From assembly GCF_014698755.1 (NCBI RefSeq), contig NZ_JACJTO010000012.1, forward strand, positions 35,761 through 99,760: 64,000 nt of DNA, given 5' to 3'. This document shows positions 1-64,000 of the stretch, piece by piece (position 1 is the stretch's first letter; every line of letters begins with the position of its first letter). The DNA comes from Aphanizomenon flos-aquae FACHB-1287. Its GTDB lineage: Bacteria > Cyanobacteriota > Cyanobacteriia > Cyanobacteriales > Nostocaceae. Position numbers and translations under genes: made by a program. The notes under the pieces were generated by a model that worked only from the letters and a program-made list of their open reading frames with translations, had not been told where the DNA came from and ran no database searches.

Positions 1-1217
1 GAAAACCCTATGATTTTCAAGCAGTTGGGGAGTTTATTCTTGTCAAATCTCTAACTGATGATTTTCAAGTTCAAACCCGTCAAAAGGCTTGGAATAATAG
101 CACCACAGTTTCTGTTAATACAGCTTTTGCGATAACGATAGACGGTTACAATGTTGTTTATGACTCAGAGCTTGCAGTTGGTAAAGAACTCAAAATTGAC
201 GGAGTGACCTATAACTTAGCAAGTGGTCAAAGTGTATTTCTGAGTAGTAGCAAAATCCAGCGATCAGGTAATAACTACACATTCACTTATGCAGGTTTAG
301 ATGGTGATATCTCCACCACTGATGATAATGATGTAGTGATTGCCTTTGATAATGGAAGCTACATTGATATTAATGTCAATCCTGCTGATGATCGTGCGGG
401 CTCGCTGCAAGGGCTTTTAGGTAATGGTGATGGTGATAGTACCAATGATTTTGCTCTGCGTAATGGCACTGACTTGGGATCTAATCCATCCGTTAAAACA
501 ATACATACAACTTATGCAGATAGTTGGCGGATTACTCAGCAAGAATCCCTTTTCGGGACACAGACATTTGCTGATCAAAGTTTTCCCGCTAATTATGTCT
601 CCTTAAACACTTTAGCAGAAAAAAATCCCCAAGGAGTAGCAAACGCTTTCGCAACGGCACGGAAATTTGGTATTGCTGAGGGCGCTTTTTTAAATGGTGG
701 GGTTTTCGATTTTGTGGTGACGGGGGATGAAGGCTTTCTTAAAGGAGCAAAGCAAATAGCGGACTTAGCACTTCAAGATGGAGGCATTAAAACTCCACTT
801 GGAAGCATCCAAGGTAGTAAATGGAACGACGTTAATGGTAATGGTGACTGGGACACGGGTGAACGAGCCTTAGCTGGTTGGACAATTTACATTGATAGCG
901 TTGCCAATGGAGGATTAGATCCTTGGGAACTTTCGACAGTTACTAACGCTAACGGTCAATATACCTTCAGCAACTTAGGACCAGGAGAATATGCCATCCG
1001 GGAAGTGAATCAAACAGGCTGGATACAAACCTCTCCTACCGCTCCCTATGCGGTCAACTTGACCGCCGGGCAAACATTGACTGGCATTAATTTTGGTGGC
1101 AATCTTCAAAGCAAAATTGATTCTAGTCTCTTTAGTAATGCTATTATCAGAGACTTAGCATCTATTGAAGTAACGGGTTTAACTGGTACTTTAGGACTCA
1201 ATAACTTTACCATTTAG
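1..1217 (+). CDS. Secreted VWD / SdrD-B-like domain protein, 3' part
   Basis: The reading frame is open from the first base, so the N-terminus lies outside the window. Two parts are visible. The first is a von Willebrand factor type D-like region (YDFQAVGEFILVKS, then LLGNGDGDSTNDF) of the kind found in large secreted or surface proteins. The second is a beta-sandwich module of the SdrD B / Cna B type (GSIQGSKWNDVNGNGDWDTG, then GQYTFSNLGPGEYAIREV), which usually binds calcium or acts as a stalk. The protein ends in a short tail, VTGLTGTLGLNNFTI. No membrane anchor is visible in this part. Export and an extracellular role are inferred from the domains. A copy of the tail motif occurs as a fossil near 35.5 kb. 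Confidence 0.8.
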   Translation, partial: KPYDFQAVGEFILVKSLTDDFQVQTRQKAWNNSTTVSVNTAFAITIDGYNVVYDSELAVGKELKIDGVTYNLASGQSVFLSSSKIQRSGNNYTFTYAGLDGDISTTDDNDVVIAFDNGSYIDINVNPADDRAGSLQGLLGNGDGDSTNDFALRNGTDLGSNPSVKTIHTTYADSWRITQQESLFGTQTFADQSFPANYVSLNTLAEKNPQGVANAFATARKFGIAEGAFLNGGVFDFVVTGDEGFLKGAKQIADLALQDGGIKTPLGSIQGSKWNDVNGNGDWDTGERALAGWTIYIDSVANGGLDPWELSTVTNANGQYTFSNLGPGEYAIREVNQTGWIQTSPTAPYAVNLTAGQTLTGINFGGNLQSKIDSSLFSNAIIRDLASIEVTGLTGTLGLNNFTI

Positions 1218-1249
1218 TAGCTTCTGATATCCTTTAGGTAAACCACTTC

Positions 1250-1277
1250 GTAGAGACGTTTCATGGAACGTCTCTAC
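1250..1277. repeat. 28-bp palindrome GTAGAGACGT...ACGTCTCTAC, copy 1
   Basis: A near-perfect 28-bp palindrome lies just downstream of the VWD gene. A second, fully symmetric copy sits inside the kinase gene at 31616-31643. It could form a hairpin, but no T-run follows, so it is more likely a mobile REP-like palindrome than a dedicated terminator. Confidence 0.8.
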
Positions 1278-1490
1278 ATTATCGTCATACTAAGAGGCAA
1301 TAATTTCCATTTTTAGGCACATTTAGAACTTACCCGCAAATTACAAAATAATGAACCACAAAGGAGCGAAGATCACAAAAGAAAAAGGTTTTCAGGGATA
1401 TTTTGCGAAATTCCCCACATTAACATGGTAATTTAGGTTCATAGGCAAAATTACTCTTTTCTGTTCTCCTTTTCAACCGGTTATTTTGTT

Positions 1491-1982
1491 ATGGGTGCAC
1501 CTTACGTACAAAAAATACTATGTACCACTACTTTAAGTATTGGCTTATACTTAATGCTTTGGGGGTGCATTGATAATGATTTCCAAGTTAAAGATGTAAG
1601 ATGGAAGACATATAAAAATAATCGTTATGGTTTTGAGTTTCCCTACCCCAATACTTGGCAGGAATTAAAAAACCCAGACAATAGTGATGGAGTTGTGTTA
1701 GTTTTACCAAACAAGAAAAACCTAGAAATTCGCTATTATGCCAGTAAGCCCTTATTAAAATTTTCAAGGAAAACCCAAGGAAAAGTATATAATTTTCGCA
1801 CTAATCAAGGGGTTTTTAGTGTCTTGACGGTAGAAGTTAGGGAAAAGGTGACTGTAATTAAGTTGACCATTACTCAAGAGAAATTAGAATATTTCTGGCA
1901 AGGACAAAGCGACAGTCAGGAATTTAAAAAGTATTATCGCCTGTTTTACTACATGGCTCAAGAGTATAAAATTAATAGGTGA
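1491..1982 (+). CDS. Putative PsbP-like lipoprotein
   Basis: This 163-residue protein has a hydrophobic N-terminus (about residues 9-25) ending in LMLWGC, which resembles a lipobox with Cys26. The next part, NRYGFEFPYPNTWQE, resembles the start of PsbP/PsbP-like domains (yGf.f.yP..W), which in cyanobacteria include thylakoid-lumen lipoproteins linked to photosystem II. The C-terminal half is charged and unrecognised. The lipobox is not canonical (Trp-Gly before Cys), so lipidation is uncertain. Family membership is inferred from a short motif. The ATG at 1491 lacks a strong ribosome-binding site. Confidence 0.45.
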   Translation: MGAPYVQKILCTTTLSIGLYLMLWGCIDNDFQVKDVRWKTYKNNRYGFEFPYPNTWQELKNPDNSDGVVLVLPNKKNLEIRYYASKPLLKFSRKTQGKVYNFRTNQGVFSVLTVEVREKVTVIKLTITQEKLEYFWQGQSDSQEFKKYYRLFYYMAQEYKINR

Positions 1983-2089
1983 AGTTTTAAGTTTTACCCG
2001 ATTACACTAGCAAAATTGCGCTAAGTTTGTCAAAATTTATCATTGACAATTTTGGACAACCTTAAATTAGTAGTGCTAGTAATAGTCAA

Positions 2090-4441
2090 ATGATCAACAA
2101 ACCGCGCAAATACAGAAGAAAATCCCCTAGGCTAAACCAGCCTCCTCAAGGTGTAACGAATAAAAATGTTAAAAAAATGCCGAAACCCTCTCAACGGTAT
2201 AGTTGGTTATGGTCTACCTTGACGCTAGGCCTGTTGTTAGGTATTGCTGGTGTAATTATTGGTCTTGGTTGGTTGAGTTTTCTTTATATCTTAAATCCTG
2301 CCCAGGTTATCTGGGTGAATAAATATTTACCACAAGGGGTAAAAATATCTACAGGTAAGCGAGAACGACCTCAAACACTTACCGCTATTCAACTTGATTT
2401 AACTCAAAAACAACGTCTAGCTGGTGCAACTCTGCCTTTAGATAACCAGTCAGAAGACTCTTTTTTATTACCAATTTTCCAAAAACGGACTAATTGTCAA
2501 TCTCATTGTCAAAAATTGGTAGAACTGAGAATTTATCAACGTGATCAGGATTTAGAGTATAAATATCAATCAGAAAAATACTACTATTTAATTACCAAAT
2601 TGCCTATTATCGGTCTATCGAAAACTTTTATAGAGTCTCCTGCTGTGACAGCCATTTCTGATTCAGACAATCAGGAAGCAATGGTACATTTACCTTTAAC
2701 TAATGTAAAAACTTTTACAGATACTAATCTATCTCCAGGATTTTGGTTTTATTTGCGAGGTGAACACAAAAAAGACAATAATAATATTATCTATGGTCAA
2801 GTTTTTTATTACAATCCGACTCTGAAAAGTTTACAACAAATGTTATCATGGAAAACTGGAAATGGTCAATTACCTAAATGGCAACAGATAACGGGTAATG
2901 ATACTAAAGAATTAATTATTGATCAAACGATATCTTTAGAGCCAAATTTCCAAGTTTATCAAATCAAATCTGGTCAGTTACCAGCTAATTCTATTTATTT
3001 AGAAGCAATTAATTTCCAAAAACCCGCAGTTAATGAATTTGCTTTTGAGCATTCTATATTATTGGCTAGAAATGGACTTTGGACTCCTGCTTTTACATGG
3101 TTGAAATCTTTAGAAAAACAACGTCAACAGCCTTTTTCAGGAGCAGCACAGGGACAAATAGATGTGATTCGGTTACATTCTGAATTTACGAAAGTGCAAG
3201 CTGAAAAAAGTTGGGCTAGTCCTGAAGAACAAGTAATAGTAGATATTATTGATGGTCGTTGGGAAAAAGCTTTACAGGTCTTGGAAAATTTACCTGATTA
3301 TGGTCAAGAAGTTACTAATTTACTACAAACAGATAAAGGTAGAATTTGGAATCGTGCTGCTGTAGCTTTGCGACTTAATCCTAGTCGTCGCGCTGTTTTA
3401 GCTTGGGTTGCATTAATGTTTAAGGTGCACCGGGGGGAAGAAAGAACTAATTCTTGGTTGCAAGCACAACCGAATATTAACCCGGAAACACTCAAATATA
3501 TTCAAGACATTTTAACCAAACTTGATGACGACAAAGCAAATCCTCGTCAAAGTCGAATTATTGGCACTGTCAAACAAATTAGTCGAATTAATCAGCAGGA
3601 TTGGTTGCCAATATTCTTGCAAACTGATTTAAAAATTACTGATAATCAAGTTTGGTATCGGGTGGAAGTTAGTGCATTTCAAAATGGTACAAGCTGGTTA
3701 AATTATCCGTTTACTAATTTTCACCAATTCAAAAACCAACCTCGAAAATTTTGGCGGAAAATTTTGGGTATTAGTTCTGACCAAAGTATACAAATTATTG
3801 TCTGGAAATCTAATGGAGAACAGGAAGTTACTACTGCTACTATTAAGGCTATACAAGTGCAAGATCAGGGTTTACGGCTGTTGATTTTGGGTTCTGCTCT
3901 TCCTGAAAGCAAGGTTAATTCTTTTCAACCTCAACCTTTAGCTCTGACTGCGGATGCACTGAAATGGGTAGAACCGTCTCCGGTATCTATCAAGGCATTG
4001 TACCAACAAAAACCCCAGCTAGTAGCGTCAATGCTGCCAATTATATGGCAAAAATTACAACAGTCCGGTGATATGGTAGTCGGCGCTATTCCCAGTTTAC
4101 AGGCAATTCTTGAAAAAATGGGTGATTGGCCGGTCCAGTTAACTGATGTAACTAATGACGAACAGCAGGAGATTGTCGTTACTATTTCTGCTACAGCTAT
4201 AGCATCTTTAAATCAGTCCGGTATTAATTATTCAAAACAGGCAGAAAATCAAGCACTCCCCCGGACTATAATCTTTTCAGCGGATAGTAAGGTGATTTAT
4301 AGTGATTTTGCCCGTGCAAACCAGCAAACGCTAATAGCGATCGCTCAACTTACCGATGATCAATCTCTAGCGTTACTGGTAGAAAAAAAACAGGGATATA
4401 GTTTGGAACTGTGGTCACAAACTCGTCAGCGATTTGAATAG
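2090..4441 (+). CDS. Large membrane-anchored hypothetical protein
   Basis: This 783-residue protein has a basic, Pro-rich N-terminus (1-40), one strong membrane segment (about 42-70, WSTLTLGLLLGIAGVIIGLG) and a long soluble remainder, presumably in the periplasm or lumen. No catalytic motif is visible. It looks like one of the conserved cyanobacterial proteins of unknown function. It lies about 107 bp after the PsbP-like gene on the same strand, so co-transcription is possible. A HIP1 octamer occurs near its 3' end. Confidence 0.7.
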   Translation: MINKPRKYRRKSPRLNQPPQGVTNKNVKKMPKPSQRYSWLWSTLTLGLLLGIAGVIIGLGWLSFLYILNPAQVIWVNKYLPQGVKISTGKRERPQTLTAIQLDLTQKQRLAGATLPLDNQSEDSFLLPIFQKRTNCQSHCQKLVELRIYQRDQDLEYKYQSEKYYYLITKLPIIGLSKTFIESPAVTAISDSDNQEAMVHLPLTNVKTFTDTNLSPGFWFYLRGEHKKDNNNIIYGQVFYYNPTLKSLQQMLSWKTGNGQLPKWQQITGNDTKELIIDQTISLEPNFQVYQIKSGQLPANSIYLEAINFQKPAVNEFAFEHSILLARNGLWTPAFTWLKSLEKQRQQPFSGAAQGQIDVIRLHSEFTKVQAEKSWASPEEQVIVDIIDGRWEKALQVLENLPDYGQEVTNLLQTDKGRIWNRAAVALRLNPSRRAVLAWVALMFKVHRGEERTNSWLQAQPNINPETLKYIQDILTKLDDDKANPRQSRIIGTVKQISRINQQDWLPIFLQTDLKITDNQVWYRVEVSAFQNGTSWLNYPFTNFHQFKNQPRKFWRKILGISSDQSIQIIVWKSNGEQEVTTATIKAIQVQDQGLRLLILGSALPESKVNSFQPQPLALTADALKWVEPSPVSIKALYQQKPQLVASMLPIIWQKLQQSGDMVVGAIPSLQAILEKMGDWPVQLTDVTNDEQQEIVVTISATAIASLNQSGINYSKQAENQALPRTIIFSADSKVIYSDFARANQQTLIAIAQLTDDQSLALLVEKKQGYSLELWSQTRQRFE

Positions 4442-4457
4442 TTATCAGAAAGATAGG

Positions 4458-4661
4458 TTATTCTTTGTCGCTAGAAGTTGCCACTTGTTCGCTTTTGAGA
4501 CTTTGCAATTGCTTTAAAAGAGAATCTATTTCTGCTTGCAAGTCCATGAACTTCACTTGTTGATCGTCCCGATAGTAAGCCTTCGTTAACTTTTTAACTA
4601 AGTTAGCGTGGGATTCGCATTCGGAAACACTGGATGACATAGTAGACATAGTTGTTACCAT
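4458..4661 (-). CDS. Small helical hypothetical protein
   Basis: This 67-residue protein has a Ser/Thr/Met-rich start followed by a predicted amphipathic or coiled-coil helix (MDLQAEIDSLLKQLQSLKSE). It starts at ATG 4661, is convergent with the large hypothetical upstream, and is divergent from thrC across a 220-bp gap that holds a 29-bp imperfect palindrome. Such short helical proteins are common in cyanobacteria. I do not recognise a function. A real gene is likely because its composition resembles coding DNA and no other gene overlaps it. Confidence 0.55.
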   Translation of the reverse strand: MVTTMSTMSSSVSECESHANLVKKLTKAYYRDDQQVKFMDLQAEIDSLLKQLQSLKSEQVATSSDKE

Positions 4662-4763
4662 TAAAAACTTAACTCACACCATCTAGGGATAGTATAATAT
4701 ATTTATCCCCATCTTTGTAAAGATATTATATAGTTTTCGTTATCTGCTCTGGTAGTTTATCAA

Positions 4764-4792
4764 CATGGTAATCAAAGTCTTCGATTATCATG
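4764..4792. promoter_or_regulatory. 29-bp imperfect palindrome between divergent genes
   Basis: The outer arms are CATGGTAATC and GATTATCATG, with a near-symmetric centre. It lies between the small helical gene (minus strand) and thrC (plus strand). A dimeric regulator could bind here. That role is inference only. Confidence 0.3.
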
Positions 4793-4881
4793 ACAGTGTT
4801 CCACAACTAAACATATAGAATTGAAAAGTGGGATACTCATAACACAAGCATTCCCAATCCCAAATCCTTAATTAAGAAATT

Positions 4882-5985
4882 TTGAATCCCGTGATTTTGA
4901 GCCCGTCTGCTGCTAAATCTTATTGCCAACCTTGGCCAGGGCTGATAGAAGCCTATCGTGAATACTTACCTGTCAGCGCGAAAACCCCTGTAGTAACTCT
5001 CTTAGAGGGTAACACACCTTTAATTCCTGTGCCAGCGATCGCTGAACAGATTGGCAGACAGGTTAAGGTGTATGTTAAATATGATGGTCTTAATCCTACT
5101 GGTAGTTTTAAAGACCGAGGGATGACAATGGCAATTTCTAAAGCAGCAGAGTCTGGAGCTAAGGCTGTAATTTGTGCCAGCACTGGTAATACCTCCGCCG
5201 CTGCTGCTGCCTATGCTAAAAGAGGAGGGATGCGTCCCTTTGTGTTAATTCCTGATGGTTATGTAGCTTTGGGAAAGTTGGCACAAGCGCTACTGTATGG
5301 GGCGGAAGTCCTGGCAATTCAGGGCAATTTTGACCGCGCTCTGGAAATTGTCCGGGAAATGGCGGATCAATATCCGATTACGTTGGTAAATTCTGTAAAT
5401 CCGTACCGCTTAGAAGGGCAAAAAACTGGTGCTTTTGAAGTTGTTGATGTTTTAGGTAATGCTCCTGATTGGCTATGTATTCCGGTGGGAAATGCCGGTA
5501 ATATTACAGCATATTGGATGGGTTTTTGTCAATACCATCAACATGGTAAATGCGATCGTCTACCAAAAATGATGGGTTTTCAAGCTGCTGGGGCTGCACC
5601 TTTGGTGAATGGTCAACCTGTGGCACATCCAGAAACCCTGGCTACAGCCATTAGAATTGGTAATCCTGCCAGTTGGTCTCAGGCTATTGCGGCGCAAACG
5701 GCCAGTCAGGGGAGTTTCCGGGCTGTGACTGATGAAGAAATTCTCGATGCTTACAGGCTATTAGCATCATCGGAGGGGATTTTCTGTGAACCTGCTAGTG
5801 CGGCTTCTGTGGCAGGATTATTACAAGTAAAAGATGAAGTTCCCACGGGAGCAACAGTGGTCTGTGTTCTTACTGGTAATGGTTTAAAAGATCCAGATAC
5901 GGCTATTAAACACAGTCATGCTCAGTTTAAACAGGGGATTGCGGCAGATGTAAAAGCTGTTGCAGAAGCCATGGGATTTGCATAA
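4882..5985 (+). CDS. thrC: Threonine synthase
   Basis: This is a PLP-dependent enzyme that converts O-phosphohomoserine to threonine in the aspartate-family amino acid pathway. The lysine that binds PLP lies in [11 protein letters not shown]. The substrate-binding segment [15 protein letters not shown] and the phosphate-loop region [12 protein letters not shown] are also visible. At about 367 residues it matches the short plant/bacterial class of threonine synthases. The start used is TTG 4882. GTG 4891 is an alternative three codons in, and neither has a strong ribosome-binding site. A hairpin follows the stop at 6000-6038. Confidence 0.93.
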
Positions 5986-5999
5986 ATTTTAGACATTGA

Positions 6000-6038
6000 A
6001 ATAAGCGATTTCTGGACAGTGCTTCGCTATCGCTTATT
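6000..6038 (+). terminator. Hairpin after thrC
   Basis: A 10-bp perfect stem (AATAAGCGAT / ATCGCTTATT) with a 19-nt loop lies 15 bp after the thrC stop. The following DNA is moderately T-rich (CATTTGTATTTTT). It is a possible terminator, though the T-run is not immediate. Confidence 0.4.
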
Positions 6039-6164
6039 CTCATTTGTATTTTTCCCCGGTCTAATGAAGCACACACTAATTTATTCCCTGTTCCCTAAGA
6101 TTAAAAAACTCTGTCCCCCACGACCATGGGAAATACCAATTACCTATTCCCAATCCCCAATCAC

Positions 6165-6908
6165 TTATTCCTCAGATTTCTGAGATGGTGGTTTTTGAAA
6201 CACTAAATAAATGTAATATGTAGCCATGGGGATGACGGTAGCGGCAATTAATAACCCGATAACCCAAGCAGTAGCATTACCTTGATTAGTTTCTTCCGCT
6301 TTCGTGAAAGTTCCTTCTACCTTTACCGTTTCCTTAATCTGTGGTGGACCTGGATCTGTTTTACCAGATAAAACCGCAACTAAGCGATCGCTCACATCTG
6401 AGAATCCTTGGTTGTATTTATTACCCTCACGCAATGCTGTACCTAATGTTTCCTCAGCTACACTCTGAGCGATAGAATCAGTTAACAAAGACTTAATCTG
6501 ATCTCCACTAACTAAAGCAGTTCCATTAGTAACAGTATCAACAAGTAATAATACCTGATTAGCTTGTGCTGTTGCGGTAGGAAACCATTTAGTAAATAGT
6601 CCCTTAGCAAAACTTTCCGGTGTTTCCTCGTAGTCGAGACGGTGAATAGTTACAATTCTGGCTTCATAGCCAGTTTCCTGAGCCAAATCCTTGAAAGCCT
6701 TACTAATCTCACCTTCATTCAATCGGCTAATCACATCACCTTGATCTAAAATCCAAGTATCTGCTGTAAAACTGGGCATTTCGTATACACCAGTAGCGGA
6801 AGCAGGTAAAATGAACATCGTACTGGCCATGACCATTACCAATACAGGTAAAATCAGACGGATAAAGAAATTTTGGTTACTAAATAATTGCTTGAGTAAC
6901 TGTTGCAT
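6165..6908 (-). CDS. psb32: TPM-domain protein, Psb32-like
   Basis: A signal/membrane segment near the N-terminus ends in ASA. It is followed by a TPM domain (TWILDQGDVISRLNEGE ... NQVLLLVDTVTNGTALVSG) and a C-terminal membrane helix (WVIGLLIAATVIPMATYYIY). This order matches cyanobacterial Psb32, a thylakoid protein that protects photosystem II from photodamage and speeds its repair. The ATG at 6908 is chosen because AAGGA lies 8-10 bases upstream. An in-frame TTG at 6935 lacks such a site. A TCAGTTG short tandem repeat lies upstream at 6957-6985. The assignment rests on domain order and cyanobacterial context. Confidence 0.8.
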   Translation of the reverse strand: MQQLLKQLFSNQNFFIRLILPVLVMVMASTMFILPASATGVYEMPSFTADTWILDQGDVISRLNEGEISKAFKDLAQETGYEARIVTIHRLDYEETPESFAKGLFTKWFPTATAQANQVLLLVDTVTNGTALVSGDQIKSLLTDSIAQSVAEETLGTALREGNKYNQGFSDVSDRLVAVLSGKTDPGPPQIKETVKVEGTFTKAEETNQGNATAWVIGLLIAATVIPMATYYIYLVFQKPPSQKSEE

Positions 6909-6956
6909 GGGATGAATCCTTAAACAGACTTGCAATCAAAATACTACATAATTAGG

Positions 6957-6985
6957 TCAGTTGTCAGTTGTTAGTTGTCAGTTGG
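6957..6985. repeat. TCAGTTG/TTAGTTG STRR upstream of psb32
   Basis: Four heptamer units of the TCAGTTG type stand in tandem. The same family reappears at 7831-7916, 8287-8334 and 42380-42415. Confidence 0.8.
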
Positions 6986-7125
6986 AAATATCTTTTCCCA
7001 AAGTCCCCTCCTCCGCTACAAACTACGGTCTGCTTTATTTCCTCAATTATCCAGGGGGATATGTGACTTGATACGATAATATGAAATTTAATAAAAGTAA
7101 AAAATCTTTATTTTAGAGAAAGATC

Positions 7126-7830
7126 ATGACAACTTCTACTGCTTTTGACTTAGAATCACTAAATCAGCAATTTGAAATCGCAACTCCCACAGAAATTTTA
7201 GCCTGGTCTGTGCAAAATATCCCCACAGGATTAGTACAAACCAGCGCGTTCAACGTAGATGATGTCATCCTAACACATATTTTCTACAATGTACTTCAGC
7301 ATCCAGTCCCGGTTATTTTCCTTGATACCCTTTATCACTTCCCTCAAACCCTAGAATTGGTTGCTCAAGCCAAGGAAATCTATAATCTAGACTTGAAAAC
7401 CTATAAAACACCAGATGTAGATAGTCGTGAGGCTTTTACTGCTAAATTTGGTGAAGCCCTCTGGGATACAGATATTGCTAAATTCCACGACATTACCAAA
7501 ATTGAACCACTTCTCCGGGGTTTGGACGAATTAGAAACTGTAGCTTGGATTACAGGTCGCCGTCGTGATCAAGCTGTGACTCGTGCTAATATGCCTGTAT
7601 TTGAATTAGATGGTAAAGGGAGATTAAAAATTAACCCTCTAGCTACTTGGACACGCAAACAAAGCTGGGCTTATGTAGCTGAACATAAGGTAATTTACAA
7701 CCCTCTCCATGACGAAGGTTATCCTAGTATTGGTGACGAACCTATTACCACCAAGGTCGCTGACGGTGAAGACGAACGTGCTGGACGTTGGAGAGGAAGT
7801 GAAAAAACTGAGTGTGGAATTCACATTTAG
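7126..7830 (+). CDS. cysH: Phosphoadenylyl-sulfate (PAPS) reductase
   Basis: The enzyme reduces PAPS to sulfite with thioredoxin during assimilatory sulfate reduction in the cytosol. The N-terminal PP-loop-like fold is recognised from SAFNVDDVILTH, followed by VIFLDTLYHFPQTLEL and WITGRRRDQAVTR. The C-terminal ECGIH carries the redox-active cysteine. The two extra Cys pairs of the Fe-S type (APS reductases) are absent, which favours the PAPS class. At 234 residues the length is normal. The ATG at 7126 has AGAGAAAG upstream. The DNA beyond the stop is an STRR block. Confidence 0.93.
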   Translation: MTTSTAFDLESLNQQFEIATPTEILAWSVQNIPTGLVQTSAFNVDDVILTHIFYNVLQHPVPVIFLDTLYHFPQTLELVAQAKEIYNLDLKTYKTPDVDSREAFTAKFGEALWDTDIAKFHDITKIEPLLRGLDELETVAWITGRRRDQAVTRANMPVFELDGKGRLKINPLATWTRKQSWAYVAEHKVIYNPLHDEGYPSIGDEPITTKVADGEDERAGRWRGSEKTECGIHI

Positions 7831-7916
7831 TTAGTTGTCGGTGGTTAGTTGTTAGTGGTTAGTTGTTAGTGGTCAGTGGTCAGTTGTTAGTGGTCAGTGG
7901 TCAGTTGTTAGTTGAA
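7831..7916. repeat. STRR block, left flank of four-helix gene
   Basis: Tandem heptamers of the TTAGTTG/TTAGTGG/TCAGTGG type fill the whole gap between cysH and the next gene. The block at 8287-8334 carries the reverse-complement type, so the gene between them is bracketed by inverted repeats. Confidence 0.85.
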
Positions 7917-7919
7917 AAA

Positions 7920-8303
7920 ATGGCGAAATCCAACTTTGAGAATTTGCAAGTTTATCAATTAGCAGAGAAACTAGCTGATCAAATTTGGAATATCATTCTT
8001 CATTGGGAGGAGTTTCCTAAAGCAACAATTGGTAAGCAGTTAGTACGTTCTGCTGATAGTATTGGCGCAAATATTGCAGAAGGTTGTGGAAGATACAATT
8101 TTCAGGATAATCGCCGTTTCGTTAGGATAGCAAGAGGTTCTTTAAATGAAACTAGGCATTGGTTAAGAAGAGCTTATAAACGAAATTTATTAACTAATGA
8201 AGAAGTAAATAGGCTAAAACCAATCATTGATGAACTGTCTCCCAGGTTAAACGCCTATCTTAACTCCATTGGTAACATTTCAGAAAGAACAAAGAACAAC
8301 TGA
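7920..8303 (+). CDS. Four-helix bundle protein (S23/IVP-like)
   Basis: This protein of about 127 residues has the family pattern FENLQVYQLAEKLADQIW ... GKQLVRSADSIGANIAEGCG ... SLNETRHWL. The family includes proteins encoded in 23S rRNA intervening sequences and relatives of the Avd accessory protein of diversity-generating retroelements. Family members bind nucleic acid, but the role here is unknown. The ATG at 7920 is chosen because the longer frame upstream (from 7863) only translates the repeat. The last codons and the stop lie in the right-hand repeat. No rRNA or reverse transcriptase is nearby. Confidence 0.85.
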   Translation: MAKSNFENLQVYQLAEKLADQIWNIILHWEEFPKATIGKQLVRSADSIGANIAEGCGRYNFQDNRRFVRIARGSLNETRHWLRRAYKRNLLTNEEVNRLKPIIDELSPRLNAYLNSIGNISERTKNN

Positions 8304-8334
8304 CCACTGACCACTGACAAAGAACAACTGACAA
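8287..8334. repeat. STRR block, right flank of four-helix gene
   Basis: The units AACAACTGACCACTGACC are the reverse complement of the repeat at 7831-7916. The block supplies the C-terminal codons and stop of the four-helix gene and ends only 3 bp before the sbcD start codon. Confidence 0.85.
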
Positions 8335-8337
8335 ACT

Positions 8338-9603
8338 ATGAAAATTCTTCATCTTTCAGATATCCATATTGGTAGCGGTTTTTCCCACGGACGCGTTAAT
8401 CCAGCTACAGGTTTAAATACACGACTAGAGGATTTTGTCAAAACATTATCTTTATGTATTGACCGAGCGATCGCTGATCATGTAGACTTGGTTTTATTTG
8501 GTGGTGATGCTTTCCCGAACGCCACACCAGCACCCTATATTCAAGAAGCTTTTGCTAATCAATTTCGGCGTTTGGTAGCTGCTGATATTCCTACTGTATT
8601 ATTAGTGGGAAATCATGACCAGCATTCCCAAGGTGTGGGAGGTGCTAGTTTAAATATTTACCGGACTTTGGGTGTACCTGGGTTTGTGGTTGGTGATACT
8701 TTAACTACTCATCGTCTCTCTACCCGTAACGGAGATGTGCAAATAATTACTCTTCCTTGGCTAACTCGTTCTACCTTAATGACCCGTCAAGAGACTCAAG
8801 GTTCTTCTCTAGCAGAAGTAAACCAACTCCTTACAGACCGTTTACAGGTGGTTATAGAAGGAGAAATTCGCCGGCTTGACCCGCATATACCAACGGTGCT
8901 TTTAGCCCATTTAATGGCTGATAATGCTACTTTAGGAGCAGAACGTTTATTGGCTGTGGGGAAAGGTTTTACTTTACCTTTATCTTTATTAACTCGACCA
9001 TGTTTTGATTATGTGGCTTTAGGTCATGTCCATAGGCATCAAAACCTAAATAAATCTAATGACCCACCGGTAATTTATCCCGGAAGTATTGAACGGGTGG
9101 ATTTTAGCGAGGAGAAGGAAGATAAAGGTTATGTCATGATAGATTTAGAACGGGGAAAGGTAAATTGGGAATTTTGTCCCCTACCTGTGCGAACGTTTCG
9201 GACTATTGAGGTAGATTTATCTAAGCAAGATGATCCCCAAAAGGCATTATTAAAAGGAATTGGTAAATATGATATTCAAGATAATGTAGTGCGATTAATT
9301 TACAAATTGCGGTCAGAACAATTGGATTTAATTGATAACTCTTCCTTACACCAAGCTTTAAGTATAGCACACACTTACACTATTCAAGCTGAATTAGTTA
9401 GTCAATTAGCAAAGCCCCGCATTCCCGAATTAACTGCTAGTAGTAGTATTGACCCAATGGAAGCTTTAAAAACTTACTTAAATAATCGGGAAGACTTAAA
9501 AGATATTATGTCACCTATGTTGGAAGCAGCACAAAATTTATTAGCAAATGATGAGGAAATTTGCTTAGAACCTGAAGCAAGAAATCAAAAGTTAAAAGTC
9601 TAA
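8338..9603 (+). CDS. sbcD: SbcD/Mre11-type DNA repair exonuclease
   Basis: This is a calcineurin-fold metallophosphoesterase of the Mre11/SbcD family, acting on DNA ends and hairpins together with an SbcC/Rad50-type ATPase. Metal-binding motifs are visible: LHLSDIHIG (near residue 4), LVLFGGDAF (near 58), VGNHDQH (near 92), LLAHLM and ALGHVHRHQ. At 421 residues the length is normal. No sbcC lies next to it in this window. The last codons and the DNA just after the stop repeat AAAGTTAAAAGTC, so a short tandem repeat has contributed the C-terminal residues. The upstream STRR may carry its expression signals. Confidence 0.9.
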   Translation: MKILHLSDIHIGSGFSHGRVNPATGLNTRLEDFVKTLSLCIDRAIADHVDLVLFGGDAFPNATPAPYIQEAFANQFRRLVAADIPTVLLVGNHDQHSQGVGGASLNIYRTLGVPGFVVGDTLTTHRLSTRNGDVQIITLPWLTRSTLMTRQETQGSSLAEVNQLLTDRLQVVIEGEIRRLDPHIPTVLLAHLMADNATLGAERLLAVGKGFTLPLSLLTRPCFDYVALGHVHRHQNLNKSNDPPVIYPGSIERVDFSEEKEDKGYVMIDLERGKVNWEFCPLPVRTFRTIEVDLSKQDDPQKALLKGIGKYDIQDNVVRLIYKLRSEQLDLIDNSSLHQALSIAHTYTIQAELVSQLAKPRIPELTASSSIDPMEALKTYLNNREDLKDIMSPMLEAAQNLLANDEEICLEPEARNQKLKV

Positions 9604-9655
9604 AGTTAAAAGTCACAATTAAGAGGATTTTCAAGGGGATTGATACGGGTAAAAT

Positions 9656-10147
9656 TTATCTATTTAATCTATTTTGCCAATTGGTAATAGCTCGCAAATA
9701 TGCCATAATAGGAATTTGATAAACTTCAATAAAAATCCAAACAATAATTCCTAAATGTGACAAAAAAGTTAACACAGTCCAAACCAATGGAATCCATGAG
9801 AGGGGAACATGAGAGCGAGGAGGAAAATAATATGCTGTTACCCCTATTAAAGTGGTTGGTAAAATAATAAAAGCAATTGCAGATAAACCATAACCCCAAC
9901 CTAATTCCACATTTTCTAATCGTGCTTGTGTCCACGTAAATCCATTCCAATTCCAAATTAAAGGTGGTTCTCTAGAAGGCATTTTAACCTGTTGTAATTC
10001 TAGGTTAACTGTGAAAATTTCGTTACAAAAATCACAGCACATAGCCTCCATCATTAACATTTGAGAAATTTTACCAACGCGACATATTGGACATGGATAA
10101 TCTTCTTGAAAGTTTAAAGCTGTGGACAAAATTGGAGATTTGGGCAT
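9656..10147 (-). CDS. Zinc-ribbon plus two-TM hypothetical protein
   Basis: This 163-residue protein has an N-terminal zinc-ribbon-like region: CPIC (about residues 18-21), then CCDFC (about 37-41). Two membrane segments follow (GLSAIAFIILPTTLIGVTAYY and WTVLTFLSHLGIIVWIFIEV). The order zinc ribbon then membrane hairpin suggests a membrane-tethered protein with a cytoplasmic metal site. I do not recognise the family. The ATG at 10147 is preceded by AAAAAAGGAG on the coding strand, a good ribosome-binding site. Confidence 0.65.
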   Translation of the reverse strand: MPKSPILSTALNFQEDYPCPICRVGKISQMLMMEAMCCDFCNEIFTVNLELQQVKMPSREPPLIWNWNGFTWTQARLENVELGWGYGLSAIAFIILPTTLIGVTAYYFPPRSHVPLSWIPLVWTVLTFLSHLGIIVWIFIEVYQIPIMAYLRAITNWQNRLNR

Positions 10148-10330
10148 AATTAAACTACTCCTTTTTTAATATCTGTAATTGATAATTAATAATTGCACGA
10201 TACATGACAAATTTTTAATCAAAAATAAATTATAAAGCGAATTTGACTCCTGGATTTTTTTTAATAAAACAACCTAGTTTTTTGATAAAACCAGGTTGAA
10301 TATGATATGATAATAATATTGAAAGTGTAA

Positions 10331-10636
10331 CTAATCTAGAAAACCCATCAAAATTTCGGAATCATCAAAGGTATTTGGTGCTATGGGACGATTTCCAAAT
10401 ATAGAATAGTTTTCAGCAATTACCAAAGCACTAGAAGCAATGGGACGAATACCAGACAAGTTGATACTATCAACCACTTGGAATGTATTTGCACCTATGG
10501 GACGAATTCCCATGGAGTTGTAGGTATCAACTACTTGTAAAGTCCCAGCAGTAATGGGACGCACTCCGGCGACTATGATTGTCCCTGGGGTAGTTTGTTC
10601 CGTATTACCACTGTTATCCTGATTATTTTCTTCCAC
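10331..10636 (-). CDS. RPI-repeat protein, unknown function
   Basis: This 101-residue protein is built of four degenerate units of about 22-24 residues, each opening with GxRPI: GVRPITAGTLQVVDTYNSM, GIRPIGANTFQVVDSINLS, GIRPIASSALVIAENYSIF and a shorter last unit starting GNRPIAP. A Gly/Asn/Thr-rich leader (1-22) precedes them. There is no signal peptide or membrane segment. GTG 10636 is chosen because AGGAGA lies 7 bases upstream. The function is unknown. Such short repeats suggest a beta-type solenoid or assembly protein, which is inference. Confidence 0.6.
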   Translation of the reverse strand: MEENNQDNSGNTEQTTPGTIIVAGVRPITAGTLQVVDTYNSMGIRPIGANTFQVVDSINLSGIRPIASSALVIAENYSIFGNRPIAPNTFDDSEILMGFLD

Positions 10637-10926
10637 TGTTATTTCTCCTTTGTATCTGATGACACTTTCTCAAACTGAATCTTTGTTTGTTAAGTGAATT
10701 TTACAATAATTAAGGAAAGAAGTATTTTTTTTCCCATATATTCAGAGTCTAACCCTAAACCAGCATATATCACAGGTTAAATCTGAGATTGATATATTTT
10801 TTAATCCGGTTAGACTTTTGATTATATCAGATCATGTACATTTATTTTGCTACGGATAAGTTATCTCCAGTGATAAAATAATTTTATCTTGCTGATAATA
10901 TTCCTATGATCATCAAATTTATTCAT

Positions 10927-11334
10927 TTAAAGAATTAAGTAACTATGCCATTTTGGTTGAGAATCTTGACGGTTTTTTTCTGGTATTAATAACCGCCAAC
11001 TTTTACCTTCTTTCTGAATTTGTAGATAAACTTCAAAGGGTTTTTCTATTTGTTTAAAACTGCGTTTTGGTAGTTTTACAGTAAAGTCATAATTTCCCTT
11101 TACCCGATAAGCTGGTAGGTTTTCAATGCTAAGGGGTTGTTGTTGAGTAATAGATATTCGCTGAATGTTAACTTTTTGGAAGTTTAAATCTAGTTGTTGA
11201 TTAAGTTGCTGTTGGGTTTGTTTTAACTGGAGTGCAATGGCTTTTTGCACTAATTCCGGTGTGGGTAATAAGACAATACTAGTACAAGCTGTGAGGAAAA
11301 TTATCAAAATTGTTGTAAAAGTTAATTTAATCAT
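10927..11334 (-). CDS. Putative lipoprotein
   Basis: This 135-residue protein has a short hydrophobic leader ending LTAC (Cys17), a canonical lipobox, so an exported lipid-anchored protein is expected. The mature part is Gln/Lys-rich and probably folds as beta-strands (YRVKGNYDFTVKLPKRSF). I do not recognise the family. The start codon lies inside a 10-bp tandem repeat (11331-11370), so a second ATG occurs 10 bp upstream, out of frame. That upstream frame reads only five codons (MIKYD) before a stop overlapping the real gene, and might dampen translation. Confidence 0.6.
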   Translation of the reverse strand: MIKLTFTTILIIFLTACTSIVLLPTPELVQKAIALQLKQTQQQLNQQLDLNFQKVNIQRISITQQQPLSIENLPAYRVKGNYDFTVKLPKRSFKQIEKPFEVYLQIQKEGKSWRLLIPEKNRQDSQPKWHSYLIL

Positions 11335-11370
11335 ATTTAATCATATTTAATTATATTTAATTATATTTAA
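11331..11370. repeat. Four 10-bp tandem units over a start codon
   Basis: The unit TCATATTTAA/TTATATTTAA occurs four times in register. The unit nearest the lipoprotein gene contains its start codon (minus strand). Confidence 0.85.
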
Positions 11371-11400
11371 TTTCTTCTTGATGTATTTGATATATTCCTC

Positions 11401-11658
11401 CTAACCACCATTTACTGGCGGAATTAATACCACTTCGTCACCATTTTGGAGAATAGTATCTGGTTCAACAAATTGTAAATTCACACCAAAGCGGGTTATT
11501 TCCCGCCATTTGCTTAATTTTGGTTGTTTAGCAATTAAGTAATCACAGACAGCTTGAACTGGTGTACCATTAGGAAAATCTAATTCTAATTCTGACACAT
11601 CAAAAGCTTCTTGATAAACAGCAAATAACTTGACGGTTACGGTGGTAGATTGGGACAT
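11401..11658 (-). CDS. MoaD/ThiS-family ubiquitin-like protein
   Basis: This 85-residue beta-grasp protein ends in the required C-terminal Gly-Gly (PPVNGG). It has the family pattern VKLFAVYQEA ... VCDYLIAKQP ... GDEVVLIPP. Members are activated by adenylation at the terminal glycine and carry sulfur for molybdopterin, thiamin, cysteine or tRNA thiolation. No moaE, thiF or thiG partner is in the window, so the pathway is open. The ATG at 11658 has little visible ribosome-binding site. It lies 23 bp after the receptor-ATPase gene on the same strand and could be its operon partner. Confidence 0.8.
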   Translation of the reverse strand: MSQSTTVTVKLFAVYQEAFDVSELELDFPNGTPVQAVCDYLIAKQPKLSKWREITRFGVNLQFVEPDTILQNGDEVVLIPPVNGG

Positions 11659-11681
11659 ATAATTTTTGTATACAACCTAAT

Positions 11682-14342
11682 TTAATCATTGGGAATCATT
11701 GTAAACTGACCTTGTTGAATTTGTAAAAGAATAGATTGACCTTCTCGCTCTCTTTCTGGTGTAAACTTGAGAGGATAGCCAGAAGTTTCACTTGCGGTCA
11801 GACTGACATTTTCCAGCCCTCTTAATACCGTATCACGAGTTGCATTATTAGATAAAGTTTTAATTAAAGCCTGAGTTGCATCAAAGCTAATTGCAGTCCG
11901 CCAACTAATACCTCCCCCCCACTTCCGCGCTGATTTTTCCGCAAAAGGTTGAGCTTGTAATGTTTCTCCAAACCAGGGTACTGCAATTCTTAAACCCTCT
12001 ACATTCTTCCTACCGTTGTCTAGGATATCACCCTTATAAAGAATACCTCCACCTAACATTTTTAATTCTGGTTTTGGTGGATTTTGGGTTTTGAGTGTTT
12101 TGTTTATTTTGGTAATCTCTTTAGCAATCGGAATAGCTTTATTAATGGTATCTGCATCTGGAAACAATAACGCTGCTTCTGCCTTATAATCATAGACACT
12201 GTTAGTAACTTCTTTCTCTGGATCAAATTTAGAAGCAGTTAAATTAATTAAAGGTTTACGAACCACCTCACCTCCTAGTTTTTCAAATTGATTTGTGAAT
12301 ATCTCTCTGATACTATTACTATATGTACTACTTGGATTTCCAAAAACTACTGCTTTTTTTAATTGCAGAGTTTTATAAGTGTATTCAGCAAGTGTTTTTC
12401 CTGCACTTTTATCAGAATAAACTACTCTAAAGAAAACTGGATTGTTTAGAAAAATGCTGGCACTTGTGGGGGAAACAAGTGCTAATTTTGCTTTTTCATA
12501 TTCTGGTAATGCAAGCCGAGTAGCTTCACTAGAATTATGTCCAATTACTCCGATTATGGAAGAATCTTTGGTGAGTTCTTGTGCTACTTCTTTAGCTTTT
12601 TTTGTGTTGCTATCATTAGCAATTACAATCTCTAGTAATCTGCGGTTTAATCCCTTATTCCTATTGAATTGGTCTTGTGCTTGGGCTACCCCACGTAATA
12701 CTTCTACAGGAGTAGTTTTATTTTTGTCTAATGATACAACTACTGCTAAGGTAAACGGAGAACCTTGTTGACGAGCCAGGGAATTATTATAATAAATTAG
12801 CACTTCTGGGTCATAGCGATTAGCGTCTACAGCTTGTTGAAATAATGTAATTGCTTCTTGATAATTAGCTTGTTGGAAGGCTTGAATACCTTTGTCACGA
12901 GGGATATTATTAATCTCAGGAAAGAAAGTGCTATTACCTCGACTAATTCTACTATTATCTACTACACAAAAAACACCTAATTCCTTTCTTTCATCTGTTG
13001 GACAAGTTTTCATTTGAGAAATACCTGTCAATAGAAGACTAGCAGTAATAAAAACAGCAGAGGCTATTGTAGTTAAAACAATCAAATTAGACTTTACGGG
13101 AATAGCTGAAGTATTAACTTCACTTGGTTGATGTAAATTAATATTAATGTCACCAGGATATGACAAGGAACTATTAATAGTTTTTGAATGTAGAATTATA
13201 TGACTAGGACTTTTTTTTTGCTCAATTTTATCTAACTCGTGAATTTCGTCCCTTAGTGGGTGACGTTGTATAATCCAGAGCCGGACAAATTCTATTTTAA
13301 CCCTGTCCTTTACTTGATCTAAAAAATCATTAACTCTGAGAATTTTTGTTGTTTCTATAATTAATTTATTTTCTATTTCAGGTCTATATTTTCTGATTAA
13401 TTCAATATAATTCTCTGAATTTTCTTGTGCTTCTGCTATTGCTGCAAAAACAACCCTTTCTAGAATTGGAAATCCTTCCCAAAACCATGTTAAACCAGCT
13501 TCAGATAATTCAATTGCTTTGTTAATAATGAATTTGACATCTTTACTATTAACTGTCCATTTATTCTCCTCTCGCGCTCTCCCAAAAATAGTAAAACATA
13601 TTGCTTGGGTAAAATAAGGGTGTCCTAATGATAGCTCAAAAATGGTTTTTATTGCATCTTCCTCATATTCAAGGCTATTTTTCGCTGGGTCAACAATCAA
13701 TTTTCTTGTACTATCTTCATCTAATAACCCAATTTCCTTTTTAGGTACATCTTTAAATAGCTTACTTATTCTGTGATTATTTACCGATCTTTGCTCTATT
13801 AATGAAATTAAAAATAGTTTTTTGCTAAGATTAATCAGTGCGGATAAATAGTTATAAACTTGTTCTAATAATTCTGAATCATGACTATTCATTAAAGCAT
13901 CAAATTCATCAAGTAGCAATACTAGATTTTTGTTTTCTAATAATTGATATACTTGGGGTAAGAACTCATGAGAAAAAATTCCTAAATCTAATTCTAACTC
14001 TGTAATTTCCGGTAGTTTAATATTTTTATTATCTAACGAGAGATTACTAACTATCTCCTGAGCTAAAACTACTAAAATTGTACTTAGCGATTCTTGACTA
14101 TAAGATTGTAAATTAAATGCAACAAAAACACACTCATTTAAGTCATTCAAGCCATGAGGAATATTCCTAATGACGGATGACTTACCAATGCGTCGTTGAC
14201 CATATAAGCAGATGATCTTTTGATTATGTTGAATACTGTCTTGAATGAACGAAAATAGGTTTTCTCGCCCAAAAAACAACTGTTGGTCAATGGGACGACC
14301 AATAATATAAGGATTCCTTTGAGACATAAGAGAATTAATCAT
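11682..14342 (-). CDS. STAND-like NTPase-TM-periplasmic-binding receptor (copy 1)
   Basis: This 886-residue fusion begins with a P-loop NTPase domain: Walker A GQRRIGKS (48-55) and Walker B LVLLLDEFDAL, followed by a lid/winged-helix-like region (about 200-370). One membrane helix follows (about 419-441). The outer part has two Cys (TCPTDERKELGVFC), a TPR-like hairpin (AFQQANYQEAITLFQQAV) and a type-1 periplasmic-binding fold like LivJ/LivK (VIGHNSSEATRLALPEYEKA). The topology suggests a receptor that senses a small ligand, perhaps an amino acid, outside the membrane and drives an ATPase inside. The ligand and output are unknown. ATG 14327 is an alternative start. It is a paralogue of the gene at 14396-17530. 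Confidence 0.75.
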   Translation of the reverse strand: MINSLMSQRNPYIIGRPIDQQLFFGRENLFSFIQDSIQHNQKIICLYGQRRIGKSSVIRNIPHGLNDLNECVFVAFNLQSYSQESLSTILVVLAQEIVSNLSLDNKNIKLPEITELELDLGIFSHEFLPQVYQLLENKNLVLLLDEFDALMNSHDSELLEQVYNYLSALINLSKKLFLISLIEQRSVNNHRISKLFKDVPKKEIGLLDEDSTRKLIVDPAKNSLEYEEDAIKTIFELSLGHPYFTQAICFTIFGRAREENKWTVNSKDVKFIINKAIELSEAGLTWFWEGFPILERVVFAAIAEAQENSENYIELIRKYRPEIENKLIIETTKILRVNDFLDQVKDRVKIEFVRLWIIQRHPLRDEIHELDKIEQKKSPSHIILHSKTINSSLSYPGDININLHQPSEVNTSAIPVKSNLIVLTTIASAVFITASLLLTGISQMKTCPTDERKELGVFCVVDNSRISRGNSTFFPEINNIPRDKGIQAFQQANYQEAITLFQQAVDANRYDPEVLIYYNNSLARQQGSPFTLAVVVSLDKNKTTPVEVLRGVAQAQDQFNRNKGLNRRLLEIVIANDSNTKKAKEVAQELTKDSSIIGVIGHNSSEATRLALPEYEKAKLALVSPTSASIFLNNPVFFRVVYSDKSAGKTLAEYTYKTLQLKKAVVFGNPSSTYSNSIREIFTNQFEKLGGEVVRKPLINLTASKFDPEKEVTNSVYDYKAEAALLFPDADTINKAIPIAKEITKINKTLKTQNPPKPELKMLGGGILYKGDILDNGRKNVEGLRIAVPWFGETLQAQPFAEKSARKWGGGISWRTAISFDATQALIKTLSNNATRDTVLRGLENVSLTASETSGYPLKFTPEREREGQSILLQIQQGQFTMIPND
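12061..12900. repeat. 840-bp near-identical block, copy 1 (partner 14772-15611)
   Basis: This segment of the first receptor-ATPase gene matches 14772-15611 with no gaps at a constant offset of 2711 bp. I counted five substitutions by eye, four of them clustered near 12404-12431. Flanking parts of the two genes are clearly less alike. This is the pattern expected from recent gene conversion or duplication. Confidence 0.9.
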
Positions 14343-14395
14343 ACCTTTATAATACCGCTAAAAGTGTTAATTTCATCGGTAAAACCTCATAGCTG

Positions 14396-17300
14396 TTATG
14401 GAGTAATTTCTACAAATTTACCCCCCTTAATTTCTAAAAGAATAGATTGACCTTCACGCTCTCTTTCTGAGGTAAACCTGAGAGGATAGCCAGAAGTTTC
14501 ACTTGCGGACAGACTGACATTTTCCAGATCTCTTAATACTGTATCACGAGTTGCATTATTAGATAAAGTTTTAATTAAAGCTTGAGTTGCATCAAAGCTA
14601 GTTGCAGTCCGCCAACTAATATCTCCTCCCCACTTCCGCGCTGATTTTTGGGCAAAAGATTGAGCTTGTGATGTTTCTCTAAACCAGGGTACTGCAATTA
14701 TTAAACCCTCTACATTATTGCCACCGCTGGTTAAAGTTTCATTTGTATAAAGAGTATCTCCAGCTAACATTTTTAATTCTGGTCTTGGTGGATTTTGGGT
14801 TTTGAGTGTTTTGTTTATTTTGGTAATCTCTTTAGCAATCGGAATAGCTTTATTAATGGTATCTGCATCTGGAAACAATAACGCTGCTTCTGCCTTATAA
14901 TCATAGACACTGTTAGTAACTTCTTTCTCTGGATCAAATTTAGAAGCAGTTAAATTAATTAAAGGTTTACGAACCACCTCACCTCCTAGTTTTTCAAATT
15001 GATTTGTGAATATCTCTCTGATACTATTACTATATGTACTACTTGGATTTCCAAAAACTACTGCTTTTTTTAATTGCAGAGTTTTATAAGTGTATTCAGC
15101 AAGTGTTTTTCCTGTACTTTCATCAGAATTAACTGCTCTAAAGAAAACTGGATTGTTTAGAAAAATGCTGGCACTTGTGGGGGAAACAAGTGCTAATTTT
15201 GCTTTTTCATATTCTGGTAATGCAAGCCGAGTAGCTTCACTAGAATTATGTCCAATTACTCCGATTATGGAAGAATCTTTGGTGAGTTCTTGTGCTACTT
15301 CTTTAGCTTTTTTTGTGTTGCTATCATTAGCAATTACAATCTCTAGTAATCTGCGGTTTAATCCCTTATTCCTATTGAATTGGTCTTGTGCTTGGGCTAC
15401 CCCACGTAATACTTCTACAGGAGTAGTTTTATTTTTGTCTAATGATACAACTACTGCTAAGGTAAACGGAGAACCTTGTTGACGAGCCAGGGAATTATTA
15501 TAATAAATTAGCACTTCTGGGTCATAGCGATTAGCGTCTACAGCTTGTTGAAATAATGTAATTGCTTCTTGATAATTAGCTTGTTGGAAGGCTTGAATAC
15601 CTTTGTCACGATAGGTATTAGTAATCTCTGAGAAGAAAATGCTATTACCTCGACTAATTCTACTATTATCTGCTACACAAAAAACACCAAAGGCCTTTCT
15701 TTCACTTGGTGGACAAGTTCTCAAACCTTGGGAAATACCTACACCAATAACTACAACTCCAGCTAATCCTAAAGATGCTATTGGTCTTGAAATACGGTTG
15801 AGCCATTGGAGCATGATTGTAGAAGGTTTTTTATTTAAAGATTTAGCCGCAACGTTAAGATTAGTGTTAGACCGAAGGGCTTGAATTTCTTTTAATCTTT
15901 GTTGAAATGATATTCTGTTTGGATCAATTTTTAAACCTAATTGACATCGTTCCGTTGCTTTAATCCATTCTCTTGCAATTATCAATTTATGGACATAATT
16001 TTCTATTGTCTGTAAAAAACCATCTTTACTACTTTCGCTATCAATTTCGTTAGCTAGTCTGTAAATTTCCAAGGCTTGCTCAAAATTTTCTGCCTTTGAG
16101 TATTTTTCAGCTACAGTTAATAAAGGCTGTAAAACAGACTGTTGTTTATTTATATTTCCGATAAAAGAATAGAAATGATAGGCTCGTTCGTAAAGTTCAC
16201 AGGCTTTATTAAGTTCTTGAATCTTTAAATATTCGTCAGCCAAAGATGTTACAGTTTTAAAGTTATTAGGATTAAGCTTTAAAGCCAGTTCATAAGTTTG
16301 TACCGCCTGTGTATCATGATGTTCTCGCAAATCATCTGCTACTGACAAGAGCTTATTAATATTTTCTTGTTTAACTGTCTCTAAATTGCTAATTTCATCT
16401 TTTAGCTTATGGCTTTTCACCAACCAACGACGGACAAATTCTACCTTAACCCTGTTATTATCTAAAAAACCATATTCATGTAATTGTTCGTCTGCTTTCT
16501 TCAAATATTCTGTTTCTATTCCATGGTTTCTTAATAGCATTAGCTGGGGAGGTTCATTTTCTTTAATAGGTATATTTTGAGCCTCTGCTGCTGCTGTAAA
16601 AATAACTTGCTGCTCAGTAGTTAATCCGCGCCAGAACCAATCTAAACCACCTTCAGCTAATCCAATTGCTCTATCTACAATACTTTTAACATCATGACCA
16701 TTTATACTCTGGGGAAGCACATTTGTTGGAGTATGGCGATCGCGTGCTAGATTATGAATGGCATAACATATACACTGGGTAAAATAAGGATGTCCTGCGG
16801 ATAATTGAAAAATTGCTTGTATTGCTTCTTCTTCATAGTTTAAAATATTCTCATCAGGTTGAATAATTAACTTTTGAGTATCCTCTTTATTTAACAAACC
16901 AATTTCTATATTTGGTGATCCTCGGAAGAAAGAAGATAAGTTTCCTAACTTTGATATATGTCTTCCTACTATTGGGATAATAAATAATTTATTATCTTTT
17001 TGCAGTAATTGAATAATATAATTACAAAAGTTATTACTATATGTATCTAATTCAGTATCTCTTTCAGTCAAAACATCAAATTCATCCCATAGCAAAACCA
17101 ATTTTTTATTACCTAATTGTTGATAAACTGTTGGTAGAAATTCACGAGAAAAAATCTCAATATTGGTAGGAATATTCTCCGCTAAATGGCTTAAAACTTG
17201 CTTATTGGTTTCTAGGTTTTCTATAATTCCAATCGCAATTAAACTTAGAATTTTTTGAGTAGACAAATTTTCTTCATCGTTAAAATCCAAACTGTTAAAA

Positions 17301-17530
17301 TCGAAACTGATAAAAACGAATTCATTTGTACTCAATTTCTGACTCAATTTTTTAGGAATTTGTGCAATTACAGATGATTTGCCAATCCGTCTTTGACCAT
17401 ATAATAAAATTAGTTGTTCATTGTTTTGAAGACTATCATTAATATCGCTAAACTCAGGTTCGCGTCCAAAAAATTTATTTGGATCTCTAATTGGAACACC
17501 TATGATGTAAGGATTTGGACGGAAAGGCAT
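14396..17530 (-). CDS. STAND-like NTPase-TPR-TM-periplasmic-binding receptor (copy 2)
   Basis: This 1044-residue paralogue has the NTPase domain with Walker A GQRRIGKS (45-52) and Walker B LVLLWDEFD (144-152). A TPR-like helical array (about 390-555) is present here but absent from copy 1. One membrane helix follows (about 583-605), then the two-Cys segment (TCPPSERKAFGVFC), a TPR-like hairpin and the LivJ-like binding domain. The extra TPRs suggest that the cytoplasmic half recruits a different partner from copy 1. ATG 17530 has AAGGAGT 12-18 bases upstream. It lies 53 bp before copy 1 and 86 bp after the smaller ATPase, all on one strand. Its function is not established. Confidence 0.75.
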   Translation of the reverse strand: MPFRPNPYIIGVPIRDPNKFFGREPEFSDINDSLQNNEQLILLYGQRRIGKSSVIAQIPKKLSQKLSTNEFVFISFDFNSLDFNDEENLSTQKILSLIAIGIIENLETNKQVLSHLAENIPTNIEIFSREFLPTVYQQLGNKKLVLLWDEFDVLTERDTELDTYSNNFCNYIIQLLQKDNKLFIIPIVGRHISKLGNLSSFFRGSPNIEIGLLNKEDTQKLIIQPDENILNYEEEAIQAIFQLSAGHPYFTQCICYAIHNLARDRHTPTNVLPQSINGHDVKSIVDRAIGLAEGGLDWFWRGLTTEQQVIFTAAAEAQNIPIKENEPPQLMLLRNHGIETEYLKKADEQLHEYGFLDNNRVKVEFVRRWLVKSHKLKDEISNLETVKQENINKLLSVADDLREHHDTQAVQTYELALKLNPNNFKTVTSLADEYLKIQELNKACELYERAYHFYSFIGNINKQQSVLQPLLTVAEKYSKAENFEQALEIYRLANEIDSESSKDGFLQTIENYVHKLIIAREWIKATERCQLGLKIDPNRISFQQRLKEIQALRSNTNLNVAAKSLNKKPSTIMLQWLNRISRPIASLGLAGVVVIGVGISQGLRTCPPSERKAFGVFCVADNSRISRGNSIFFSEITNTYRDKGIQAFQQANYQEAITLFQQAVDANRYDPEVLIYYNNSLARQQGSPFTLAVVVSLDKNKTTPVEVLRGVAQAQDQFNRNKGLNRRLLEIVIANDSNTKKAKEVAQELTKDSSIIGVIGHNSSEATRLALPEYEKAKLALVSPTSASIFLNNPVFFRAVNSDESTGKTLAEYTYKTLQLKKAVVFGNPSSTYSNSIREIFTNQFEKLGGEVVRKPLINLTASKFDPEKEVTNSVYDYKAEAALLFPDADTINKAIPIAKEITKINKTLKTQNPPRPELKMLAGDTLYTNETLTSGGNNVEGLIIAVPWFRETSQAQSFAQKSARKWGGDISWRTATSFDATQALIKTLSNNATRDTVLRDLENVSLSASETSGYPLRFTSEREREGQSILLEIKGGKFVEITP
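14772..15611. repeat. 840-bp near-identical block, copy 2 (partner 12061-12900)
   Basis: Partner of the block at 12061-12900. It encodes the TPR-like hairpin and most of the binding domain of the longer receptor. Confidence 0.9.
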
Positions 17531-17616
17531 ATTTTATGTACTCCTTGTTAATTTCAGATCAATTATTGTCTATAAACTCAGTCGAGAAGTCCAAAATAAC
17601 TTCTCTATTCAAATAT

Positions 17617-18891
17617 CTATGCAAGAAATAGTGCTACCTTTGTAATCCAATCTAAGGCAGATCCTACTTGCTCTGGATGTTTCCCCAGCCAAGTAACTAC
17701 TTCTTTAACCTTGTTTACTTGTCCATGACTCATTAGATTCATAAATTCCTTTTCTCTGTCTCTGATTGATTGTTCTGGAGTCTGTAAAATCTCCTGAATT
17801 ACCCATTTTTTCATAAGTGGTGAAGTGAAAGAATAGAACTTTTCGGTTTCTATAGCACTGGAAGTAATTACAATCACACCCTGTTCTTGCAACCTAATTA
17901 AAGATCGTCCATCTTGTGTAAAAATGCGGCCAATGCCTTTTAATTTAAACTTTAGCTCCCCTATATGACCTCCCATATCTAATAAGGCTATCAGCATTAA
18001 CAACACCTGTTCTTTAGGATTACATCTACGCCAAATTGTTTGGAAAATCTGTTGAGTATCTCTTTCAAAATTCCCAGCAAATGAGTTAATATTGGCATTA
18101 TTCCCATTCTGTAGCTCTCTGTACAGAAAAAAACCAGCAGTTTGTACTAAAGTCGGATGTCCACCAGTAATATTAATAATTTCATGTCGTAATGTTGGTG
18201 GTCTAATTATTGTCAATAGTTCCACTAATTCCTCAGTTGTGAACAATTTTAGAGGTTGAAATAAATAGTGATTGTACCAAGGAGAAGCATTGGGATTAAG
18301 TTTAGGACCTAGTTCATTGAGGCGCTGGAGTGAAGCCACAATCATGGAGAAGTGTTCACTTTCTTCAGCATGAACAGCCAAACTACGACACTGGGCTAAA
18401 AATGTTTCCATTTCATTCTCAGTGTATTGGTTATTTGTTACCAATGCTGCATCAAAATCATCTACCAACAGTAGTAAAAACTTATTTTTTCTACCCAGTA
18501 TCCGTAATGCTTGACGCAAACTATCACCAGTCACCGTTTTTTCGAGTAACGGCTTGATTTCAACCTGTAGTTCTGGTTCACTGTCTAATTTATCGTGTAG
18601 CAAACTTACAGATTCACGCCAAAAACCACCAGGAGTGAAGGGAATGAGATTTTGACTTTGACAATTGAGGATAACAGGGATACCTTGGGATGGGTCTAAG
18701 CCATATTCAGTCCATATTTGCTTGTTAGCCAATTTACGCAAGAAAGAAGACTTACCCATTCCCGGACCACCCCAAATAGCGAAATGGCTGCGGTTATAGA
18801 TTTGGTCAAAAGCAAAGTTAATTTCTGATTTCCGTCCTATAAAACTTTCTGTGGGAACTGGTTTTCCAGGAAAAAAAGGATTGGGAGTCAT
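17617..18891 (-). CDS. STAND-like P-loop ATPase, first gene of the receptor cluster
   Basis: This 424-residue ATPase has Walker A GGPGMGKS (41-48) and Walker B FLLLLVDDFD (138-147). A sensor/lid region contains GGHPTLVQTAGFFLY, the same logic as GHPYFTQ in the two neighbours. A winged-helix-like segment (about 290-360) follows, then a helical tail (EFMNLMSHGQVNKVKEVVTW) that could be a small protein-protein interaction domain. There is no membrane segment. The start ATG 18891 opens the predicted three-gene set. The family resembles archaeal-type ATPase/STAND proteins. A signalling or conflict role is inference. Confidence 0.7.
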   Translation of the reverse strand: MTPNPFFPGKPVPTESFIGRKSEINFAFDQIYNRSHFAIWGGPGMGKSSFLRKLANKQIWTEYGLDPSQGIPVILNCQSQNLIPFTPGGFWRESVSLLHDKLDSEPELQVEIKPLLEKTVTGDSLRQALRILGRKNKFLLLLVDDFDAALVTNNQYTENEMETFLAQCRSLAVHAEESEHFSMIVASLQRLNELGPKLNPNASPWYNHYLFQPLKLFTTEELVELLTIIRPPTLRHEIINITGGHPTLVQTAGFFLYRELQNGNNANINSFAGNFERDTQQIFQTIWRRCNPKEQVLLMLIALLDMGGHIGELKFKLKGIGRIFTQDGRSLIRLQEQGVIVITSSAIETEKFYSFTSPLMKKWVIQEILQTPEQSIRDREKEFMNLMSHGQVNKVKEVVTWLGKHPEQVGSALDWITKVALFLA

Positions 18892-19377
18892 GGTGAGTTT
18901 ACTTCTGGAGGCCGAGAAAATAGCTGATTTTACGTATAATTTCAGTATACCATCAAAATTGTACTTGTTAGATCACTTAAAAGCAATATCCAATCAGAAT
19001 TTAATGTTTTTATAACAAGTATTATATTATACTAATTTTTATCCTATTACCAGATGATTCGCAGTTACAGCTAAGTAGGTTGACGTTAAAAATTGTCGTG
19101 ATAGCGAGGTAAGAGGTCATAGGTAAGACTAAAAAAGTTTAGCCCTTGAGTACATCATAAGCAAAATCCGAACAAAAAATCTCATAAAGCTTGCTAAGTA
19201 CGAGAAATAAGCCTTATATTTGAATATAATGGCAAAATATTCAATATTCCCCTGTTTTCTGTTCCCTGTTTCCTTTTACTGAAATTTTAGACTTAAAAGA
19301 TGTTTTAAAAATTGACGACGATTATGAATCGCTGCTGAAAAGTGAACAATTCAAAAATAAAGTATGAATAATAAACT
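18892..19377. other. Intergenic region, no gene seen
   Basis: This AT-rich region lies upstream of the ATPase cluster and should hold its promoter. No convincing reading frame or RNA gene was seen. Confidence 0.5.
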
Positions 19378-19432
19378 CTTACCAATTACCAATTACCAAT
19401 TACCTATTACCTATTACCAATTACCAATTACT
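19378..19432. repeat. CAATTAC/CTATTAC STRR
   Basis: Seven to eight tandem heptamers of the type CAATTAC/CTATTAC run into the stop-codon end of the J-domain gene. The same family is seen near 42430-42480, 37406-37488 and inside gcvP. Confidence 0.85.
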
Positions 19433-20036
19433 AAAGCTTTAATTCCAACCGTTGAAAATCCTGCTGTACCTCATTCCACAGAGCTTTATTATATGGGTCA
19501 GTTTTTAAGGCTTTTTTCAGATAAATTCTAGCCTTTGGTAATTGGTTTTCTGCAATTAACGCTCGTCCCCAGATTTGATAAGCAATTGCTAACCATTGAC
19601 GCACCTCCATATCTGCTGGTAAACGGGCCATTAAAGCTTCTGCTAGAGCAATAGCCTGGGGAAAACGTCTTTCCTGTAAAAACCGCTGTAACTGTTCATA
19701 AGTCTTCCATTTTAACCGTTTTTCTATATCCTCTAAATTTGGGGGGTGAGATGTAACCGTTGTTTTTGGGTCTGCTGATTGAGTTTGAACCTGTGTAGTG
19801 CTAGAAGCATAAGTTTTCTCCCCACCAGACTTTGACCTAAAATCCTCCGAAGGTAAGACAGTTTGTAGGAATTTATAAGCTTCAGTTACCGCAATAAATT
19901 TGTCTTTGGCTTTGAGATCATCTGGATTAATATCAGGATGATATTGCTGTACCAATCGGCGATAGGACGCTTTAACATCAGCAAAAGAAGCTCCCGACCT
20001 TAAACCTAATATCCGGTAATAATCTTCAAGATTCAT
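19431..20036 (-). CDS. J-domain protein with C-terminal TPR-like region
   Basis: This 201-residue protein starts with a J domain (DYYRILGLRSGASFADVKAS, HPD at 33-35) that would stimulate an Hsp70/DnaK ATPase. A Ser/Thr-rich linker (about 68-100) and a helical TPR-like segment (ALAEALMARLPADMEVRQWL ... ARIYLKKALKTDPYNKALW) follow. It lacks the Gly/Phe and zinc-finger regions of full DnaJ, so it is a class-III (type C) J protein, probably a targeting cochaperone. Its 3' end abuts an STRR. ATG 20036 lacks a strong ribosome-binding site. Confidence 0.88.
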   Translation of the reverse strand: MNLEDYYRILGLRSGASFADVKASYRRLVQQYHPDINPDDLKAKDKFIAVTEAYKFLQTVLPSEDFRSKSGGEKTYASSTTQVQTQSADPKTTVTSHPPNLEDIEKRLKWKTYEQLQRFLQERRFPQAIALAEALMARLPADMEVRQWLAIAYQIWGRALIAENQLPKARIYLKKALKTDPYNKALWNEVQQDFQRLELKL

Positions 20037-20054
20037 GTTGCTTTGCTTAACTCC

Positions 20055-20142
20055 AATTCAAAATTCAAAACTAAAAATTCAAAACCAAAAATCCAAAATG
20101 AGTAATTCATAATTTTGAATCTTACATCTTGAATTTTGAATC
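20055..20142. repeat. Inverted AAAATTCA-type short repeats
   Basis: Repeated CAAAATTCAAAA-like words on the left and TTTTGAAT-like words on the right form a loose inverted repeat. It lies between the J-domain gene and clpP and could form a hairpin in the transcript. Confidence 0.6.
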
Positions 20143-20154
20143 ATTTTTCACTAT

Positions 20155-20748
20155 TTAAATACGTTCTTCAATCACACGATCAATTAAACCGTATTCTTTA
20201 GCCTCTTGAGCAGACATAAAAAAGTCACGATCCATGTCTTTTTCAATCTTGCTTAAAGGTTGAGTAGTGTTATCAGCATAAATTTGATTTAACTGACTCC
20301 GAATTCGTAGAATTTCCCTAGCTTCGATTTCGATATCAGAAGCTTGTCCGCGAGTTCCACCAGAAGGTTGATGAATCATAATCCGGGAGTGAGGTAAAGC
20401 CATGCGTTTACCCTTGGCTCCAGCAGCCAATAGGAAAGATCCCATAGAAGCAGCTAAACCGACACAGATTGTGACCACATCAGACTTGATATGTTGCATG
20501 GTATCATAAATTGCCAAACCAGATGTCACCATACCACCAGGGGAATTGATATATAAATAAATATCCTTTCCTGGATCATCGGAATCCAAATACAGCATGA
20601 CAGCAATAATTTGGTTAGCAATTTCATCATCTACATCTCTTCCTAAGAAAATAATTCTTTCCCGGTAAAGACGGTCATAAATGCTAATCCAATCTGTATA
20701 TTGTCCACCGGGCATCCGGTAAGGAACTTTAGGCACACCTATAGGCAT
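20155..20748 (-). CDS. clpP: ATP-dependent Clp protease proteolytic subunit
   Basis: This is an active ClpP serine peptidase that degrades substrates unfolded by Clp AAA+ partners. The catalytic triad is visible: Ser101 in GLAASMGSF, His126 in RIMIHQP, and an Asp near 175 in [10 protein letters not shown]. At 197 residues the length is normal. It follows clpR on the same strand, as in the cyanobacterial clpR-clpP3 arrangement, where the two form a mixed core, so clpP3 is the likely paralogue (inference from position). An unusually long STRR separates the two genes. Confidence 0.93.
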
Positions 20749-20768
20749 TTGCGGTACTCCGTTTGTAA

Positions 20769-21015
20769 TTGGTCAGTGGTTATTGGTCAGTGGTCATTGG
20801 TTATTGGTCATTGGTTATTGGTCATTGGTCATTGGTTATTGGTTATTGGTCATTGGTCATTGGTCATTGGTCATTGGTCATTGGTCATTGGTCATTGGTC
20901 ATTGGTCATTGGTCAGTTTTCACCCATCACCCATCACCTATTACCTATTACCCATCACCCATCACCTATTACCCATCACCTATTACCTATCACCTATTAC
21001 CCATTACCCATCACC
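20769..21015. repeat. Large two-part STRR between clpR and clpP
   Basis: About 20 heptamers of TTGGTCA/TTGGTTA (20769-20910) are followed by about 14 of the CACCCAT/CACCTAT/TACCTAT type (20921-21015). The two halves are partly complementary, so a transcript crossing them could fold into a long imperfect hairpin. Confidence 0.9.
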
Positions 21016-21025
21016 TATTACCTAG

Positions 21026-21688
21026 TTAAAGCACACCTATGGGGAGTGGGGGATTAGCGAGTTCTTCCTTCCTGAAAACCCTGTCAATTAAACCATACTC
21101 CTTAGCTTCGTCGGGAGTCATGTATAAAAGACGATCCATATCCTTGCTAATCTTTGCTGCATCTTGTCCAGTTGTCCGAGCCAAAATTTCCAGCATAGAA
21201 GCTTTATTTGCCAAAACTTCCCGAGCACGAATTTGAATATCCGTTGCTTGTCCTTGGGCGTAGCTCTTAGGCTGATGCAGGATAATAGAAGAATTAGGCA
21301 AACTAGCACGACACCCTTTTGTTCCAGCACTAAGAATCATCGCAGCCATACCCATTGCCGAACCAATACAAATGGTGTGGATGGGGGGTTTGATATATTT
21401 CATAGTGTCATAGATAGCGAAGGCTTCGGTTTCAAAACCGATAGGTTCGCCACTGTAACCAGAAGTACCTGTAGAGTTGATGTAGATTTTAATTGGCTTT
21501 TCGGGGTCGTCAGACTGTAAGTACAGCAATTCAGCGACGATTAATTCCGTAACAGCCGGAACAAGCGGCATACCCAGATAAACAATCCGCTCCTTTAAAA
21601 GTAGAGAAGGTAAATCTGGTGGCGGTGTCCGGTAGGAGCTATCGCCAGAATAGGGGGCTTGCACAGCCTTGAGGTGAGAAATATCCAT
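21026..21688 (-). CDS. clpR: ClpR, ClpP-like subunit lacking the active serine
   Basis: This 220-residue ClpP homologue has the nucleophile position changed. Where ClpP has AASMGS, this protein has SAMGMAAM, placing Gly113 at the catalytic Ser. The His in SIILHQP (138) is kept. An insertion before the active site (NSTGTSGYSGEPIGF) is typical of cyanobacterial ClpR. ClpR assembles with ClpP3 into the essential mixed Clp core. The overall call is secure. ATG 21688 starts a frame with weak upstream signals. Confidence 0.92.
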   Translation of the reverse strand: MDISHLKAVQAPYSGDSSYRTPPPDLPSLLLKERIVYLGMPLVPAVTELIVAELLYLQSDDPEKPIKIYINSTGTSGYSGEPIGFETEAFAIYDTMKYIKPPIHTICIGSAMGMAAMILSAGTKGCRASLPNSSIILHQPKSYAQGQATDIQIRAREVLANKASMLEILARTTGQDAAKISKDMDRLLYMTPDEAKEYGLIDRVFRKEELANPPLPIGVL

Positions 21689-22122
21689 AGCAACTAATCG
21701 CCTGAAACTATGCCGTTAATGTATTACATCCTAGCGCGATGGTCGCCTAATTTAGGGTGTGGATTTCTCCCTGATAGTAAAAAAAGCTAGATTCTGGTGG
21801 AGTTAGTTAAAAAAATATAATTCAGACCGATCAACTGATGAACAGTTGGAACAGTTAGAAATCTTCTTAAATTCCCATAAAAGTTTTATAGGACAAAGGT
21901 TATAGAACGTTGGTTTCTGCCAAACCCTTATCTGCTATTATAAGCGATCGCACAACAAAATAATTTTTAGTCAATTCATCCAAAATGTGGTTCGTACATT
22001 ATTTTATACAGTATATGTAATTTTAAATAGGAATTATTAATTCAATATGCAGAATTTAACCTCCAGAGGTCGTTGACAATGGTATCATTCAGGAATTACA
22101 AAAAGTAAAGGGCGATTTTACT
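21689..22122. other. Divergent intergenic region clpR/gpmI
   Basis: This gap should carry promoters for both divergent genes. A HIP1 octamer lies near 21944. No gene or clear RNA structure was seen. Confidence 0.5.
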
Positions 22123-23721
22123 ATGACCAAAGCACCTGTTGCTCCTGTGGTGCTAGTCATTCTAGATGGATGGGGCTACTGTGAGGAAAAGCGAGGAAAC
22201 GCAATTAGCGCTGCCAAAACTCCGATTATGGACAGTTTATGGGCTGCTTATCCCCACACCCTCATTCGCACATCAGGAAAAGCCGTAGGGTTGCCAGAAG
22301 GTCAGATGGGCAACTCGGAAGTTGGTCATTTGAACATTGGCGCTGGTCGAGTCGTACCCCAAGAACTGGTACGGATATCAGATGCTGTAGAAGACGGTTC
22401 TTTAGCGGCAAACCCAGCCCTTGTCAAAATTTGCCAGGAAGTTCGTTCTGCTAATGGCAAGTTACATCTAGTGGGGCTTTGTTCTGATGGCGGAGTGCAT
22501 TCCCATATTACCCATCTATTTGGACTGCTTGACTTAGCAAAGGAACAGCAACTTTCACAAGTTTGTATCCACGCCATTACTGATGGCCGTGACACCAAGC
22601 CGACAGATGCCATCAACGTTATTCAGCAATTAGAAGACTACATAGATAATACTGGTATTGGTGAAATCGCTACAATCAGCGGTCGCTATTATGCCATGGA
22701 TCGTGACCATCGTTGGGATCGAGTCCAACGGGCTTACGATGTGATGACAACAGATAGCGCCGGCAATGGACTCACGGCTGTAGAGGTATTAAAATCATCC
22801 TACGCTGAAGGTGTTACTGATGAGTTTCTTCTCCCAGTTCGTCTGCGTCCAGGCGCGGTAGAATCTGGTGATGGGGTAATATTTTTTAATTTCCGCCCCG
22901 ACCGGGCCAGAGAACTAACTCAAGCTTTTGTTAGTCACACTTTTAGCGGTTTTGAAAGACAGCCAATTCAACCGCTTTCTTTTGTAACTTTTACCCAGTA
23001 TGATCCAGAATTACCTGTTTCTGTGGCCTTCGCACCGCAAAATCTGAGTAATATTCTGGGTGAAGTGATCGCCAAGCGCGGTTTAAAGCAGTTCAGAACG
23101 GCGGAAACTGAAAAATATGCTCATGTCACCTATTTCTTTAATGGGGGAATGGAAGATGCTTGTGTGGGAGAAGACCGGGAATTAGTCAGTAGTCCCATGG
23201 TGGCGACTTATGATCAAGCCCCAGCGATGTCAGCACAAGCTGTGACAGATGTAGCGATCGCTGCCATTAGAAAGGGCATCTACTCCCTGGTGGTAATGAA
23301 CTATGCTAACCCAGATATGGTAGGGCATACAGGGCAAATTCCCGCTACTGTCACAGCTATTGAAACAGTAGATCGCTGTTTAGGTCGTCTCGTTGATACT
23401 ATTGGTAAGGCTGGTGGTACAGTAATTATTACGGCTGATCACGGTAACGCTGAGTATATGCTAGATGAAGGTGGTCATCCTTGGACGGCACATACTACTA
23501 ACCCAGTTCCGTTAATTTTGGTAGAAGGTGAAAAAGCCAAAATACCTGGATATGGGACAAATGTAGAATTAAGAAATGATGGCAAATTAGCCGATATTGC
23601 CCCAACTATTCTGAATATTTTACAGATATCCCAACCGCAAGAAATGACAGGGCAATCATTACTTAAGCCCGCAGAATATGATTTACAACTAACTCGCACT
23701 CCTGTAAAAGTAGGGTTGTAA
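22123..23721 (+). CDS. gpmI: 2,3-bisphosphoglycerate-independent phosphoglycerate mutase
   Basis: This glycolytic enzyme interconverts 3- and 2-phosphoglycerate using two Mn ions. The alkaline-phosphatase-like core is visible: VVLVILDGWGYCEEKRGNA at the N-terminus, nucleophile Ser65 in GQMGNSEVGH, HAITDGRDTKP, ADHGNAEYM and GGHPWTAHT near the C-terminus. At 532 residues the length is normal for cyanobacteria. The ATG at 22123 is well placed but has only a weak ribosome-binding site. A palindrome (23737-23760) and then secG follow on the same strand. Confidence 0.96.
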   Translation: MTKAPVAPVVLVILDGWGYCEEKRGNAISAAKTPIMDSLWAAYPHTLIRTSGKAVGLPEGQMGNSEVGHLNIGAGRVVPQELVRISDAVEDGSLAANPALVKICQEVRSANGKLHLVGLCSDGGVHSHITHLFGLLDLAKEQQLSQVCIHAITDGRDTKPTDAINVIQQLEDYIDNTGIGEIATISGRYYAMDRDHRWDRVQRAYDVMTTDSAGNGLTAVEVLKSSYAEGVTDEFLLPVRLRPGAVESGDGVIFFNFRPDRARELTQAFVSHTFSGFERQPIQPLSFVTFTQYDPELPVSVAFAPQNLSNILGEVIAKRGLKQFRTAETEKYAHVTYFFNGGMEDACVGEDRELVSSPMVATYDQAPAMSAQAVTDVAIAAIRKGIYSLVVMNYANPDMVGHTGQIPATVTAIETVDRCLGRLVDTIGKAGGTVIITADHGNAEYMLDEGGHPWTAHTTNPVPLILVEGEKAKIPGYGTNVELRNDGKLADIAPTILNILQISQPQEMTGQSLLKPAEYDLQLTRTPVKVGL

Positions 23722-23736
23722 ATTCGTAAAATGGTA

Positions 23737-23760
23737 GGGGTTTAGCATTGCTAAATCCCC
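23737..23760 (+). terminator. Hairpin GGGGTTTAG...CTAAATCCCC
   Basis: A 9-bp stem with one bulge and a short loop lies 15 bp after gpmI. No strong T-run follows. It may be a palindromic repeat or a weak terminator/attenuator before secG. Confidence 0.45.
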
Positions 23761-23798
23761 ACTGAGTTGATAACTTCTTATAAACAACATTTCTAAAT

Positions 23799-24032
23799 AT
23801 GGCAATTACTAACATCATCCAAGGTATTTGGGCATTTTCCGCTCTAGGTTTGATAATCCTCGTTTTGTTACATAGTCCTAAAGGTGATGGTATTGGCGCT
23901 ATTGGTGGACAAGCGCAATTATTTAGCAGTACCAAAAGTGCCGAAAATACTTTAAATCGAGTTACTTGGGCATTGGTCGTAATTTTTATGGGTTTAACTG
24001 TGGTTTTAAGTGCTAATTGGTTGCCTAAATAA
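23799..24032 (+). CDS. secG: Protein translocase subunit SecG
   Basis: This 77-residue protein has two membrane helices (about 7-27 and 55-74) and the conserved loop HSPKGDGIGAIGGQAQLFSS between them. SecG joins SecY and SecE in the Sec translocon of the plasma and thylakoid membranes. It lies 77 bp after gpmI, an arrangement often seen in cyanobacteria and other bacteria. Confidence 0.92.
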   Translation: MAITNIIQGIWAFSALGLIILVLLHSPKGDGIGAIGGQAQLFSSTKSAENTLNRVTWALVVIFMGLTVVLSANWLPK

Positions 24033-24044
24033 TTGAAACTGAAA

Positions 24045-24842
24045 ATGGGAAAAATTACCCAAAATCAAAACTTTTGGCAAAGATTAATAGCAGTTCTGAC
24101 TTTAGCAATAACTACAGGACTGCTAGTTATTTTTATGAATTTTCAAGTTAATGCTGTTGTTAGGAAACAGGGAACAGATAACAGGGAACAGGAGAAAAAT
24201 ATTCAATTATCTAATTCTACCATACCTATTCTCCAAAAACCCCATCCTTTACCACCAACTTTGGAAAAATGGCAAGATAAAACAAATAGTGGTGATTATT
24301 TTGATCAAATTAAATCTACTAAAGTTGGTTATTTAATTTGGTCAAATTTTCCAGTCAAGGTAAAAATAGAATCACCAATAAATATCAGTGAAAAGCAGTC
24401 AGAAATATGGATTAATAATGTTTTACAAGCAGTGCAAGAATGGAGTATTTATTTACCTTTACAAGTAGTTGAAAAATCCGCTGTGGCTGAGATTACAATT
24501 ATGGGAAAAGCGCCACCTTTACAGCGTGAACCTAATGGTAAAATACTGCGTGCACGTTCAGCTTTAACCATTTATGATTTATATACTGAAAATAATATTT
24601 TATCTCACCGATTTACAATTCTGTTGAGTCCCAACCAAACTAATAATTATGTACTATCAGCAGCCCGGCATGAACTTGGTCATGCTTTGGGAATTTGGGG
24701 TCATAGTCTTTTAGAAACTGATACTATGTATTTTTCTCAAGTTCGCAACCCGCCATTTATTTCTGTTAGAGATGTAAATACTTTAAAACGGGTTTATGAA
24801 CAACCTACAGGTTTGGGTTGGTCTGTTTTGAGGAAAGAGTAA
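24045..24842 (+). CDS. Secreted matrixin-like zinc metalloprotease
   Basis: This protein of about 265 residues has an N-terminal membrane/signal segment (about 11-32) and a zinc site HELGHALGIWGHS (His 209, 213 and 220), followed by ETDTMYFSQV, a likely Met-turn. The spacing HExxHxxGxxxH is one residue longer than the classic metzincin pattern. Between the signal and the mature domain a tandem AACAGGGAACAG-type repeat (24162-24194) is translated in frame. ATG 24045 is used. An in-frame TTG at 24033 abuts the secG stop. Its substrate is unknown. Confidence 0.75.
   Translation: MGKITQNQNFWQRLIAVLTLAITTGLLVIFMNFQVNAVVRKQGTDNREQEKNIQLSNSTIPILQKPHPLPPTLEKWQDKTNSGDYFDQIKSTKVGYLIWSNFPVKVKIESPINISEKQSEIWINNVLQAVQEWSIYLPLQVVEKSAVAEITIMGKAPPLQREPNGKILRARSALTIYDLYTENNILSHRFTILLSPNQTNNYVLSAARHELGHALGIWGHSLLETDTMYFSQVRNPPFISVRDVNTLKRVYEQPTGLGWSVLRKE
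24162..24194. repeat. Intragenic GGAACAG STRR in metalloprotease
   Basis: Tandem copies of the unit GGGAACAG(A/G) are read in frame as KQGTDNREQE just after the signal segment. Similar words occur at 37406-37440. Confidence 0.75.
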
Positions 24843-24850
24843 AGATGATA

Positions 24851-24903
24851 CAGTGTTTTCCCCTGAATATGAGGTACAAAGTTAAATCATGAAACTCTTG
24901 TGG
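24851..24903 (+). repeat. 53-bp dispersed repeat, copy 1
   Basis: It matches the reverse complement of 50915-50967 with four mismatches and no gaps. A small hairpin (GGGCATCTTGCCC) follows directly at 24907-24919. It is likely a remnant of a mobile-element end. Confidence 0.8.
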
Positions 24904-25112
24904 TGCGGGCATCTTGCCCCCTAGATATATACCTTATAACACTGATAAGTTATCATTTAGCTTAGTGGTTTTTTGTTGTGCTTATGCGCTAGAGATAGTT
25001 CTTCCTCATCGGTTCTATGATAACAAGTTTTTCCGTCGGTGTCAAGAGCTTTTACCAGCAAATTGCGAGGCTGTGAAAAGTAAATTTGATTTTTGACAGC
25101 CTCATGATTTGA

Positions 25113-26081
25113 TTAAACGCGACGTAGGTTCATAAGTTCTTGAGGAGAAGCTAACATATCAATAGCTACAAAGAATATTTTTCCGTCGGGATTAATTAAG
25201 AAACGCCAAGAAATATTCATACCAACAGTCACACCAAACCAAGGAGTTTGTACTACTCCTGTGATTTTCAGTTGCTTAGAACCGTCTGGTTGAACTTCAC
25301 AGATACCTTGTTGCGGCATCATGTTAAGTCCCTGCGCTTCTTCACGCATATATTTAGTAATTGCTTCCCGGCCTATAATAGGCTTTTGGAATGGTGGTTG
25401 TAGAGCACCGTCAGTAGTAAATAGCGCAATAGCAGCATCAAAATTATCTGCATTCATGGCTTCAATATAGCCTAATACAGCGGGTTCTGTAATCCCGTCA
25501 ATTTGCACTGAAGAGATAACAGGGGTTGTGCGTTGGAAAGCAGGTTCGGTACTTGCTTTAGGATAACTACTAGGACCAAGATCAGAAGTATCAAACCCCA
25601 TATCCACTACAGTATTCCGCAATACAGTAATTTGCTGACCTGGATCAAGTTTTTGTGTAGTTTCTAATACAAATTTTACACCAGGAGACATTTGATAACC
25701 AGGGGGGATAGGAGCAATAACTCCCTGTTTCATTAATTCTCCTAACTCATACCAGAAAGCTAGTTTGGTATTAACGCTGAAGAAACCATAGGAACGGCTA
25801 ATAGGAGTATCAGCGCGGCTGGCTAAATCCCGCATGACCTTTGTTTGTTCTTCGCGGGTCATTTGCTTAATTTGGTTCAGCAGACCTTCAGCTAGTTGTA
25901 AACGGGCTGAACCGGGAGCGGCGGGAGTAATGGTTTTACCCATTTCAGTGTAAGCATACCAAAGATAAGCTAATTGATCATCAACATTAAGTTGATCAAA
26001 TAACGCTATAGTTGCAGGAATAGGACTAGGAACTTGAGTATTAGAAAAAATAGTTTGAGCGGACTGGATAGTTAAAGCCAC
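25113..26081 (-). CDS. Orange carotenoid protein (OCP family)
   Basis: This 322-residue photoprotective protein binds a keto-carotenoid and, when activated by strong light, quenches phycobilisomes. It has the all-helical N-terminal domain (IALFDQLNVDDQLAYLWYAY ... ADTPISRSYGFFS), a linker, and an NTF2-like C-terminal domain (VLGYIEAMNADNFDAA ... VVQTPWFGVTVGMNI) with the Tyr and Trp expected to bind the carotenoid keto group. GTG 26081 is chosen because GGAG lies 9 bases upstream. The linker after DMGF lacks an obvious Arg at the position of Arg155 in classic OCP1, so the subfamily (OCP1, OCP2 or OCPX) is open. No FRP gene is in the window. Confidence 0.92.
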   Translation of the reverse strand: MALTIQSAQTIFSNTQVPSPIPATIALFDQLNVDDQLAYLWYAYTEMGKTITPAAPGSARLQLAEGLLNQIKQMTREEQTKVMRDLASRADTPISRSYGFFSVNTKLAFWYELGELMKQGVIAPIPPGYQMSPGVKFVLETTQKLDPGQQITVLRNTVVDMGFDTSDLGPSSYPKASTEPAFQRTTPVISSVQIDGITEPAVLGYIEAMNADNFDAAIALFTTDGALQPPFQKPIIGREAITKYMREEAQGLNMMPQQGICEVQPDGSKQLKITGVVQTPWFGVTVGMNISWRFLINPDGKIFFVAIDMLASPQELMNLRRV

Positions 26082-26393
26082 AATCGTTATCTCCAAGATT
26101 ATGTGTTTATTAGTCGCTGTTAAGACTTAAGCCAAAAATGTTTATTATGAACTTAATATCTATATGAAGTAATTTAATTGAGATCTTAATTTTTGTAAAG
26201 ATCTAGAAATTACCAATTGACAAAACGCTTAATTTATGATCAGAAAATCTTTTTCAAAAGGGGCTATTTCTAGTACCATAATTGTTACAGGATGATCCGG
26301 TAAGCGATACAATTGAGGGTGGGGAAAGCCTACAGAATTAACAATTGCATATCGATATGGTTGTTTTAACACCAAATTTTAGAGGAATAATAT
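26082..26393. promoter_or_regulatory. Divergent control region of OCP and small gene
   Basis: This 312-bp gap between divergent starts must hold both promoters. No specific operator was recognised. Confidence 0.35.
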
Positions 26394-26600
26394 ATGATTA
26401 TTTGGGTAAATGAACAAATTGATCCTTCAGGGATGATTTATGCTTGTATTGCCTGTTGTAATGAATCCCAGGCTAAAGATTGTCATGAATCGTTTAAGAA
26501 TAATTTGACAAAAACACAACAATCAGAGGGCTGGGTTGCCAAATTGAGAACGGTTAAGTCTTGGGATGATGTACCCGTGAATGCGTTAAAGCTTGATTAG
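26394..26600 (+). CDS. Small conserved hypothetical protein
   Basis: This 68-residue protein has three cysteines near the N-terminus (YACIACCNE, then AKDCHES). It has no signal peptide or membrane segment. The ATG at 26394 has GAGGAAT 8-14 bases upstream, a good ribosome-binding site that supports a real gene. I do not recognise the family. The closely spaced Cys could bind metal or form a disulfide. Confidence 0.6.
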   Translation: MIIWVNEQIDPSGMIYACIACCNESQAKDCHESFKNNLTKTQQSEGWVAKLRTVKSWDDVPVNALKLD

Positions 26601-26724
26601 TACAAGTATATTGTCTAGGGAAAAAGCGACTCTATACCTATAGATATAGTGAAGTATGGAAAGCCTTAATAACCATTAATTGATAGGATATAACCTAGAG
26701 TTCCTAGTTATCATCGCCAATTCC

Positions 26725-27411
26725 ATGCAGCACGAAACTCAACTTAGTCTATTTAATCATTCTAACTTAAACCAAAGAGACCTAATTCCGACCAGTAATA
26801 AAATTCCCATTACTCCTGGAACCTATGAAAATGTAGAGTCATTGGCAAAAGACTGTAATAACTGTTACCGTTGTCCATTAGCTGAAAACCGTACTCATGC
26901 CGTAGTCGGACGTGGTAATCTGCAAGCCGAAATCATGATTATTGGGGAAGCGCCGGGAAAAACCGAGGACGAAACAGGTTTACCATTTGTAGGTAGATCA
27001 GGACAACTACTAGAAAATATCTTAGCTTCAGTAAATTTAAATACAGAAACAGATATATATATTGCCAATATTTGCAAGTGTAGACCACCAGAAAATCGTG
27101 TTCCCAGCAATGAAGAAGCAGCAGCTTGTAAACCATATTTATTCGAGCAAATTCGCCTAGTTAACCCTAAAATTATCTTATTAACAGGTGCAACCTCAGT
27201 AAAAGGTGTAATTGGTGACAAACGCCCAATTACTAAAATTCGTGGTCAATGGCTAGAGTGGGAAGGACGGTTATGTATGCCTATTTTTCACCCTTCCTAC
27301 TTATTGCGTAACCCTTCCAGGGAACAGGGAAAGCCGAAATGGCTAATGTGGCAAGATATACAGGCAGTCCGGGCTAAGTTTGATGAATTTAAGAATCAGG
27401 ATAAAAATTAA
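26725..27411 (+). CDS. Type-4 uracil-DNA glycosylase (Fe-S)
   Basis: This base-excision repair enzyme removes uracil from DNA. Family-4 signs are the catalytic-pocket motif GEAPGKTEDETGLPFVG (from about 74), four Fe-S cysteines (NCYRC near 47-50, CKC, and ACKPYL) and the C-terminal HPSYLLR. ATG 26725 is chosen. The frame extends 45 bp upstream to a TTG without a ribosome-binding site. At 228 residues the length is normal. Confidence 0.92.
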   Translation: MQHETQLSLFNHSNLNQRDLIPTSNKIPITPGTYENVESLAKDCNNCYRCPLAENRTHAVVGRGNLQAEIMIIGEAPGKTEDETGLPFVGRSGQLLENILASVNLNTETDIYIANICKCRPPENRVPSNEEAAACKPYLFEQIRLVNPKIILLTGATSVKGVIGDKRPITKIRGQWLEWEGRLCMPIFHPSYLLRNPSREQGKPKWLMWQDIQAVRAKFDEFKNQDKN

Positions 27412-27526
27412 TTACAGTAAAAATCAGAAATTTGGGAACAATTTCCCCAATTAGTAACAATGATCCTGTAACTTGGTAAAATTAAAACATCACAATTTTA
27501 AGTCATCAGATTTTTACTGCTAAAAC

Positions 27527-28402
27527 ATGGGCAACCAGAGAAAAATGTACTGGGAACTTGATTTTTACTCCCGTCCGATTTTGGACGAAAATCAGAAAAA
27601 AGTGTGGGAAATGTTAGTGTGTGAAAGTCCTGTAGATATTGGTACACAAACAGATTCTCTGTTTCGCTATGCTAAATATTGCCCAAGTACCCAGGTAAAT
27701 TCGGGTTGGCTGCGGACAGCAATTCAGGAAGCCATAGAAGAAGCAGGTATAGCACCTACTAAAATCCGCTTTTTCCGTCGCCAAATGAATAATATGATTA
27801 CTAAATCCTGTGAAGATGTGGGAGTACCCGCAGTACCAAGTAGACGTACTTTAGTGCTGAATCAGTGGATACAACAGCGCATGGCGGAAGTGTATCCCCA
27901 AGAACCGGGATATCAAGGGGTGACTAATCCTTCTGTGCGTTTAGATAGACCCTTACCCCAGCGTTTACCAGATGCTTTAGAAGGAAAGCAATGGGCTTTT
28001 GTCACCTTAACGGCTAGTGATTTTACGGAAATGCCAGATTGGGAAATTGGCTTTGGTGAAGCTTTTCCCCTGGAATTGGCGCAATTATCCCCGGAAACGC
28101 GAATTCCGGGAATTTTGATTTTCTCACCCAGGGCGTTACCGATAGCGGGTTGGATGTCCGGGTTGGAAATGGCTTATTTGCACTTTGACACCAAGCAAGG
28201 TGACAGATTGATTTTAGAAACAGGAGCTACGGAAAGTTGGGTTGTGGCTAATATCCGCACTCCCGAACTTCTAGCAGAAGCACAGGGTTTTGCGGTAGCG
28301 AAGGAACAGGCTAATGGCGTACATTTTATCGGTGTCCAGTCCGATTCTCAAGCCCAAGATTTTGCGGGATTTTGGCTGTTACAGGAAATTAATTTACCCT
28401 AA
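27527..28402 (+). CDS. Tab2/Atab2-family RNA-binding protein
   Basis: This 291-residue protein starts with the family signature YWELDFYSRPILDENQKK, followed by YCPSTQVNSGWL, IRFFRRQMNNMI and a C-terminal GFWLLQE. Tab2 and ATAB2 bind the psaB 5' leader and support translation of photosystem I reaction-centre proteins in algae and plants. A similar role here is inferred. ATG 27527 is used. ATG 27545, just before YWELDF, is an alternative. Confidence 0.88.
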   Translation: MGNQRKMYWELDFYSRPILDENQKKVWEMLVCESPVDIGTQTDSLFRYAKYCPSTQVNSGWLRTAIQEAIEEAGIAPTKIRFFRRQMNNMITKSCEDVGVPAVPSRRTLVLNQWIQQRMAEVYPQEPGYQGVTNPSVRLDRPLPQRLPDALEGKQWAFVTLTASDFTEMPDWEIGFGEAFPLELAQLSPETRIPGILIFSPRALPIAGWMSGLEMAYLHFDTKQGDRLILETGATESWVVANIRTPELLAEAQGFAVAKEQANGVHFIGVQSDSQAQDFAGFWLLQEINLP

Positions 28403-28509
28403 GGAAGTGGGGAGATAAAAAAACTGTAACTGTTAATGACAGGCTAATGGGATAATGGGATGCGTCTATTAAGCGATTTATATCCACAATCCATAATTGA
28501 TAAGGGGAC

Positions 28510-29823
28510 ATGGGTTCTGCAAATTTGTTACAAGATACACTGGCGGAACAACTGTTAGAACTTGCCCTCAAGTCTGGCGCTGAGGCTGCGGAAGTGTATC
28601 AATCACGATCACTTTCTCGACCAGTTTTTTTTGAAGCCAACCGTCTCAAACAACTAGAAACCAGTCAATCTGAGGGGACAGCCCTACGGCTATGGCGGGA
28701 TGGTTGTCCGGGTTTGACGGTAGCCTATGGAGATGTTGATCCTCAAGCTATGGTGGAAAAATCTTTGGCACTGAGTCAATTAAATCCACCGGAGACAGTA
28801 GAATTAGGGAGTCATTCAGGGCATTCTTACCCTAATTTAGGCAAGTCTGTATCTGTAGAAACTTTAATTAATTGGGGCAAGCAAGCGATCGCCCTAATTC
28901 GTGATGTCTATCCAGATATTCTCTGTCATAGTGACTGGGAATGTGATATAGAAAACACCAAACTCATCAACAGCAAGGGTTTAGATTCTCATTATACTGA
29001 CACTACACTTAGCTGCTATATGTCCGCTGAATGGGTTAGAGGTGATGATTTTCTCAGTGTTGCTGACGGACAAACCCAACGTTATGAACTCAGCCCTGAA
29101 AAAATAGCCAGCCAAATTTTACAACGATTAAATTGGGCTAAAAAAAATGTTCCTAGTCCTAGTGGTCGTTCTCCTGTATTGTTCACTTCCAAAGCAGCAG
29201 ATATGCTGTGGGGAACTGTACAATCAGCTTTGAATGGTAAACATATCTTGGAAAAAGCCTCTCCCTGGGTAGATAGATTGGGTAAACCAGTAATTGCACC
29301 GACCCTGACCCTATACCAAAACCCAGCAGCAGGCCCCTATAGCTGTCCCTTTGATGATGAAGGTCAACCTACGCAGTTATTAATATTTATCGAAAATGGG
29401 ATTTTACGGAATTTTTATAGCGACCGCACCACCGGACGACAATTAAATGGCGGTAGCACTGGTAATGGCTTTCGTCCTGGGTTAAGTAGTTATCCCACTC
29501 CTGGGCTATTTAATTTCCTAATTCAACCTGGTGATCTTTCTCTCTTAGAATTGATTAAAAAAATGGATAATGGCTTAATTATCGATCAAATATTAGGTGG
29601 TTGTACTGGGCTATCTGGTGATTTTTCTGTCAATGTTGATTTAGGCTATCGGGTCAGAAATGGTCAAATAATTGGCCGGGTTAAAGATACAATGGTTGCA
29701 GGTAATGTCTACACAGCCCTAAAACAGGTAATACAACTGGGTAAAGATGCTGATTGGAATGGTTCTTGTTATACACCATCATTGATAGTAGAAGGACTAT
29801 CTATTACAGGGAAAAATAGTTAA
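28510..29823 (+). CDS. TldD/PmbA-family protein, PmbA-like
   Basis: This 437-residue protein has the family features SGAEAAEVYQ near the N-terminus, ETSQSEGTALRLWRDG, INSKGLDSHYTDT, NGGSTGNGFRPG and ILGGCTGLSGDFSVNV near the end. The zinc motif HExxxH of TldD is absent, so this is the PmbA-like (TldE) half of the pair. In other bacteria TldD/TldE proteolyse unfolded peptides and help microcin and CcdA processing. The TldD partner is not in this window. ATG 28510 has AGGGG just upstream. Confidence 0.9.
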   Translation: MGSANLLQDTLAEQLLELALKSGAEAAEVYQSRSLSRPVFFEANRLKQLETSQSEGTALRLWRDGCPGLTVAYGDVDPQAMVEKSLALSQLNPPETVELGSHSGHSYPNLGKSVSVETLINWGKQAIALIRDVYPDILCHSDWECDIENTKLINSKGLDSHYTDTTLSCYMSAEWVRGDDFLSVADGQTQRYELSPEKIASQILQRLNWAKKNVPSPSGRSPVLFTSKAADMLWGTVQSALNGKHILEKASPWVDRLGKPVIAPTLTLYQNPAAGPYSCPFDDEGQPTQLLIFIENGILRNFYSDRTTGRQLNGGSTGNGFRPGLSSYPTPGLFNFLIQPGDLSLLELIKKMDNGLIIDQILGGCTGLSGDFSVNVDLGYRVRNGQIIGRVKDTMVAGNVYTALKQVIQLGKDADWNGSCYTPSLIVEGLSITGKNS

Positions 29824-29957
29824 AATGCCAATATTACTGACTTTATGCTTCATATTTTATACAATTTGAATAATAAAGTAGGTATGGAGTGCTACCCTAC
29901 ATTAGAAAGAAATAAAGAATTTAAAGCTTGTAGAGAGGAATTTATTCCTCATTTGAC

Positions 29958-30596
29958 TTACAAGCTGTTTAGCCAATTTCTAAAAGCCTTTAATGTCGCA
30001 TTTCTTCCTATAGTTCGACTGTTTTCTAAATATTGAGGAATGACTGCAATTAAAGGTAAATTAGGAAAATTTAAACTAGATTTCGATTCCACATAAACAC
30101 CATTTTCTAAAATATTAATTTGCAAAATTCCGTTTTCAAACCGCCATACTTCAGGAACTTTTAAACCTTCATATATGTTCAAATGAGTACGAGAAGTAAT
30201 ATCAATTTCTAAAGCTAAATCTGGAGGAGGGTCAATTGTTAAATCCAATCTTTTTTTCCCCCGAATTACAGCTTCATTTTGAATATAAAAACATTGATCA
30301 GGTTCTATACCTTGTTCCATAAATTGATTTTTAAAGGTCGTAGAACCAAGACTAATAAATTCAACATCTAACTGTTCTAACAATGCTTTGACTAAATCAC
30401 TAATAATTTCTTTATCAAATTCATGTTCTGGTAAAGGACTCATAATTTCTAATATTCCCCTATCATAAGCAATTCGCGCAGCCCGGTGTTCTCCCAATTC
30501 TTCAATAATTGTTTCTAATTCTTTCCAAGTCACATTTTCTAATATAACTCTTTGTCCTGGTGGTACATGAACACGCTTTAATTCTAACAACATCAT
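29958..30596 (-). CDS. Uma2-family PD-(D/E)XK-fold protein
   Basis: This protein of about 212 residues belongs to the Uma2 (DUF820) family, restriction-endonuclease-fold proteins found in many copies in cyanobacteria. Visible landmarks are RIAYDRGILEIMSP, EPDQCFYIQ, PDLALEIDITSRT (the PD...ExD/K core) and VPEVWRF. Biological targets are unknown; some may act on foreign DNA. The start is set at ATG 30596, 5 bases after AAGGAG. The GTG two codons earlier is too close to that site. It is convergent with the PmbA-like gene. Confidence 0.87.
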   Translation of the reverse strand: MMLLELKRVHVPPGQRVILENVTWKELETIIEELGEHRAARIAYDRGILEIMSPLPEHEFDKEIISDLVKALLEQLDVEFISLGSTTFKNQFMEQGIEPDQCFYIQNEAVIRGKKRLDLTIDPPPDLALEIDITSRTHLNIYEGLKVPEVWRFENGILQINILENGVYVESKSSLNFPNLPLIAVIPQYLENSRTIGRNATLKAFRNWLNSL

Positions 30597-30641
30597 TGCC
30601 ACTCCTTATGATTTGAATTTTTTAACATTATAACATCCGAT

Positions 30642-30670
30642 ATCCCCAACTTCTTGAAGATGTCGGGGAT
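30642..30670. repeat. ATCCCC...GGGGAT palindrome, copy 1
   Basis: A 29-bp imperfect palindrome (ATCCCCAACTTC / GATGTCGGGGAT). Related palindromes lie at 35370-35398 and 60581-60645. It sits between divergent genes, so it is a repeat rather than a terminator. Confidence 0.75.
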
Positions 30671-30736
30671 TTAACCAAGTCCATGATATAATTACCATGA
30701 TATAATTAAATTAATCTTCACCATATCTACAAGGGT

Positions 30737-32101
30737 ATGATAATCTGGCAACCAGGGCAACAAATTAATAACGGTAGATTTATCATTCAGGGTAAACCCT
30801 TGGGTAGTGGTGGTTTTGGGACTACCTACAAAGCCTTAGAACCTAGCACGGGTAAATTATACGCCATTAAAACCCTCAATCAGCAAATGCAATTGCGAGA
30901 GGATTTTCCAGAACAACAGGTTAAGTTTATTAACGAAGCCTTGACAATTAAAGGTTTTGATCATCAGCATATTCTCAAAGTCCATGAAGTTATTCAAGCA
31001 GGTGAGCTTTTTGGCGTGGTGATGGAATATATTGATGGAGTAACTTTATTTCAATATCTTCGACAAAAGGGACAACTTACCGAAAGCGAAGCACTATTAT
31101 ATATAGATCAAATTGGTCAGGCTTTAGAATATGTTCACGCTAAAGGTAGTTTACACCGGGACATTAAACCTGCAAATATTCTCTTACGTCAAAATAAACA
31201 AGAAGCGGTTTTAATTGATTTTGGTTTAACTCGCAGTATTGCTACTAAAAGTATGACAGCTTCTTTAACAGAAGGTTATGCACCTATTGAACAATATCGT
31301 CGCAAAGGGAGTTTTGGACCCCATACCGATGTTTACGCTTTAGCTGCTACTTTATATTATCTGCTGACGGCTGACGGACTCAACCAAGAGGGTGAATTTA
31401 GTCCCGTACCCGCACAAAACCGGAAATATGATGATGAACCTTTACCAGCGCCAAAACATTATAATTCTGGCATTAGTCAGAGGGTGAATGATGCTATTTT
31501 AGCAGGGATGGAAATAGAACCGGAAAACCGGACTCCGACGGTGTTGAAGTTTCGGGAAAATTTGGGTTTGGTAGTTCAACAACCCATTAATTTTGATATT
31601 CAACAACCCATTAATGTAGAGACGTTCCATGGAACGTCTCTACAAACATCTAATATGGACTACAGGAAACTGCGTGACTACCTCGCACAAGGGAAATGGA
31701 AAGAAGCAGACGAGGAAACAAGACGGGTAATGTTAGCAGTTGCGAAACAGGAAAAGGAAGGTTGGTTAGATGATAAAAGTATTGATAATTTCCCCTGTGA
31801 AGACCTGAGTATTATTGATAAGTTGTGGGTAAAATACAGTGATGGTAAGTTTGGTTTTTCTATCCAGAAACGAATTTATCAAGGTTTCGGTCGAACGAGA
31901 GAATATAACAGCGAAATTTGGAGACAGTTCGGGGACAAGGTAGGATGGAGAAAAGGAGGCGACTGGTTGTACTACAAAGATATTACTTTTGACAAGAAAG
32001 CACCAGAAGGCCACCTACCGGCATCGATCCCGAGGTGGAGATGGAGGGGGTGGAGATGGGGGGTCGGGTTCTTCTCTCGCGTCGAGACTTGTAGACTGTA
32101 A
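30737..32101 (+). CDS. Ser/Thr protein kinase fused to a GUN4 domain
   Basis: This 454-residue fusion has a eukaryotic-type kinase domain (about 12-280): Gly-loop GSGGFGTTYKA, Lys in YAIKTLN, catalytic HRDIKPANILL, and DFGLTRS. A linker follows, then a GUN4 domain (from about 310: YRKLRDYLAQGKWKEADEET, then FGFSIQKRIYQ, KVGWRKGGDWLYY). GUN4 binds porphyrins and helps Mg-chelatase, so this kinase may sense tetrapyrroles (inference). The linker carries a 28-bp perfect palindrome in frame. The C-terminus (RWRWRGWRWGVG) comes from GGTGGAGAT-type repeats and departs from the usual GUN4 end. Confidence 0.88.
   Translation: MIIWQPGQQINNGRFIIQGKPLGSGGFGTTYKALEPSTGKLYAIKTLNQQMQLREDFPEQQVKFINEALTIKGFDHQHILKVHEVIQAGELFGVVMEYIDGVTLFQYLRQKGQLTESEALLYIDQIGQALEYVHAKGSLHRDIKPANILLRQNKQEAVLIDFGLTRSIATKSMTASLTEGYAPIEQYRRKGSFGPHTDVYALAATLYYLLTADGLNQEGEFSPVPAQNRKYDDEPLPAPKHYNSGISQRVNDAILAGMEIEPENRTPTVLKFRENLGLVVQQPINFDIQQPINVETFHGTSLQTSNMDYRKLRDYLAQGKWKEADEETRRVMLAVAKQEKEGWLDDKSIDNFPCEDLSIIDKLWVKYSDGKFGFSIQKRIYQGFGRTREYNSEIWRQFGDKVGWRKGGDWLYYKDITFDKKAPEGHLPASIPRWRWRGWRWGVGFFSRVETCRL
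31616..31643. repeat. 28-bp perfect palindrome inside kinase gene, copy 2
   Basis: GTAGAGACGTTCC and its exact complement meet at CATG. It is read in frame as VETFHGTSL between kinase and GUN4 domains, just after a 17-bp direct repeat (31575-31591 and 31599-31615). Copy 1 is at 1250-1277. Confidence 0.85.
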
Positions 32102-32130
32102 CATTTAAGGGTTACAGAAAATTATTAAGT

Positions 32131-32453
32131 CAGAATCAGGATAACCAGGATTTAAGGATTAACAGGATGGTAGTTTATAGATGGTTTAAATTATTCAAGA
32201 ACAATCATTCAAAAACATCCTGAAAAATCCCCAAGTTCCAAAAAACAATCATCCAAAAACATCCTGTAAATCCTCAAATCCTGGAAATCCTGATTCAGAC
32301 AAAAAAATCACCAACTCCCACCAAAAATCATCCAACAACATCCTGAAAATCCTCAAATCCTGGAAATCCTGATTCAGACAAATAAAATCACCAACTCCCA
32401 CCAAAAATCATCCAATAACATCCTGTAAATCCTCAAATCCTGGACATCATTTA
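32131..32453. repeat. AGGAT-phased dispersed repeats, first cluster
   Basis: There is one forward copy (32131-32170, CAGAATCAGGATAACCAGG onward) and three reverse copies starting near 32260, 32339 and 32419, the last shortened. The reverse copies form a direct array with a period of about 79-80 bp. The core holds AGGAT (or ATCCT) at 8-9-bp spacing. The same family fills 54.8-58.4 kb. It occupies the gap between the kinase and the small antitoxin gene. Confidence 0.88.
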
Positions 32454-32490
32454 GATATAATATAATAAATTGCCAGCAGGAGTATTACTT

Positions 32491-32781
32491 ATGACGGTAA
32501 AAAAACTTATTCAAGCAGAAATTGACAGAATACCAGAACAAGAGCTAGATAATCTTTATCAATGGATAAAAGAATTTACAGATAAAATAAATAGTCTAAA
32601 AAATGGGATTTTCTCACCCCAAAATATACCACGAGAAACCTTGGAAACAGCAGAAGAACATCTTTCTTATCCTTACCATGATTTAGATTATCTTGCTGGA
32701 ATATGGACGAAAGAAGATGAAACTGAATTTTTACTTAATACTGAACAATTTAATGAAATAGATCAACAATTATGGCAATAA
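32491..32781 (+). CDS. VapB-like antitoxin
   Basis: This 96-residue protein has an N-terminal helical part (KKLIQAEIDRIPEQELDNLY) like small antitoxins of PIN-toxin pairs (DUF2281/VapB-like). Its 3' end overlaps the start of a PIN-domain fragment by 10 bp, the usual layout of such operons. ATG 32491 is chosen, with AGGAG 8 bases upstream; a TTG further up has no such support. Because the toxin is broken, this is an orphan antitoxin. Confidence 0.55.
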   Translation: MTVKKLIQAEIDRIPEQELDNLYQWIKEFTDKINSLKNGIFSPQNIPRETLETAEEHLSYPYHDLDYLAGIWTKEDETEFLLNTEQFNEIDQQLWQ

Positions 32782-32889
32782 AATCAATCTTACTAGATAC
32801 TAATGCCTATGTTTAAACGTAATCAAAATGAAGCAGTTTCAATAATTGGAAATGTAGATATTATCGCTATCAATTCTTATATTGAATAG
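32772..32889 (+). pseudogene. Truncated, frameshifted PIN-domain (VapC-like) toxin
   Basis: From ATG 32772 the frame reads MAIKSILLDTNAYV, a PIN-domain start with the first acidic residue, and then hits a stop at 32814. In the next frame the similarity continues (KRNQNEAVSIIGNVDIIAI) to a stop at 32889. The rest of the roughly 130-residue toxin is missing. It is followed at once by a HicB fragment on the other strand. Confidence 0.7.
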
Positions 32890-33019
32890 CAAGTTTCAAG
32901 TTTTCTTTCGCTTCCTCAATGGTTTCACCTTGACCATTAGCACCAGAAATTTCTGGACAAATTGCCCAGTATCCTCCTTCCGTTGCTCTCTCAATGATGG
33001 CTGTTAACTCTGCTTTCAT
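32870..33019 (-). pseudogene. HicB-like antitoxin, shortened
   Basis: ATG 33019 opens 49 codons starting MKAELTAIIERATEGGYWAI, with CPEISGANGQGETIEEAKEN, the typical partial RNase H-like start of HicB antitoxins. The frame ends inside the PIN fragment, about 20 residues earlier than usual, so the gene appears cut at the junction. No hicA toxin is seen next to it. Confidence 0.65.
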
Positions 33020-33464
33020 AACAATTTCCACAAGAATTCCACTATATTTTAAACGATGACACTATTACCCATCACGAAAAATCTCTCTAAAACTATTACC
33101 TTCGCTTCTTCGTTTTTTCGTGGTTCATTCTCCATAACCTCTGTGTTGTATTGAGCTTTAAAGCATAAATAATATAAATGAATTTGGTAATCCTGTGCAG
33201 TCAAGCATAAAATTAGTAATAGAGATAGCAAAATATAAATTAGCCCCAAATCCTTACTAGGCATGACTTTGGGAATATTTAACTTTTAATTTTTAATTTT
33301 TAATTGGTATTAGTATGAGAATTAGGTTAAATTTAATTAAGATTCTAGACAAACTTCATGAATCTGCCATAAGCAAACTGACGTTTTATGGCTCAAATTA
33401 CAAAATGGATTTATAAACATCCGTTACAAAAGCAGTCATATTAGTATCTAGAGGTAAATTAAAG
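33020..33464. other. Intergenic region upstream of ftsH
   Basis: It contains a dispersed GAACCACGAAAAAACGAAG-type sequence (complement, about 33100-33135), short AATTTTTAATTTTTAA repeats near 33285-33305, and presumably the ftsH promoter. No gene was supported. Confidence 0.5.
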
Positions 33465-35351
33465 ATGAAATTCTCTTGGAGAGTCGTGGCACTTTGGTCA
33501 GTGCTGGCTTTGGTAATCGGCTTTTTCTTCTGGCAAGGATCATTTGCCAGCACTCCTGCGGACACAGGCAAAAATGCCGCCAATACCCGCATGACCTACG
33601 GACGCTTTCTGGAATATTTAGACGCAGACCGCGTTACCAGTGTGGATTTATACGATGGTGGGAGAACAGCAATTATCGAAGCTAATGACCAAGACATCGA
33701 AAACCGCATCCAACGTTGGCGGGTAGATTTGCCTGTGAATGCCCCTGAATTAATCCAAAAGCTCCGGGAAAAGCAAGTCAGTTTTGATGCCCATCCCATG
33801 CGAAATGACGGGGCAATCTGGGGAGTTTTGGGTAATTTAATTTTCCCAGTTTTATTAATTACGGGATTGTTCTTTTTGTTCCGTCGTTCTAATAATCTTC
33901 CCGGTGGTCCTGGACAAGCGATGAATTTTGGCAAATCTCGCGCTCGTTTCCAAATGGAGGCGAAAACTGGGGTAAAATTCGATGATGTGGCAGGAATTGA
34001 AGAAGCAAAGGAAGAATTACAAGAAGTTGTCACTTTCCTCAAACAACCTGAGAAATTTACCGCTGTGGGCGCTCGCATTCCCAAAGGTGTACTATTAGTA
34101 GGACCCCCAGGAACTGGTAAAACTTTACTCGCTAAAGCCATTGCGGGTGAAGCTGGTGTACCTTTCTTCTCTATCTCTGGTTCGGAATTTGTGGAAATGT
34201 TCGTGGGTGTGGGCGCTTCCCGTGTCCGTGATTTGTTTAAAAAAGCGAAAGATAACGCTCCCTGTATTATCTTTATTGATGAAATTGACGCGGTAGGTCG
34301 TCAACGAGGCGCTGGTATTGGTGGTGGTAATGATGAGCGGGAACAAACCCTTAATCAATTATTAACGGAAATGGATGGTTTTGAAGGCAATACTGGCATT
34401 ATTATTATTGCTGCTACTAACCGTCCTGACGTCCTAGATGCCGCTTTGTTGCGTCCTGGTCGTTTCGATAGACAAGTAACTGTAGATGCTCCAGACATTA
34501 AAGGCCGTTTGGAAGTATTACAAGTTCATGCTAGAAATAAGAAGTTGGATAAAAGCGTATCCTTGGAAGCGATCGCCCGTCGCACTCCAGGATTTACCGG
34601 TGCAGATTTAGCTAACCTCCTCAATGAAGCGGCGATTCTCACTGCTAGAAGACGCAAAGAAGGTATCACTTTAGCAGAAATTGATGATGCTGTAGACCGC
34701 GTAGTTGCGGGTATGGAAGGTACTCCCCTGGTAGATAGCAAGAGTAAGCGGTTGATTGCTTACCATGAAATTGGGCACGCTTTAGTGGGAACTTTACTTA
34801 AAGACCATGACCCTGTACAAAAGGTGACTTTGATTCCTAGAGGACAAGCCCAGGGTTTAACTTGGTTTATGCCTAATGAAGAACAAGGTTTAATTAGCCG
34901 TTCTCAGCTAAAGGCCAGAATTACCGGGGCTTTAGGTGGTCGGGCTGCGGAAGAAGTAATTTTTGGAGCAGCAGAGGTCACAACTGGCGCTGGTGGAGAT
35001 CTACAGCAGTTATCAGGAATGGCTCGACAAATGGTAACACGGTTCGGAATGTCTGATTTGGGTCCTTTATCTCTGGAAAGCCAACAGGGTGAGGTGTTCC
35101 TCGGTCGTGACTGGACAACCCGTTCTGAGTATTCTGAGTCTATCGCTTGTCGTATTGATGCTCAAGTCAGAATGATAGTGGAAGAATGCTATACCAATGC
35201 TAAACAGATTATGCGTGATCATCGTAGTCTCGCAGATCGTTTAGTTGATTTGTTAATTGAAAAAGAAACCATTAATGGTGATGAACTTAGACAAATTGTG
35301 GCTGAGTACGCGGAAGTACCTGATAAATCTCAGTTTGCTCCAATTCTGTAA
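33465..35351 (+). CDS. ftsH: FtsH membrane AAA+ metalloprotease (PSII-repair type)
   Basis: This 628-residue protease has two N-terminal membrane segments (about 6-26 and 119-139) bounding a lumenal domain. The AAA+ module has Walker A GPPGTGKT (213-220), Walker [11 protein letters not shown] and the second region of homology [18 protein letters not shown]. The zinc protease site is HEIGH (434-438). It resembles cyanobacterial FtsH2 (Slr0228 type), which with FtsH3 removes damaged D1 from photosystem II. The paralogue number is inferred. ATG 33465 follows GAGGTAAATTAAAG. A hairpin with a T-run follows the gene. Confidence 0.95.
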
Positions 35352-35369
35352 GGGTTAATTTTCAATCAT

Positions 35370-35409
35370 ATCCCCGATTTCTTTGAGAGGTCGGGGATTT
35401 TGCCTTTTT
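35370..35409 (+). terminator. ATCCCCGA/TCGGGGAT hairpin with T-run after ftsH
   Basis: An 8-bp perfect stem extends through TTCTTTGAGAGG, followed by TTTTGCCTTTTT. It fits a Rho-independent terminator 18 bp after the stop, and also belongs to the palindrome family at 30642 and 60581. Confidence 0.7.
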
Positions 35410-35505
35410 ATTGATTAAATAAAACCAAGGTTAAAAAACGAGTCTCAACCCCCTTATTTTCTCAAATTATTGCCATATCTCATCTTTAACCGCTTTGTAC
35501 CCATT

Positions 35506-35565
35506 AAGATTAAAATCACGGGTTTAACAGGAATTCTGGGAATCAATAACTTTACAACTGCCTGT
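35506..35565 (+). pseudogene. Fossil tail of a surface-protein-like gene
   Basis: The frame reads IKIKITGLTGILGINNFTT, close to the C-terminal tail VTGLTGTLGLNNFTI of the VWD protein at the window start, with matching DNA words (GGGTTTAAC and TCAATAACTTTAC). No domains are found upstream. It is interpreted as a remnant of a related gene or a copied gene end. Confidence 0.4.
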
Positions 35566-35654
35566 AACTTTTGCTATCATTTAACTTATCAGGGTGGAAA
35601 CTGCTCACTTTCTGATCTGATATTAAAAAATACCTTCACTGTTTTCTGTAAGTT

Positions 35655-35863
35655 GGGTTAAGCAACAGCAAATACGCATACTTTGGGTTTCATTCAACCC
35701 AACCTACAAATCAAGGCTTTTTTCAATTTGGTGAAGCTATTGATCAAATATAAAAATTATCAACTGTTAAAGATAGAAAGATCAATGCAATTTTGGTCAA
35801 GAAGTATAGATAGAATAAACTTGTATCAGCCCTAATGTTTAATCGCTAAAACCTATATATCTC
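35655..35863. other. Intergenic region upstream of ndhB with GTTGGGTT inverted repeat
   Basis: A GTTGGGTT...AACCCAAC inverted repeat (about 35653-35703) of the type scattered in cyanobacterial genomes is followed by AT-rich DNA leading to ndhB. Confidence 0.5.
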
Positions 35864-37405
35864 ATGGATTTTGCTAATTTTGCATCCCAGTTAAATGCTG
35901 GAACGATTTTACCAGAAGGAATCGTCATGATTACCCTCTTGGGGGTTTTGATTGTTGATTTGATTTTGGGACGGACATCTGCTCGCTGGATTGGATATCT
36001 AGCTATACTCGGTTTAACGGCCGCGATTATCGCTCTATACTTCCAATGGGATACAACTACCCCCATTGCCTTTACTGGTAGTTTTAATGGTGATGACCTG
36101 AGTATTGTTTTTCGTGGTATCATCGCCCTGTCTGCCTTGGTGACAATATTAATGTCAATTCGCTACGTTGAACAAAGTGGTACGGCTTTAGCCGAATTTA
36201 TCGCTATTTTGATGACTGCGACCTTAGGAGGAATGTTTTTATCCGGTGCTAATGAGTTGGTGATGATTTTCATCTCTCTAGAAGCGTTGAGTATTTCCTC
36301 TTATTTGCTAACAGGTTATACAAAACGGGACTCCCGTTCCAATGAAGCAGCGTTGAAATACCTGTTAATTGGTGCTTCCAGTACAGCAGTGTTTTTGTAT
36401 GGTGTCTCGCTGTTGTATGGTTTATCTGGTGGACAAACAGAACTAAGTGCGATCGCTCAAGGCATCGCCAAAGCAGATGTTAGTCAATCCCTGGGTTTGG
36501 TAATTGCTCTAGTTTTCGTAATTGCGGGTATTGGCTTTAAAATTTCCGCAGCACCCTTCCACCAATGGACACCAGATGTTTATGAAGGCGCACCAACTCC
36601 AGTTATTGCTTTTTTATCCGTTGGTTCTAAAACTGCCGGATTTGCTCTGGCTATCCGTCTCTTAACCACCGTTTTCCCAATCGTAGCAGATGAATGGAGA
36701 TTTGTCTTCACTGCCCTTGCGGTACTGAGTATGGTATTGGGTAACATTGTCGCCCTAGCCCAAACTAGCATGAAACGGATGTTAGCTTATTCATCCATTG
36801 CCCAAGCTGGGTTTGTGATGATTGGCTTAATCGCAGGAACTGATGCCGGTTATTCCAGTATGATTTTCTATCTCCTGGTATATCTGTTTATGAACCTATG
36901 CGGCTTTACCTGTGTAGTATTATTCTCCCTGCGAACCGGAACAGACCAAATTTCTGAATACTCTGGCTTATATCAAAAAGATCCTCTTCTTACATTAGGG
37001 CTAAGTATTTCTTTGTTGTCTTTGGGTGGTATTCCCCCACTAGCTGGGTTTTTCGGGAAGATTTACCTATTTTGGGCTGGTTGGCAAGCTGGTCTTTATT
37101 GGTTAGTTTTACTCGGTTTAATTACTAGTGTGGTTTCTATCTATTACTACATTCGTGTAGTTAAGATGATGGTAGTCAAAGAACCTCAAGAAATGTCCGA
37201 GGTAGTCAAAAATTATCCCCAAGTTCGTTGGGACTTACCAGGACTTAGACCCTTACAAGTGGGTTTGATAGTCACTTTAATAGCTACTACTATTTCTGGA
37301 ATTTTATCCAATCCCCTGTTTACCTTGGCTAATAATTCTGTTACTAATACTCCCATGTTACAAGCCGCCAAAGTTGCTAGTACACAAGTTACAGGAAATA
37401 GATAA
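35864..37405 (+). CDS. ndhB: NAD(P)H-quinone oxidoreductase subunit 2 (NdhB)
   Basis: This 513-residue antiporter-like membrane subunit of NDH-1 serves respiration and cyclic electron flow in the thylakoid membrane. It shows about 14 hydrophobic helices and the conserved stretches [48 protein letters not shown] and [12 protein letters not shown]. The length is normal. ATG 35864 is preceded by an AT-rich leader with no strong ribosome-binding site. It is convergent with hmpE across an STRR. Confidence 0.96.
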
Positions 37406-37488
37406 CGGATAATGGGTAATAGGGAATAGGGAACAGTAAAGATATCCTCAAGGTGATTAATTGCCCATTATCTATTACCTGTTATCCA
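37406..37488. repeat. STRR between ndhB and hmpE with inverted halves
   Basis: The left half is GGATAATGGGTAATAGGG-like and the right half is CCCATTATCTATTACC-like. The two are nearly complementary, so a hairpin could serve as a bidirectional terminator for the convergent genes. Confidence 0.7.
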
Positions 37489-40400
37489 TTAAACAGTAGC
37501 TACCAAATTTTCCCCTTTTAGCATTCGAGCAGCCGCTTCTAAAATAGCTTCTTCCAAATAAGGTTTGGTAAAGTAGCCACTAGCACCGAGTTGTAAAGCC
37601 ATTTGTCTATGCTTATCAGCACCACGAGAAGTGAGCATCGCAATAGGTAAATTGGTGAACGAACCATCATTCTGAATCCGTGAGAGAAATTCCAACCCAT
37701 CACAACGTGGCATTTCAATATCACAGAAAATGATATCGCAAGGTAAACCAGAACGGAGTTTATCCCAAGCTTCTTGGCCATCACGGGCTTGTTCTACACG
37801 ATAACCGACTTTAGTAAAAGTCAGAGATAGAAGTTCTCGAACTGTAATCGAGTCATCAATAATTAATACCACCGTTTCCACCTTATTAGTAGGAATTGGC
37901 TGGTCGGGTGAACCTGTATGCTGCCAATTTCCACCCATATTTTTAGAGATCTTACCTTGGAAGATATCAATAATTTCTATTACATCAGCAATGGGCATAA
38001 TCATTCCATCACCAAGAACCGTAGCACCTGCGACACCACTGGGTTTAGGTGCTGGACCTTCAAACTGCTTAATTGCAATTTCCTGCTCACTCAGGACTTG
38101 ATCAACTTGTAACGCAATCATTGTAGTACCAGAGCGGACAACGATTACAGACATGATATCATCATCTTTGTGAGTACCATAAACCTTCCCCCGGGTCAGG
38201 TGACGATTAAAAACTAAAATCTCTTTTAAAGGTTGGAAAGGCAGGACAGTATCCCTCCAGACAATAAATGATTGTCCATCAGCGTCTCGCTGAATATCTT
38301 TAGTGGGGATATTAAGAGTATCCTCCACTCCGTCCATGGGGAAAGCGATTCTGGTTTGGTCGGAAATGCAGAATAAAGCTTTACAAATACTCAGTGTCAG
38401 GGGTAGACGAATTGTAAAGGTAGTTCCTTTACCTATGGTGGAGTCGGTACTCACGGTTCCGCGAATTTCGCTGATATCATTGTAGACGACGTTCATGCCT
38501 ACACCCCTACCTTTGATATCATCTACTTCATCGGCGGTGCTAAAGCTAGGAAGAAATAAAATTTGATAGGCTTCTGTCCGCGACATGGTTTTTGCCTGTT
38601 CAGGGGTGAGGATACCTTTTTTGACCGCCTTGTTTTTCACCCTTTGATGATCAATGCCCCCTCCGTCGTCACTGACAGAAATGATAGTTTGGTTTCCTTG
38701 TTGTAAGGCGCGAATATTAATAGTACCTACAGGTGATTTACCTGCTGCTTGACGCACTTCTGGGGTTTCAATTCCATGGGCGATCGCATTATTGACCATG
38801 TGAGTTAAAGGATCTGTGAGTTGATCCAGAATCATCTTGTCAACCAAGGTCTCAACACCTTCTGTCGTTAACTCTACCTGTTTGCCATATTTAATCGCAT
38901 TATCTCGTACTCCTCGCCGCAAACGATCAATAGCTTGGGAAAATGGAACCATTCGGGCTTTTGTCAATCCTTCCTGTAGCTGATTAGTTGCTTGGCGTAA
39001 CTGTCGGGATACCTGTTCTGTTTCTTCAGTAATAAAATCAATATCACTGGCTGACTCCCGAATTCGCACAATAAATTCAATCATTTCTTGGGCTAGAATA
39101 TGGAAGGGCGTAAATCGATCCATTTCGATTTCACTAAACCCACGATTATCGGCATTGGATGAATTATCATGTTCTCTAGAGCGACGACTGGCCAAAAGAG
39201 AAGCTTCTAAGAGCGATCGCTCATAATATTCCTCCATTCTCACACCTACGTCTGACAGATGCTGCACCTGAACCAATAAGCTATCTAGTGACTGTCGCAA
39301 CCGCTCATGATCCTGCTCTAAAGTATTGCGATTTACCACCAACTCCCCAACTAAATTACTCATATCATCCAGTTGTTTAACTGGAATTTTCATACTTTCT
39401 TCTCGAGGAGTCCGCCGAGTAGTTGGACGAGGGATTTTACTAGTAGAAGTTTTTCCCGATATCGTTGATATGTTAGATATTTTATCGGACTGTTCTAATA
39501 AGTTCTCTAATTCACTAAATTCCTCTTCTAATTTCTGGATGTCCTGAGCAGGTCTTTGAGCAGAAAAGGTATTTTGAGATTTAACTAATGGGGGAATCGG
39601 AGCAGGGGTGTTGAGTTTTTGTTCTGAAGTCGAGGAATGAGAAACAGCGGGTCGGCTATGTAATGTCACCTCCGGTTTGTTATCTTCATTCCCACCTAAC
39701 AAGGCTTCTAATTCTGCAAAATCTTCGTCTTGAGTAGCATCATCATGGGTAATTTCTGTCGCTACTGGGGATAAAATCGCTTCTAATTCTGCAAATTCAT
39801 CCACTGAAAATTCTTCTACTGTAGTTTCGCTGACAGGTTCATCTAAAATTGCTGCTAATACGGCAAATTCATCTTCTAAAAATTCTTCTACGGTCGTTTT
39901 TGAATCTAATTCTGTAGAAGTTTTGCCCCCCGCAAAAACTAAATTTGTTGTCGGATTTGATTGTAGTTCTAAATTAGAATTAGTAAAATCTGAGTTAGCT
40001 TCTGCTTCCAATAATGCAGTCTCTTTTTCAGAATATATTACTAACTCATTAATTAATTCTTCCGAAACGCTATTTGAAAAATCTGTTATATCCTCCTCAA
40101 AAAAGATTAAATTATCATCATTGCTATCTTCAACAGCCTTAACCAGTGGTGTATTTGCTCTTGTTTCCTGAGGAGTGCGGAGTGTAGAAGATGAATCACT
40201 AAATTTAGTTACAGACAACTTATTAAATACAATACCGGGAACAGTGTTAGAGTTTGCATCTACAACATCATCAAATAAATTATCTTCTTTATCTGATGTG
40301 AAAAATAGATCAAATGACTGTTCTTGTTCTTGAAAAACTGGATTAAACTCTTTTTTATTTGAACTATTACTGACAGGTAATTGCTGATTTGTTGTAACAA

Positions 40401-42366
40401 CTTCAAAGAAGGCACTAGACAAACTTTCCTCTAATTCCTTAGTTCCATCCTGATTAACTAAAGTAGTGCTTTCTGATTCTGTTGTACTTATATCGTCCCA
40501 GAAGTTATCAAGATCATCCATTGAATTAGAAACATTTGTTTTGATTTCAGGTGTATCAAATAAATCATCAATTTCCTGGGTTAGCGACGACCTATTTTTT
40601 CCTACCTCTTCAAACAAATTATCTAATGATGAACTTTCTGGAACTGATGGTTGTGTTTTTGATACCTCTGCAGTTTTAGGAATAATTTTTTCTGGAGAAC
40701 TAGTATATTTTTGTCCCGGCTTCTTAGCTGAAAATAAGGAATTATCAACACTAATTTCCGGTTCTATACCTATTTTAGAGATGGTAATATTTTCTGGTTT
40801 GGTTGTTTTGGCAGTAACCGATAATTGAACAGCTTCCGGTGGTAATTTGCTATTATCTCCGGTATTCGGGTATAACTCTTCTAACTTATTAGTGCTAATT
40901 TCCCTATTTTTCAGATGCGGTTGTTGAGATTCTCTAGAAATTAAAATTAATTCTGTAATTACATCATCTGATGGGAAGTCTAAATCTGTATTACTTGACC
41001 ACAGATTATTATTTTCTCTAGATTCTAAGCTAGATATTTCAGTTTCCAAATCTGCTAAATATATAGCCTCATGTTCTAAAAAATTATCATCAAATAAAAT
41101 ATTTAAATCGTCGTTATTACTTGCATTTATTTGATATTCATCATCATCTTCAAAGAAGAGTAAACTATCTAAATCATCATTTATATTCAGTTCTTGACTA
41201 TCATTATCTTTGGTAATTCCCAGTTGATAATTAGTAACATTTCCTAATATTTCTCCTTGTTGCCAATTATCATTTAACTCTTGTGTATCATCTGCAAATA
41301 AATCAGCAAGATTATTTAGCTCAGAAACTCCTATTTCTGAATGATTGTGAATTAAAGTTGATTGATGATGAGTAAATAAAGATCTAGATTTATCAATAAG
41401 TCCAGTTAGATTAGTCGCATTTACTGACGCTGGTGGTTTTACATTTAGTTCTGTTGTTCCTGTCAATAAAGGTTCCTGAATTTCTGTGTTCTCGAATGCT
41501 AATAATGACTGTTGTGGACGAGGACAAAGAGTTTCTAATTGTTGACTAATAGCAATTTCTGCATCTTTATTTTTGAGAACTAATTCTTGAGCCTGTTTAA
41601 TTTCAGTAATAATGATTTTCGCTAAAGTCAGATAACTATTATTGGGATTGGATATAGCTAGGGCTGCCGATTCACACAAAGTGCACCAATTTGATAAATT
41701 TAAGTCCCTGCCAATTTTTGATAATTGATGACAGCATTTTTGCAAATTTTTGCGGGAGATCTCCAAGTTAGTTTGCTTAAACTGCTGTAGCATTTCCCGA
41801 AGAATTTCTAATACCTGAGCTTGGAAATTTTTCCAATCCTGATGTTGTCTAGTGTCTATAGGTGGTTTCTGTGGGGGAACAGATGTCTCTACTTGTAAAT
41901 GGGTTGTGGGTAAGTTATTAAGGTTTTTTACTCCACTATTTCCTTGTTTCAACAACGTTTCTATATGGTCATTCAGCCATTTTAGAACTGGTTCAGTTTT
42001 AGACATCAGAGCTTGAGCTTTTTCCTCCGACAAACCAAAGGGATTGCCAAGATTTTCTATCAGGGCTTTTAAGGTATCACAGACATCCAGTAGTAAAGAT
42101 TCTAACTTTTGGTCTACTTGAATAGGATTTTCCTTAAGAATCTTGAAACAATCCTCAAGACGGTGTGATGTGTGCTGAATACTACTTAAACCTAACATAG
42201 CCGCACCACCTTTGATAGAGTGAGCGGCACGAAAGACCTCATTAATCATTTCTGAATCTTCCAAGGTAGTTTGGAGATTCAGTAATCCTTGTTCAATAGT
42301 GTTTAAGTGTTCTCTGGCTTCTTCGAGAAAATAACCTAAAATCCGTTGTTGTTGTTCCTGCTGCAT
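37489..42366 (-). CDS. hmpE: HmpE, CheA-type hybrid histidine kinase
   Basis: This 1625-residue kinase has an N-terminal HPt domain with His49 in AHSIKGGA, a very long acidic, low-complexity linker (about 280-1000), a dimerisation segment (VKQLDDMSNLVGELVVNRNT), a HATPase domain (DDGGGIDHQRV, KGRGVGMNV), a CheW-like domain, and a C-terminal receiver (IIDDSITVREL, FCDIEMPRCDG, TKPY). It is the last gene of hmpABCDE and, by analogy with Nostoc punctiforme, controls type IV pilus gliding of hormogonia. The linker carries four FAELEALL-like repeats (about 880-1000). Confidence 0.92.
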   Translation of the reverse strand: MQQEQQQRILGYFLEEAREHLNTIEQGLLNLQTTLEDSEMINEVFRAAHSIKGGAAMLGLSSIQHTSHRLEDCFKILKENPIQVDQKLESLLLDVCDTLKALIENLGNPFGLSEEKAQALMSKTEPVLKWLNDHIETLLKQGNSGVKNLNNLPTTHLQVETSVPPQKPPIDTRQHQDWKNFQAQVLEILREMLQQFKQTNLEISRKNLQKCCHQLSKIGRDLNLSNWCTLCESAALAISNPNNSYLTLAKIIITEIKQAQELVLKNKDAEIAISQQLETLCPRPQQSLLAFENTEIQEPLLTGTTELNVKPPASVNATNLTGLIDKSRSLFTHHQSTLIHNHSEIGVSELNNLADLFADDTQELNDNWQQGEILGNVTNYQLGITKDNDSQELNINDDLDSLLFFEDDDEYQINASNNDDLNILFDDNFLEHEAIYLADLETEISSLESRENNNLWSSNTDLDFPSDDVITELILISRESQQPHLKNREISTNKLEELYPNTGDNSKLPPEAVQLSVTAKTTKPENITISKIGIEPEISVDNSLFSAKKPGQKYTSSPEKIIPKTAEVSKTQPSVPESSSLDNLFEEVGKNRSSLTQEIDDLFDTPEIKTNVSNSMDDLDNFWDDISTTESESTTLVNQDGTKELEESLSSAFFEVVTTNQQLPVSNSSNKKEFNPVFQEQEQSFDLFFTSDKEDNLFDDVVDANSNTVPGIVFNKLSVTKFSDSSSTLRTPQETRANTPLVKAVEDSNDDNLIFFEEDITDFSNSVSEELINELVIYSEKETALLEAEANSDFTNSNLELQSNPTTNLVFAGGKTSTELDSKTTVEEFLEDEFAVLAAILDEPVSETTVEEFSVDEFAELEAILSPVATEITHDDATQDEDFAELEALLGGNEDNKPEVTLHSRPAVSHSSTSEQKLNTPAPIPPLVKSQNTFSAQRPAQDIQKLEEEFSELENLLEQSDKISNISTISGKTSTSKIPRPTTRRTPREESMKIPVKQLDDMSNLVGELVVNRNTLEQDHERLRQSLDSLLVQVQHLSDVGVRMEEYYERSLLEASLLASRRSREHDNSSNADNRGFSEIEMDRFTPFHILAQEMIEFIVRIRESASDIDFITEETEQVSRQLRQATNQLQEGLTKARMVPFSQAIDRLRRGVRDNAIKYGKQVELTTEGVETLVDKMILDQLTDPLTHMVNNAIAHGIETPEVRQAAGKSPVGTINIRALQQGNQTIISVSDDGGGIDHQRVKNKAVKKGILTPEQAKTMSRTEAYQILFLPSFSTADEVDDIKGRGVGMNVVYNDISEIRGTVSTDSTIGKGTTFTIRLPLTLSICKALFCISDQTRIAFPMDGVEDTLNIPTKDIQRDADGQSFIVWRDTVLPFQPLKEILVFNRHLTRGKVYGTHKDDDIMSVIVVRSGTTMIALQVDQVLSEQEIAIKQFEGPAPKPSGVAGATVLGDGMIMPIADVIEIIDIFQGKISKNMGGNWQHTGSPDQPIPTNKVETVVLIIDDSITVRELLSLTFTKVGYRVEQARDGQEAWDKLRSGLPCDIIFCDIEMPRCDGLEFLSRIQNDGSFTNLPIAMLTSRGADKHRQMALQLGASGYFTKPYLEEAILEAAARMLKGENLVATV

Positions 42367-42379
42367 AGTTAGTTAAATA

Positions 42380-42490
42380 GGGTTTTTAGTTGTCAGTTGT
42401 CAGTTGTCGGTGGTCAGCGGTAAGATTCTGTATTACCTGTTACTTATTACCTATTACCAATTACTTATTACCCATTACCTTTCCCCTGTC
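42380..42490. repeat. Composite STRR between hmpD and hmpE
   Basis: TCAGTTG-type heptamers (42387-42415) are followed by TATTACC/CAATTAC/CCATTAC heptamers (42430-42480) and CCCCTGT units. It fills the whole gap inside the operon. Confidence 0.85.
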
Positions 42491-42495
42491 CCCTG

Positions 42496-45114
42496 TCACC
42501 TTGATTCGATAGCATCCACTCGGAAGCGTTCCACAGAGGAAATCAAGTCGCGGGATACCCCCACCAAATGTTGCAATGCTCCAGAAACCCGCTGTGCTTC
42601 TTGAGAAGTTTCTTGAGCCGCTAATTCCACAGATTGCATTACCTGTGCTACAGCGCGAGAAGTTTCCGTTTGTTCCATGGTATCACTAGTAATTGATCGT
42701 ACTAAAAGATCAATATGATCAGCTACTTGAATGATGTTATCAAGCGATCGCTTGGCCTCTTCTGCTAATTTAGTTTGATGAATTACCTGTTGTGTACCCT
42801 CCTCCATTGCTGTCATAACTGAGCTAGTTTCGCTTTGAATTTGCATCACAATTTGTTCAATTTCTCTTAAAGACTTAGCAGACCGATCTGCTAACTGTCG
42901 CACCTCATCAGCCACAATAGCAAATCCTCGACCCGCTTCTCCCGCTCTTGCTGCTTCAATACTAGCATTAAGAGCTAACAAATTGGTGCGAGAGGCAATT
43001 TGTGAAACTATGGCAATGATAGAGTTAATTTCTTGAGAAGATTCTGCCAATCGTTTCACTTTTCGGCTAGTTTCTGCCACTGTTTCCCGAATTTCCAAAA
43101 TCCCCGCTACCGTATTTTCGACCGCTTCCCCCCCTTTCTGAGCGATTTTACTAGCATCACGGGCTACAGCTTCCGCTTCCCTAGCTGCTTCTGCTACCCG
43201 TTGGATAGAAGCTGTCATTATCTGTACAGAATTCAGTGTCACAGCTAACTTTTCCGCTTGTCGTAAAGCATCCCCAGATAAGGCTCTAGCAAAGGTTTCT
43301 GAATTGGTTGAACCTTTAGTGACATCACGGGCTGCCACTTTTACCTGTTGAACAATATCCCGGAGGTTTTGAATTGTCAGGTTAAAAGCATCAGCTACCG
43401 CTCCAAGTACGTCCGCTGTCACTTCGGCTTGAACTGTTAAATCTCCTCTGGCTGCTCCTTCTACATCATCAAGAAGACGAATTACCTGCCGTTGCAGGTT
43501 TTCTTGAGCTTCCTCCATCTCCATAGCTTTACGTTGGGTTTCATTGGTAGTTGTGAAAATCACCCTAGTCATATCATTAAAGCTAGTAGCTAAGTCGCCC
43601 AATTCATCTTGTGAATAGACTGTCGCTTCTACGTTCAAATTCCCTTGATTGACCAAATCAAACTGATTTTGCAGATCCTTAGTAGTACGACGGATTTGTG
43701 TAAGAGTGAGATTACCCATCAACCCAGCGGTGGCTGCACCTGTAGCTCCTGCGACCAAGGCCATTAATAAACCCGTGTTTCTTACGGATTCCTGTTGTTT
43801 AGTTGGTGACATTGACAGGGCTAATGCAGTAGCTGACGCTATACCTACCATTGATACCAAACCCACAGTTCCAGCTATCCACCATTGTTTCTCGTCTAAG
43901 GAGGCATTTTTAAAGCGTGCAAATAATCCCTGTTCAACAGCTATATTGGATTTTACCTTGGCAACCTCTGATTTCGTAAACACAGGCGCTGGTTCTTTAG
44001 CGCCAGTACCAGGTCCAGTAATTGTGAATAGTTCTGGATCACTATGGTTATGATCTTCATAGGCTTCAATGTTTTCATCATCGAATGAGTTATCAATTTC
44101 ATATATGGAACTTCCCCGACTGTTCAAAGATCCTGATTTCCATCTCTCATCTTCCGTGGGTTCTAATCCTGGTGTATCAGGGAGATCATCAAATTCATCA
44201 AAGTTGTTTAAAAACCCTATGTAATTGTTATTACTGTCTACATGAGAAATTTTGCTGATATCTTCAGCAGGATCAGTCTCTAAATTCGCCTCATCTTCTG
44301 CCCCGAAAGCAGATTCAAACTCGTCCAAATCAAAATCGTCATCCTCAAAGTCATCTTTTCTTTGCCGTTGTGGTGGTGGAGAATTGTTGATTTTGATAGA
44401 TGATCTTGATATAGATGGGCTCGATATTGGTTCATGCTTATCAAGCGATAATTTAGTGTCCCCAATAGTTGAATAACTATCACTCCTGACTGAACCAACC
44501 TCGCCTACGTTGTTATTAATATCACTATGATTATAACTGGGAGCAATTTCTTCTGGCCAAAAAGGTGGTAATTGACCTGATATTAGCTCACCAGTAAGAT
44601 TAGCAGTGGGTAGGCTAAATGGATCATCACTCATTTCATCATCCAAAAAATTGCCGTGGAAACTATCTGGATGACTAGCAAAGGGATTATCTTCTTGAGA
44701 ATCTAGGGATGGTTTGTATTCTGCAAAAGAGTTTATTTCCGAACCACTGCTATTAAAATTCCCTGTTGTCCCCGAATTTAAAGATGCTTCATTTTCTACC
44801 TGATGATCATAGGCAGATTCATAATCATCAAATGGCTGTATATACTGATCTATAGTTGCCAGACAATTATTAACAAACCCGATAATTTCTTGATCATCTG
44901 TCAGGTGTAATACGCTTTGATATTCACTTTTAGCTACACTGTACTGTTGTAGCATATAGTAAATATGTCCCCTCAGTAAGCGTGAGTCAGGGTCATCTGG
45001 GGAAAGTCTTACTAACTCATTAATAACTTCCGCTGCTAATTCATAATCTTGTTGTTCATAGGCTGTTCTTGCTCGATCATAATTGATGTTTTGATATTCC
45101 ATACGTGTTTCCAT
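42496..45114 (-). CDS. hmpD: HmpD, methyl-accepting chemotaxis protein
   Basis: This 872-residue chemoreceptor starts with a TPR-like region ([20 protein letters not shown]), followed by an acidic linker (about 100-385) and two membrane helices ([20 protein letters not shown], then [19 protein letters not shown]). HAMP-like segments follow, then the long MCP signalling coiled coil with its hairpin tip [20 protein letters not shown]. The absence of GAF bilin domains separates it from PtxD/PixJ photoreceptors. ATG 45114 is chosen: GGAGG lies 6 bases upstream. A GTG at 45165 would overlap hmpC. Confidence 0.92.
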
Positions 45115-45145
45115 TTCCTCCCTCCCAAATTTATTCTGCTTAAGT

Positions 45146-45679
45146 TCACCCGGCCCATCGCGCACTTCGCAAAATTGCTATTTGATCCAGTAGTCGCAAA
45201 TGTTTTTTTTCTTTTTCTGTATTAAGTAACCACTCTCCACGCAAAAACGGAGCCATTGCATCTGGGACATTATTTTGTGGCATTAGGTACTTTACATCAA
45301 GCCAGTCCATTCCACAAATTTTTTCCACTCCTAAACCCACCATTGTATCTTGATCTTCAATAGCAATGACTGGTATTTCCGAGCAGTCTGTGTTTAATGG
45401 GGTTGTTTCACCAAGAAATTGACCTAAATCAGCTACCCAGATCAAACGTCCCCGTAAATTTAGCGTACCTAAAAGTAAGGAAGACGTATTAGGGATTGGT
45501 GTAATCCGATCAGGACTAAGTTCAATGACCTCTCGAATTCCTGTGGCCTGTAATGCAAACTCCTGACGTGAGGGCAAGTAAAACCGCAAATGCAGCTCAC
45601 CTTCAGGCGCTTCTAGTGGTAATTTGGGACGGAATTGATCTTCCTTGCTGTCATTTAAAAAGTCTGGGTTGCTAACCAT
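45146..45679 (-). CDS. hmpC: HmpC, CheW-like adaptor
   Basis: This 177-residue CheW-domain protein couples the HmpD receptor to the HmpE kinase. The family pattern is visible in [40 protein letters not shown] and [11 protein letters not shown]. It sits between hmpB and hmpD with short spacing (13 bp after hmpB), consistent with one transcript. ATG 45679 is used. In Nostoc punctiforme hmpC is the CheW of the hormogonium motility system; the name here rests on gene order. Confidence 0.9.
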
Positions 45680-45692
45680 GTTATTTTCATCC

Positions 45693-46058
45693 TTAGCCTC
45701 GCAGCAGTTGTTTAATTGTTCCTACCAACTCCGTTGGTTGAAATGGTTTAGCTATATAGGCATCTGCCCCTTGCCTAAACCCCCAAAAGCGATCAAATTC
45801 TTCACCTTTGGAAGAACACATCACTACAGGAACGTTTTGGGTTTTGGGATCGGATTTTAAGCGTCTACAGAGCTCATAACCATTCATCAGGGGCATGACA
45901 ATATCCAAGACTACTAAATCTGGAGGTGCAATTTGAATCGCTTCTAAAGCTTCTGCACCATTGCTTGCATGGATAACTTTTAAACCACTAGCTTTCAAAA
46001 GATCTGTAATGATCTCCCTTTGGGTAATACTGTCTTCAACAATTAGAATTGTGTTCAT
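45693..46058 (-). CDS. hmpB: HmpB, CheY-like response regulator
   Basis: This 121-residue stand-alone receiver has all key residues: acidic pair ED (8-9), phosphoacceptor Asp52 in LVVLDIVMP, a Ser/Thr switch position in VVMCSS, and Lys in IAKPF. There is no output domain, so it acts like CheY/PilH on the pilus motor or as a phosphate sink. ATG 46058 follows GGAGGT on the coding strand. It contrasts with HmpA, whose receiver lacks the phosphoacceptor. Confidence 0.92.
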   Translation of the reverse strand: MNTILIVEDSITQREIITDLLKASGLKVIHASNGAEALEAIQIAPPDLVVLDIVMPLMNGYELCRRLKSDPKTQNVPVVMCSSKGEEFDRFWGFRQGADAYIAKPFQPTELVGTIKQLLRG

Positions 46059-46214
46059 AAGTGTCTATGTACCTCCTGATTTAGATTTTCCTCAACGGAA
46101 AATAATTTGCTCTCACTCACAAGAATAACTGTATAAATTAAGGCTATCTTCTCTAATTTACTGTATCATAAACTGAGTTAGACAAGTAATTTTACTCTTT
46201 CACATTTTTACCGA

Positions 46215-47435
46215 TCAACAAGTCTTATATCGCTGTATAACTGGACAACCATCTAAATTAAGGTATTGCTCTACTATGATTAGCAATTCTTGATCTGTAA
46301 AGGGTTTAGTCAGATAATCATTTGCTCCTGCCATCCTGGCGCGAATACGATCCATAAATTCGTCTTTGCTGGTTAGTATAATAATTGGTACAGTTTGAAA
46401 TATTGTGGAATGCCTCAGCATGGTACAAATTTCATAACCATCTAATTCGGCCATCATCATCTTACAAAGAATTAAGTCTGGCTGAAGTTCAAAAACTAGA
46501 CTCAGAGCTTGCAAGGGATTGGTAATTGAAATCGTTTCATAACCCTGTAATGCTAAAATTGATTCTATCGTTTCACAAATCACTAGTGTATCTTCAATAC
46601 ATACTATCCGCCTTTTATATTTTTTTACCGCCATGGTTTGTTTTTCTTGACCAAATCTATCTATCTCTGAATATACCAATTCTAGCCAACCTTGTTCCAC
46701 ATAAGGATATATCGCTTTTGCTAAGGTTAAAGTATCGCGGTTGAGATAGCGAGCTAATTGGCGCAAAGAAGTTTTCCCGTCAGCCCATTTATGTAATTTT
46801 TTGACTGTATCTTCTGATAGTGAGGTAGTTAATTTAGCTTTATCACTTAAAATGAGTAATTGTTCTGTAGACTGAATATGTGGGTATAATTGCTTCCATT
46901 CTTTAACCTGTTTAGTAATTTTAGCAATTAGTGGCGCAATTTCTAAACTAGTTAGTTGCGGTGCTAGTGCTGTCCCCCGTTCAAAAATGAAACTGCCTTG
47001 ATGTAAGCTCAAAAGATCAAATAAGGTCTCTTGTACTAAGCCATAAATAATTATCCGAGCAATTTTTGGAGTAATAATGTTTTGCTGCAAAAGTGCCCAG
47101 ATATAAGTGTACTCTGGAAAGTTGGTAACTGCACGACAAGCCAGTTGTTGAGATTCAACTCTCGGTTTAACTCGATAACGGCGTAAATAATCGTCAATTC
47201 GCGCTAAACTACTGTCACCTGCTTGGCAATAGACAATTTGACCATTGAGAAAAAATATAAACCATGATTGCGGCTTACTTTCCCCTCTTTGGGGATTTTT
47301 ATCAGTTTCTTCTTCGCTGAGTTTATGACTTTGACGTGCTGTGTGGGTTTTCACCCATAGCTGTCCAGTTCGCTGTCCTAATTCGATTAGTTTTAGGATG
47401 CTGCAAATATCAATCTCATTTAAATTTCCCTGCAT
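46215..47435 (-). CDS. hmpA: HmpA, PatA-type response regulator with degenerate receiver
   Basis: This 406-residue protein has an N-terminal PATAN/DUF4388-type domain (NEIDICSILKLIELGQRTGQ), a middle helical part and a C-terminal receiver (about 277-400: RIVCIEDTLVICETIESILA). At the phosphoacceptor position the sequence reads LILCKMMMAELDGYE, placing Lys325 where LDIMMP-type receivers have Asp. The acidic pair, the Thr (IILTS) and the Lys (LTKPF) remain. It is the first gene of the operon, divergent from hmpF. Its output is probably protein interaction rather than DNA binding. Confidence 0.88.
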   Translation of the reverse strand: MQGNLNEIDICSILKLIELGQRTGQLWVKTHTARQSHKLSEEETDKNPQRGESKPQSWFIFFLNGQIVYCQAGDSSLARIDDYLRRYRVKPRVESQQLACRAVTNFPEYTYIWALLQQNIITPKIARIIIYGLVQETLFDLLSLHQGSFIFERGTALAPQLTSLEIAPLIAKITKQVKEWKQLYPHIQSTEQLLILSDKAKLTTSLSEDTVKKLHKWADGKTSLRQLARYLNRDTLTLAKAIYPYVEQGWLELVYSEIDRFGQEKQTMAVKKYKRRIVCIEDTLVICETIESILALQGYETISITNPLQALSLVFELQPDLILCKMMMAELDGYEICTMLRHSTIFQTVPIIILTSKDEFMDRIRARMAGANDYLTKPFTDQELLIIVEQYLNLDGCPVIQRYKTC

Positions 47436-47805
47436 TTAGCTACAAATTACTCCTGACGCTCCAGTTTTATTCCCTCAAACTCCACAACACCACTATTTTT
47501 ATTTCTATATGTTACACTCAGTCCAAATAGATAATTTTTTCAGACGCGGGAATTTTTTGCTAGGACGCTCCTACCGGTCTTTGAAACTTATTTTGAGACT
47601 ATCTATTGGTCAAAAACATAATTATGGGGTAATAAAAATGATTTTAATTAGGGATAAGCAAGTGTTAAGATATACCATGCGAAGGAAAGCAAATAATAAT
47701 TAAGTTTAAGTCTGTAAAACAGATGCTAAATTCATCTCATTATCAATTTAATCGATTTATCAAAAGTATAAACCAGACAAAAAGTACATCAAAAGGATCA
47801 GGGGT
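47436..47805. promoter_or_regulatory. Divergent control region hmpA/hmpF
   Basis: This 370-bp region must carry promoters for hmpABCDE and hmpF, which in Nostoc punctiforme are induced in hormogonia by a sigma-factor cascade. I could not assign a specific box. A short frame at 47509-47703 looks accidental. Confidence 0.4.
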
Positions 47806-49554
47806 GTGCTATATTTAGCAGAAATACAAAAACAGAGGGGTGGTCTACTTGGTGGCGGTGGTAAAAGTGAACTAAAATTACTTGCTTCTCAACGTAGTGA
47901 CCAAAATTGGAGTTCAGTACCAGATGAAACGATTGTTGCTGATGAAGCAAGTAAATTCAATGACGGCGCATTGGTGCTTGTGGATTTAAGTCCTAATCGT
48001 CAGGTACAGCGGATTCAAGAAGCAGGTCGTCCATTAGTAAATATTTTACAGAATCTCTCCCGACAGGTAGAAAGGTTCAAACTCAAGGAAGAGGAAATTG
48101 ACCAGTGGAAACAGTCGCTGAATTTACAGGTTCAAGAACTGAATCGCCGGGAAATGGAAATGGAATCTCTTTGGGAGCAAGTACAAAAACTAGAGAATGA
48201 TTCTAAAAATGTAGAGAGACAACAGCAATCAATTGATACATCTCGCACAGAGACTGAACGCTTACAGGCAGAGCTTGAACGTAATCGTCAGGAGTTGGAA
48301 GGCGCGTGGGAACACTTACGAGTTGAACAGCGCTCTTTGCAAGAGACTATGTCGAAAGTTCAAAAGTCTCAATTTGTAGATGAAGAGCTTAAATCTGTAC
48401 TAGATAGTTTAATTAATCGCTTATCTGCGCCAATTCTTTCCATTGACGAGGTGAGGAAGTATCTTAATTACGCTTTTGAATTTTCTGATCAGCAGCAGAA
48501 TAATTTAAATATACATTGGCAAAAGTTGGAGGTTCAACGTCACTCAGCTAATCAGCAGCAGAAGGAGGGAGAAGAACTGGTGCAAATTCTGTTTAGTAAC
48601 AAGCAACAATTGCAACAGGCACAAGATTATTTAGCACAACAACTTACCCAGATGCAATTAAAAACGGCTGTAGTTAATAGTAAACGGGAATTGGCTACTA
48701 TACTCAAATGGCATCTAGGAAGTGAGGAGGAATTGTCTCAAAAGCTGCGTATTTTGGTAGTTAACACTGATGTTAAAGTTTCTAAACCAGAAGTTGATGT
48801 GACAGCTTTGGAGCAAATGCCCATGAAAGAATTGGAGAGAATGATCCAAGATTGTCAGGACAAATTGGAGCGTGATTCTGGCTTTGTACAGGAACAAGAA
48901 CAGGAACTTAAATACAAGCAAGAACTTATAGAGGAAATTCAGCAAAAAATTGTTCATTCATCCGAAGAAGAAAAGGTTAATTTAGAATCAGAACTAGCTG
49001 ATGAACAGGATCTTTACCAGATGCTAAACAAAAGTTTAGTCGGACAAAGATGTAATTTGATTGGTCAGCAAAAAACCCTCCAACAAAACCAAGTTGTTTT
49101 ATGGCAAAGACAAGGGATTTTGTTGGATACAAAGGGTGAGCCTAGTGATTTTGAGTCCATAATTTCGGAACTTGAAACCCAAAAACAGCAAAAATCTGCG
49201 GAAATCGAAGGTCTAGAGATTTATATAGCTCAGATGCTAACTGCTATGGAAACAGATCAGGAGCTAATTAACCATGAAACCCAGGAAGTAGAAGAAAAGC
49301 GTCGAAAAGTCAACTCTCTAGAGGAACAATTCCTAAATTTACGAATGGCAAGTGCTGAATATATGGGAAGAATTAGTCTGTATCAAGAAGCTTTACAACC
49401 TATTCAAGATGCTCTTGATCGTTTACGAGAGCAGTTAGACATGATTGCGGGATCTTTAACTCAATTACAAGAATTTGATGATTCTCGGATGCAGGTTGTT
49501 GCTGAGTTGCGTCAGGTAATTGGGAGTTTTATGAATCTGTCAGAGGTTAATTAA
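47806..49554 (+). CDS. hmpF: HmpF, pilus motility coiled-coil protein
   Basis: This 582-residue protein is almost wholly predicted coiled coil, rich in Gln, Glu and Leu (for example RQVERFKLKEEEIDQWKQSL). A short globular N-terminus (MLYLAEIQKQRGGLLGGGGK) precedes it. Its position, divergent from hmpABCDE, and its composition match HmpF of filamentous cyanobacteria, which shifts to the leading pole of each cell and activates type IV pili for gliding. GTG 47806 is used, with AGGATC upstream. Confidence 0.9.
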   Translation: MLYLAEIQKQRGGLLGGGGKSELKLLASQRSDQNWSSVPDETIVADEASKFNDGALVLVDLSPNRQVQRIQEAGRPLVNILQNLSRQVERFKLKEEEIDQWKQSLNLQVQELNRREMEMESLWEQVQKLENDSKNVERQQQSIDTSRTETERLQAELERNRQELEGAWEHLRVEQRSLQETMSKVQKSQFVDEELKSVLDSLINRLSAPILSIDEVRKYLNYAFEFSDQQQNNLNIHWQKLEVQRHSANQQQKEGEELVQILFSNKQQLQQAQDYLAQQLTQMQLKTAVVNSKRELATILKWHLGSEEELSQKLRILVVNTDVKVSKPEVDVTALEQMPMKELERMIQDCQDKLERDSGFVQEQEQELKYKQELIEEIQQKIVHSSEEEKVNLESELADEQDLYQMLNKSLVGQRCNLIGQQKTLQQNQVVLWQRQGILLDTKGEPSDFESIISELETQKQQKSAEIEGLEIYIAQMLTAMETDQELINHETQEVEEKRRKVNSLEEQFLNLRMASAEYMGRISLYQEALQPIQDALDRLREQLDMIAGSLTQLQEFDDSRMQVVAELRQVIGSFMNLSEVN

Positions 49555-49776
49555 TACTAACCTTTGTTGATTATAGCAGTTCCCATACTCGTTAGATACA
49601 AAGTTTTTTAGTTTTAGGAACGGTGAACAATGAATAAACATATGTGTACTTGATTATAATGGGGGGAAATATATTTTAACAGATCCTTGTATCTTGTACA
49701 AGTTTCATGGCCAAATTAATCTCAATGTTACTGGAAAAGGCTTTTTAGAGCTTTTAGACTGGAATTTCTTGGCAGT

Positions 49777-50772
49777 TCAGAGGCTAATTGAGCCCGATAG
49801 TGTCAGGTAAATCCAGTCGCCTTGTACTGTGGCTGTAAAACCTCCAGGAAAAGGATCTGTTTGGGAACGATTGGGGGCTGTAATTAAAGCTGTTAATTTT
49901 TCAATGTGTTCAAAGTTGGGAGTATGGGGAAGTATTTCTTGGAGGATCTGACGCATGACGCGACGTTGTACTGCTAGGGGTGCTTTTTTTAATGTCCGCC
50001 TACTTATTTGTAAATCATCTTGATCGCTCTTTGCTGAGGCTTCTAGCCGCCATTGAAGGGCTGTTTGTTCCAGAAAGTCTACCTCTGCTTGTAGTAATTC
50101 TGCGGTTTGGGCCAAGTTTGCTTCTACTTGGGGGTTGAAATTTTCTTTGAGATATGGAATCAGTTCTTGACGAATACGGTTTCTTGCATACTGTAAATTT
50201 TGATTGGTGGAATCTTCCCAAATTGGTAAATTAAACTCTTGACAAAACTGTTCTGTTTGGGGACGGGTAATTTCTAATAAGGGGCGGACTAGGGTAATAT
50301 TGTTGGTGAGGGGACGTTGCCAAGTTAGGGCTTGTAAACCATCTGCACCAGTACCACGGATTAAATTGTATAGTAAAGTTTCCGCGCGATCGCTGGCGGT
50401 GTGTCCGGTAATAATATATTGATAGTTATAACATTGGGCTATGTCTGTTAAAGCTTGATATCGCCAATTTCTGGCTGTAGCTTCAGTATTAATAGGTTGG
50501 TTGGCTGTTTTTAAATAAAAGGGTGTGTTCCAAGTTTTCGCTAAATTGGCGACGTGGTGGGCATTGGCTTGGGAGTCTTCACGCCAACAATGATCACAAT
50601 GGGCTATAGCTAAGTTCCATCCCCATTTATATTGTAAATCTAATAGTAATTTAATTAAGCAGAGGGAATCTTGTCCACCGGAAACTGCGACTAATATATT
50701 TTTGTCGCGCTCAAATAAATGACGGACGCGGATGGTACGATGTATTTGGGCGTGGAGGGGTGTCCATGTCAT
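49777..50772 (-). CDS. tilS: tRNA(Ile)-lysidine synthase
   Basis: This essential enzyme changes C34 of the CAU-anticodon isoleucine tRNA to lysidine using ATP and lysine. The PP-loop SGGQDSLC (near 31) and the family segments AHCDHCWREDS, TGHTASDRAETLLYNLIRGT and RPLLEITR are visible. At 331 residues it is the short form without the full C-terminal domain of E. coli TilS, as is common in cyanobacteria. ATG 50772 is used. Confidence 0.93.
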   Translation of the reverse strand: MTWTPLHAQIHRTIRVRHLFERDKNILVAVSGGQDSLCLIKLLLDLQYKWGWNLAIAHCDHCWREDSQANAHHVANLAKTWNTPFYLKTANQPINTEATARNWRYQALTDIAQCYNYQYIITGHTASDRAETLLYNLIRGTGADGLQALTWQRPLTNNITLVRPLLEITRPQTEQFCQEFNLPIWEDSTNQNLQYARNRIRQELIPYLKENFNPQVEANLAQTAELLQAEVDFLEQTALQWRLEASAKSDQDDLQISRRTLKKAPLAVQRRVMRQILQEILPHTPNFEHIEKLTALITAPNRSQTDPFPGGFTATVQGDWIYLTLSGSISL

Positions 50773-50914
50773 AATAGATATTTAATCCAAGAGAGAAAAA
50801 GACCACTAATTACACATAGAACAACGAACTTATTGCTCCGATGAATTATAGCCCAGTGTTCCCACTATTGTTGTAGGAATAGTGTGCTTTTGAGTTTTTT
50901 GGATAAATTCTTTA

Positions 50915-50967
50915 CCACAAGAGTTTCATGATTCAATTTTGTACCTCATCTTCAGCGGAAAACACTG
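50915..50967 (-). repeat. 53-bp dispersed repeat, copy 2
   Basis: Reverse complement of the repeat at 24851-24903, with four mismatches. Confidence 0.8.
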
Positions 50968-51490
50968 ATGCGGTGTGAACACTTATCTGAGGAGTTCCCT
51001 AGAGTTCTGTAGCTCTCGTAACAAAATTTTTATTAGGGTATATGTTTTTGTGTTTTTCTATGAAGTTATTAAATATACGCTCAAACTCTTGTTTATTCTT
51101 CCTGGATTTTAATTGTATTGGTTCTATATTCACTTTTATGACTATTTTACAGTAAGTTAATATCAATTATAATCTGTTGCTATTATGACTTGTAAAATGG
51201 TGGTATTTACGCAAGTAATCTGAAAAATTAAATCTCTATTATGGGGTTGACACTTATAAGTAAATATGTCACATTTGTGTTTGAGAGATATGTCACTGGA
51301 TAGCAATATCAAATTTTGTGACATACCTGGGGTGGTAAGAAATGCTTTTATAACCAAAGCCAGTTAAATTCTGGACAGATTTTACTGATATCGCAGCAAA
51401 GTCAATTTTACACAGTCTCTAACTCAAAATAATTTCGTTTTTCAGGTTGAAAATTAAGGAATAACATTTTACTATCAGGAGCCATAAGTT
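50968..51490. other. Long intergenic region with TATGTCAC repeats
   Basis: No convincing gene was seen. The word TATGTCAC occurs near 51264 and 51288, and its complement GTGACATA near 51318, which could be a regulator site upstream of the secreted-protein gene or a mobile-element remnant. Confidence 0.4.
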
Positions 51491-52102
51491 ATGAAATTGA
51501 ATCCCAACTTAAAGCCAATTATAAGTTCTCTGTTCTCACTAGCTTTGTTGTCCATACAAAATCCAGCAATTGCATTAGTAAATCAAGGTAAATTAGAAAA
51601 TTCTTCAATTAATTTAGGACTGAATATAACCAAAGAATTTACCAGAAAACAACCAATTCAAATTGCCACAGATGATGAATATTGGGGACCACAAGGAGAT
51701 TTTAATATTTTGATGCCTGGAGATGTAGTAGAGAATAATAAAGAACTGCTGGTAACAGCAAATACGGCAACAGAAACAGTATATATGATCTTTCATGGAG
51801 ATCTACCGACAGATACTGATTATTTAAGCTCGGAAGGGATTCGAGAAGTTTTACAAATCTCTCTGAGAAAAAACCTGGATATAAAAGGTAAAGTTGTGAA
51901 AAGCACAAATATGGTAATTGAAGGATATCCAGGTATTGAGTTGCTAGTACAACATTCTGATGGTAGTCTAGGACAATATCAAGGATATGTGGTCAAACGA
52001 CGACTTTATTTAATCGGAGCTAGAGCAAAGGATGAATTAACCACAGAAGCGACTAATTTTTTCGATTCTTTTAGGGTGTATCCGAGCAAGATTGTTAATT
52101 AA
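51491..52102 (+). CDS. Secreted hypothetical protein
   Basis: This 203-residue protein has a signal peptide (about 1-29, LFSLALLSIQNPAIALV). The mature part is a mixed alpha/beta domain with FNILMPGDVVENN, VYMIFHGDLPTDT and a C-terminal RRLYLIGARAKDEL ... FFDSFRV. This pattern resembles exported proteins of unknown function in cyanobacteria, but I do not recognise the family. ATG 51491 has CAGGAG 9 bases upstream, a strong ribosome-binding site. Confidence 0.65.
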   Translation: MKLNPNLKPIISSLFSLALLSIQNPAIALVNQGKLENSSINLGLNITKEFTRKQPIQIATDDEYWGPQGDFNILMPGDVVENNKELLVTANTATETVYMIFHGDLPTDTDYLSSEGIREVLQISLRKNLDIKGKVVKSTNMVIEGYPGIELLVQHSDGSLGQYQGYVVKRRLYLIGARAKDELTTEATNFFDSFRVYPSKIVN

Positions 52103-52141
52103 ATTTAGAGTGAGTATTGTCCTAAAATTGTCTGCTGACGG

Positions 52142-52903
52142 TTAAATATCTTTACCAACTCCCAACTTTTTTGTCATCACATCTGTATTCATCAATTTAT
52201 CCCAAAACCGAAAATAAAGGCCATAATTGCAATTGAATTTATGATGATGAAAAGTATGGTGGGTTGGTGTAATCCAATTTTTACCCCAAAAACCAATCAT
52301 CCAAGAACGGGGATAAATTTCATAACCGGTATGATTGACAACGCCAAATATGGTCATTAAAGTTAATAATAAAAGTACCATACTAATGTGAATGGGAATA
52401 ATAAAAACTAGAATGGGAATAATAATTGCTTGAATAACACTCTCAAAAGGGTCAAAAGAAAAAGATGCCCAGGGTGTAGGATTAATAGATTCGTGATGTA
52501 TTTGATGATAACGACGATATATTCTAGGAATGTGTAACCAGCGGTGTGTCCAGTAAAAATAAGTATCGTGGAGAAATAAATAAATAAATAAACTCAAAGG
52601 TAAATATAATAAACTATATTCCAGAGGATTAAAATAAACTTTCGTATTTCCTGAGACAATCATAGTGATCATTAAAGTGCCGGGTACGGCAAAAATGAGA
52701 CAAGATAAAAGTGACCATTTAATTTCGCTGTTGATTTTGCTTTTACGTCCGTCGAAATCATGAAGACGACGACCCTCCCAAGATTTTGGACGACGAACCC
52801 AAAGCCACCAATAGAGAAATGAGGACACAACTAGGTATCGGATTGAAAGTACAAAAAACATAAACAAAGTCAAGATAGCAAATTGTATTAAGTTAGGGAG
52901 CAT
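52142..52903 (-). CDS. Sterol desaturase / fatty acid hydroxylase family protein
   Basis: This 253-residue membrane protein has the histidine boxes of the non-haem di-iron hydroxylase family: HDTYFYWTHRWLH (near 111), HQIHHES (near 138) and THHTFHHHKFN (near 215). About four to five membrane helices are predicted. Members hydroxylate or desaturate sterols, fatty acids or carotenoids; the substrate here is not shown. ATG 52903 is used. Confidence 0.85.
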   Translation of the reverse strand: MLPNLIQFAILTLFMFFVLSIRYLVVSSFLYWWLWVRRPKSWEGRRLHDFDGRKSKINSEIKWSLLSCLIFAVPGTLMITMIVSGNTKVYFNPLEYSLLYLPLSLFIYLFLHDTYFYWTHRWLHIPRIYRRYHQIHHESINPTPWASFSFDPFESVIQAIIIPILVFIIPIHISMVLLLLTLMTIFGVVNHTGYEIYPRSWMIGFWGKNWITPTHHTFHHHKFNCNYGLYFRFWDKLMNTDVMTKKLGVGKDI

Positions 52904-53023
52904 AGGGGTAGTATCTGAAGTTACAGGTCAAGCTTATCATCATTAAACAAAATGTTACTTAAAATATTAATTTGATTTCAATCCCCTCAATTTAAGAGTT
53001 AAGGGGGTTATTGGGTAAGATGA

Positions 53024-54061
53024 TTACAAAAACCAACCGTAGGAGTGTAAACCTTTACCCAAAAGATTCACACCTAGGTAACAAATCCAAACTACTATAA
53101 AACCAGCAGCGGCTAAAATTGCGGGTTTTCGGCCTTGCCAACCGCGAGTTATTCTAGAATGTAGATAGGCTGCGAATACTAACCAGGTAATTAGCGCCCA
53201 AGTTTCTTTGGGGTCCCAACTCCAGTAAGAACCCCAGGCTTCATTAGCCCAAACACCACCAGCGATAATACCGATAGTTAGGAGGGGAAATCCTAAGCCA
53301 ATAATACGGTAACTAATATTATCCAGGGTTTCAGCTAAATTTAGGCGTTGCGGTGAAAGGGTTTCAGTAGTTTCACTAGGGATAGTTGTGACTATATCTA
53401 AAACTGCTGTTCCATTCCCGGTGTTTTTGCTTTCTATGCGTGAAAAGCCGTTAGTTTCCGCTGTGGTTGTAGATGTAACTAACTCACCTGCTTTGAGTAG
53501 TTTATAGCCATTACTACGATAACCGCCATTACCGAAGGAACTACCTTGTAATTGGATGTTTTGTCCACCAGTAACAATTAAAAAAGCGATCGCTAATAAT
53601 GCCCCTACCATTAAAGCAGAGTAGCTTAACATCATGACGCTAACGTGCATCATCAGCCAGTTAGATTTTAAAGCCGGGACTAAAGGCTCTGAAATCTGCA
53701 TATTTGATGGTAGGGTTAAAGTAGCAAAAGCAGCAATTCCCATGGCTACAGGTGCAGTGACAACTCCTACCAAACGGCTACGACTGCTATTTTCAGCAAT
53801 TAGATGTACAGCGGTAATTCCCCAGGTGAGGAAAAATAGAGACTCATAGAGATTACTGAGGGGAAAATAACCCGCTTCTATCCATCTTGCCCCTAATAAA
53901 GTAGCCATACACAGGTTAGCGATGGCCATTCCAGCAGTCCCCAAAGCCGCTGTCACGGATAAACTGGGAAAAGCTGCTCCCACCCAATACACTAACATTG
54001 TACAGAACAAGACAGCAAAGGAGGCGTTATCTAGCCAGTTCTGGAGTACAACCAGATTCAT
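53024..54061 (-). CDS. ccsA: c-type cytochrome biogenesis protein CcsA (WWD haem handler)
   Basis: This 345-residue integral membrane protein of the System II (Ccs) pathway delivers haem to apocytochromes in the lumen, together with Ccs1/CcsB. The haem-binding WWD motif is in [17 protein letters not shown], with nearby His residues. Eight or so membrane helices are predicted, and a long Ser/Thr/Asn-rich loop lies in the middle. ATG 54061 is chosen: GGAGAG lies 8 bases upstream. Some annotations call this family CcsB. Confidence 0.9.
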
Positions 54062-54240
54062 AAAAATTCTCTCCAGTAATACTTGAAAAATCAATTGCGA
54101 TTATCTTGATTCTATCTGGTTTTGGGGATTTAATTTTCAAAATTCATTTGACTAAATTTGTCCACGTTTAGATATAATTTAGGATGGGGATGGTATTAAG
54201 ACTTACGCAAATATCCTCCAAACTCTCATTTCTCTGTATT

Positions 54241-54369
54241 CTATGTACCTAAAGTGGTATGATCAATAGCAAATGAAGCTGCACTTGCTTCTTCTGAAGA
54301 ATGACAGTATTCACAAAGAAATTTTGCTCTTTCTCTACCTAATTTTTTGCTTGTCTCGTTAACTGTTAT
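54241..54369 (-). pseudogene. HNH endonuclease fragment
   Basis: The minus strand encodes KKLGRERAKFLCEYCHSSEE, then a segment ending FAIDHTTLGT and a stop. This is the N-terminal half of an HNH nuclease (CxxC then IDH). The catalytic C-terminal half is gone and no start codon is found. Confidence 0.6.
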
Positions 54370-54399
54370 GATTCAGTTTGTCAATGAAAACTATATTTA

Positions 54400-54640
54400 A
54401 TTATTTCTACTTGTCCAGATTCTATTTTAAAAAACTCAAACATTTCTAAAAAACTACCATCTTTTAATATTTTTCATAAGGCTTGTTCTAACTTATGGAT
54501 TTTTGTTAAAATATCTTTGCGGAGTTCGCATAAACTAAAGCATTCAAAAAAATCTATTTCATCTCCTAAACTTCCTGAGTTAAATTGTTCTACAAATTGT
54601 TCAGAAGTGAGTTGATATTTTTTTCAAACTTATCTATATC
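54400..54640 (-). pseudogene. Broken small gene, family not recognised
   Basis: The minus strand reads YQLTSEQFVEQFNSGSLGDE, then IDFFECFSLCELRKDILTKI up to a stop near 54474, with coding-like residues beyond it in the same frame (FLEMFEFFKIES). The upstream part is frameshifted. It may be a decayed antitoxin-like gene. Confidence 0.35.
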
Positions 54641-54660
54641 TAAGTTATATAGAGTTTTAG

Positions 54661-54774
54661 TGAAATAAAAGCTAGTTCCGTTTTTGCACCTGACTTAAGA
54701 TTTAAGACAATTAATGGAATTAGGTAAAAATTAATGATTTGAGAAAAAGAATTAGCTGATCGTAGGGGTGGAAT
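54661..54774 (+). repeat. Mosaic copy of downstream toxin-antitoxin DNA
   Basis: Three segments abut: 54661-54697 matches 56131-56167 (inside higB, one mismatch), 54698-54744 matches 57567-57613 (leader and start of the antitoxin, about five mismatches), and 54743-54774 matches 57795-57826 exactly (end of the same antitoxin gene). Their order is the same as in the downstream region, so this is a deleted duplicate. Confidence 0.85.
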
Positions 54775-54775
54775 G

Positions 54776-54918
54776 TAACTGTATTTTATAGTCTTCAAAT
54801 CTCACGAACAATTTATCAATAACAATCCTGTAAATCCTATAATCCTGGATATCCTGATTCAGACAATTACAATTTCAGCATCCCACCAATAACTTACAAA
54901 TAACAATCCTGTAAATCC
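54776..54918 (-). repeat. AGGAT-phased repeats, left flank of GxxExxY gene
   Basis: Copies in ATCCT orientation (AATCCTGTAAATCCTATAAT onward, near 54824) precede the gene, and a partial copy runs up to the ATG. The part before it (CTGTATTTTATAGTCTTC) matches 55617-55690, so the full unit is longer than the AGGAT core. Confidence 0.85.
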
Positions 54919-55320
54919 ATGAACACAAGTAATACCCAAAATCTAAAATTAGACGAAATTACATATATAATCAATGGATGTGCAATGAAAATACACCGAA
55001 CTTTGGGAAACGGTTTTCAGGAGGTTATTTATCAAAGATGTATGGAAATTGAGTTGCAAAAATCAGGTTTAGGTTTTGGAAGGGAGGCGGAACAAGTAAT
55101 TTATTATGAGGGAATTGAAGTAGGAACAAGAAGGGCGGATTTTATAGTTGAAAATCAGGTTGTGGTGGAGTTGAAAGCGGTTATTTCTTTAGAAGATGTT
55201 CATTTAGCGCAAGCGAAAAATTATTTGGTAGCTTATAATTTTCCTGTTGGTTTATTGATTAATTTTGGTGGGTTGAAGTTGGAATATAAGAAGGTTTTTA
55301 ATCCTAGATTTCAGGGTTAA
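54919..55320 (+). CDS. GxxExxY protein (PD-(D/E)XK nuclease superfamily)
   Basis: This 133-residue protein has the name-giving motif GFQEVIY (32-38) and the PD-(D/E)XK core: Asp74 in RRADFIV and Glu84/Lys86 in VVVELKA. The family is widespread, and its nuclease fold is inferred from these residues. The biological role is unknown. The ATG lies at the end of a repeat copy (CCTGTAAATCC just before it), and the downstream side carries opposite-orientation copies starting at 55324, so the gene is bracketed by inverted repeats. There is no clear ribosome-binding site beyond the repeat. Confidence 0.88.
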   Translation: MNTSNTQNLKLDEITYIINGCAMKIHRTLGNGFQEVIYQRCMEIELQKSGLGFGREAEQVIYYEGIEVGTRRADFIVENQVVVELKAVISLEDVHLAQAKNYLVAYNFPVGLLINFGGLKLEYKKVFNPRFQG

Positions 55321-55525
55321 TTTGTCTGAATCAGGATTTCCAGGATTAGAGGATTTTCAGGATGTTGTTGTTTATTTGCAGTGGGGATTTGAGGATTTTA
55401 ATTGTCTGAATCAGGATAACCAGGATTATAGGATTTACATGATGTGGTTTTTTATTTGAAGTGGGGATTTTGAGGATGTTTTTTGTCTGAATCAGGATAA
55501 CCAGGATTTAAGGATTTTCAGGATG
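55321..55525 (+). repeat. AGGAT-phased repeats, right flank of GxxExxY gene
   Basis: Three forward copies begin near 55324, 55404 and 55485 (TGTCTGAATCAGGAT...), with a period of about 80 bp. Each has three or four AGGAT words at 8-9-bp spacing, separated by about 38 bp of similar spacer ending TTGAAGTGGGGATTT. Confidence 0.88.
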
Positions 55526-55616
55526 TAGTTGTTTGATTGTCTATAAAATGTAGAGATTTTGGGATGATAGATAAGTTATCAGTTAAATTATCCGCTGTTA
55601 ATTCTTGACTATTACT

Positions 55617-55812
55617 GTAACTGGATTTTATAATCTTCAAATCTTCACAGACAATTTATCAAGAACAATCCTGTACATCCTAAAATCCTGGACATCCTGA
55701 TTCTGACAATTACAATTTCAGCATCCCATCAACAACCTACAAATTACCATCCTGTACATCCTAAAATCCTGGATATCCTGATTCTGACAATTAAAATTTC
55801 AGCATCTCACCA
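55617..55812 (-). repeat. AGGAT-phased repeats upstream of higBA
   Basis: Two reverse copies (about 55666-55708 and 55748-55790), period about 81 bp, each followed by ACAATTACAATTTCAGCATC-like spacer. The lead segment matches that at 54776. Confidence 0.85.
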
Positions 55813-56014
55813 ATACTTTTAGTGATTTGTACGTAAGCCATAAGAGTAAAAAAAATTAAGTAAAATAATTATAAATTAAATACTTGCTTTTAAATTCGCA
55901 TTTTGCTAAGATTATTTTACAGCCTTTTTAAGGCCTTTTAATTAATTCACTTAGAACTAATGTAAGAGGTAAGTATGATGTTGATTGCAAAATGTAGAGG
56001 AAAACCATACATAT

Positions 56015-56323
56015 ATGCGGATTATTTCAGAAACCAAACTTAAAAAAGCTTGTGAAAAGCACTCTGATGCCGAATTTAGCATACAAGCCTGGAAGAAGCT
56101 TGTAAAGGAGCAAGACTGGAAGAGTCCTAATGAAATAAAAGCTACTTCCGTTTTTGCACCTGACTTAGTTAAAAACTTTGTTATTTTTGACATTGGAGGA
56201 AATAAGTATCGGTTAATAACTTGTATTAACTATAAAACCAAAGTCATATATATCCGTGATTTTCTCACTCATGCAGAATATGATAGAGATAAATGGAAAG
56301 ATGATCAATGGTTTAATAGCTAA
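56015..56323 (+). CDS. higB: HigB-family mRNA interferase toxin
   Basis: This 102-residue toxin of the HigB (RelE-superfamily) type has KLKKACEKHSDAEFSIQAWK, FDIGGNKYRLITCINYKTK and VIYIRDFLTHAEYDRDKW. HigB cleaves mRNA, often on the ribosome. ATG 56015 is preceded by AGAGGAAA at a 12-base distance; a TTG 30 bp upstream is unlikely. The antitoxin follows, the reverse of the usual antitoxin-first order but normal for higBA. A 37-bp piece of this gene is copied at 54661. Confidence 0.88.
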   Translation: MRIISETKLKKACEKHSDAEFSIQAWKKLVKEQDWKSPNEIKATSVFAPDLVKNFVIFDIGGNKYRLITCINYKTKVIYIRDFLTHAEYDRDKWKDDQWFNS

Positions 56324-56430
56324 TACTAATGAGGATTGATGAATTAGGTAAAACTAAGATTGGTATTATTCAATCTTAGTCCTAATATTTTTAGTCCTAA
56401 TATTTAAGCAAATAATACCATAATGAACGA

Positions 56431-56862
56431 ATGTTGAATCATCACAGCAGCTATACACAATTACTTGTATCTTTCCCCCCACGTCCTATAAAGAATGAAG
56501 AAGATTTAGAAAAAATTCAAGCAGTTGTTGATAATCTACTTGACCAGGGGGAACTAACAGAGGAAGAAGAAGACTATTTGGATTTACTGGGAATTTTAAT
56601 TTATGAATATGAGGAAAAACAAAATCTGATTCCAGATATCTATGGAGTAGAACTTTTAAAAGTTTTAATTGCGGAATTAAATCTGAAACAAAAAGATTTA
56701 GTTCCTATTTTTAAAACAGAGTCAATTGTTTCCGATGTACTTAAAAACAAGCGTAAATTAACAGTTGAACATATTGAAAAGCTGGCAAAGTTTTTTAATG
56801 TTTCAGTCGCTGTATTCTTTCCAAAAAATCCATCAGAAAGAGATTTTTTAGAAGTAGCATAA
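56431..56862 (+). CDS. higA: HigA-like antitoxin
   Basis: This 143-residue protein has an acidic N-terminal half (EEDLEKIQAVVDNLLDQGEL) and a C-terminal helix-turn-helix (LNLKQKDLVPIFKTESIVSD, then LTVEHIEKLAKFFNVSVAVF) typical of HigA antitoxins, which repress their operon. It lies 107 bp after higB, wider than usual, so it may have its own promoter. ATG 56431 is used. Confidence 0.85.
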   Translation: MLNHHSSYTQLLVSFPPRPIKNEEDLEKIQAVVDNLLDQGELTEEEEDYLDLLGILIYEYEEKQNLIPDIYGVELLKVLIAELNLKQKDLVPIFKTESIVSDVLKNKRKLTVEHIEKLAKFFNVSVAVFFPKNPSERDFLEVA

Positions 56863-56891
56863 TGCACTATTTCAATAACAAAATCAAAACC

Positions 56892-56919
56892 GTGCGTTAC
56901 ATTTCATTCATTAACGCAC
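56892..56919. repeat. GTGCGTTA...TAACGCAC inverted repeat
   Basis: An 8-bp stem with a 12-base loop lies between convergent genes. This is a common dispersed palindrome type in cyanobacteria and may stop transcription from both sides. Confidence 0.6.
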
Positions 56920-56920
56920 C

Positions 56921-57133
56921 CTACAATATTTCTGGTAATTCCAAATCTTCAAAATTGGCAAAGCGTTTTTCAATCAGAGTTGCTAAATTAATCGGATTTT
57001 GAGGATTTTCTGTGAGAACAAGACGGAGCATTTCTGTAATTTCTTGTTCTAGAGAATGTCCATGTTTTTCGGCTAGTTTTTGTAACTGATTTTGCAGATC
57101 ATCATCAAGGTTAGAGATTGTAATATTAGTCAT
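56921..57133 (-). CDS. FitA/VapB-like ribbon-helix-helix antitoxin, orphan
   Basis: This 70-residue protein has a typical FitA/Arc start, NITISNLDDDLQNQLQKLAE, and KHGHSLEQEITEMLR, a DNA-binding ribbon-helix-helix that represses a toxin-antitoxin operon. The PIN toxin normally encoded just downstream is absent: the next DNA is the palindrome and the end of higA on the other strand. ATG 57133 is used. Confidence 0.75.
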   Translation of the reverse strand: MTNITISNLDDDLQNQLQKLAEKHGHSLEQEITEMLRLVLTENPQNPINLATLIEKRFANFEDLELPEIL

Positions 57134-57188
57134 AATTAATTTAAAGTTAAAGGATATGTTTATTGTACACTATTAATCTGATTTTTTT

Positions 57189-57230
57189 GTCTGAATCAGG
57201 ATATCCAGGATTTTAGGATTTACAGGATGT
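57189..57230 (+). repeat. AGGAT-phased repeat, single copy
   Basis: GTCTGAATCAGGATATCCAG onward, with four AGGAT-type words. It lies 37 bp before the next gene and probably contains part of its control region. Confidence 0.88.
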
Positions 57231-57266
57231 TATAATATTTATAAACTTTCACCAACATATACAGTT

Positions 57267-57497
57267 ATGGCGATCGCTATTTCCCTAACTCCAGAACTAG
57301 AAGCAAGACTACGCGAAAAAGCAACCCAACAAGGAAAAGATATCAGTTTAGTTGCGGCTGAATTATTAACAAATATCCTAGATTGGGAATTAGAAGATTC
57401 AAAAGCAGCTATTCAAGGTATTCAGCAAGGATTAGAAGATTTTGAAGCAGGTCGCTTTCGGTCTTTTGATGATTTTGCAAAAAGAACAACGTCGTAA
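57267..57497 (+). CDS. Small antitoxin-like protein with frameshifted end
   Basis: This 76-residue protein has SLTPELEARLREKATQQGKD, a ribbon-helix-helix type start, then EAGRFRSFDDFAKRTTS. At an A-run (57479-57483) the frame appears shifted by one base: removing one A gives DDFAKEQRRKYNLVQDV and a stop at 57522, the usual end of such antitoxins. It is thus either a recent frameshift or a sequencing error. A HIP1 octamer overlaps the start codon region. No toxin follows directly. Confidence 0.65.
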   Translation: MAIAISLTPELEARLREKATQQGKDISLVAAELLTNILDWELEDSKAAIQGIQQGLEDFEAGRFRSFDDFAKRTTS

Positions 57498-57602
57498 ATA
57501 TAACCTGGTTCAAGATGTATAAAATCATGGTTTAATTTGATGTGAGATTTGCTATTATTGAAAATAAGGTTTAAGACAATTAACTGAATTAGGTAAAAAT
57601 CA

Positions 57603-57845
57603 ATGATTTCAGAACAAGAATTATTAACAAAGTGGCGATCATTACCCCAGGATAAACAACAGGAAGTCTTAAAATTTGTGGAACTTATGCAATTGAAAAC
57701 CACAGCAAAAAAACCTCCTTTGGGGGAACGTTTGCGAGAAATTCGCTCTAAAATTGTTGCATCTGGTAAACCTTTATTAAATGCAGATGAAATAGAAAAA
57801 GAATTAGCTGATCGTAGGGGTGGAATCCAAGGTAGAGAAGAATGA
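57603..57845 (+). CDS. VapB-like antitoxin of a PIN pair
   Basis: This 80-residue protein has a helical N-terminus (MISEQELLTKWRSLPQDKQQ) like DUF2281-type antitoxins and a basic, flexible C-terminus (EKELADRRGGIQGREE) that would wrap the toxin. Its stop overlaps the PIN gene start by 4 bp (ATGA), indicating translational coupling. Parts of its leader and its 3' end are copied at 54698-54774. Confidence 0.75.
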   Translation: MISEQELLTKWRSLPQDKQQEVLKFVELMQLKTTAKKPPLGERLREIRSKIVASGKPLLNADEIEKELADRRGGIQGREE

Positions 57846-58246
57846 TTATAACTTATATTGATTCGGGTGTGTTATTGAGTGCAACCAATGGTAATGGTTT
57901 AATTGCAGAAAAAGCATTAGAAATACTATCAGACTCACACCGGGTATTTGCTGCTAGTGAGTTTGTCAGATTGGAGGTAAGTCCTAAAGCAGTTTATCAT
58001 CAGCAAACGGAAGAATCTCAATTTTATGAAGAGTTTTTTAATGATGTTATTTACTGGGCAAATGATTTAACTTATATTGTACAAGAGGCTTATAAAATTG
58101 CTTCTCGGTATGGATTAGCTGCTATGGATGCACTTCATGTAGCTGCTGCTTTTTCTGTTGGTGCTGAGGAGTTAATTACTACTGAGAAGAAAACAAAACC
58201 TATGCACAAAGTAGTTGGTATTAAAGTAATTTCTATTTTTGATTAG
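57842..58246 (+). CDS. PIN-domain (VapC-like) toxin
   Basis: This 134-residue PIN ribonuclease has an acidic metal site: Asp7 in TYIDSGVLL, Glu in FVRLEVSPK, and Asp in AAMDALHVAAA, with a C-terminal ELITTEKKTKPMHKV. PIN toxins cut tRNA or rRNA when the antitoxin is lost. It is translationally coupled to the antitoxin. A forward AGGAT repeat begins 11 bp after its stop, as it does after the GxxExxY gene. Confidence 0.85.
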   Translation: MIITYIDSGVLLSATNGNGLIAEKALEILSDSHRVFAASEFVRLEVSPKAVYHQQTEESQFYEEFFNDVIYWANDLTYIVQEAYKIASRYGLAAMDALHVAAAFSVGAEELITTEKKTKPMHKVVGIKVISIFD

Positions 58247-58256
58247 GATGTTTTTT

Positions 58257-58444
58257 GTCTGAATCAGGATAACCAGAATTAGAGGATGTACAGGATGTAA
58301 TTTTTTTATTGTTTAGGAAAAATGGCAATTTTTGGATGATAGATAATATACTGTGATTGTAATTATCATTTTTCAATATTCACAGACAATTCACCAATAA
58401 CAATCCTGTACATCCTAAAATCCTGGACATCCTCATTCAGACAA
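58257..58444. repeat. AGGAT-phased repeats in both orientations
   Basis: A forward copy lies at 58257-58299 and a reverse copy at about 58402-58442, with a 55617-like lead (ACAGACAATTCACCAATAAC) between them. No gene lies inside. Confidence 0.85.
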
Positions 58445-58511
58445 AAAATATGAATCAGATATTTTCATTATGTTGGGTTACGTTCCTTAATCTAAGCTAG
58501 AAGATGAGCGA

Positions 58512-58690
58512 TTACAACCCACATTCCGCACCCTCAACTGTCACACAACGAAAATTGGTCGTTTGGGGATTTTGGATTGGCGATCGCTATCTGAAATTTC
58601 CCAAAGTTTGTATAAAAATTGTCCTCCAAGGTATTCAAAAATCCGAAATTACCGATTGTGACACCAGGGGGTGCGGAAGGTGGGTTACAA
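58512..58690. mobile_element. Putative 179-bp MITE
   Basis: Terminal inverted repeats of 34 bp (58512-58545 and 58657-58690; outer arm TTACAACCCACATTCCGCAC) match with about seven mismatches. The 110-bp interior carries one HIP1 octamer and no convincing gene; a 66-codon frame starting at 58504 spans it but only translates the element. No clear target-site duplication was found. Confidence 0.65.
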
Positions 58691-58748
58691 TGACCCCACA
58701 ATGAGTTATACTAGGTTAAACCCCGATATTTAAAATAAGGATTTTATT

Positions 58749-60545
58749 ATGCGAAGAGAACACTCTATTAGTGACGAAACTTTAAATAAACTTCTGTATG
58801 AACTGCAAAATAACAATATTTTTGCTTTAGTTGGTGAAAATATGAGCGGCAAGACGGAATTAATGAGAAAATTTAGAGACTCTAAAAAATACCTTCGAGA
58901 AAACATTGAATTTTTAACATTGCATATAGAATTACCTTTAAACCAATATCTTATTAGTCATAATGATAAACCATCAGAAACTATTCGTTCTGATGAAGTC
59001 ATCAAAATAGTAGATAAAATTCAAAACATTAATTCAATATCACCTAATGATGATATTTTAAAATCAATAATAGCCAATGTTAATGAATCTTTAAGGATAT
59101 TTCATGGAAATAAGGTTGATATTATTTTTGCAATATCTTTGATTATACAAATTAATTTACACACACTCGCATTACTACTGCTACTAGACTACAAAAATCT
59201 AAAAGTAATAATAAGAGAAATAGAACCTAAGAAAGAACGGACAAAAAGGCCATTAAACCAGGTCATTAGAACTACTTTAGGCATTAATATTGAAGATTTA
59301 GATAATATACCTCCAGAAGATTTAAATAATTTACATGAATGTATTCTTGATTTAATAAAAAAGTCTAATTTCAAAATTAATAATGTAAACAATGATCAAA
59401 TAAATCAGGTTAAAAAATGTATTAAAGTAGTATTTAATGGTAGAAGCGAGGTAAGTTTAACACAAGCAAGCGCAGGATTAGGTGTTTTAGTCTCATTGAT
59501 TTTTGTGATAGAAGCTATTTCATATTTTCAAAATATAAACTGTCTTTTGTTAATAGACGAACCTGAAGCATATTTACATCCAGCTTGGCAGAAAGAATTA
59601 ATCAAATATTTGCAAAAAAAATCCAATGAAAGAATAAATATTATGTTTTCAACCCATTCTCAACATTTAATACTTACAGATAAGTTAGATTCTATAGGTT
59701 TAGTAAAGTATAGTGATAAAAAAATTGATTTTGAAAAACTTTTTGATAATATTCCTTTTATAAACCCACAAAAGGATAGGGAATTAAATATATTAAAACC
59801 TATTGAAGATGCTCTTGGAATTGAATTAAATATTTTCTCTACTCCGTTTATAACTGTAGAAGGTGAAGAAGAAATGATGTTATTTTCATATCTTTTTCCG
59901 AAATTTACATCTCAAATTCCGCCCAGAATTATTAATCTACATGGTAAAGATAATTTGATACCATATATCCTTCTTTCCAAAATATACGAAGAGCAAAATA
60001 AGGGAATAAAAAGTGTTTTTGTATTAGATGCTGATGTAGATTTTCGTTCAGCAATTAAGCACATAGAAAAACGTAAAGAAGCAATAATTAAATTACAAAA
60101 TCGCTTTATTTTTATCGGAAAAAAACTGTATGATTTCCAAGAACTATATCCTAACAATGATCTGACAAAACATACAGGTAACGAGGAATGCTTAGAGGAT
60201 TTCTTTGCAGTAAAAATTCTAGGACAAAACAATCAAGATGGATATAAAGAAATAAAACAAATTACAAAATATTTAGTTAACCAAATACAAGATGAAATTT
60301 TAGTAAATAAATTGATACCTATTATAGAAAATAAAAATGTAACTAAATTTAAGGATATAACAAGTATTATTGGACAAAGTATTAAAACTCCTTTTTCTTC
60401 CAGTGATCCTGAAATATACAATCAAAAACAATTAGTTCAGAAAATAAAAGAATTAGTGTTAAAGAAAGTATTAGAAGAAGAAGATAAATTAGAGAATATT
60501 AGATTTCTCATAAATCAAATTCGTCAAAAAATTACTCAGCTTTAA
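58749..60545 (+). CDS. OLD-like AAA ATPase with TOPRIM nuclease domain
   Basis: This 598-residue protein begins with an ABC/SMC-type ATPase: Walker A GENMSGKT (29-36), a signature-like QASAGLGVLVSL, Walker B LLLIDEPEAYLHP (from 266) and an H-loop MFSTHSQHL. A TOPRIM domain follows: Glu371 in TVEGEEE and the DxD at 427-429 in VLDADVD. This order is that of OLD-family nucleases, several of which defend against phage alone or with a partner (for example Gabija GajA). It is strikingly A/T- and Lys/Ile/Asn-rich compared with its neighbours, suggesting transfer. No GajB-like helicase is next to it. ATG 58749 has only a weak AAGGAT site. Confidence 0.85.
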   Translation: MRREHSISDETLNKLLYELQNNNIFALVGENMSGKTELMRKFRDSKKYLRENIEFLTLHIELPLNQYLISHNDKPSETIRSDEVIKIVDKIQNINSISPNDDILKSIIANVNESLRIFHGNKVDIIFAISLIIQINLHTLALLLLLDYKNLKVIIREIEPKKERTKRPLNQVIRTTLGINIEDLDNIPPEDLNNLHECILDLIKKSNFKINNVNNDQINQVKKCIKVVFNGRSEVSLTQASAGLGVLVSLIFVIEAISYFQNINCLLLIDEPEAYLHPAWQKELIKYLQKKSNERINIMFSTHSQHLILTDKLDSIGLVKYSDKKIDFEKLFDNIPFINPQKDRELNILKPIEDALGIELNIFSTPFITVEGEEEMMLFSYLFPKFTSQIPPRIINLHGKDNLIPYILLSKIYEEQNKGIKSVFVLDADVDFRSAIKHIEKRKEAIIKLQNRFIFIGKKLYDFQELYPNNDLTKHTGNEECLEDFFAVKILGQNNQDGYKEIKQITKYLVNQIQDEILVNKLIPIIENKNVTKFKDITSIIGQSIKTPFSSSDPEIYNQKQLVQKIKELVLKKVLEEEDKLENIRFLINQIRQKITQL

Positions 60546-60580
60546 AAATTAACAATAAAAACAGTATATGAAAAAAATTT

Positions 60581-60645
60581 AGATCCCCGACTTCTGATGT
60601 CAATTTATCATTTATTGGTGGGGTAAAAAAAGAAGTCGGGGATCT
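60581..60645. repeat. Long-armed ATCCCCGACTTCT palindrome, copy 3
   Basis: A 15-bp perfect stem (AGATCCCCGACTTCT and its complement) with a 35-base loop lies between the convergent OLD-like gene and gcvP. It could terminate both. The loop looks like an insertion into the shorter palindrome seen at 35370. Confidence 0.75.
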
Positions 60646-60658
60646 TAGAGACTACAAA

Positions 60659-63586
60659 TTAACTATAAGCCTCCATCGGTAAACAAGAACAAACAAAATT
60701 CCTATCCCCAAAAGCAGCATCTATTCTCCCCACACTTGGCCAGAACTTATATTCCTTATTCCAAAGTGCAGGATAAGCAGCTTGTTCACGGGAATAGGGA
60801 TGATTCCACTCACCAACAATCAAACTTTCCGCAGTGTGAGGGGCATTTTTCAAAAGATTATCGTGAATGTCCATTGTACCAGATTCAATTGCCGCAACTT
60901 CTTCACGAATCGCAATCAAAGCATCACAAAACCTATCTAATTCCTGTTTAGATTCGCTTTCCGTTGGTTCTACCATAATTGTCCCAGCAACAGGCCAAGA
61001 TACAGTAGGTGCATGAAAACCATAATCCATTAACCGCTTCGCAACATCATCAATTTCAATCTGCGCTGATTTCTTCAAACTTCGCAAATCTAAAATACAT
61101 TCATGTGCGACTAAACCATTTTTTCCCTGATACAAAACCGGATAATATGACTCTAATTTCTTAGCCATGTAATTAGCATTCAAAATCGCAATTTTGGTTG
61201 CTTCCGTCAACCCATCAGCACCCATCATGATAATATACATCCAGGAAATTACCAAAATACTCGCACTACCCCAAGGTGCAGCAGAAACAGCACCAGTGAA
61301 TTTTGGATTTTGGATTTTGGATTTTGGATTATTTTCCTGTATTGTCGTCACAAAATGTCCGGGTAAAAACGGGACAAGGTGGGAAGCGACACCAATGGGA
61401 CCCATACCAGGACCACCACCACCATGGGGAATGCAGAAGGTTTTGTGTAAGTTCAAATGACAGACATCTGCACCAAAATCACCAGGACGACAAATACCCA
61501 CTTGGGCGTTCATATTAGCGCCGTCCATGTAAACTTGTCCACCGTAACTATGAATTACCGCACAAATTTCTTGAATTGCTTCTTCAAATACTCCATGAGT
61601 TGATGGATATGTCACCATTAAAGCTGATAATTCATGACTATGTTTTTCAGCTTTGGCTTTTAAATCTTCAACATCAATATTACCATGATCATCACAAGCA
61701 ACTCCTACAACTTTCATCCCACACATTACCGCACTCGCGGGATTTGTACCATGGGCAGATTGCGGAATTAAACAAACATTTCTATGTCCTTCTCCCCGAC
61801 TTTGATGATATTCATGAATTACTAAAAGTCCCGCATATTCACCTTGAGAACCTGCATTTGGTTGTAAGGAAATTCCCGCAAAACCTGTAATTTCTCCTAA
61901 CCATGCTTCTAATTGTTGGAAGAGAATTTGATAACCTCTAGTTTGGGAAATTGGCGCGAAAGGGTGGATTTTCCCAAATTCTGCCCAAGTTACGGGAATC
62001 ATTTCCGAAGTTGCGTTTAATTTCATGGTACAAGAACCCAAGGGAATCATTGAAGTTGTTAATGATAAATCCTTGCTTTCTAGTTGATGTAAATAACGTA
62101 ATAATTCTGTTTCCGAATGGTAACGGTTAAAAACTGGATGAGTCAGATATTTACTTTCTCGTAATAATGGGTAATGGGTAATTGGTAATTGGTAATTGGT
62201 AAGAGAATTAAGTTCTGTTTCACTGAAAGGTAAGTTATCTGTACCTGCGAAAATTTGCCAAATATCAATTAAATCTGCTTCTGTGGTAGTTTCATCTAAG
62301 GAAATACCCACAGTGGAATTATCAAAAATTCTCAAGTTGATATTTCTCTCATTTGCAGCGTCGAGAATTGCTTCTAATTTCGTATTTCCTAATTCTACTC
62401 GCAAGGTATCAAAGAAGTTTTCCAAAGTGATTTTATAACCTAACTTTTTCAGTCCACTTCCTAAAGTTGCGGTTAATTGATGAATATTTTCCGCAATTTC
62501 CCTGAGTCCATCAGGTCCATGATAAACTGCATACATACTCGCCATCACTGCCAATAATACCTGGGCTGTGCAGATATTACTGGTGGCTTTATCTCTGCGG
62601 ATATGCTGCTCACGGGTTTGTAAGGCTAAACGGTAGGCAGGTTTGCCATGAATATCTTTTGATACTCCCACAATCCGCCCTGGAACTAAGCGTTTATACT
62701 CTTCCTTGGTGGCAAAATAAGCAGCGTGTGGTCCCCCAAAACCTAGGGGAATACCGAAGCGTTGGGTACTACCTACCGCAATATCAGCCCCTAATTCGCC
62801 GGGAGGTGTGAGTAATGTTAAACTTAAAGGATCTGCGGCTATTGTCACCAATGCACCCTGAGCATGGGACTTTTCTATAAAGTTGTGGTAGTCGTGAATT
62901 GTACCATCAGTTGCGGGATATTGCAGAACTGCACCAAAGATGGTTTCTGTAAAATCGAAGGTTTGATGATCACCGATAATGATGTTTATACCTAAAGGTT
63001 TGGCGCGTGTTTGCAATACATCAATGGTTTGAGGATGACATTCACGGGATACAAAGTAGTTATGGGATTTGTTTTTGCACACACCATAACTCATACTCAT
63101 TGCTTCTGCGGCTGCTGTGGCTTCATCAAGTAAAGAAGCGTTAGCAATTTCTAAACCCGTTAAATCAATAATCATCGTTTGAAAATTTAACAACGCTTCT
63201 AAACGTCCTTGGGCAATTTCTGGCTGATAAGGCGTGTATGCTGTATACCAACCGGGATTTTCTAAAATGTTCCGTTGAATGACCGCCGGGGTGATACAAT
63301 CGTAATAGCCCATGCCTATGTAAGAACGATAAACCTGATTTTTGCTGGCTATTTGCTTTAATTTGTCCAATGCTGCATATTCGCTTTGTGCTGCTGGTAA
63401 TTTTAACTGTTGATGAAAGCGAATTGCCTGTGGTACTGTTTTATCAATGAGATCATCAAGGTGGGAAATACCTAATGTGTCAAGCATTTGCTGAATATCA
63501 TCAGGATTTGGTCCAATGTGTCTTTGTGTAAAGTTACCCAATTTTTGATTAGTTTTGGGTTGAGTACGGGGAAGATTAGCTACCAC
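60659..63586 (-). CDS. gcvP: Glycine dehydrogenase (decarboxylating), P-protein
   Basis: This 975-residue PLP enzyme of the glycine cleavage system decarboxylates glycine and passes the methylamine to H-protein. In cyanobacteria it serves photorespiration. The PLP lysine is in [18 protein letters not shown]. The N-terminal half has [13 protein letters not shown] and GQRF-type motifs ([16 protein letters not shown]). GTG 63586 is used, with GGAG 8 bases upstream. Two repeat-derived insertions are read in frame: [11 protein letters not shown] (62166-62203) and [11 protein letters not shown] (61300-61331). Both lie where other P-proteins are shorter (recalled, not aligned). Confidence 0.95.
61300..61331. 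repeat. In-frame ATTTTGG repeat in gcvP
   Basis: Four heptamer-like units of GGATTTT in tandem, translated as [11 protein letters not shown] near the start of the C-terminal third. Confidence 0.85.
62166..62203. repeat. In-frame GGTAATT STRR in gcvP
   Basis: Five heptamers (GGTAATG/GGTAATT) in tandem, translated as [12 protein letters not shown] in the linker between the two halves of the enzyme. Confidence 0.88.
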
Positions 63587-63673
63587 AAGTTGTTCTCCAA
63601 AGGTTTCTATATTAATATATTGTAATGATCACTTTTGGATATTAGGGTTTTTTCTATATCTTGATTTTTTTCT

Positions 63674-63700
63674 CGCAGAGACGCAGAGGCACAGAGGGAG
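63674..63700. repeat. CGCAGAGACGCAGAGGCACAG dispersed repeat
   Basis: A phased AGAG-rich sequence of a type scattered in cyanobacterial intergenic DNA, upstream of gcvP. Looser relatives (AACCACAAAG or AACCACGAAA type) lie near 1353 and 33100. Confidence 0.6.
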
Positions 63701-63711
63701 GAATTTTGAGA

Positions 63712-63906
63712 TTAAATTGATTGGTAATGTTTCCATTTTTGCTGTAGTCGTTTTCTTTTTTCTGGTGTTAAGGTATGGAAGCAGTGAGGACAGGAAATAC
63801 TTTTTTCATATTTTGGGGAGGTTTTATCTGTTTCGGAAACGGGATATCCACAACCAAAGCATAGTTCCTGATTTCCTGTTTCTAAGTTACAGCAGTTTGA
63901 TATCAA
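63712..63906 (-). pseudogene. trhO: 3' fragment of trhO (rhodanese-family tRNA hydroxylase)
   Basis: The minus strand encodes ETGNQELCFGCGYPVSETDK, then TSPKYEKSISCPHCFHTLTP and EKRKRLQQKW, the zinc-binding C-terminal end of the TrhO/YceA rhodanese-like proteins that make 5-hydroxyuridine in tRNA. The first three quarters, including the rhodanese domain, are missing. Just upstream the frame is disturbed (YQTAVT, expected from the family, is read in another frame near 63885-63900). Confidence 0.65.
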
Positions 63907-63927
63907 GTCCAGTACAAGAATAGCTAT

Positions 63928-64000
63928 CTAAATAGGGTCAAAAAACAATCCACAATGATTAAACCAATTGAGAGCATTTTCATCAGTAATAGCATTAACC
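63928..64000 (-). CDS. C-terminal end of a transposase-like protein, cut by window edge
   Basis: The last 23 codons read VNAITDENALNWFNHCGLFF and DPI before a stop at 63928. The pattern xDALxWFxHCG resembles the C-terminal end of IS630-type transposases, but this is a short match and the rest lies outside the window. Its position directly against the broken trhO suggests an insertion. Confidence 0.35.
   Translation of the reverse strand, partial: VNAITDENALNWFNHCGLFFDPI

What the first reader, a model, noticed from the sequence alone, without database searches (positions are those of the whole stretch)
54776..58444. GxxExxY nuclease gene embedded in AGGAT-phased inverted repeats
A PD-(D/E)XK-family gene (54919-55320) has reverse-orientation copies of a roughly 42-bp repeat on its left, running up to its start codon, and forward copies beginning 3 bp after its stop. 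The repeat has AGGAT words at 8-9-bp spacing and occurs at least ten more times nearby, spaced about 80 bp in local arrays, flanking each toxin-antitoxin module and another orphan antitoxin at 32.1-32.5 kb. A nuclease gene bounded by inverted copies of a dispersed repeat is what one expects of a homing or REP/RAYT-like system. That the protein acts on the repeat is inference.
Basis: partly seen in the sequence, partly recalled or inferred. Interest (0 to 1): 0.75.

Follow-up and report, generated by a model that had tools for sequence, protein, structure and literature searches.

The report
Mobile nuclease gene with cognate repeats
A tiny nuclease gene found in many bacteria is usually bracketed by inverted copies of a repeat whose short "word" differs between gene lineages and changes together with the gene; gene and repeats come and go at one chromosomal site among related cyanobacteria, so they likely form a minimal mobile element in which the nuclease is predicted to act on its own repeats.

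Summary
GxxExxY gene 54919-55320 lies among AGGAT-phased repeats, 13 in the window. The host genome has 73 copies but two GxxExxY genes. In other genomes, mostly Bacteroidota, 75 of 80 related genes have the repeat within 500 bp. A motif-free test finds inverted flanks at 119 of 150 GxxExxY genes against 4 of 600 control positions. Gene lineages carry different phased words (AGGAT, AGAAT, TGATT, CGGATT, GCAAAG, GCAGAG, ACGAAG), and the word follows the protein tree across host families. At one conserved site in 41 related genomes the cassette is present (17), inverted (4), reduced (4) or absent (16; 8 with gaps of 45 bp or less); there the word fits the gene tree (1 change), not the host tree (7). 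The organisation is REPIN/RAYT-like, but the enzyme is a predicted Cas4/RecB-like PD-(D/E)XK nuclease. That it acts on the repeats is inferred. Against: 6 of 13 high-copy cyanobacterial genomes lack the matching subfamily; no clean empty site for gene-less copies was found among fetched loci.

The parts
54919..55320 (+). GxxExxY gene, PD-(D/E)XK nuclease of the QRC subfamily (motif GFQEVIYQRCM), 133 aa
   Evidence: fold
54825..54865 (-). repeat arm (TGTCTGAATC + four phased AGGAT words), upstream of the gene
54905..54918 (-). partial reverse arm abutting the start codon
   Evidence: sequence; repeat D3
55323..55363 (+). repeat arm starting about 2 bp after the stop codon
55403..55443 (+). repeat arm, tandem copy (80 bp step)
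55484..55524 (+). repeat arm; left arm of the inverted doublet 55484-55708
   Evidence: hairpin fold z -6.5
55668..55708 (-). repeat arm; right arm of that doublet
55749..55789 (-). repeat arm, tandem copy
57188..57228 (+). single repeat arm between antitoxin genes
58256..58296 (+). left arm of a gene-less inverted doublet after the PIN toxin gene
   Evidence: hairpin fold z -7.2
58403..58443 (-). right arm of that doublet
32128..32168 (+). left arm of a gene-less cluster
32261..32301 (-). right arm of that cluster
32340..32380 (-). repeat arm, tandem copy
32420..32450 (-). degenerate repeat arm (31-mer core, 1 mismatch)

Best explanation
The GxxExxY gene and the word-phased inverted repeats beside it likely form one small mobile element, in which the encoded nuclease, predicted to have a Cas4/RecB-like fold, would recognise its own repeat word and process the repeats as folded hairpins. 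Shown by comparison: inverted arms flank most of the family's genes examined; different gene lineages carry different words; the two arms, and largely the words within an arm, change together with the protein; and gene plus arms have replaced one another at one chromosomal site while relatives have the site empty or the gene inverted. Also shown: gene-less arms occur as inward-facing doublets at many places in the window's genome, and the two doublets folded predict strong hairpins. Inferred: the nuclease binds the words as a modular array, cuts at single-stranded hairpins during replication or transfer, and mobilises both its own cassette and the gene-less doublets, with host repair completing insertion. 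In the window this produced an array of arms among toxin-antitoxin genes, where arm edges also coincide with synteny breakpoints.
For: Arms near genes: 75 of 80 loci (score 21 or more of 33, within 500 bp), 52 of 80 as + upstream / - downstream. At score 23 or more, in the 78 loci left after dropping two near relatives of the window's genome: 200 hits in 77 kb near the genes, 19 in 775 kb far away, reversed decoy 0 in both. An unbiased 8-mer test on the same 78 loci recovers the repeat. Motif-free inverted flanks: 119 of 150 against 4 of 600 positions; against other 100-200 aa ORFs in the same loci, 55 of 79 against 6 of 351. Same phased 5-mer on both sides: 98 of 150 against 4 of 600. Subfamily specificity: AGGAT/AGAAT arms at 8 of 8 QRC genes and 1 of 64 others. 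Concerted words: between-arm correlation 0.90 and within-arm excess, 0 of 5000 shuffles (41 of 80 loci usable); GCAGAG/GCAAAG 0.875, 0 of 5000, in 23 loci. Word tracks protein across host families: 3 changes against 10.7 shuffled, 0 of 500 (35 loci). Site states in 41 genomes; word changes 1 on the gene tree, 7 on the flank tree (20 loci). Nuclease: E35, D74, E84, K86 invariant in 73 sequences, Q98 and Y102 at 90% or more; model pLDDT 90.9; best fold match SSO0001, a Cas4 ssDNA exonuclease by PMC3466216 (passages). Doublets. Breakpoints at arm edges: 35 of 107 against 6.6 expected.
Against: No binding, cutting or movement has been assayed. Six of 13 cyanobacterial genomes with 10 or more AGGAT copies (G072, G127, G149, G155, G030, G087) have no QRC gene among the matches classified, only other GxxExxY subfamilies (one G155 fragment was not classified); these need loss of the gene or cross-action. 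G097, without any GxxExxY match, holds 6 copies. No clean empty site was found for gene-less AGGAT doublets among the fetched loci and no target-site duplication was evident by eye. 31 of 150 loci did not pass the inverted-flank test. Words are not always uniform: 13 of 46 sides mix GCAGAG and GCAAAG, and some words (GCAAAG, CAGAG) occur in two subfamilies. The word tree has few well-supported branches (2 of 32 starred). A PD-(D/E)XK nuclease has no known strand-transfer activity (recalled), so insertion needs another factor. Exchange at the shared site could be homologous recombination of imported DNA using arms as homology. In the window the gene's left side has only reverse copies, so the simple + gene - cassette is not intact there.
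Confidence: 0.6

Rival explanations
1. Homing endonuclease: the gene spreads by cutting gene-free alleles at a specific site; repair copies the cassette in, and the arms are passengers or a boundary.
For: Empty, occupied and replaced alleles at one site. PD-(D/E)XK folds occur among homing endonucleases (recalled).
Against: The eight short empty sites carry no repeat word, yet word and protein co-vary. Arms number 6-611 in the eight QRC-bearing cyanobacterial genomes, far more than their genes. Four genomes have the gene inverted, which copying by flank homology alone does not give.
Confidence: 0.14
2. Passive repeats: the arms are old terminator-like or MITE-like repeats moved by another transposase or by host recombination, and the nuclease gene only happens to sit in them.
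For: Most copies in the window's genome lie far from its two GxxExxY genes. Six high-copy genomes lack the matching subfamily. Arm edges coincide with synteny breakpoints.
Against: Arms are about 100-fold denser beside the gene than elsewhere in the same loci. Words match protein lineage rather than host. No transposase among the 20 of 47 arm-adjacent ORFs examined. The five Y1_Tnp matches in the genome are broken or partial and on contigs without arms.
Confidence: 0.13
3. Regulatory or addiction-like system: the protein binds arms as operators or self-marks to control itself and neighbouring genes such as the toxin-antitoxin genes, without mobility.
For: Arms lie against start and stop codons and around TA genes in the window. 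The catalytic residues could serve binding.
Against: Catalytic residues are invariant in 73 sequences. Replacement, inversion and loss at one site fit a mobile unit. Arms elsewhere flank unrelated genes. No PADLOC match for the gene.
Confidence: 0.08

Closest known systems
REPIN / RAYT (REPtron, TnpA-REP with REP/BIME repeats)
   Same: Short repeats in inverted doublets and tandem clusters, dispersed between genes, beside a cognate nuclease gene with which they co-evolve (PMC3116915: abstract, outline and passages; PMC8266576: abstract, outline and introduction).
   Different: The enzyme is PD-(D/E)XK, not HUH with a catalytic tyrosine. The arm is a phased word array, not itself a GTAG-tagged palindrome. 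Here gene plus arms are exchanged as a unit at a site, whereas that introduction states there is no evidence of tnpA-REP mobility.
Cas4 / RecB-type nucleases
   Different: 133 aa against about 200, no cysteine among the conserved columns for an Fe-S cluster; CRISPR context not looked for.
Rpn (recombination-promoting nuclease, PF04754)
   Same: Small nuclease linked to DNA mobilisation (PMC5350276: start of abstract in the listing; the PD-(D/E)XK fold is recalled).
   Different: Different family; no cognate flanking repeats described in what I saw.
Homing endonuclease genes
   Same: Occupied and empty alleles of one site.
   Different: Gene lies between its own inverted repeats, not in an intron or intein, and gene-less repeats are dispersed.
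MITEs of DDE transposons
   Same: Gene-less inverted repeats of roughly 100-330 bp (arm gaps 33-247 bp).
   Different: Associated protein is a nuclease with no known strand transfer; no target duplication seen by eye.

Membership tests
GxxExxY / PDDEXK_3 (TIGR04256, PF13366) | Profile match above the curated cut-off | tested here: met
   129.6 bits against cut-off 35; 126.6 against 22
PD-(D/E)XK nuclease, RecB/Cas4 branch | Invariant acidic residues, ExK and QxxxY | tested here: met
   E35, D74, E84, K86 invariant; Q98 and Y102 at 90% or more in 73 sequences
PD-(D/E)XK nuclease, RecB/Cas4 branch | Fold | tested here: met
Cas4 proper | Four conserved Fe-S cysteines | tested here: not met
   No cysteine among invariant or 90% columns of A2
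REPIN/RAYT (REPtron) | HUH (Y1) nuclease encoded beside the repeats | tested here: not met
   Gene is PF13366; Y1_Tnp matches in the genome are broken or partial, on contigs without arms
REPIN/RAYT (REPtron) | Repeats in inverted doublets predicted to form hairpins | tested here: met
   +- 15, -+ 0 of 32 adjacent pairs; two doublets folded, z -7.2 and -6.5
REPIN/RAYT (REPtron) | Repeat abundance tracks presence of the cognate gene | tested here: inconclusive
   All 8 QRC genomes have copies, but 6 of 13 high-copy genomes lack a classified QRC gene
REPIN/RAYT (REPtron) | Each repeat a GTAG-tagged palindrome | tested here: not met
   Consensus TGTCTGAATC + phased AGGAT words
REPIN/RAYT (REPtron) | Cleavage of single-stranded repeat by the protein | not testable with these tools
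   No assay
Homing endonuclease gene | Inserted at its own recognition site, empty alleles cleavable | tested here: inconclusive
   Empty alleles exist but carry no repeat word; cleavage untested
DDE transposon or MITE | Transposase near or between terminal repeats | tested here: inconclusive
   No transposase in the 20 of 47 arm-adjacent ORFs tested; 27 not tested, no genome-wide search for DDE families
DDE transposon or MITE | Target-site duplication | tested here: inconclusive
   None evident by eye at the shared site; no formal test

The most novel reading that the evidence does not exclude
GxxExxY proteins define a whole class of minimal mobile elements: one Cas4/RecB-like PD-(D/E)XK nuclease plus inverted arms built from 9-bp-phased words, with a lineage-specific word that the protein reads as a modular array. 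This would explain at a stroke the CAGGATTnnCAGGAT-, CGCAAAGgCGCAAAG- and CACGAAGgACACGAAG-type repeats seen here as the gene-bearing and gene-less forms of one system, a counterpart of REPIN/RAYT that arose from an unrelated enzyme and whose gene is itself mobile.
Probability: 0.42. Interest if true: 0.93.

Novelty: new variant of a known kind. Interest (0 to 1): 0.84.

Why it matters
This gives it a testable substrate and role, links several unexplained repeat classes to one enzyme family, and offers a ready code experiment: paired proteins and words that differ by one base at every unit. If cutting is shown, it would be a second, independent origin of the nuclease-plus-dispersed-hairpin way of life known from REPIN/RAYT, with a small nuclease and a visible history of gain, loss and inversion. 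Text searches of the held open-access library for the family names and for the repeat strings, and for cyanobacterial dispersed repeats, showed by title and start of abstract no paper on the repeats or on this association. The word GxxExxY occurs in 2 papers, and the passages seen mention it only in passing. Supplements and most subscription journals were not searched.

Tried and rejected
RAYT as mover: the own genome has five Y1_Tnp matches at three places, with stops or partial, on contigs without arms. Known RNA family: no Rfam match at the gathering threshold in 31900-60000. Known defence gene: no PADLOC match for the nuclease. Solved relatives by sequence: none at E 1 or below. One AGGAT repeat for the whole family: rejected, since 64 cyanobacterial loci of other subfamilies have 1 arm in all within 600 bp of the gene. 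A lag-9 autocorrelation test was weak (20 of 150 above the control 99th percentile), presumably because words are spaced 8-10 bp and only partly alike; the phased-word test replaced it. Empty sites for gene-less AGGAT doublets: intergenic DNA between species of the genus was too diverged or rearranged, and joining flanks gave mostly matches of a cluster to itself; one candidate (L159 against L167) was not resolved. The L042 query and the window query showed shuffled blocks, used only for the breakpoint count. That count may be inflated, because repeated arms themselves can end alignments. HsdS-like upstream genes with repeat-encoded tails were seen by reading only.

Rows dropped before counts: one search used 46 of 80 loci with both arms at 25 or more of 33, then the 41 with only A/G at the word position. 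One search used 35 of those 46 (nearly uniform words). One search used 72 of the 85 matches listed, leaving out the 13 weakest. One search used 150 of 152 loci (flanks of at least 120 bp). One search used 23 of the 72 cyanobacterial loci. One search used 41 of the 80 searched genomes, those for which I had fetched both flanks (44 of 50 loci, duplicates removed); its 'arm words only' class includes G231, which has 885 bp of other sequence, and G213, with a 14-residue gene remnant, is counted as absent. One search used 20 of 21 loci with a gene (L252 had no intact ORF; L254 and L270 are short). and the score table left out two loci, L053 and L054. The HMM used was built from the 80 loci only.
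Full report
What is there. The window is part of a 4.35-Mb cyanobacterial genome in 85 contigs. The closest named proteins and loci are from Dolichospermum and Anabaena (P0011, 91% identical; L053 and L054). Gene 54919-55320 encodes a 133-aa GxxExxY protein. Around it lie arms of consensus TGTCTGAATC-AGGAT-NNNC-AGGAT-TNN-AGGAT-NNNC-AGGAT. The window holds 13 matches to the 31-position core, with none expected by chance. The genome holds 73 (36 and 37 on the two strands), with 0 for the reversed control, but only two GxxExxY genes. Arms occur in clusters. Of 32 adjacent pairs 250 bp or less apart in the window and 20 fetched own-genome loci, 15 point inward (+-), none outward, 8 are ++ and 9 --. 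Two window doublets folded as ssDNA give z-scores of -7.2 and -6.5.

The association holds in other phyla. I collected 80 related genes from other genomes (the best 80 of 578 confirmed, themselves from a capped list), mostly Bacteroidota, with some cyanobacteria, Pseudomonadota and others. 75 of 80 have an arm within 500 bp and 52 have + upstream with - downstream (score 21 or more of 33). At score 23 or more, in the 78 loci left after dropping two near relatives of the window's genome, there are 200 hits in 77 kb near genes and 19 in 775 kb farther than 3 kb, with 0 decoys in either. At score 21 the decoy count near genes is 11 against 223, so the 75 is slightly generous. An 8-mer enrichment test without any motif, on the same 78 loci, returns GATTCAGA, CTGAATCA, ATTCAGAC, AAATCCTG, AATCCTGA and ATCAGGAT as the top words. 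Homologs P0045, P0088 and P0109 even carry what reads as the translated repeat (ESGLT-LKD) in a C-terminal tail (A1).

Different gene lineages carry different words. In 72 cyanobacterial loci, AGGAT/AGAAT arms occur within 600 bp of 8 of 8 genes with motif GFQEVIYQRC and of 1 of 64 others. But the others have phased inverted repeats of their own, read: TGATT or CGGATT for GFQEVIYQRA; GCAAAG, GCAGAG, GCTAAG or ACGGAG for GLLES-type; ACGAAG, CACAGAG, GCAAAG or GCAGAT for GFLE-type. Some words thus recur in two subfamilies. Two tests that assume no motif agree. Upstream flank against reverse-complemented downstream flank scores above the control 99th percentile at 119 of 150 genes against 4 of 600 random positions, and above the same score at 55 of 79 against 6 of 351 other small ORFs in the loci. 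The same 5-mer recurring at 7-10 bp on both sides, on opposite strands, occurs at 98 of 150 genes against 4 of 600 positions.

Words change in concert and with the protein. Among 41 usable loci, the four words of an arm tend to be all AGGAT or all AGAAT, and the two arms agree (correlation 0.90); column shuffles never reach this in 5000 tries. In the GCAGAG/GCAAAG class (23 loci) the two sides correlate at 0.875, 0 of 5000 permutations, although 13 of 46 sides mix both words. On the protein tree of 35 loci, the AGGAT/AGAAT label needs 3 changes against a shuffled mean of 10.7, 0 of 500; the tree has only 2 starred branches of 32. Label and host part company: Mucilaginibacter and Saprospiraceae occur in both word groups, and a Methylomonas copy sits in the AGGAT group.

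Gain, loss, inversion and replacement at one site. The genome's own second GxxExxY gene (GLFES type, GCAGAG arms by reading) lies between two conserved genes. Across 41 genomes of the same family for which I had both flanks, 17 have the gene in the same direction, 4 have it inverted, 1 has a partial gene, 3 have only arm words, 8 have a gap of 45 bp or less, and 8 have other sequence. The arm word is GCAGAG-type for one clade of genes and GCAAAG-type for the rest. It needs 1 change on the gene tree but 7 on the tree of the flanking DNA, about as many as shuffled labels. Flank sisters L248/L254 and L246/L281, and the flank trio L243/L245/L261, carry different cassette types or orientations. So gene and arms travel together and independently of the chromosome around them. 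Whether by a dedicated reaction or by recombination of imported DNA is not shown.

Mechanism. I take the view that the nuclease reads the phased words, probably as an array of monomers about 9 bp apart, acts on hairpins formed by inverted arms in single-stranded DNA, and so moves its own cassette and the gene-less doublets. The co-variation of word and protein, the doublet geometry and the site history support recognition and mobility. Binding, cutting and the strand-transfer step are inference. The closest analogue is REPIN/RAYT, whose defining HUH enzyme is not the gene here.

Results against. Genome counts are only partly in step. All 13 cyanobacterial genomes with 10 or more copies carry GxxExxY, and 4 of 154 genomes without a match have 1-6 copies. 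But 6 of the 13 have no QRC gene among the classified matches, and 21 of 40 gene-bearing genomes have no AGGAT copies, as expected if they carry other words. No clean empty site for gene-less doublets was found among the fetched loci. In the window itself the left side of the gene has only reverse copies and abuts a vapB-like remnant (54742-54774, identical to 57794-57826), so the local cassette is rearranged. Synteny breakpoints near arm edges, 35 of 107 against 6.6 expected, show that arms also act, or appear, as recombination points.

Noticed in passing
L052:9036-9076 and 10018-10058; L048:5380-5420 and 6317-6357; L033:8476-8516; L046:955-995; L047:4912-4952 (own genome): A short foreign segment (GATAGCGAAGCGTGGCGTAGCCATA-like) is inserted at the same point inside the arm, between TGTCTGA and ATCAGGAT; it resembles the cyanobacterial small dispersed repeats of Elhai 2008 (recalled; title seen only in a reference list). 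A repeat nested in a repeat.
   Followed up: no
window 54742-54774 and 57794-57826: A 33-bp stretch of the vapB-like gene is duplicated exactly at the left edge of the GxxExxY cluster, and 54651-54697 duplicates part of the HigB gene (91%), marking old rearrangements.
   Followed up: no
window 58749-60545: AAA ATPase gene next to the cluster resembles Old/GajA-type defence ATPases (PADLOC E 4e-18); the HigB gene at 55985-56323 matches PD-Lambda-2_A.
   Followed up: no
L052:4954-9076 (own genome C4): A 4.1-kb segment with two dynamin/GTPase-like genes is bracketed by inverted arms; in G196 the homologous segment aligns from 4953 to 9069, that is, from arm to arm, like a passenger cassette.
   Followed up: partly
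L055, L056, L072, L084, upstream of the gene: The upstream gene, HsdS-like by reading, seems to have its 3' end replaced by the repeat, which is then translated as a tail; not family-tested.
   Followed up: no
G064 C1:312359-313157: A run of at least 9 near-identical matches at 81-bp steps in a related genome with 611 copies, a large tandem expansion.
   Followed up: no
L059, L094: Arms with longer spacing between words (AGGAT-aaaa-TACAG-att-...) beside QRC genes, a possible further word grammar.
   Followed up: no
L262, L264 (G250, G211): Two of the short empty sites hold a small palindrome-like remnant that looks like the two outer arm ends joined, as if left by excision (read).
   Followed up: no
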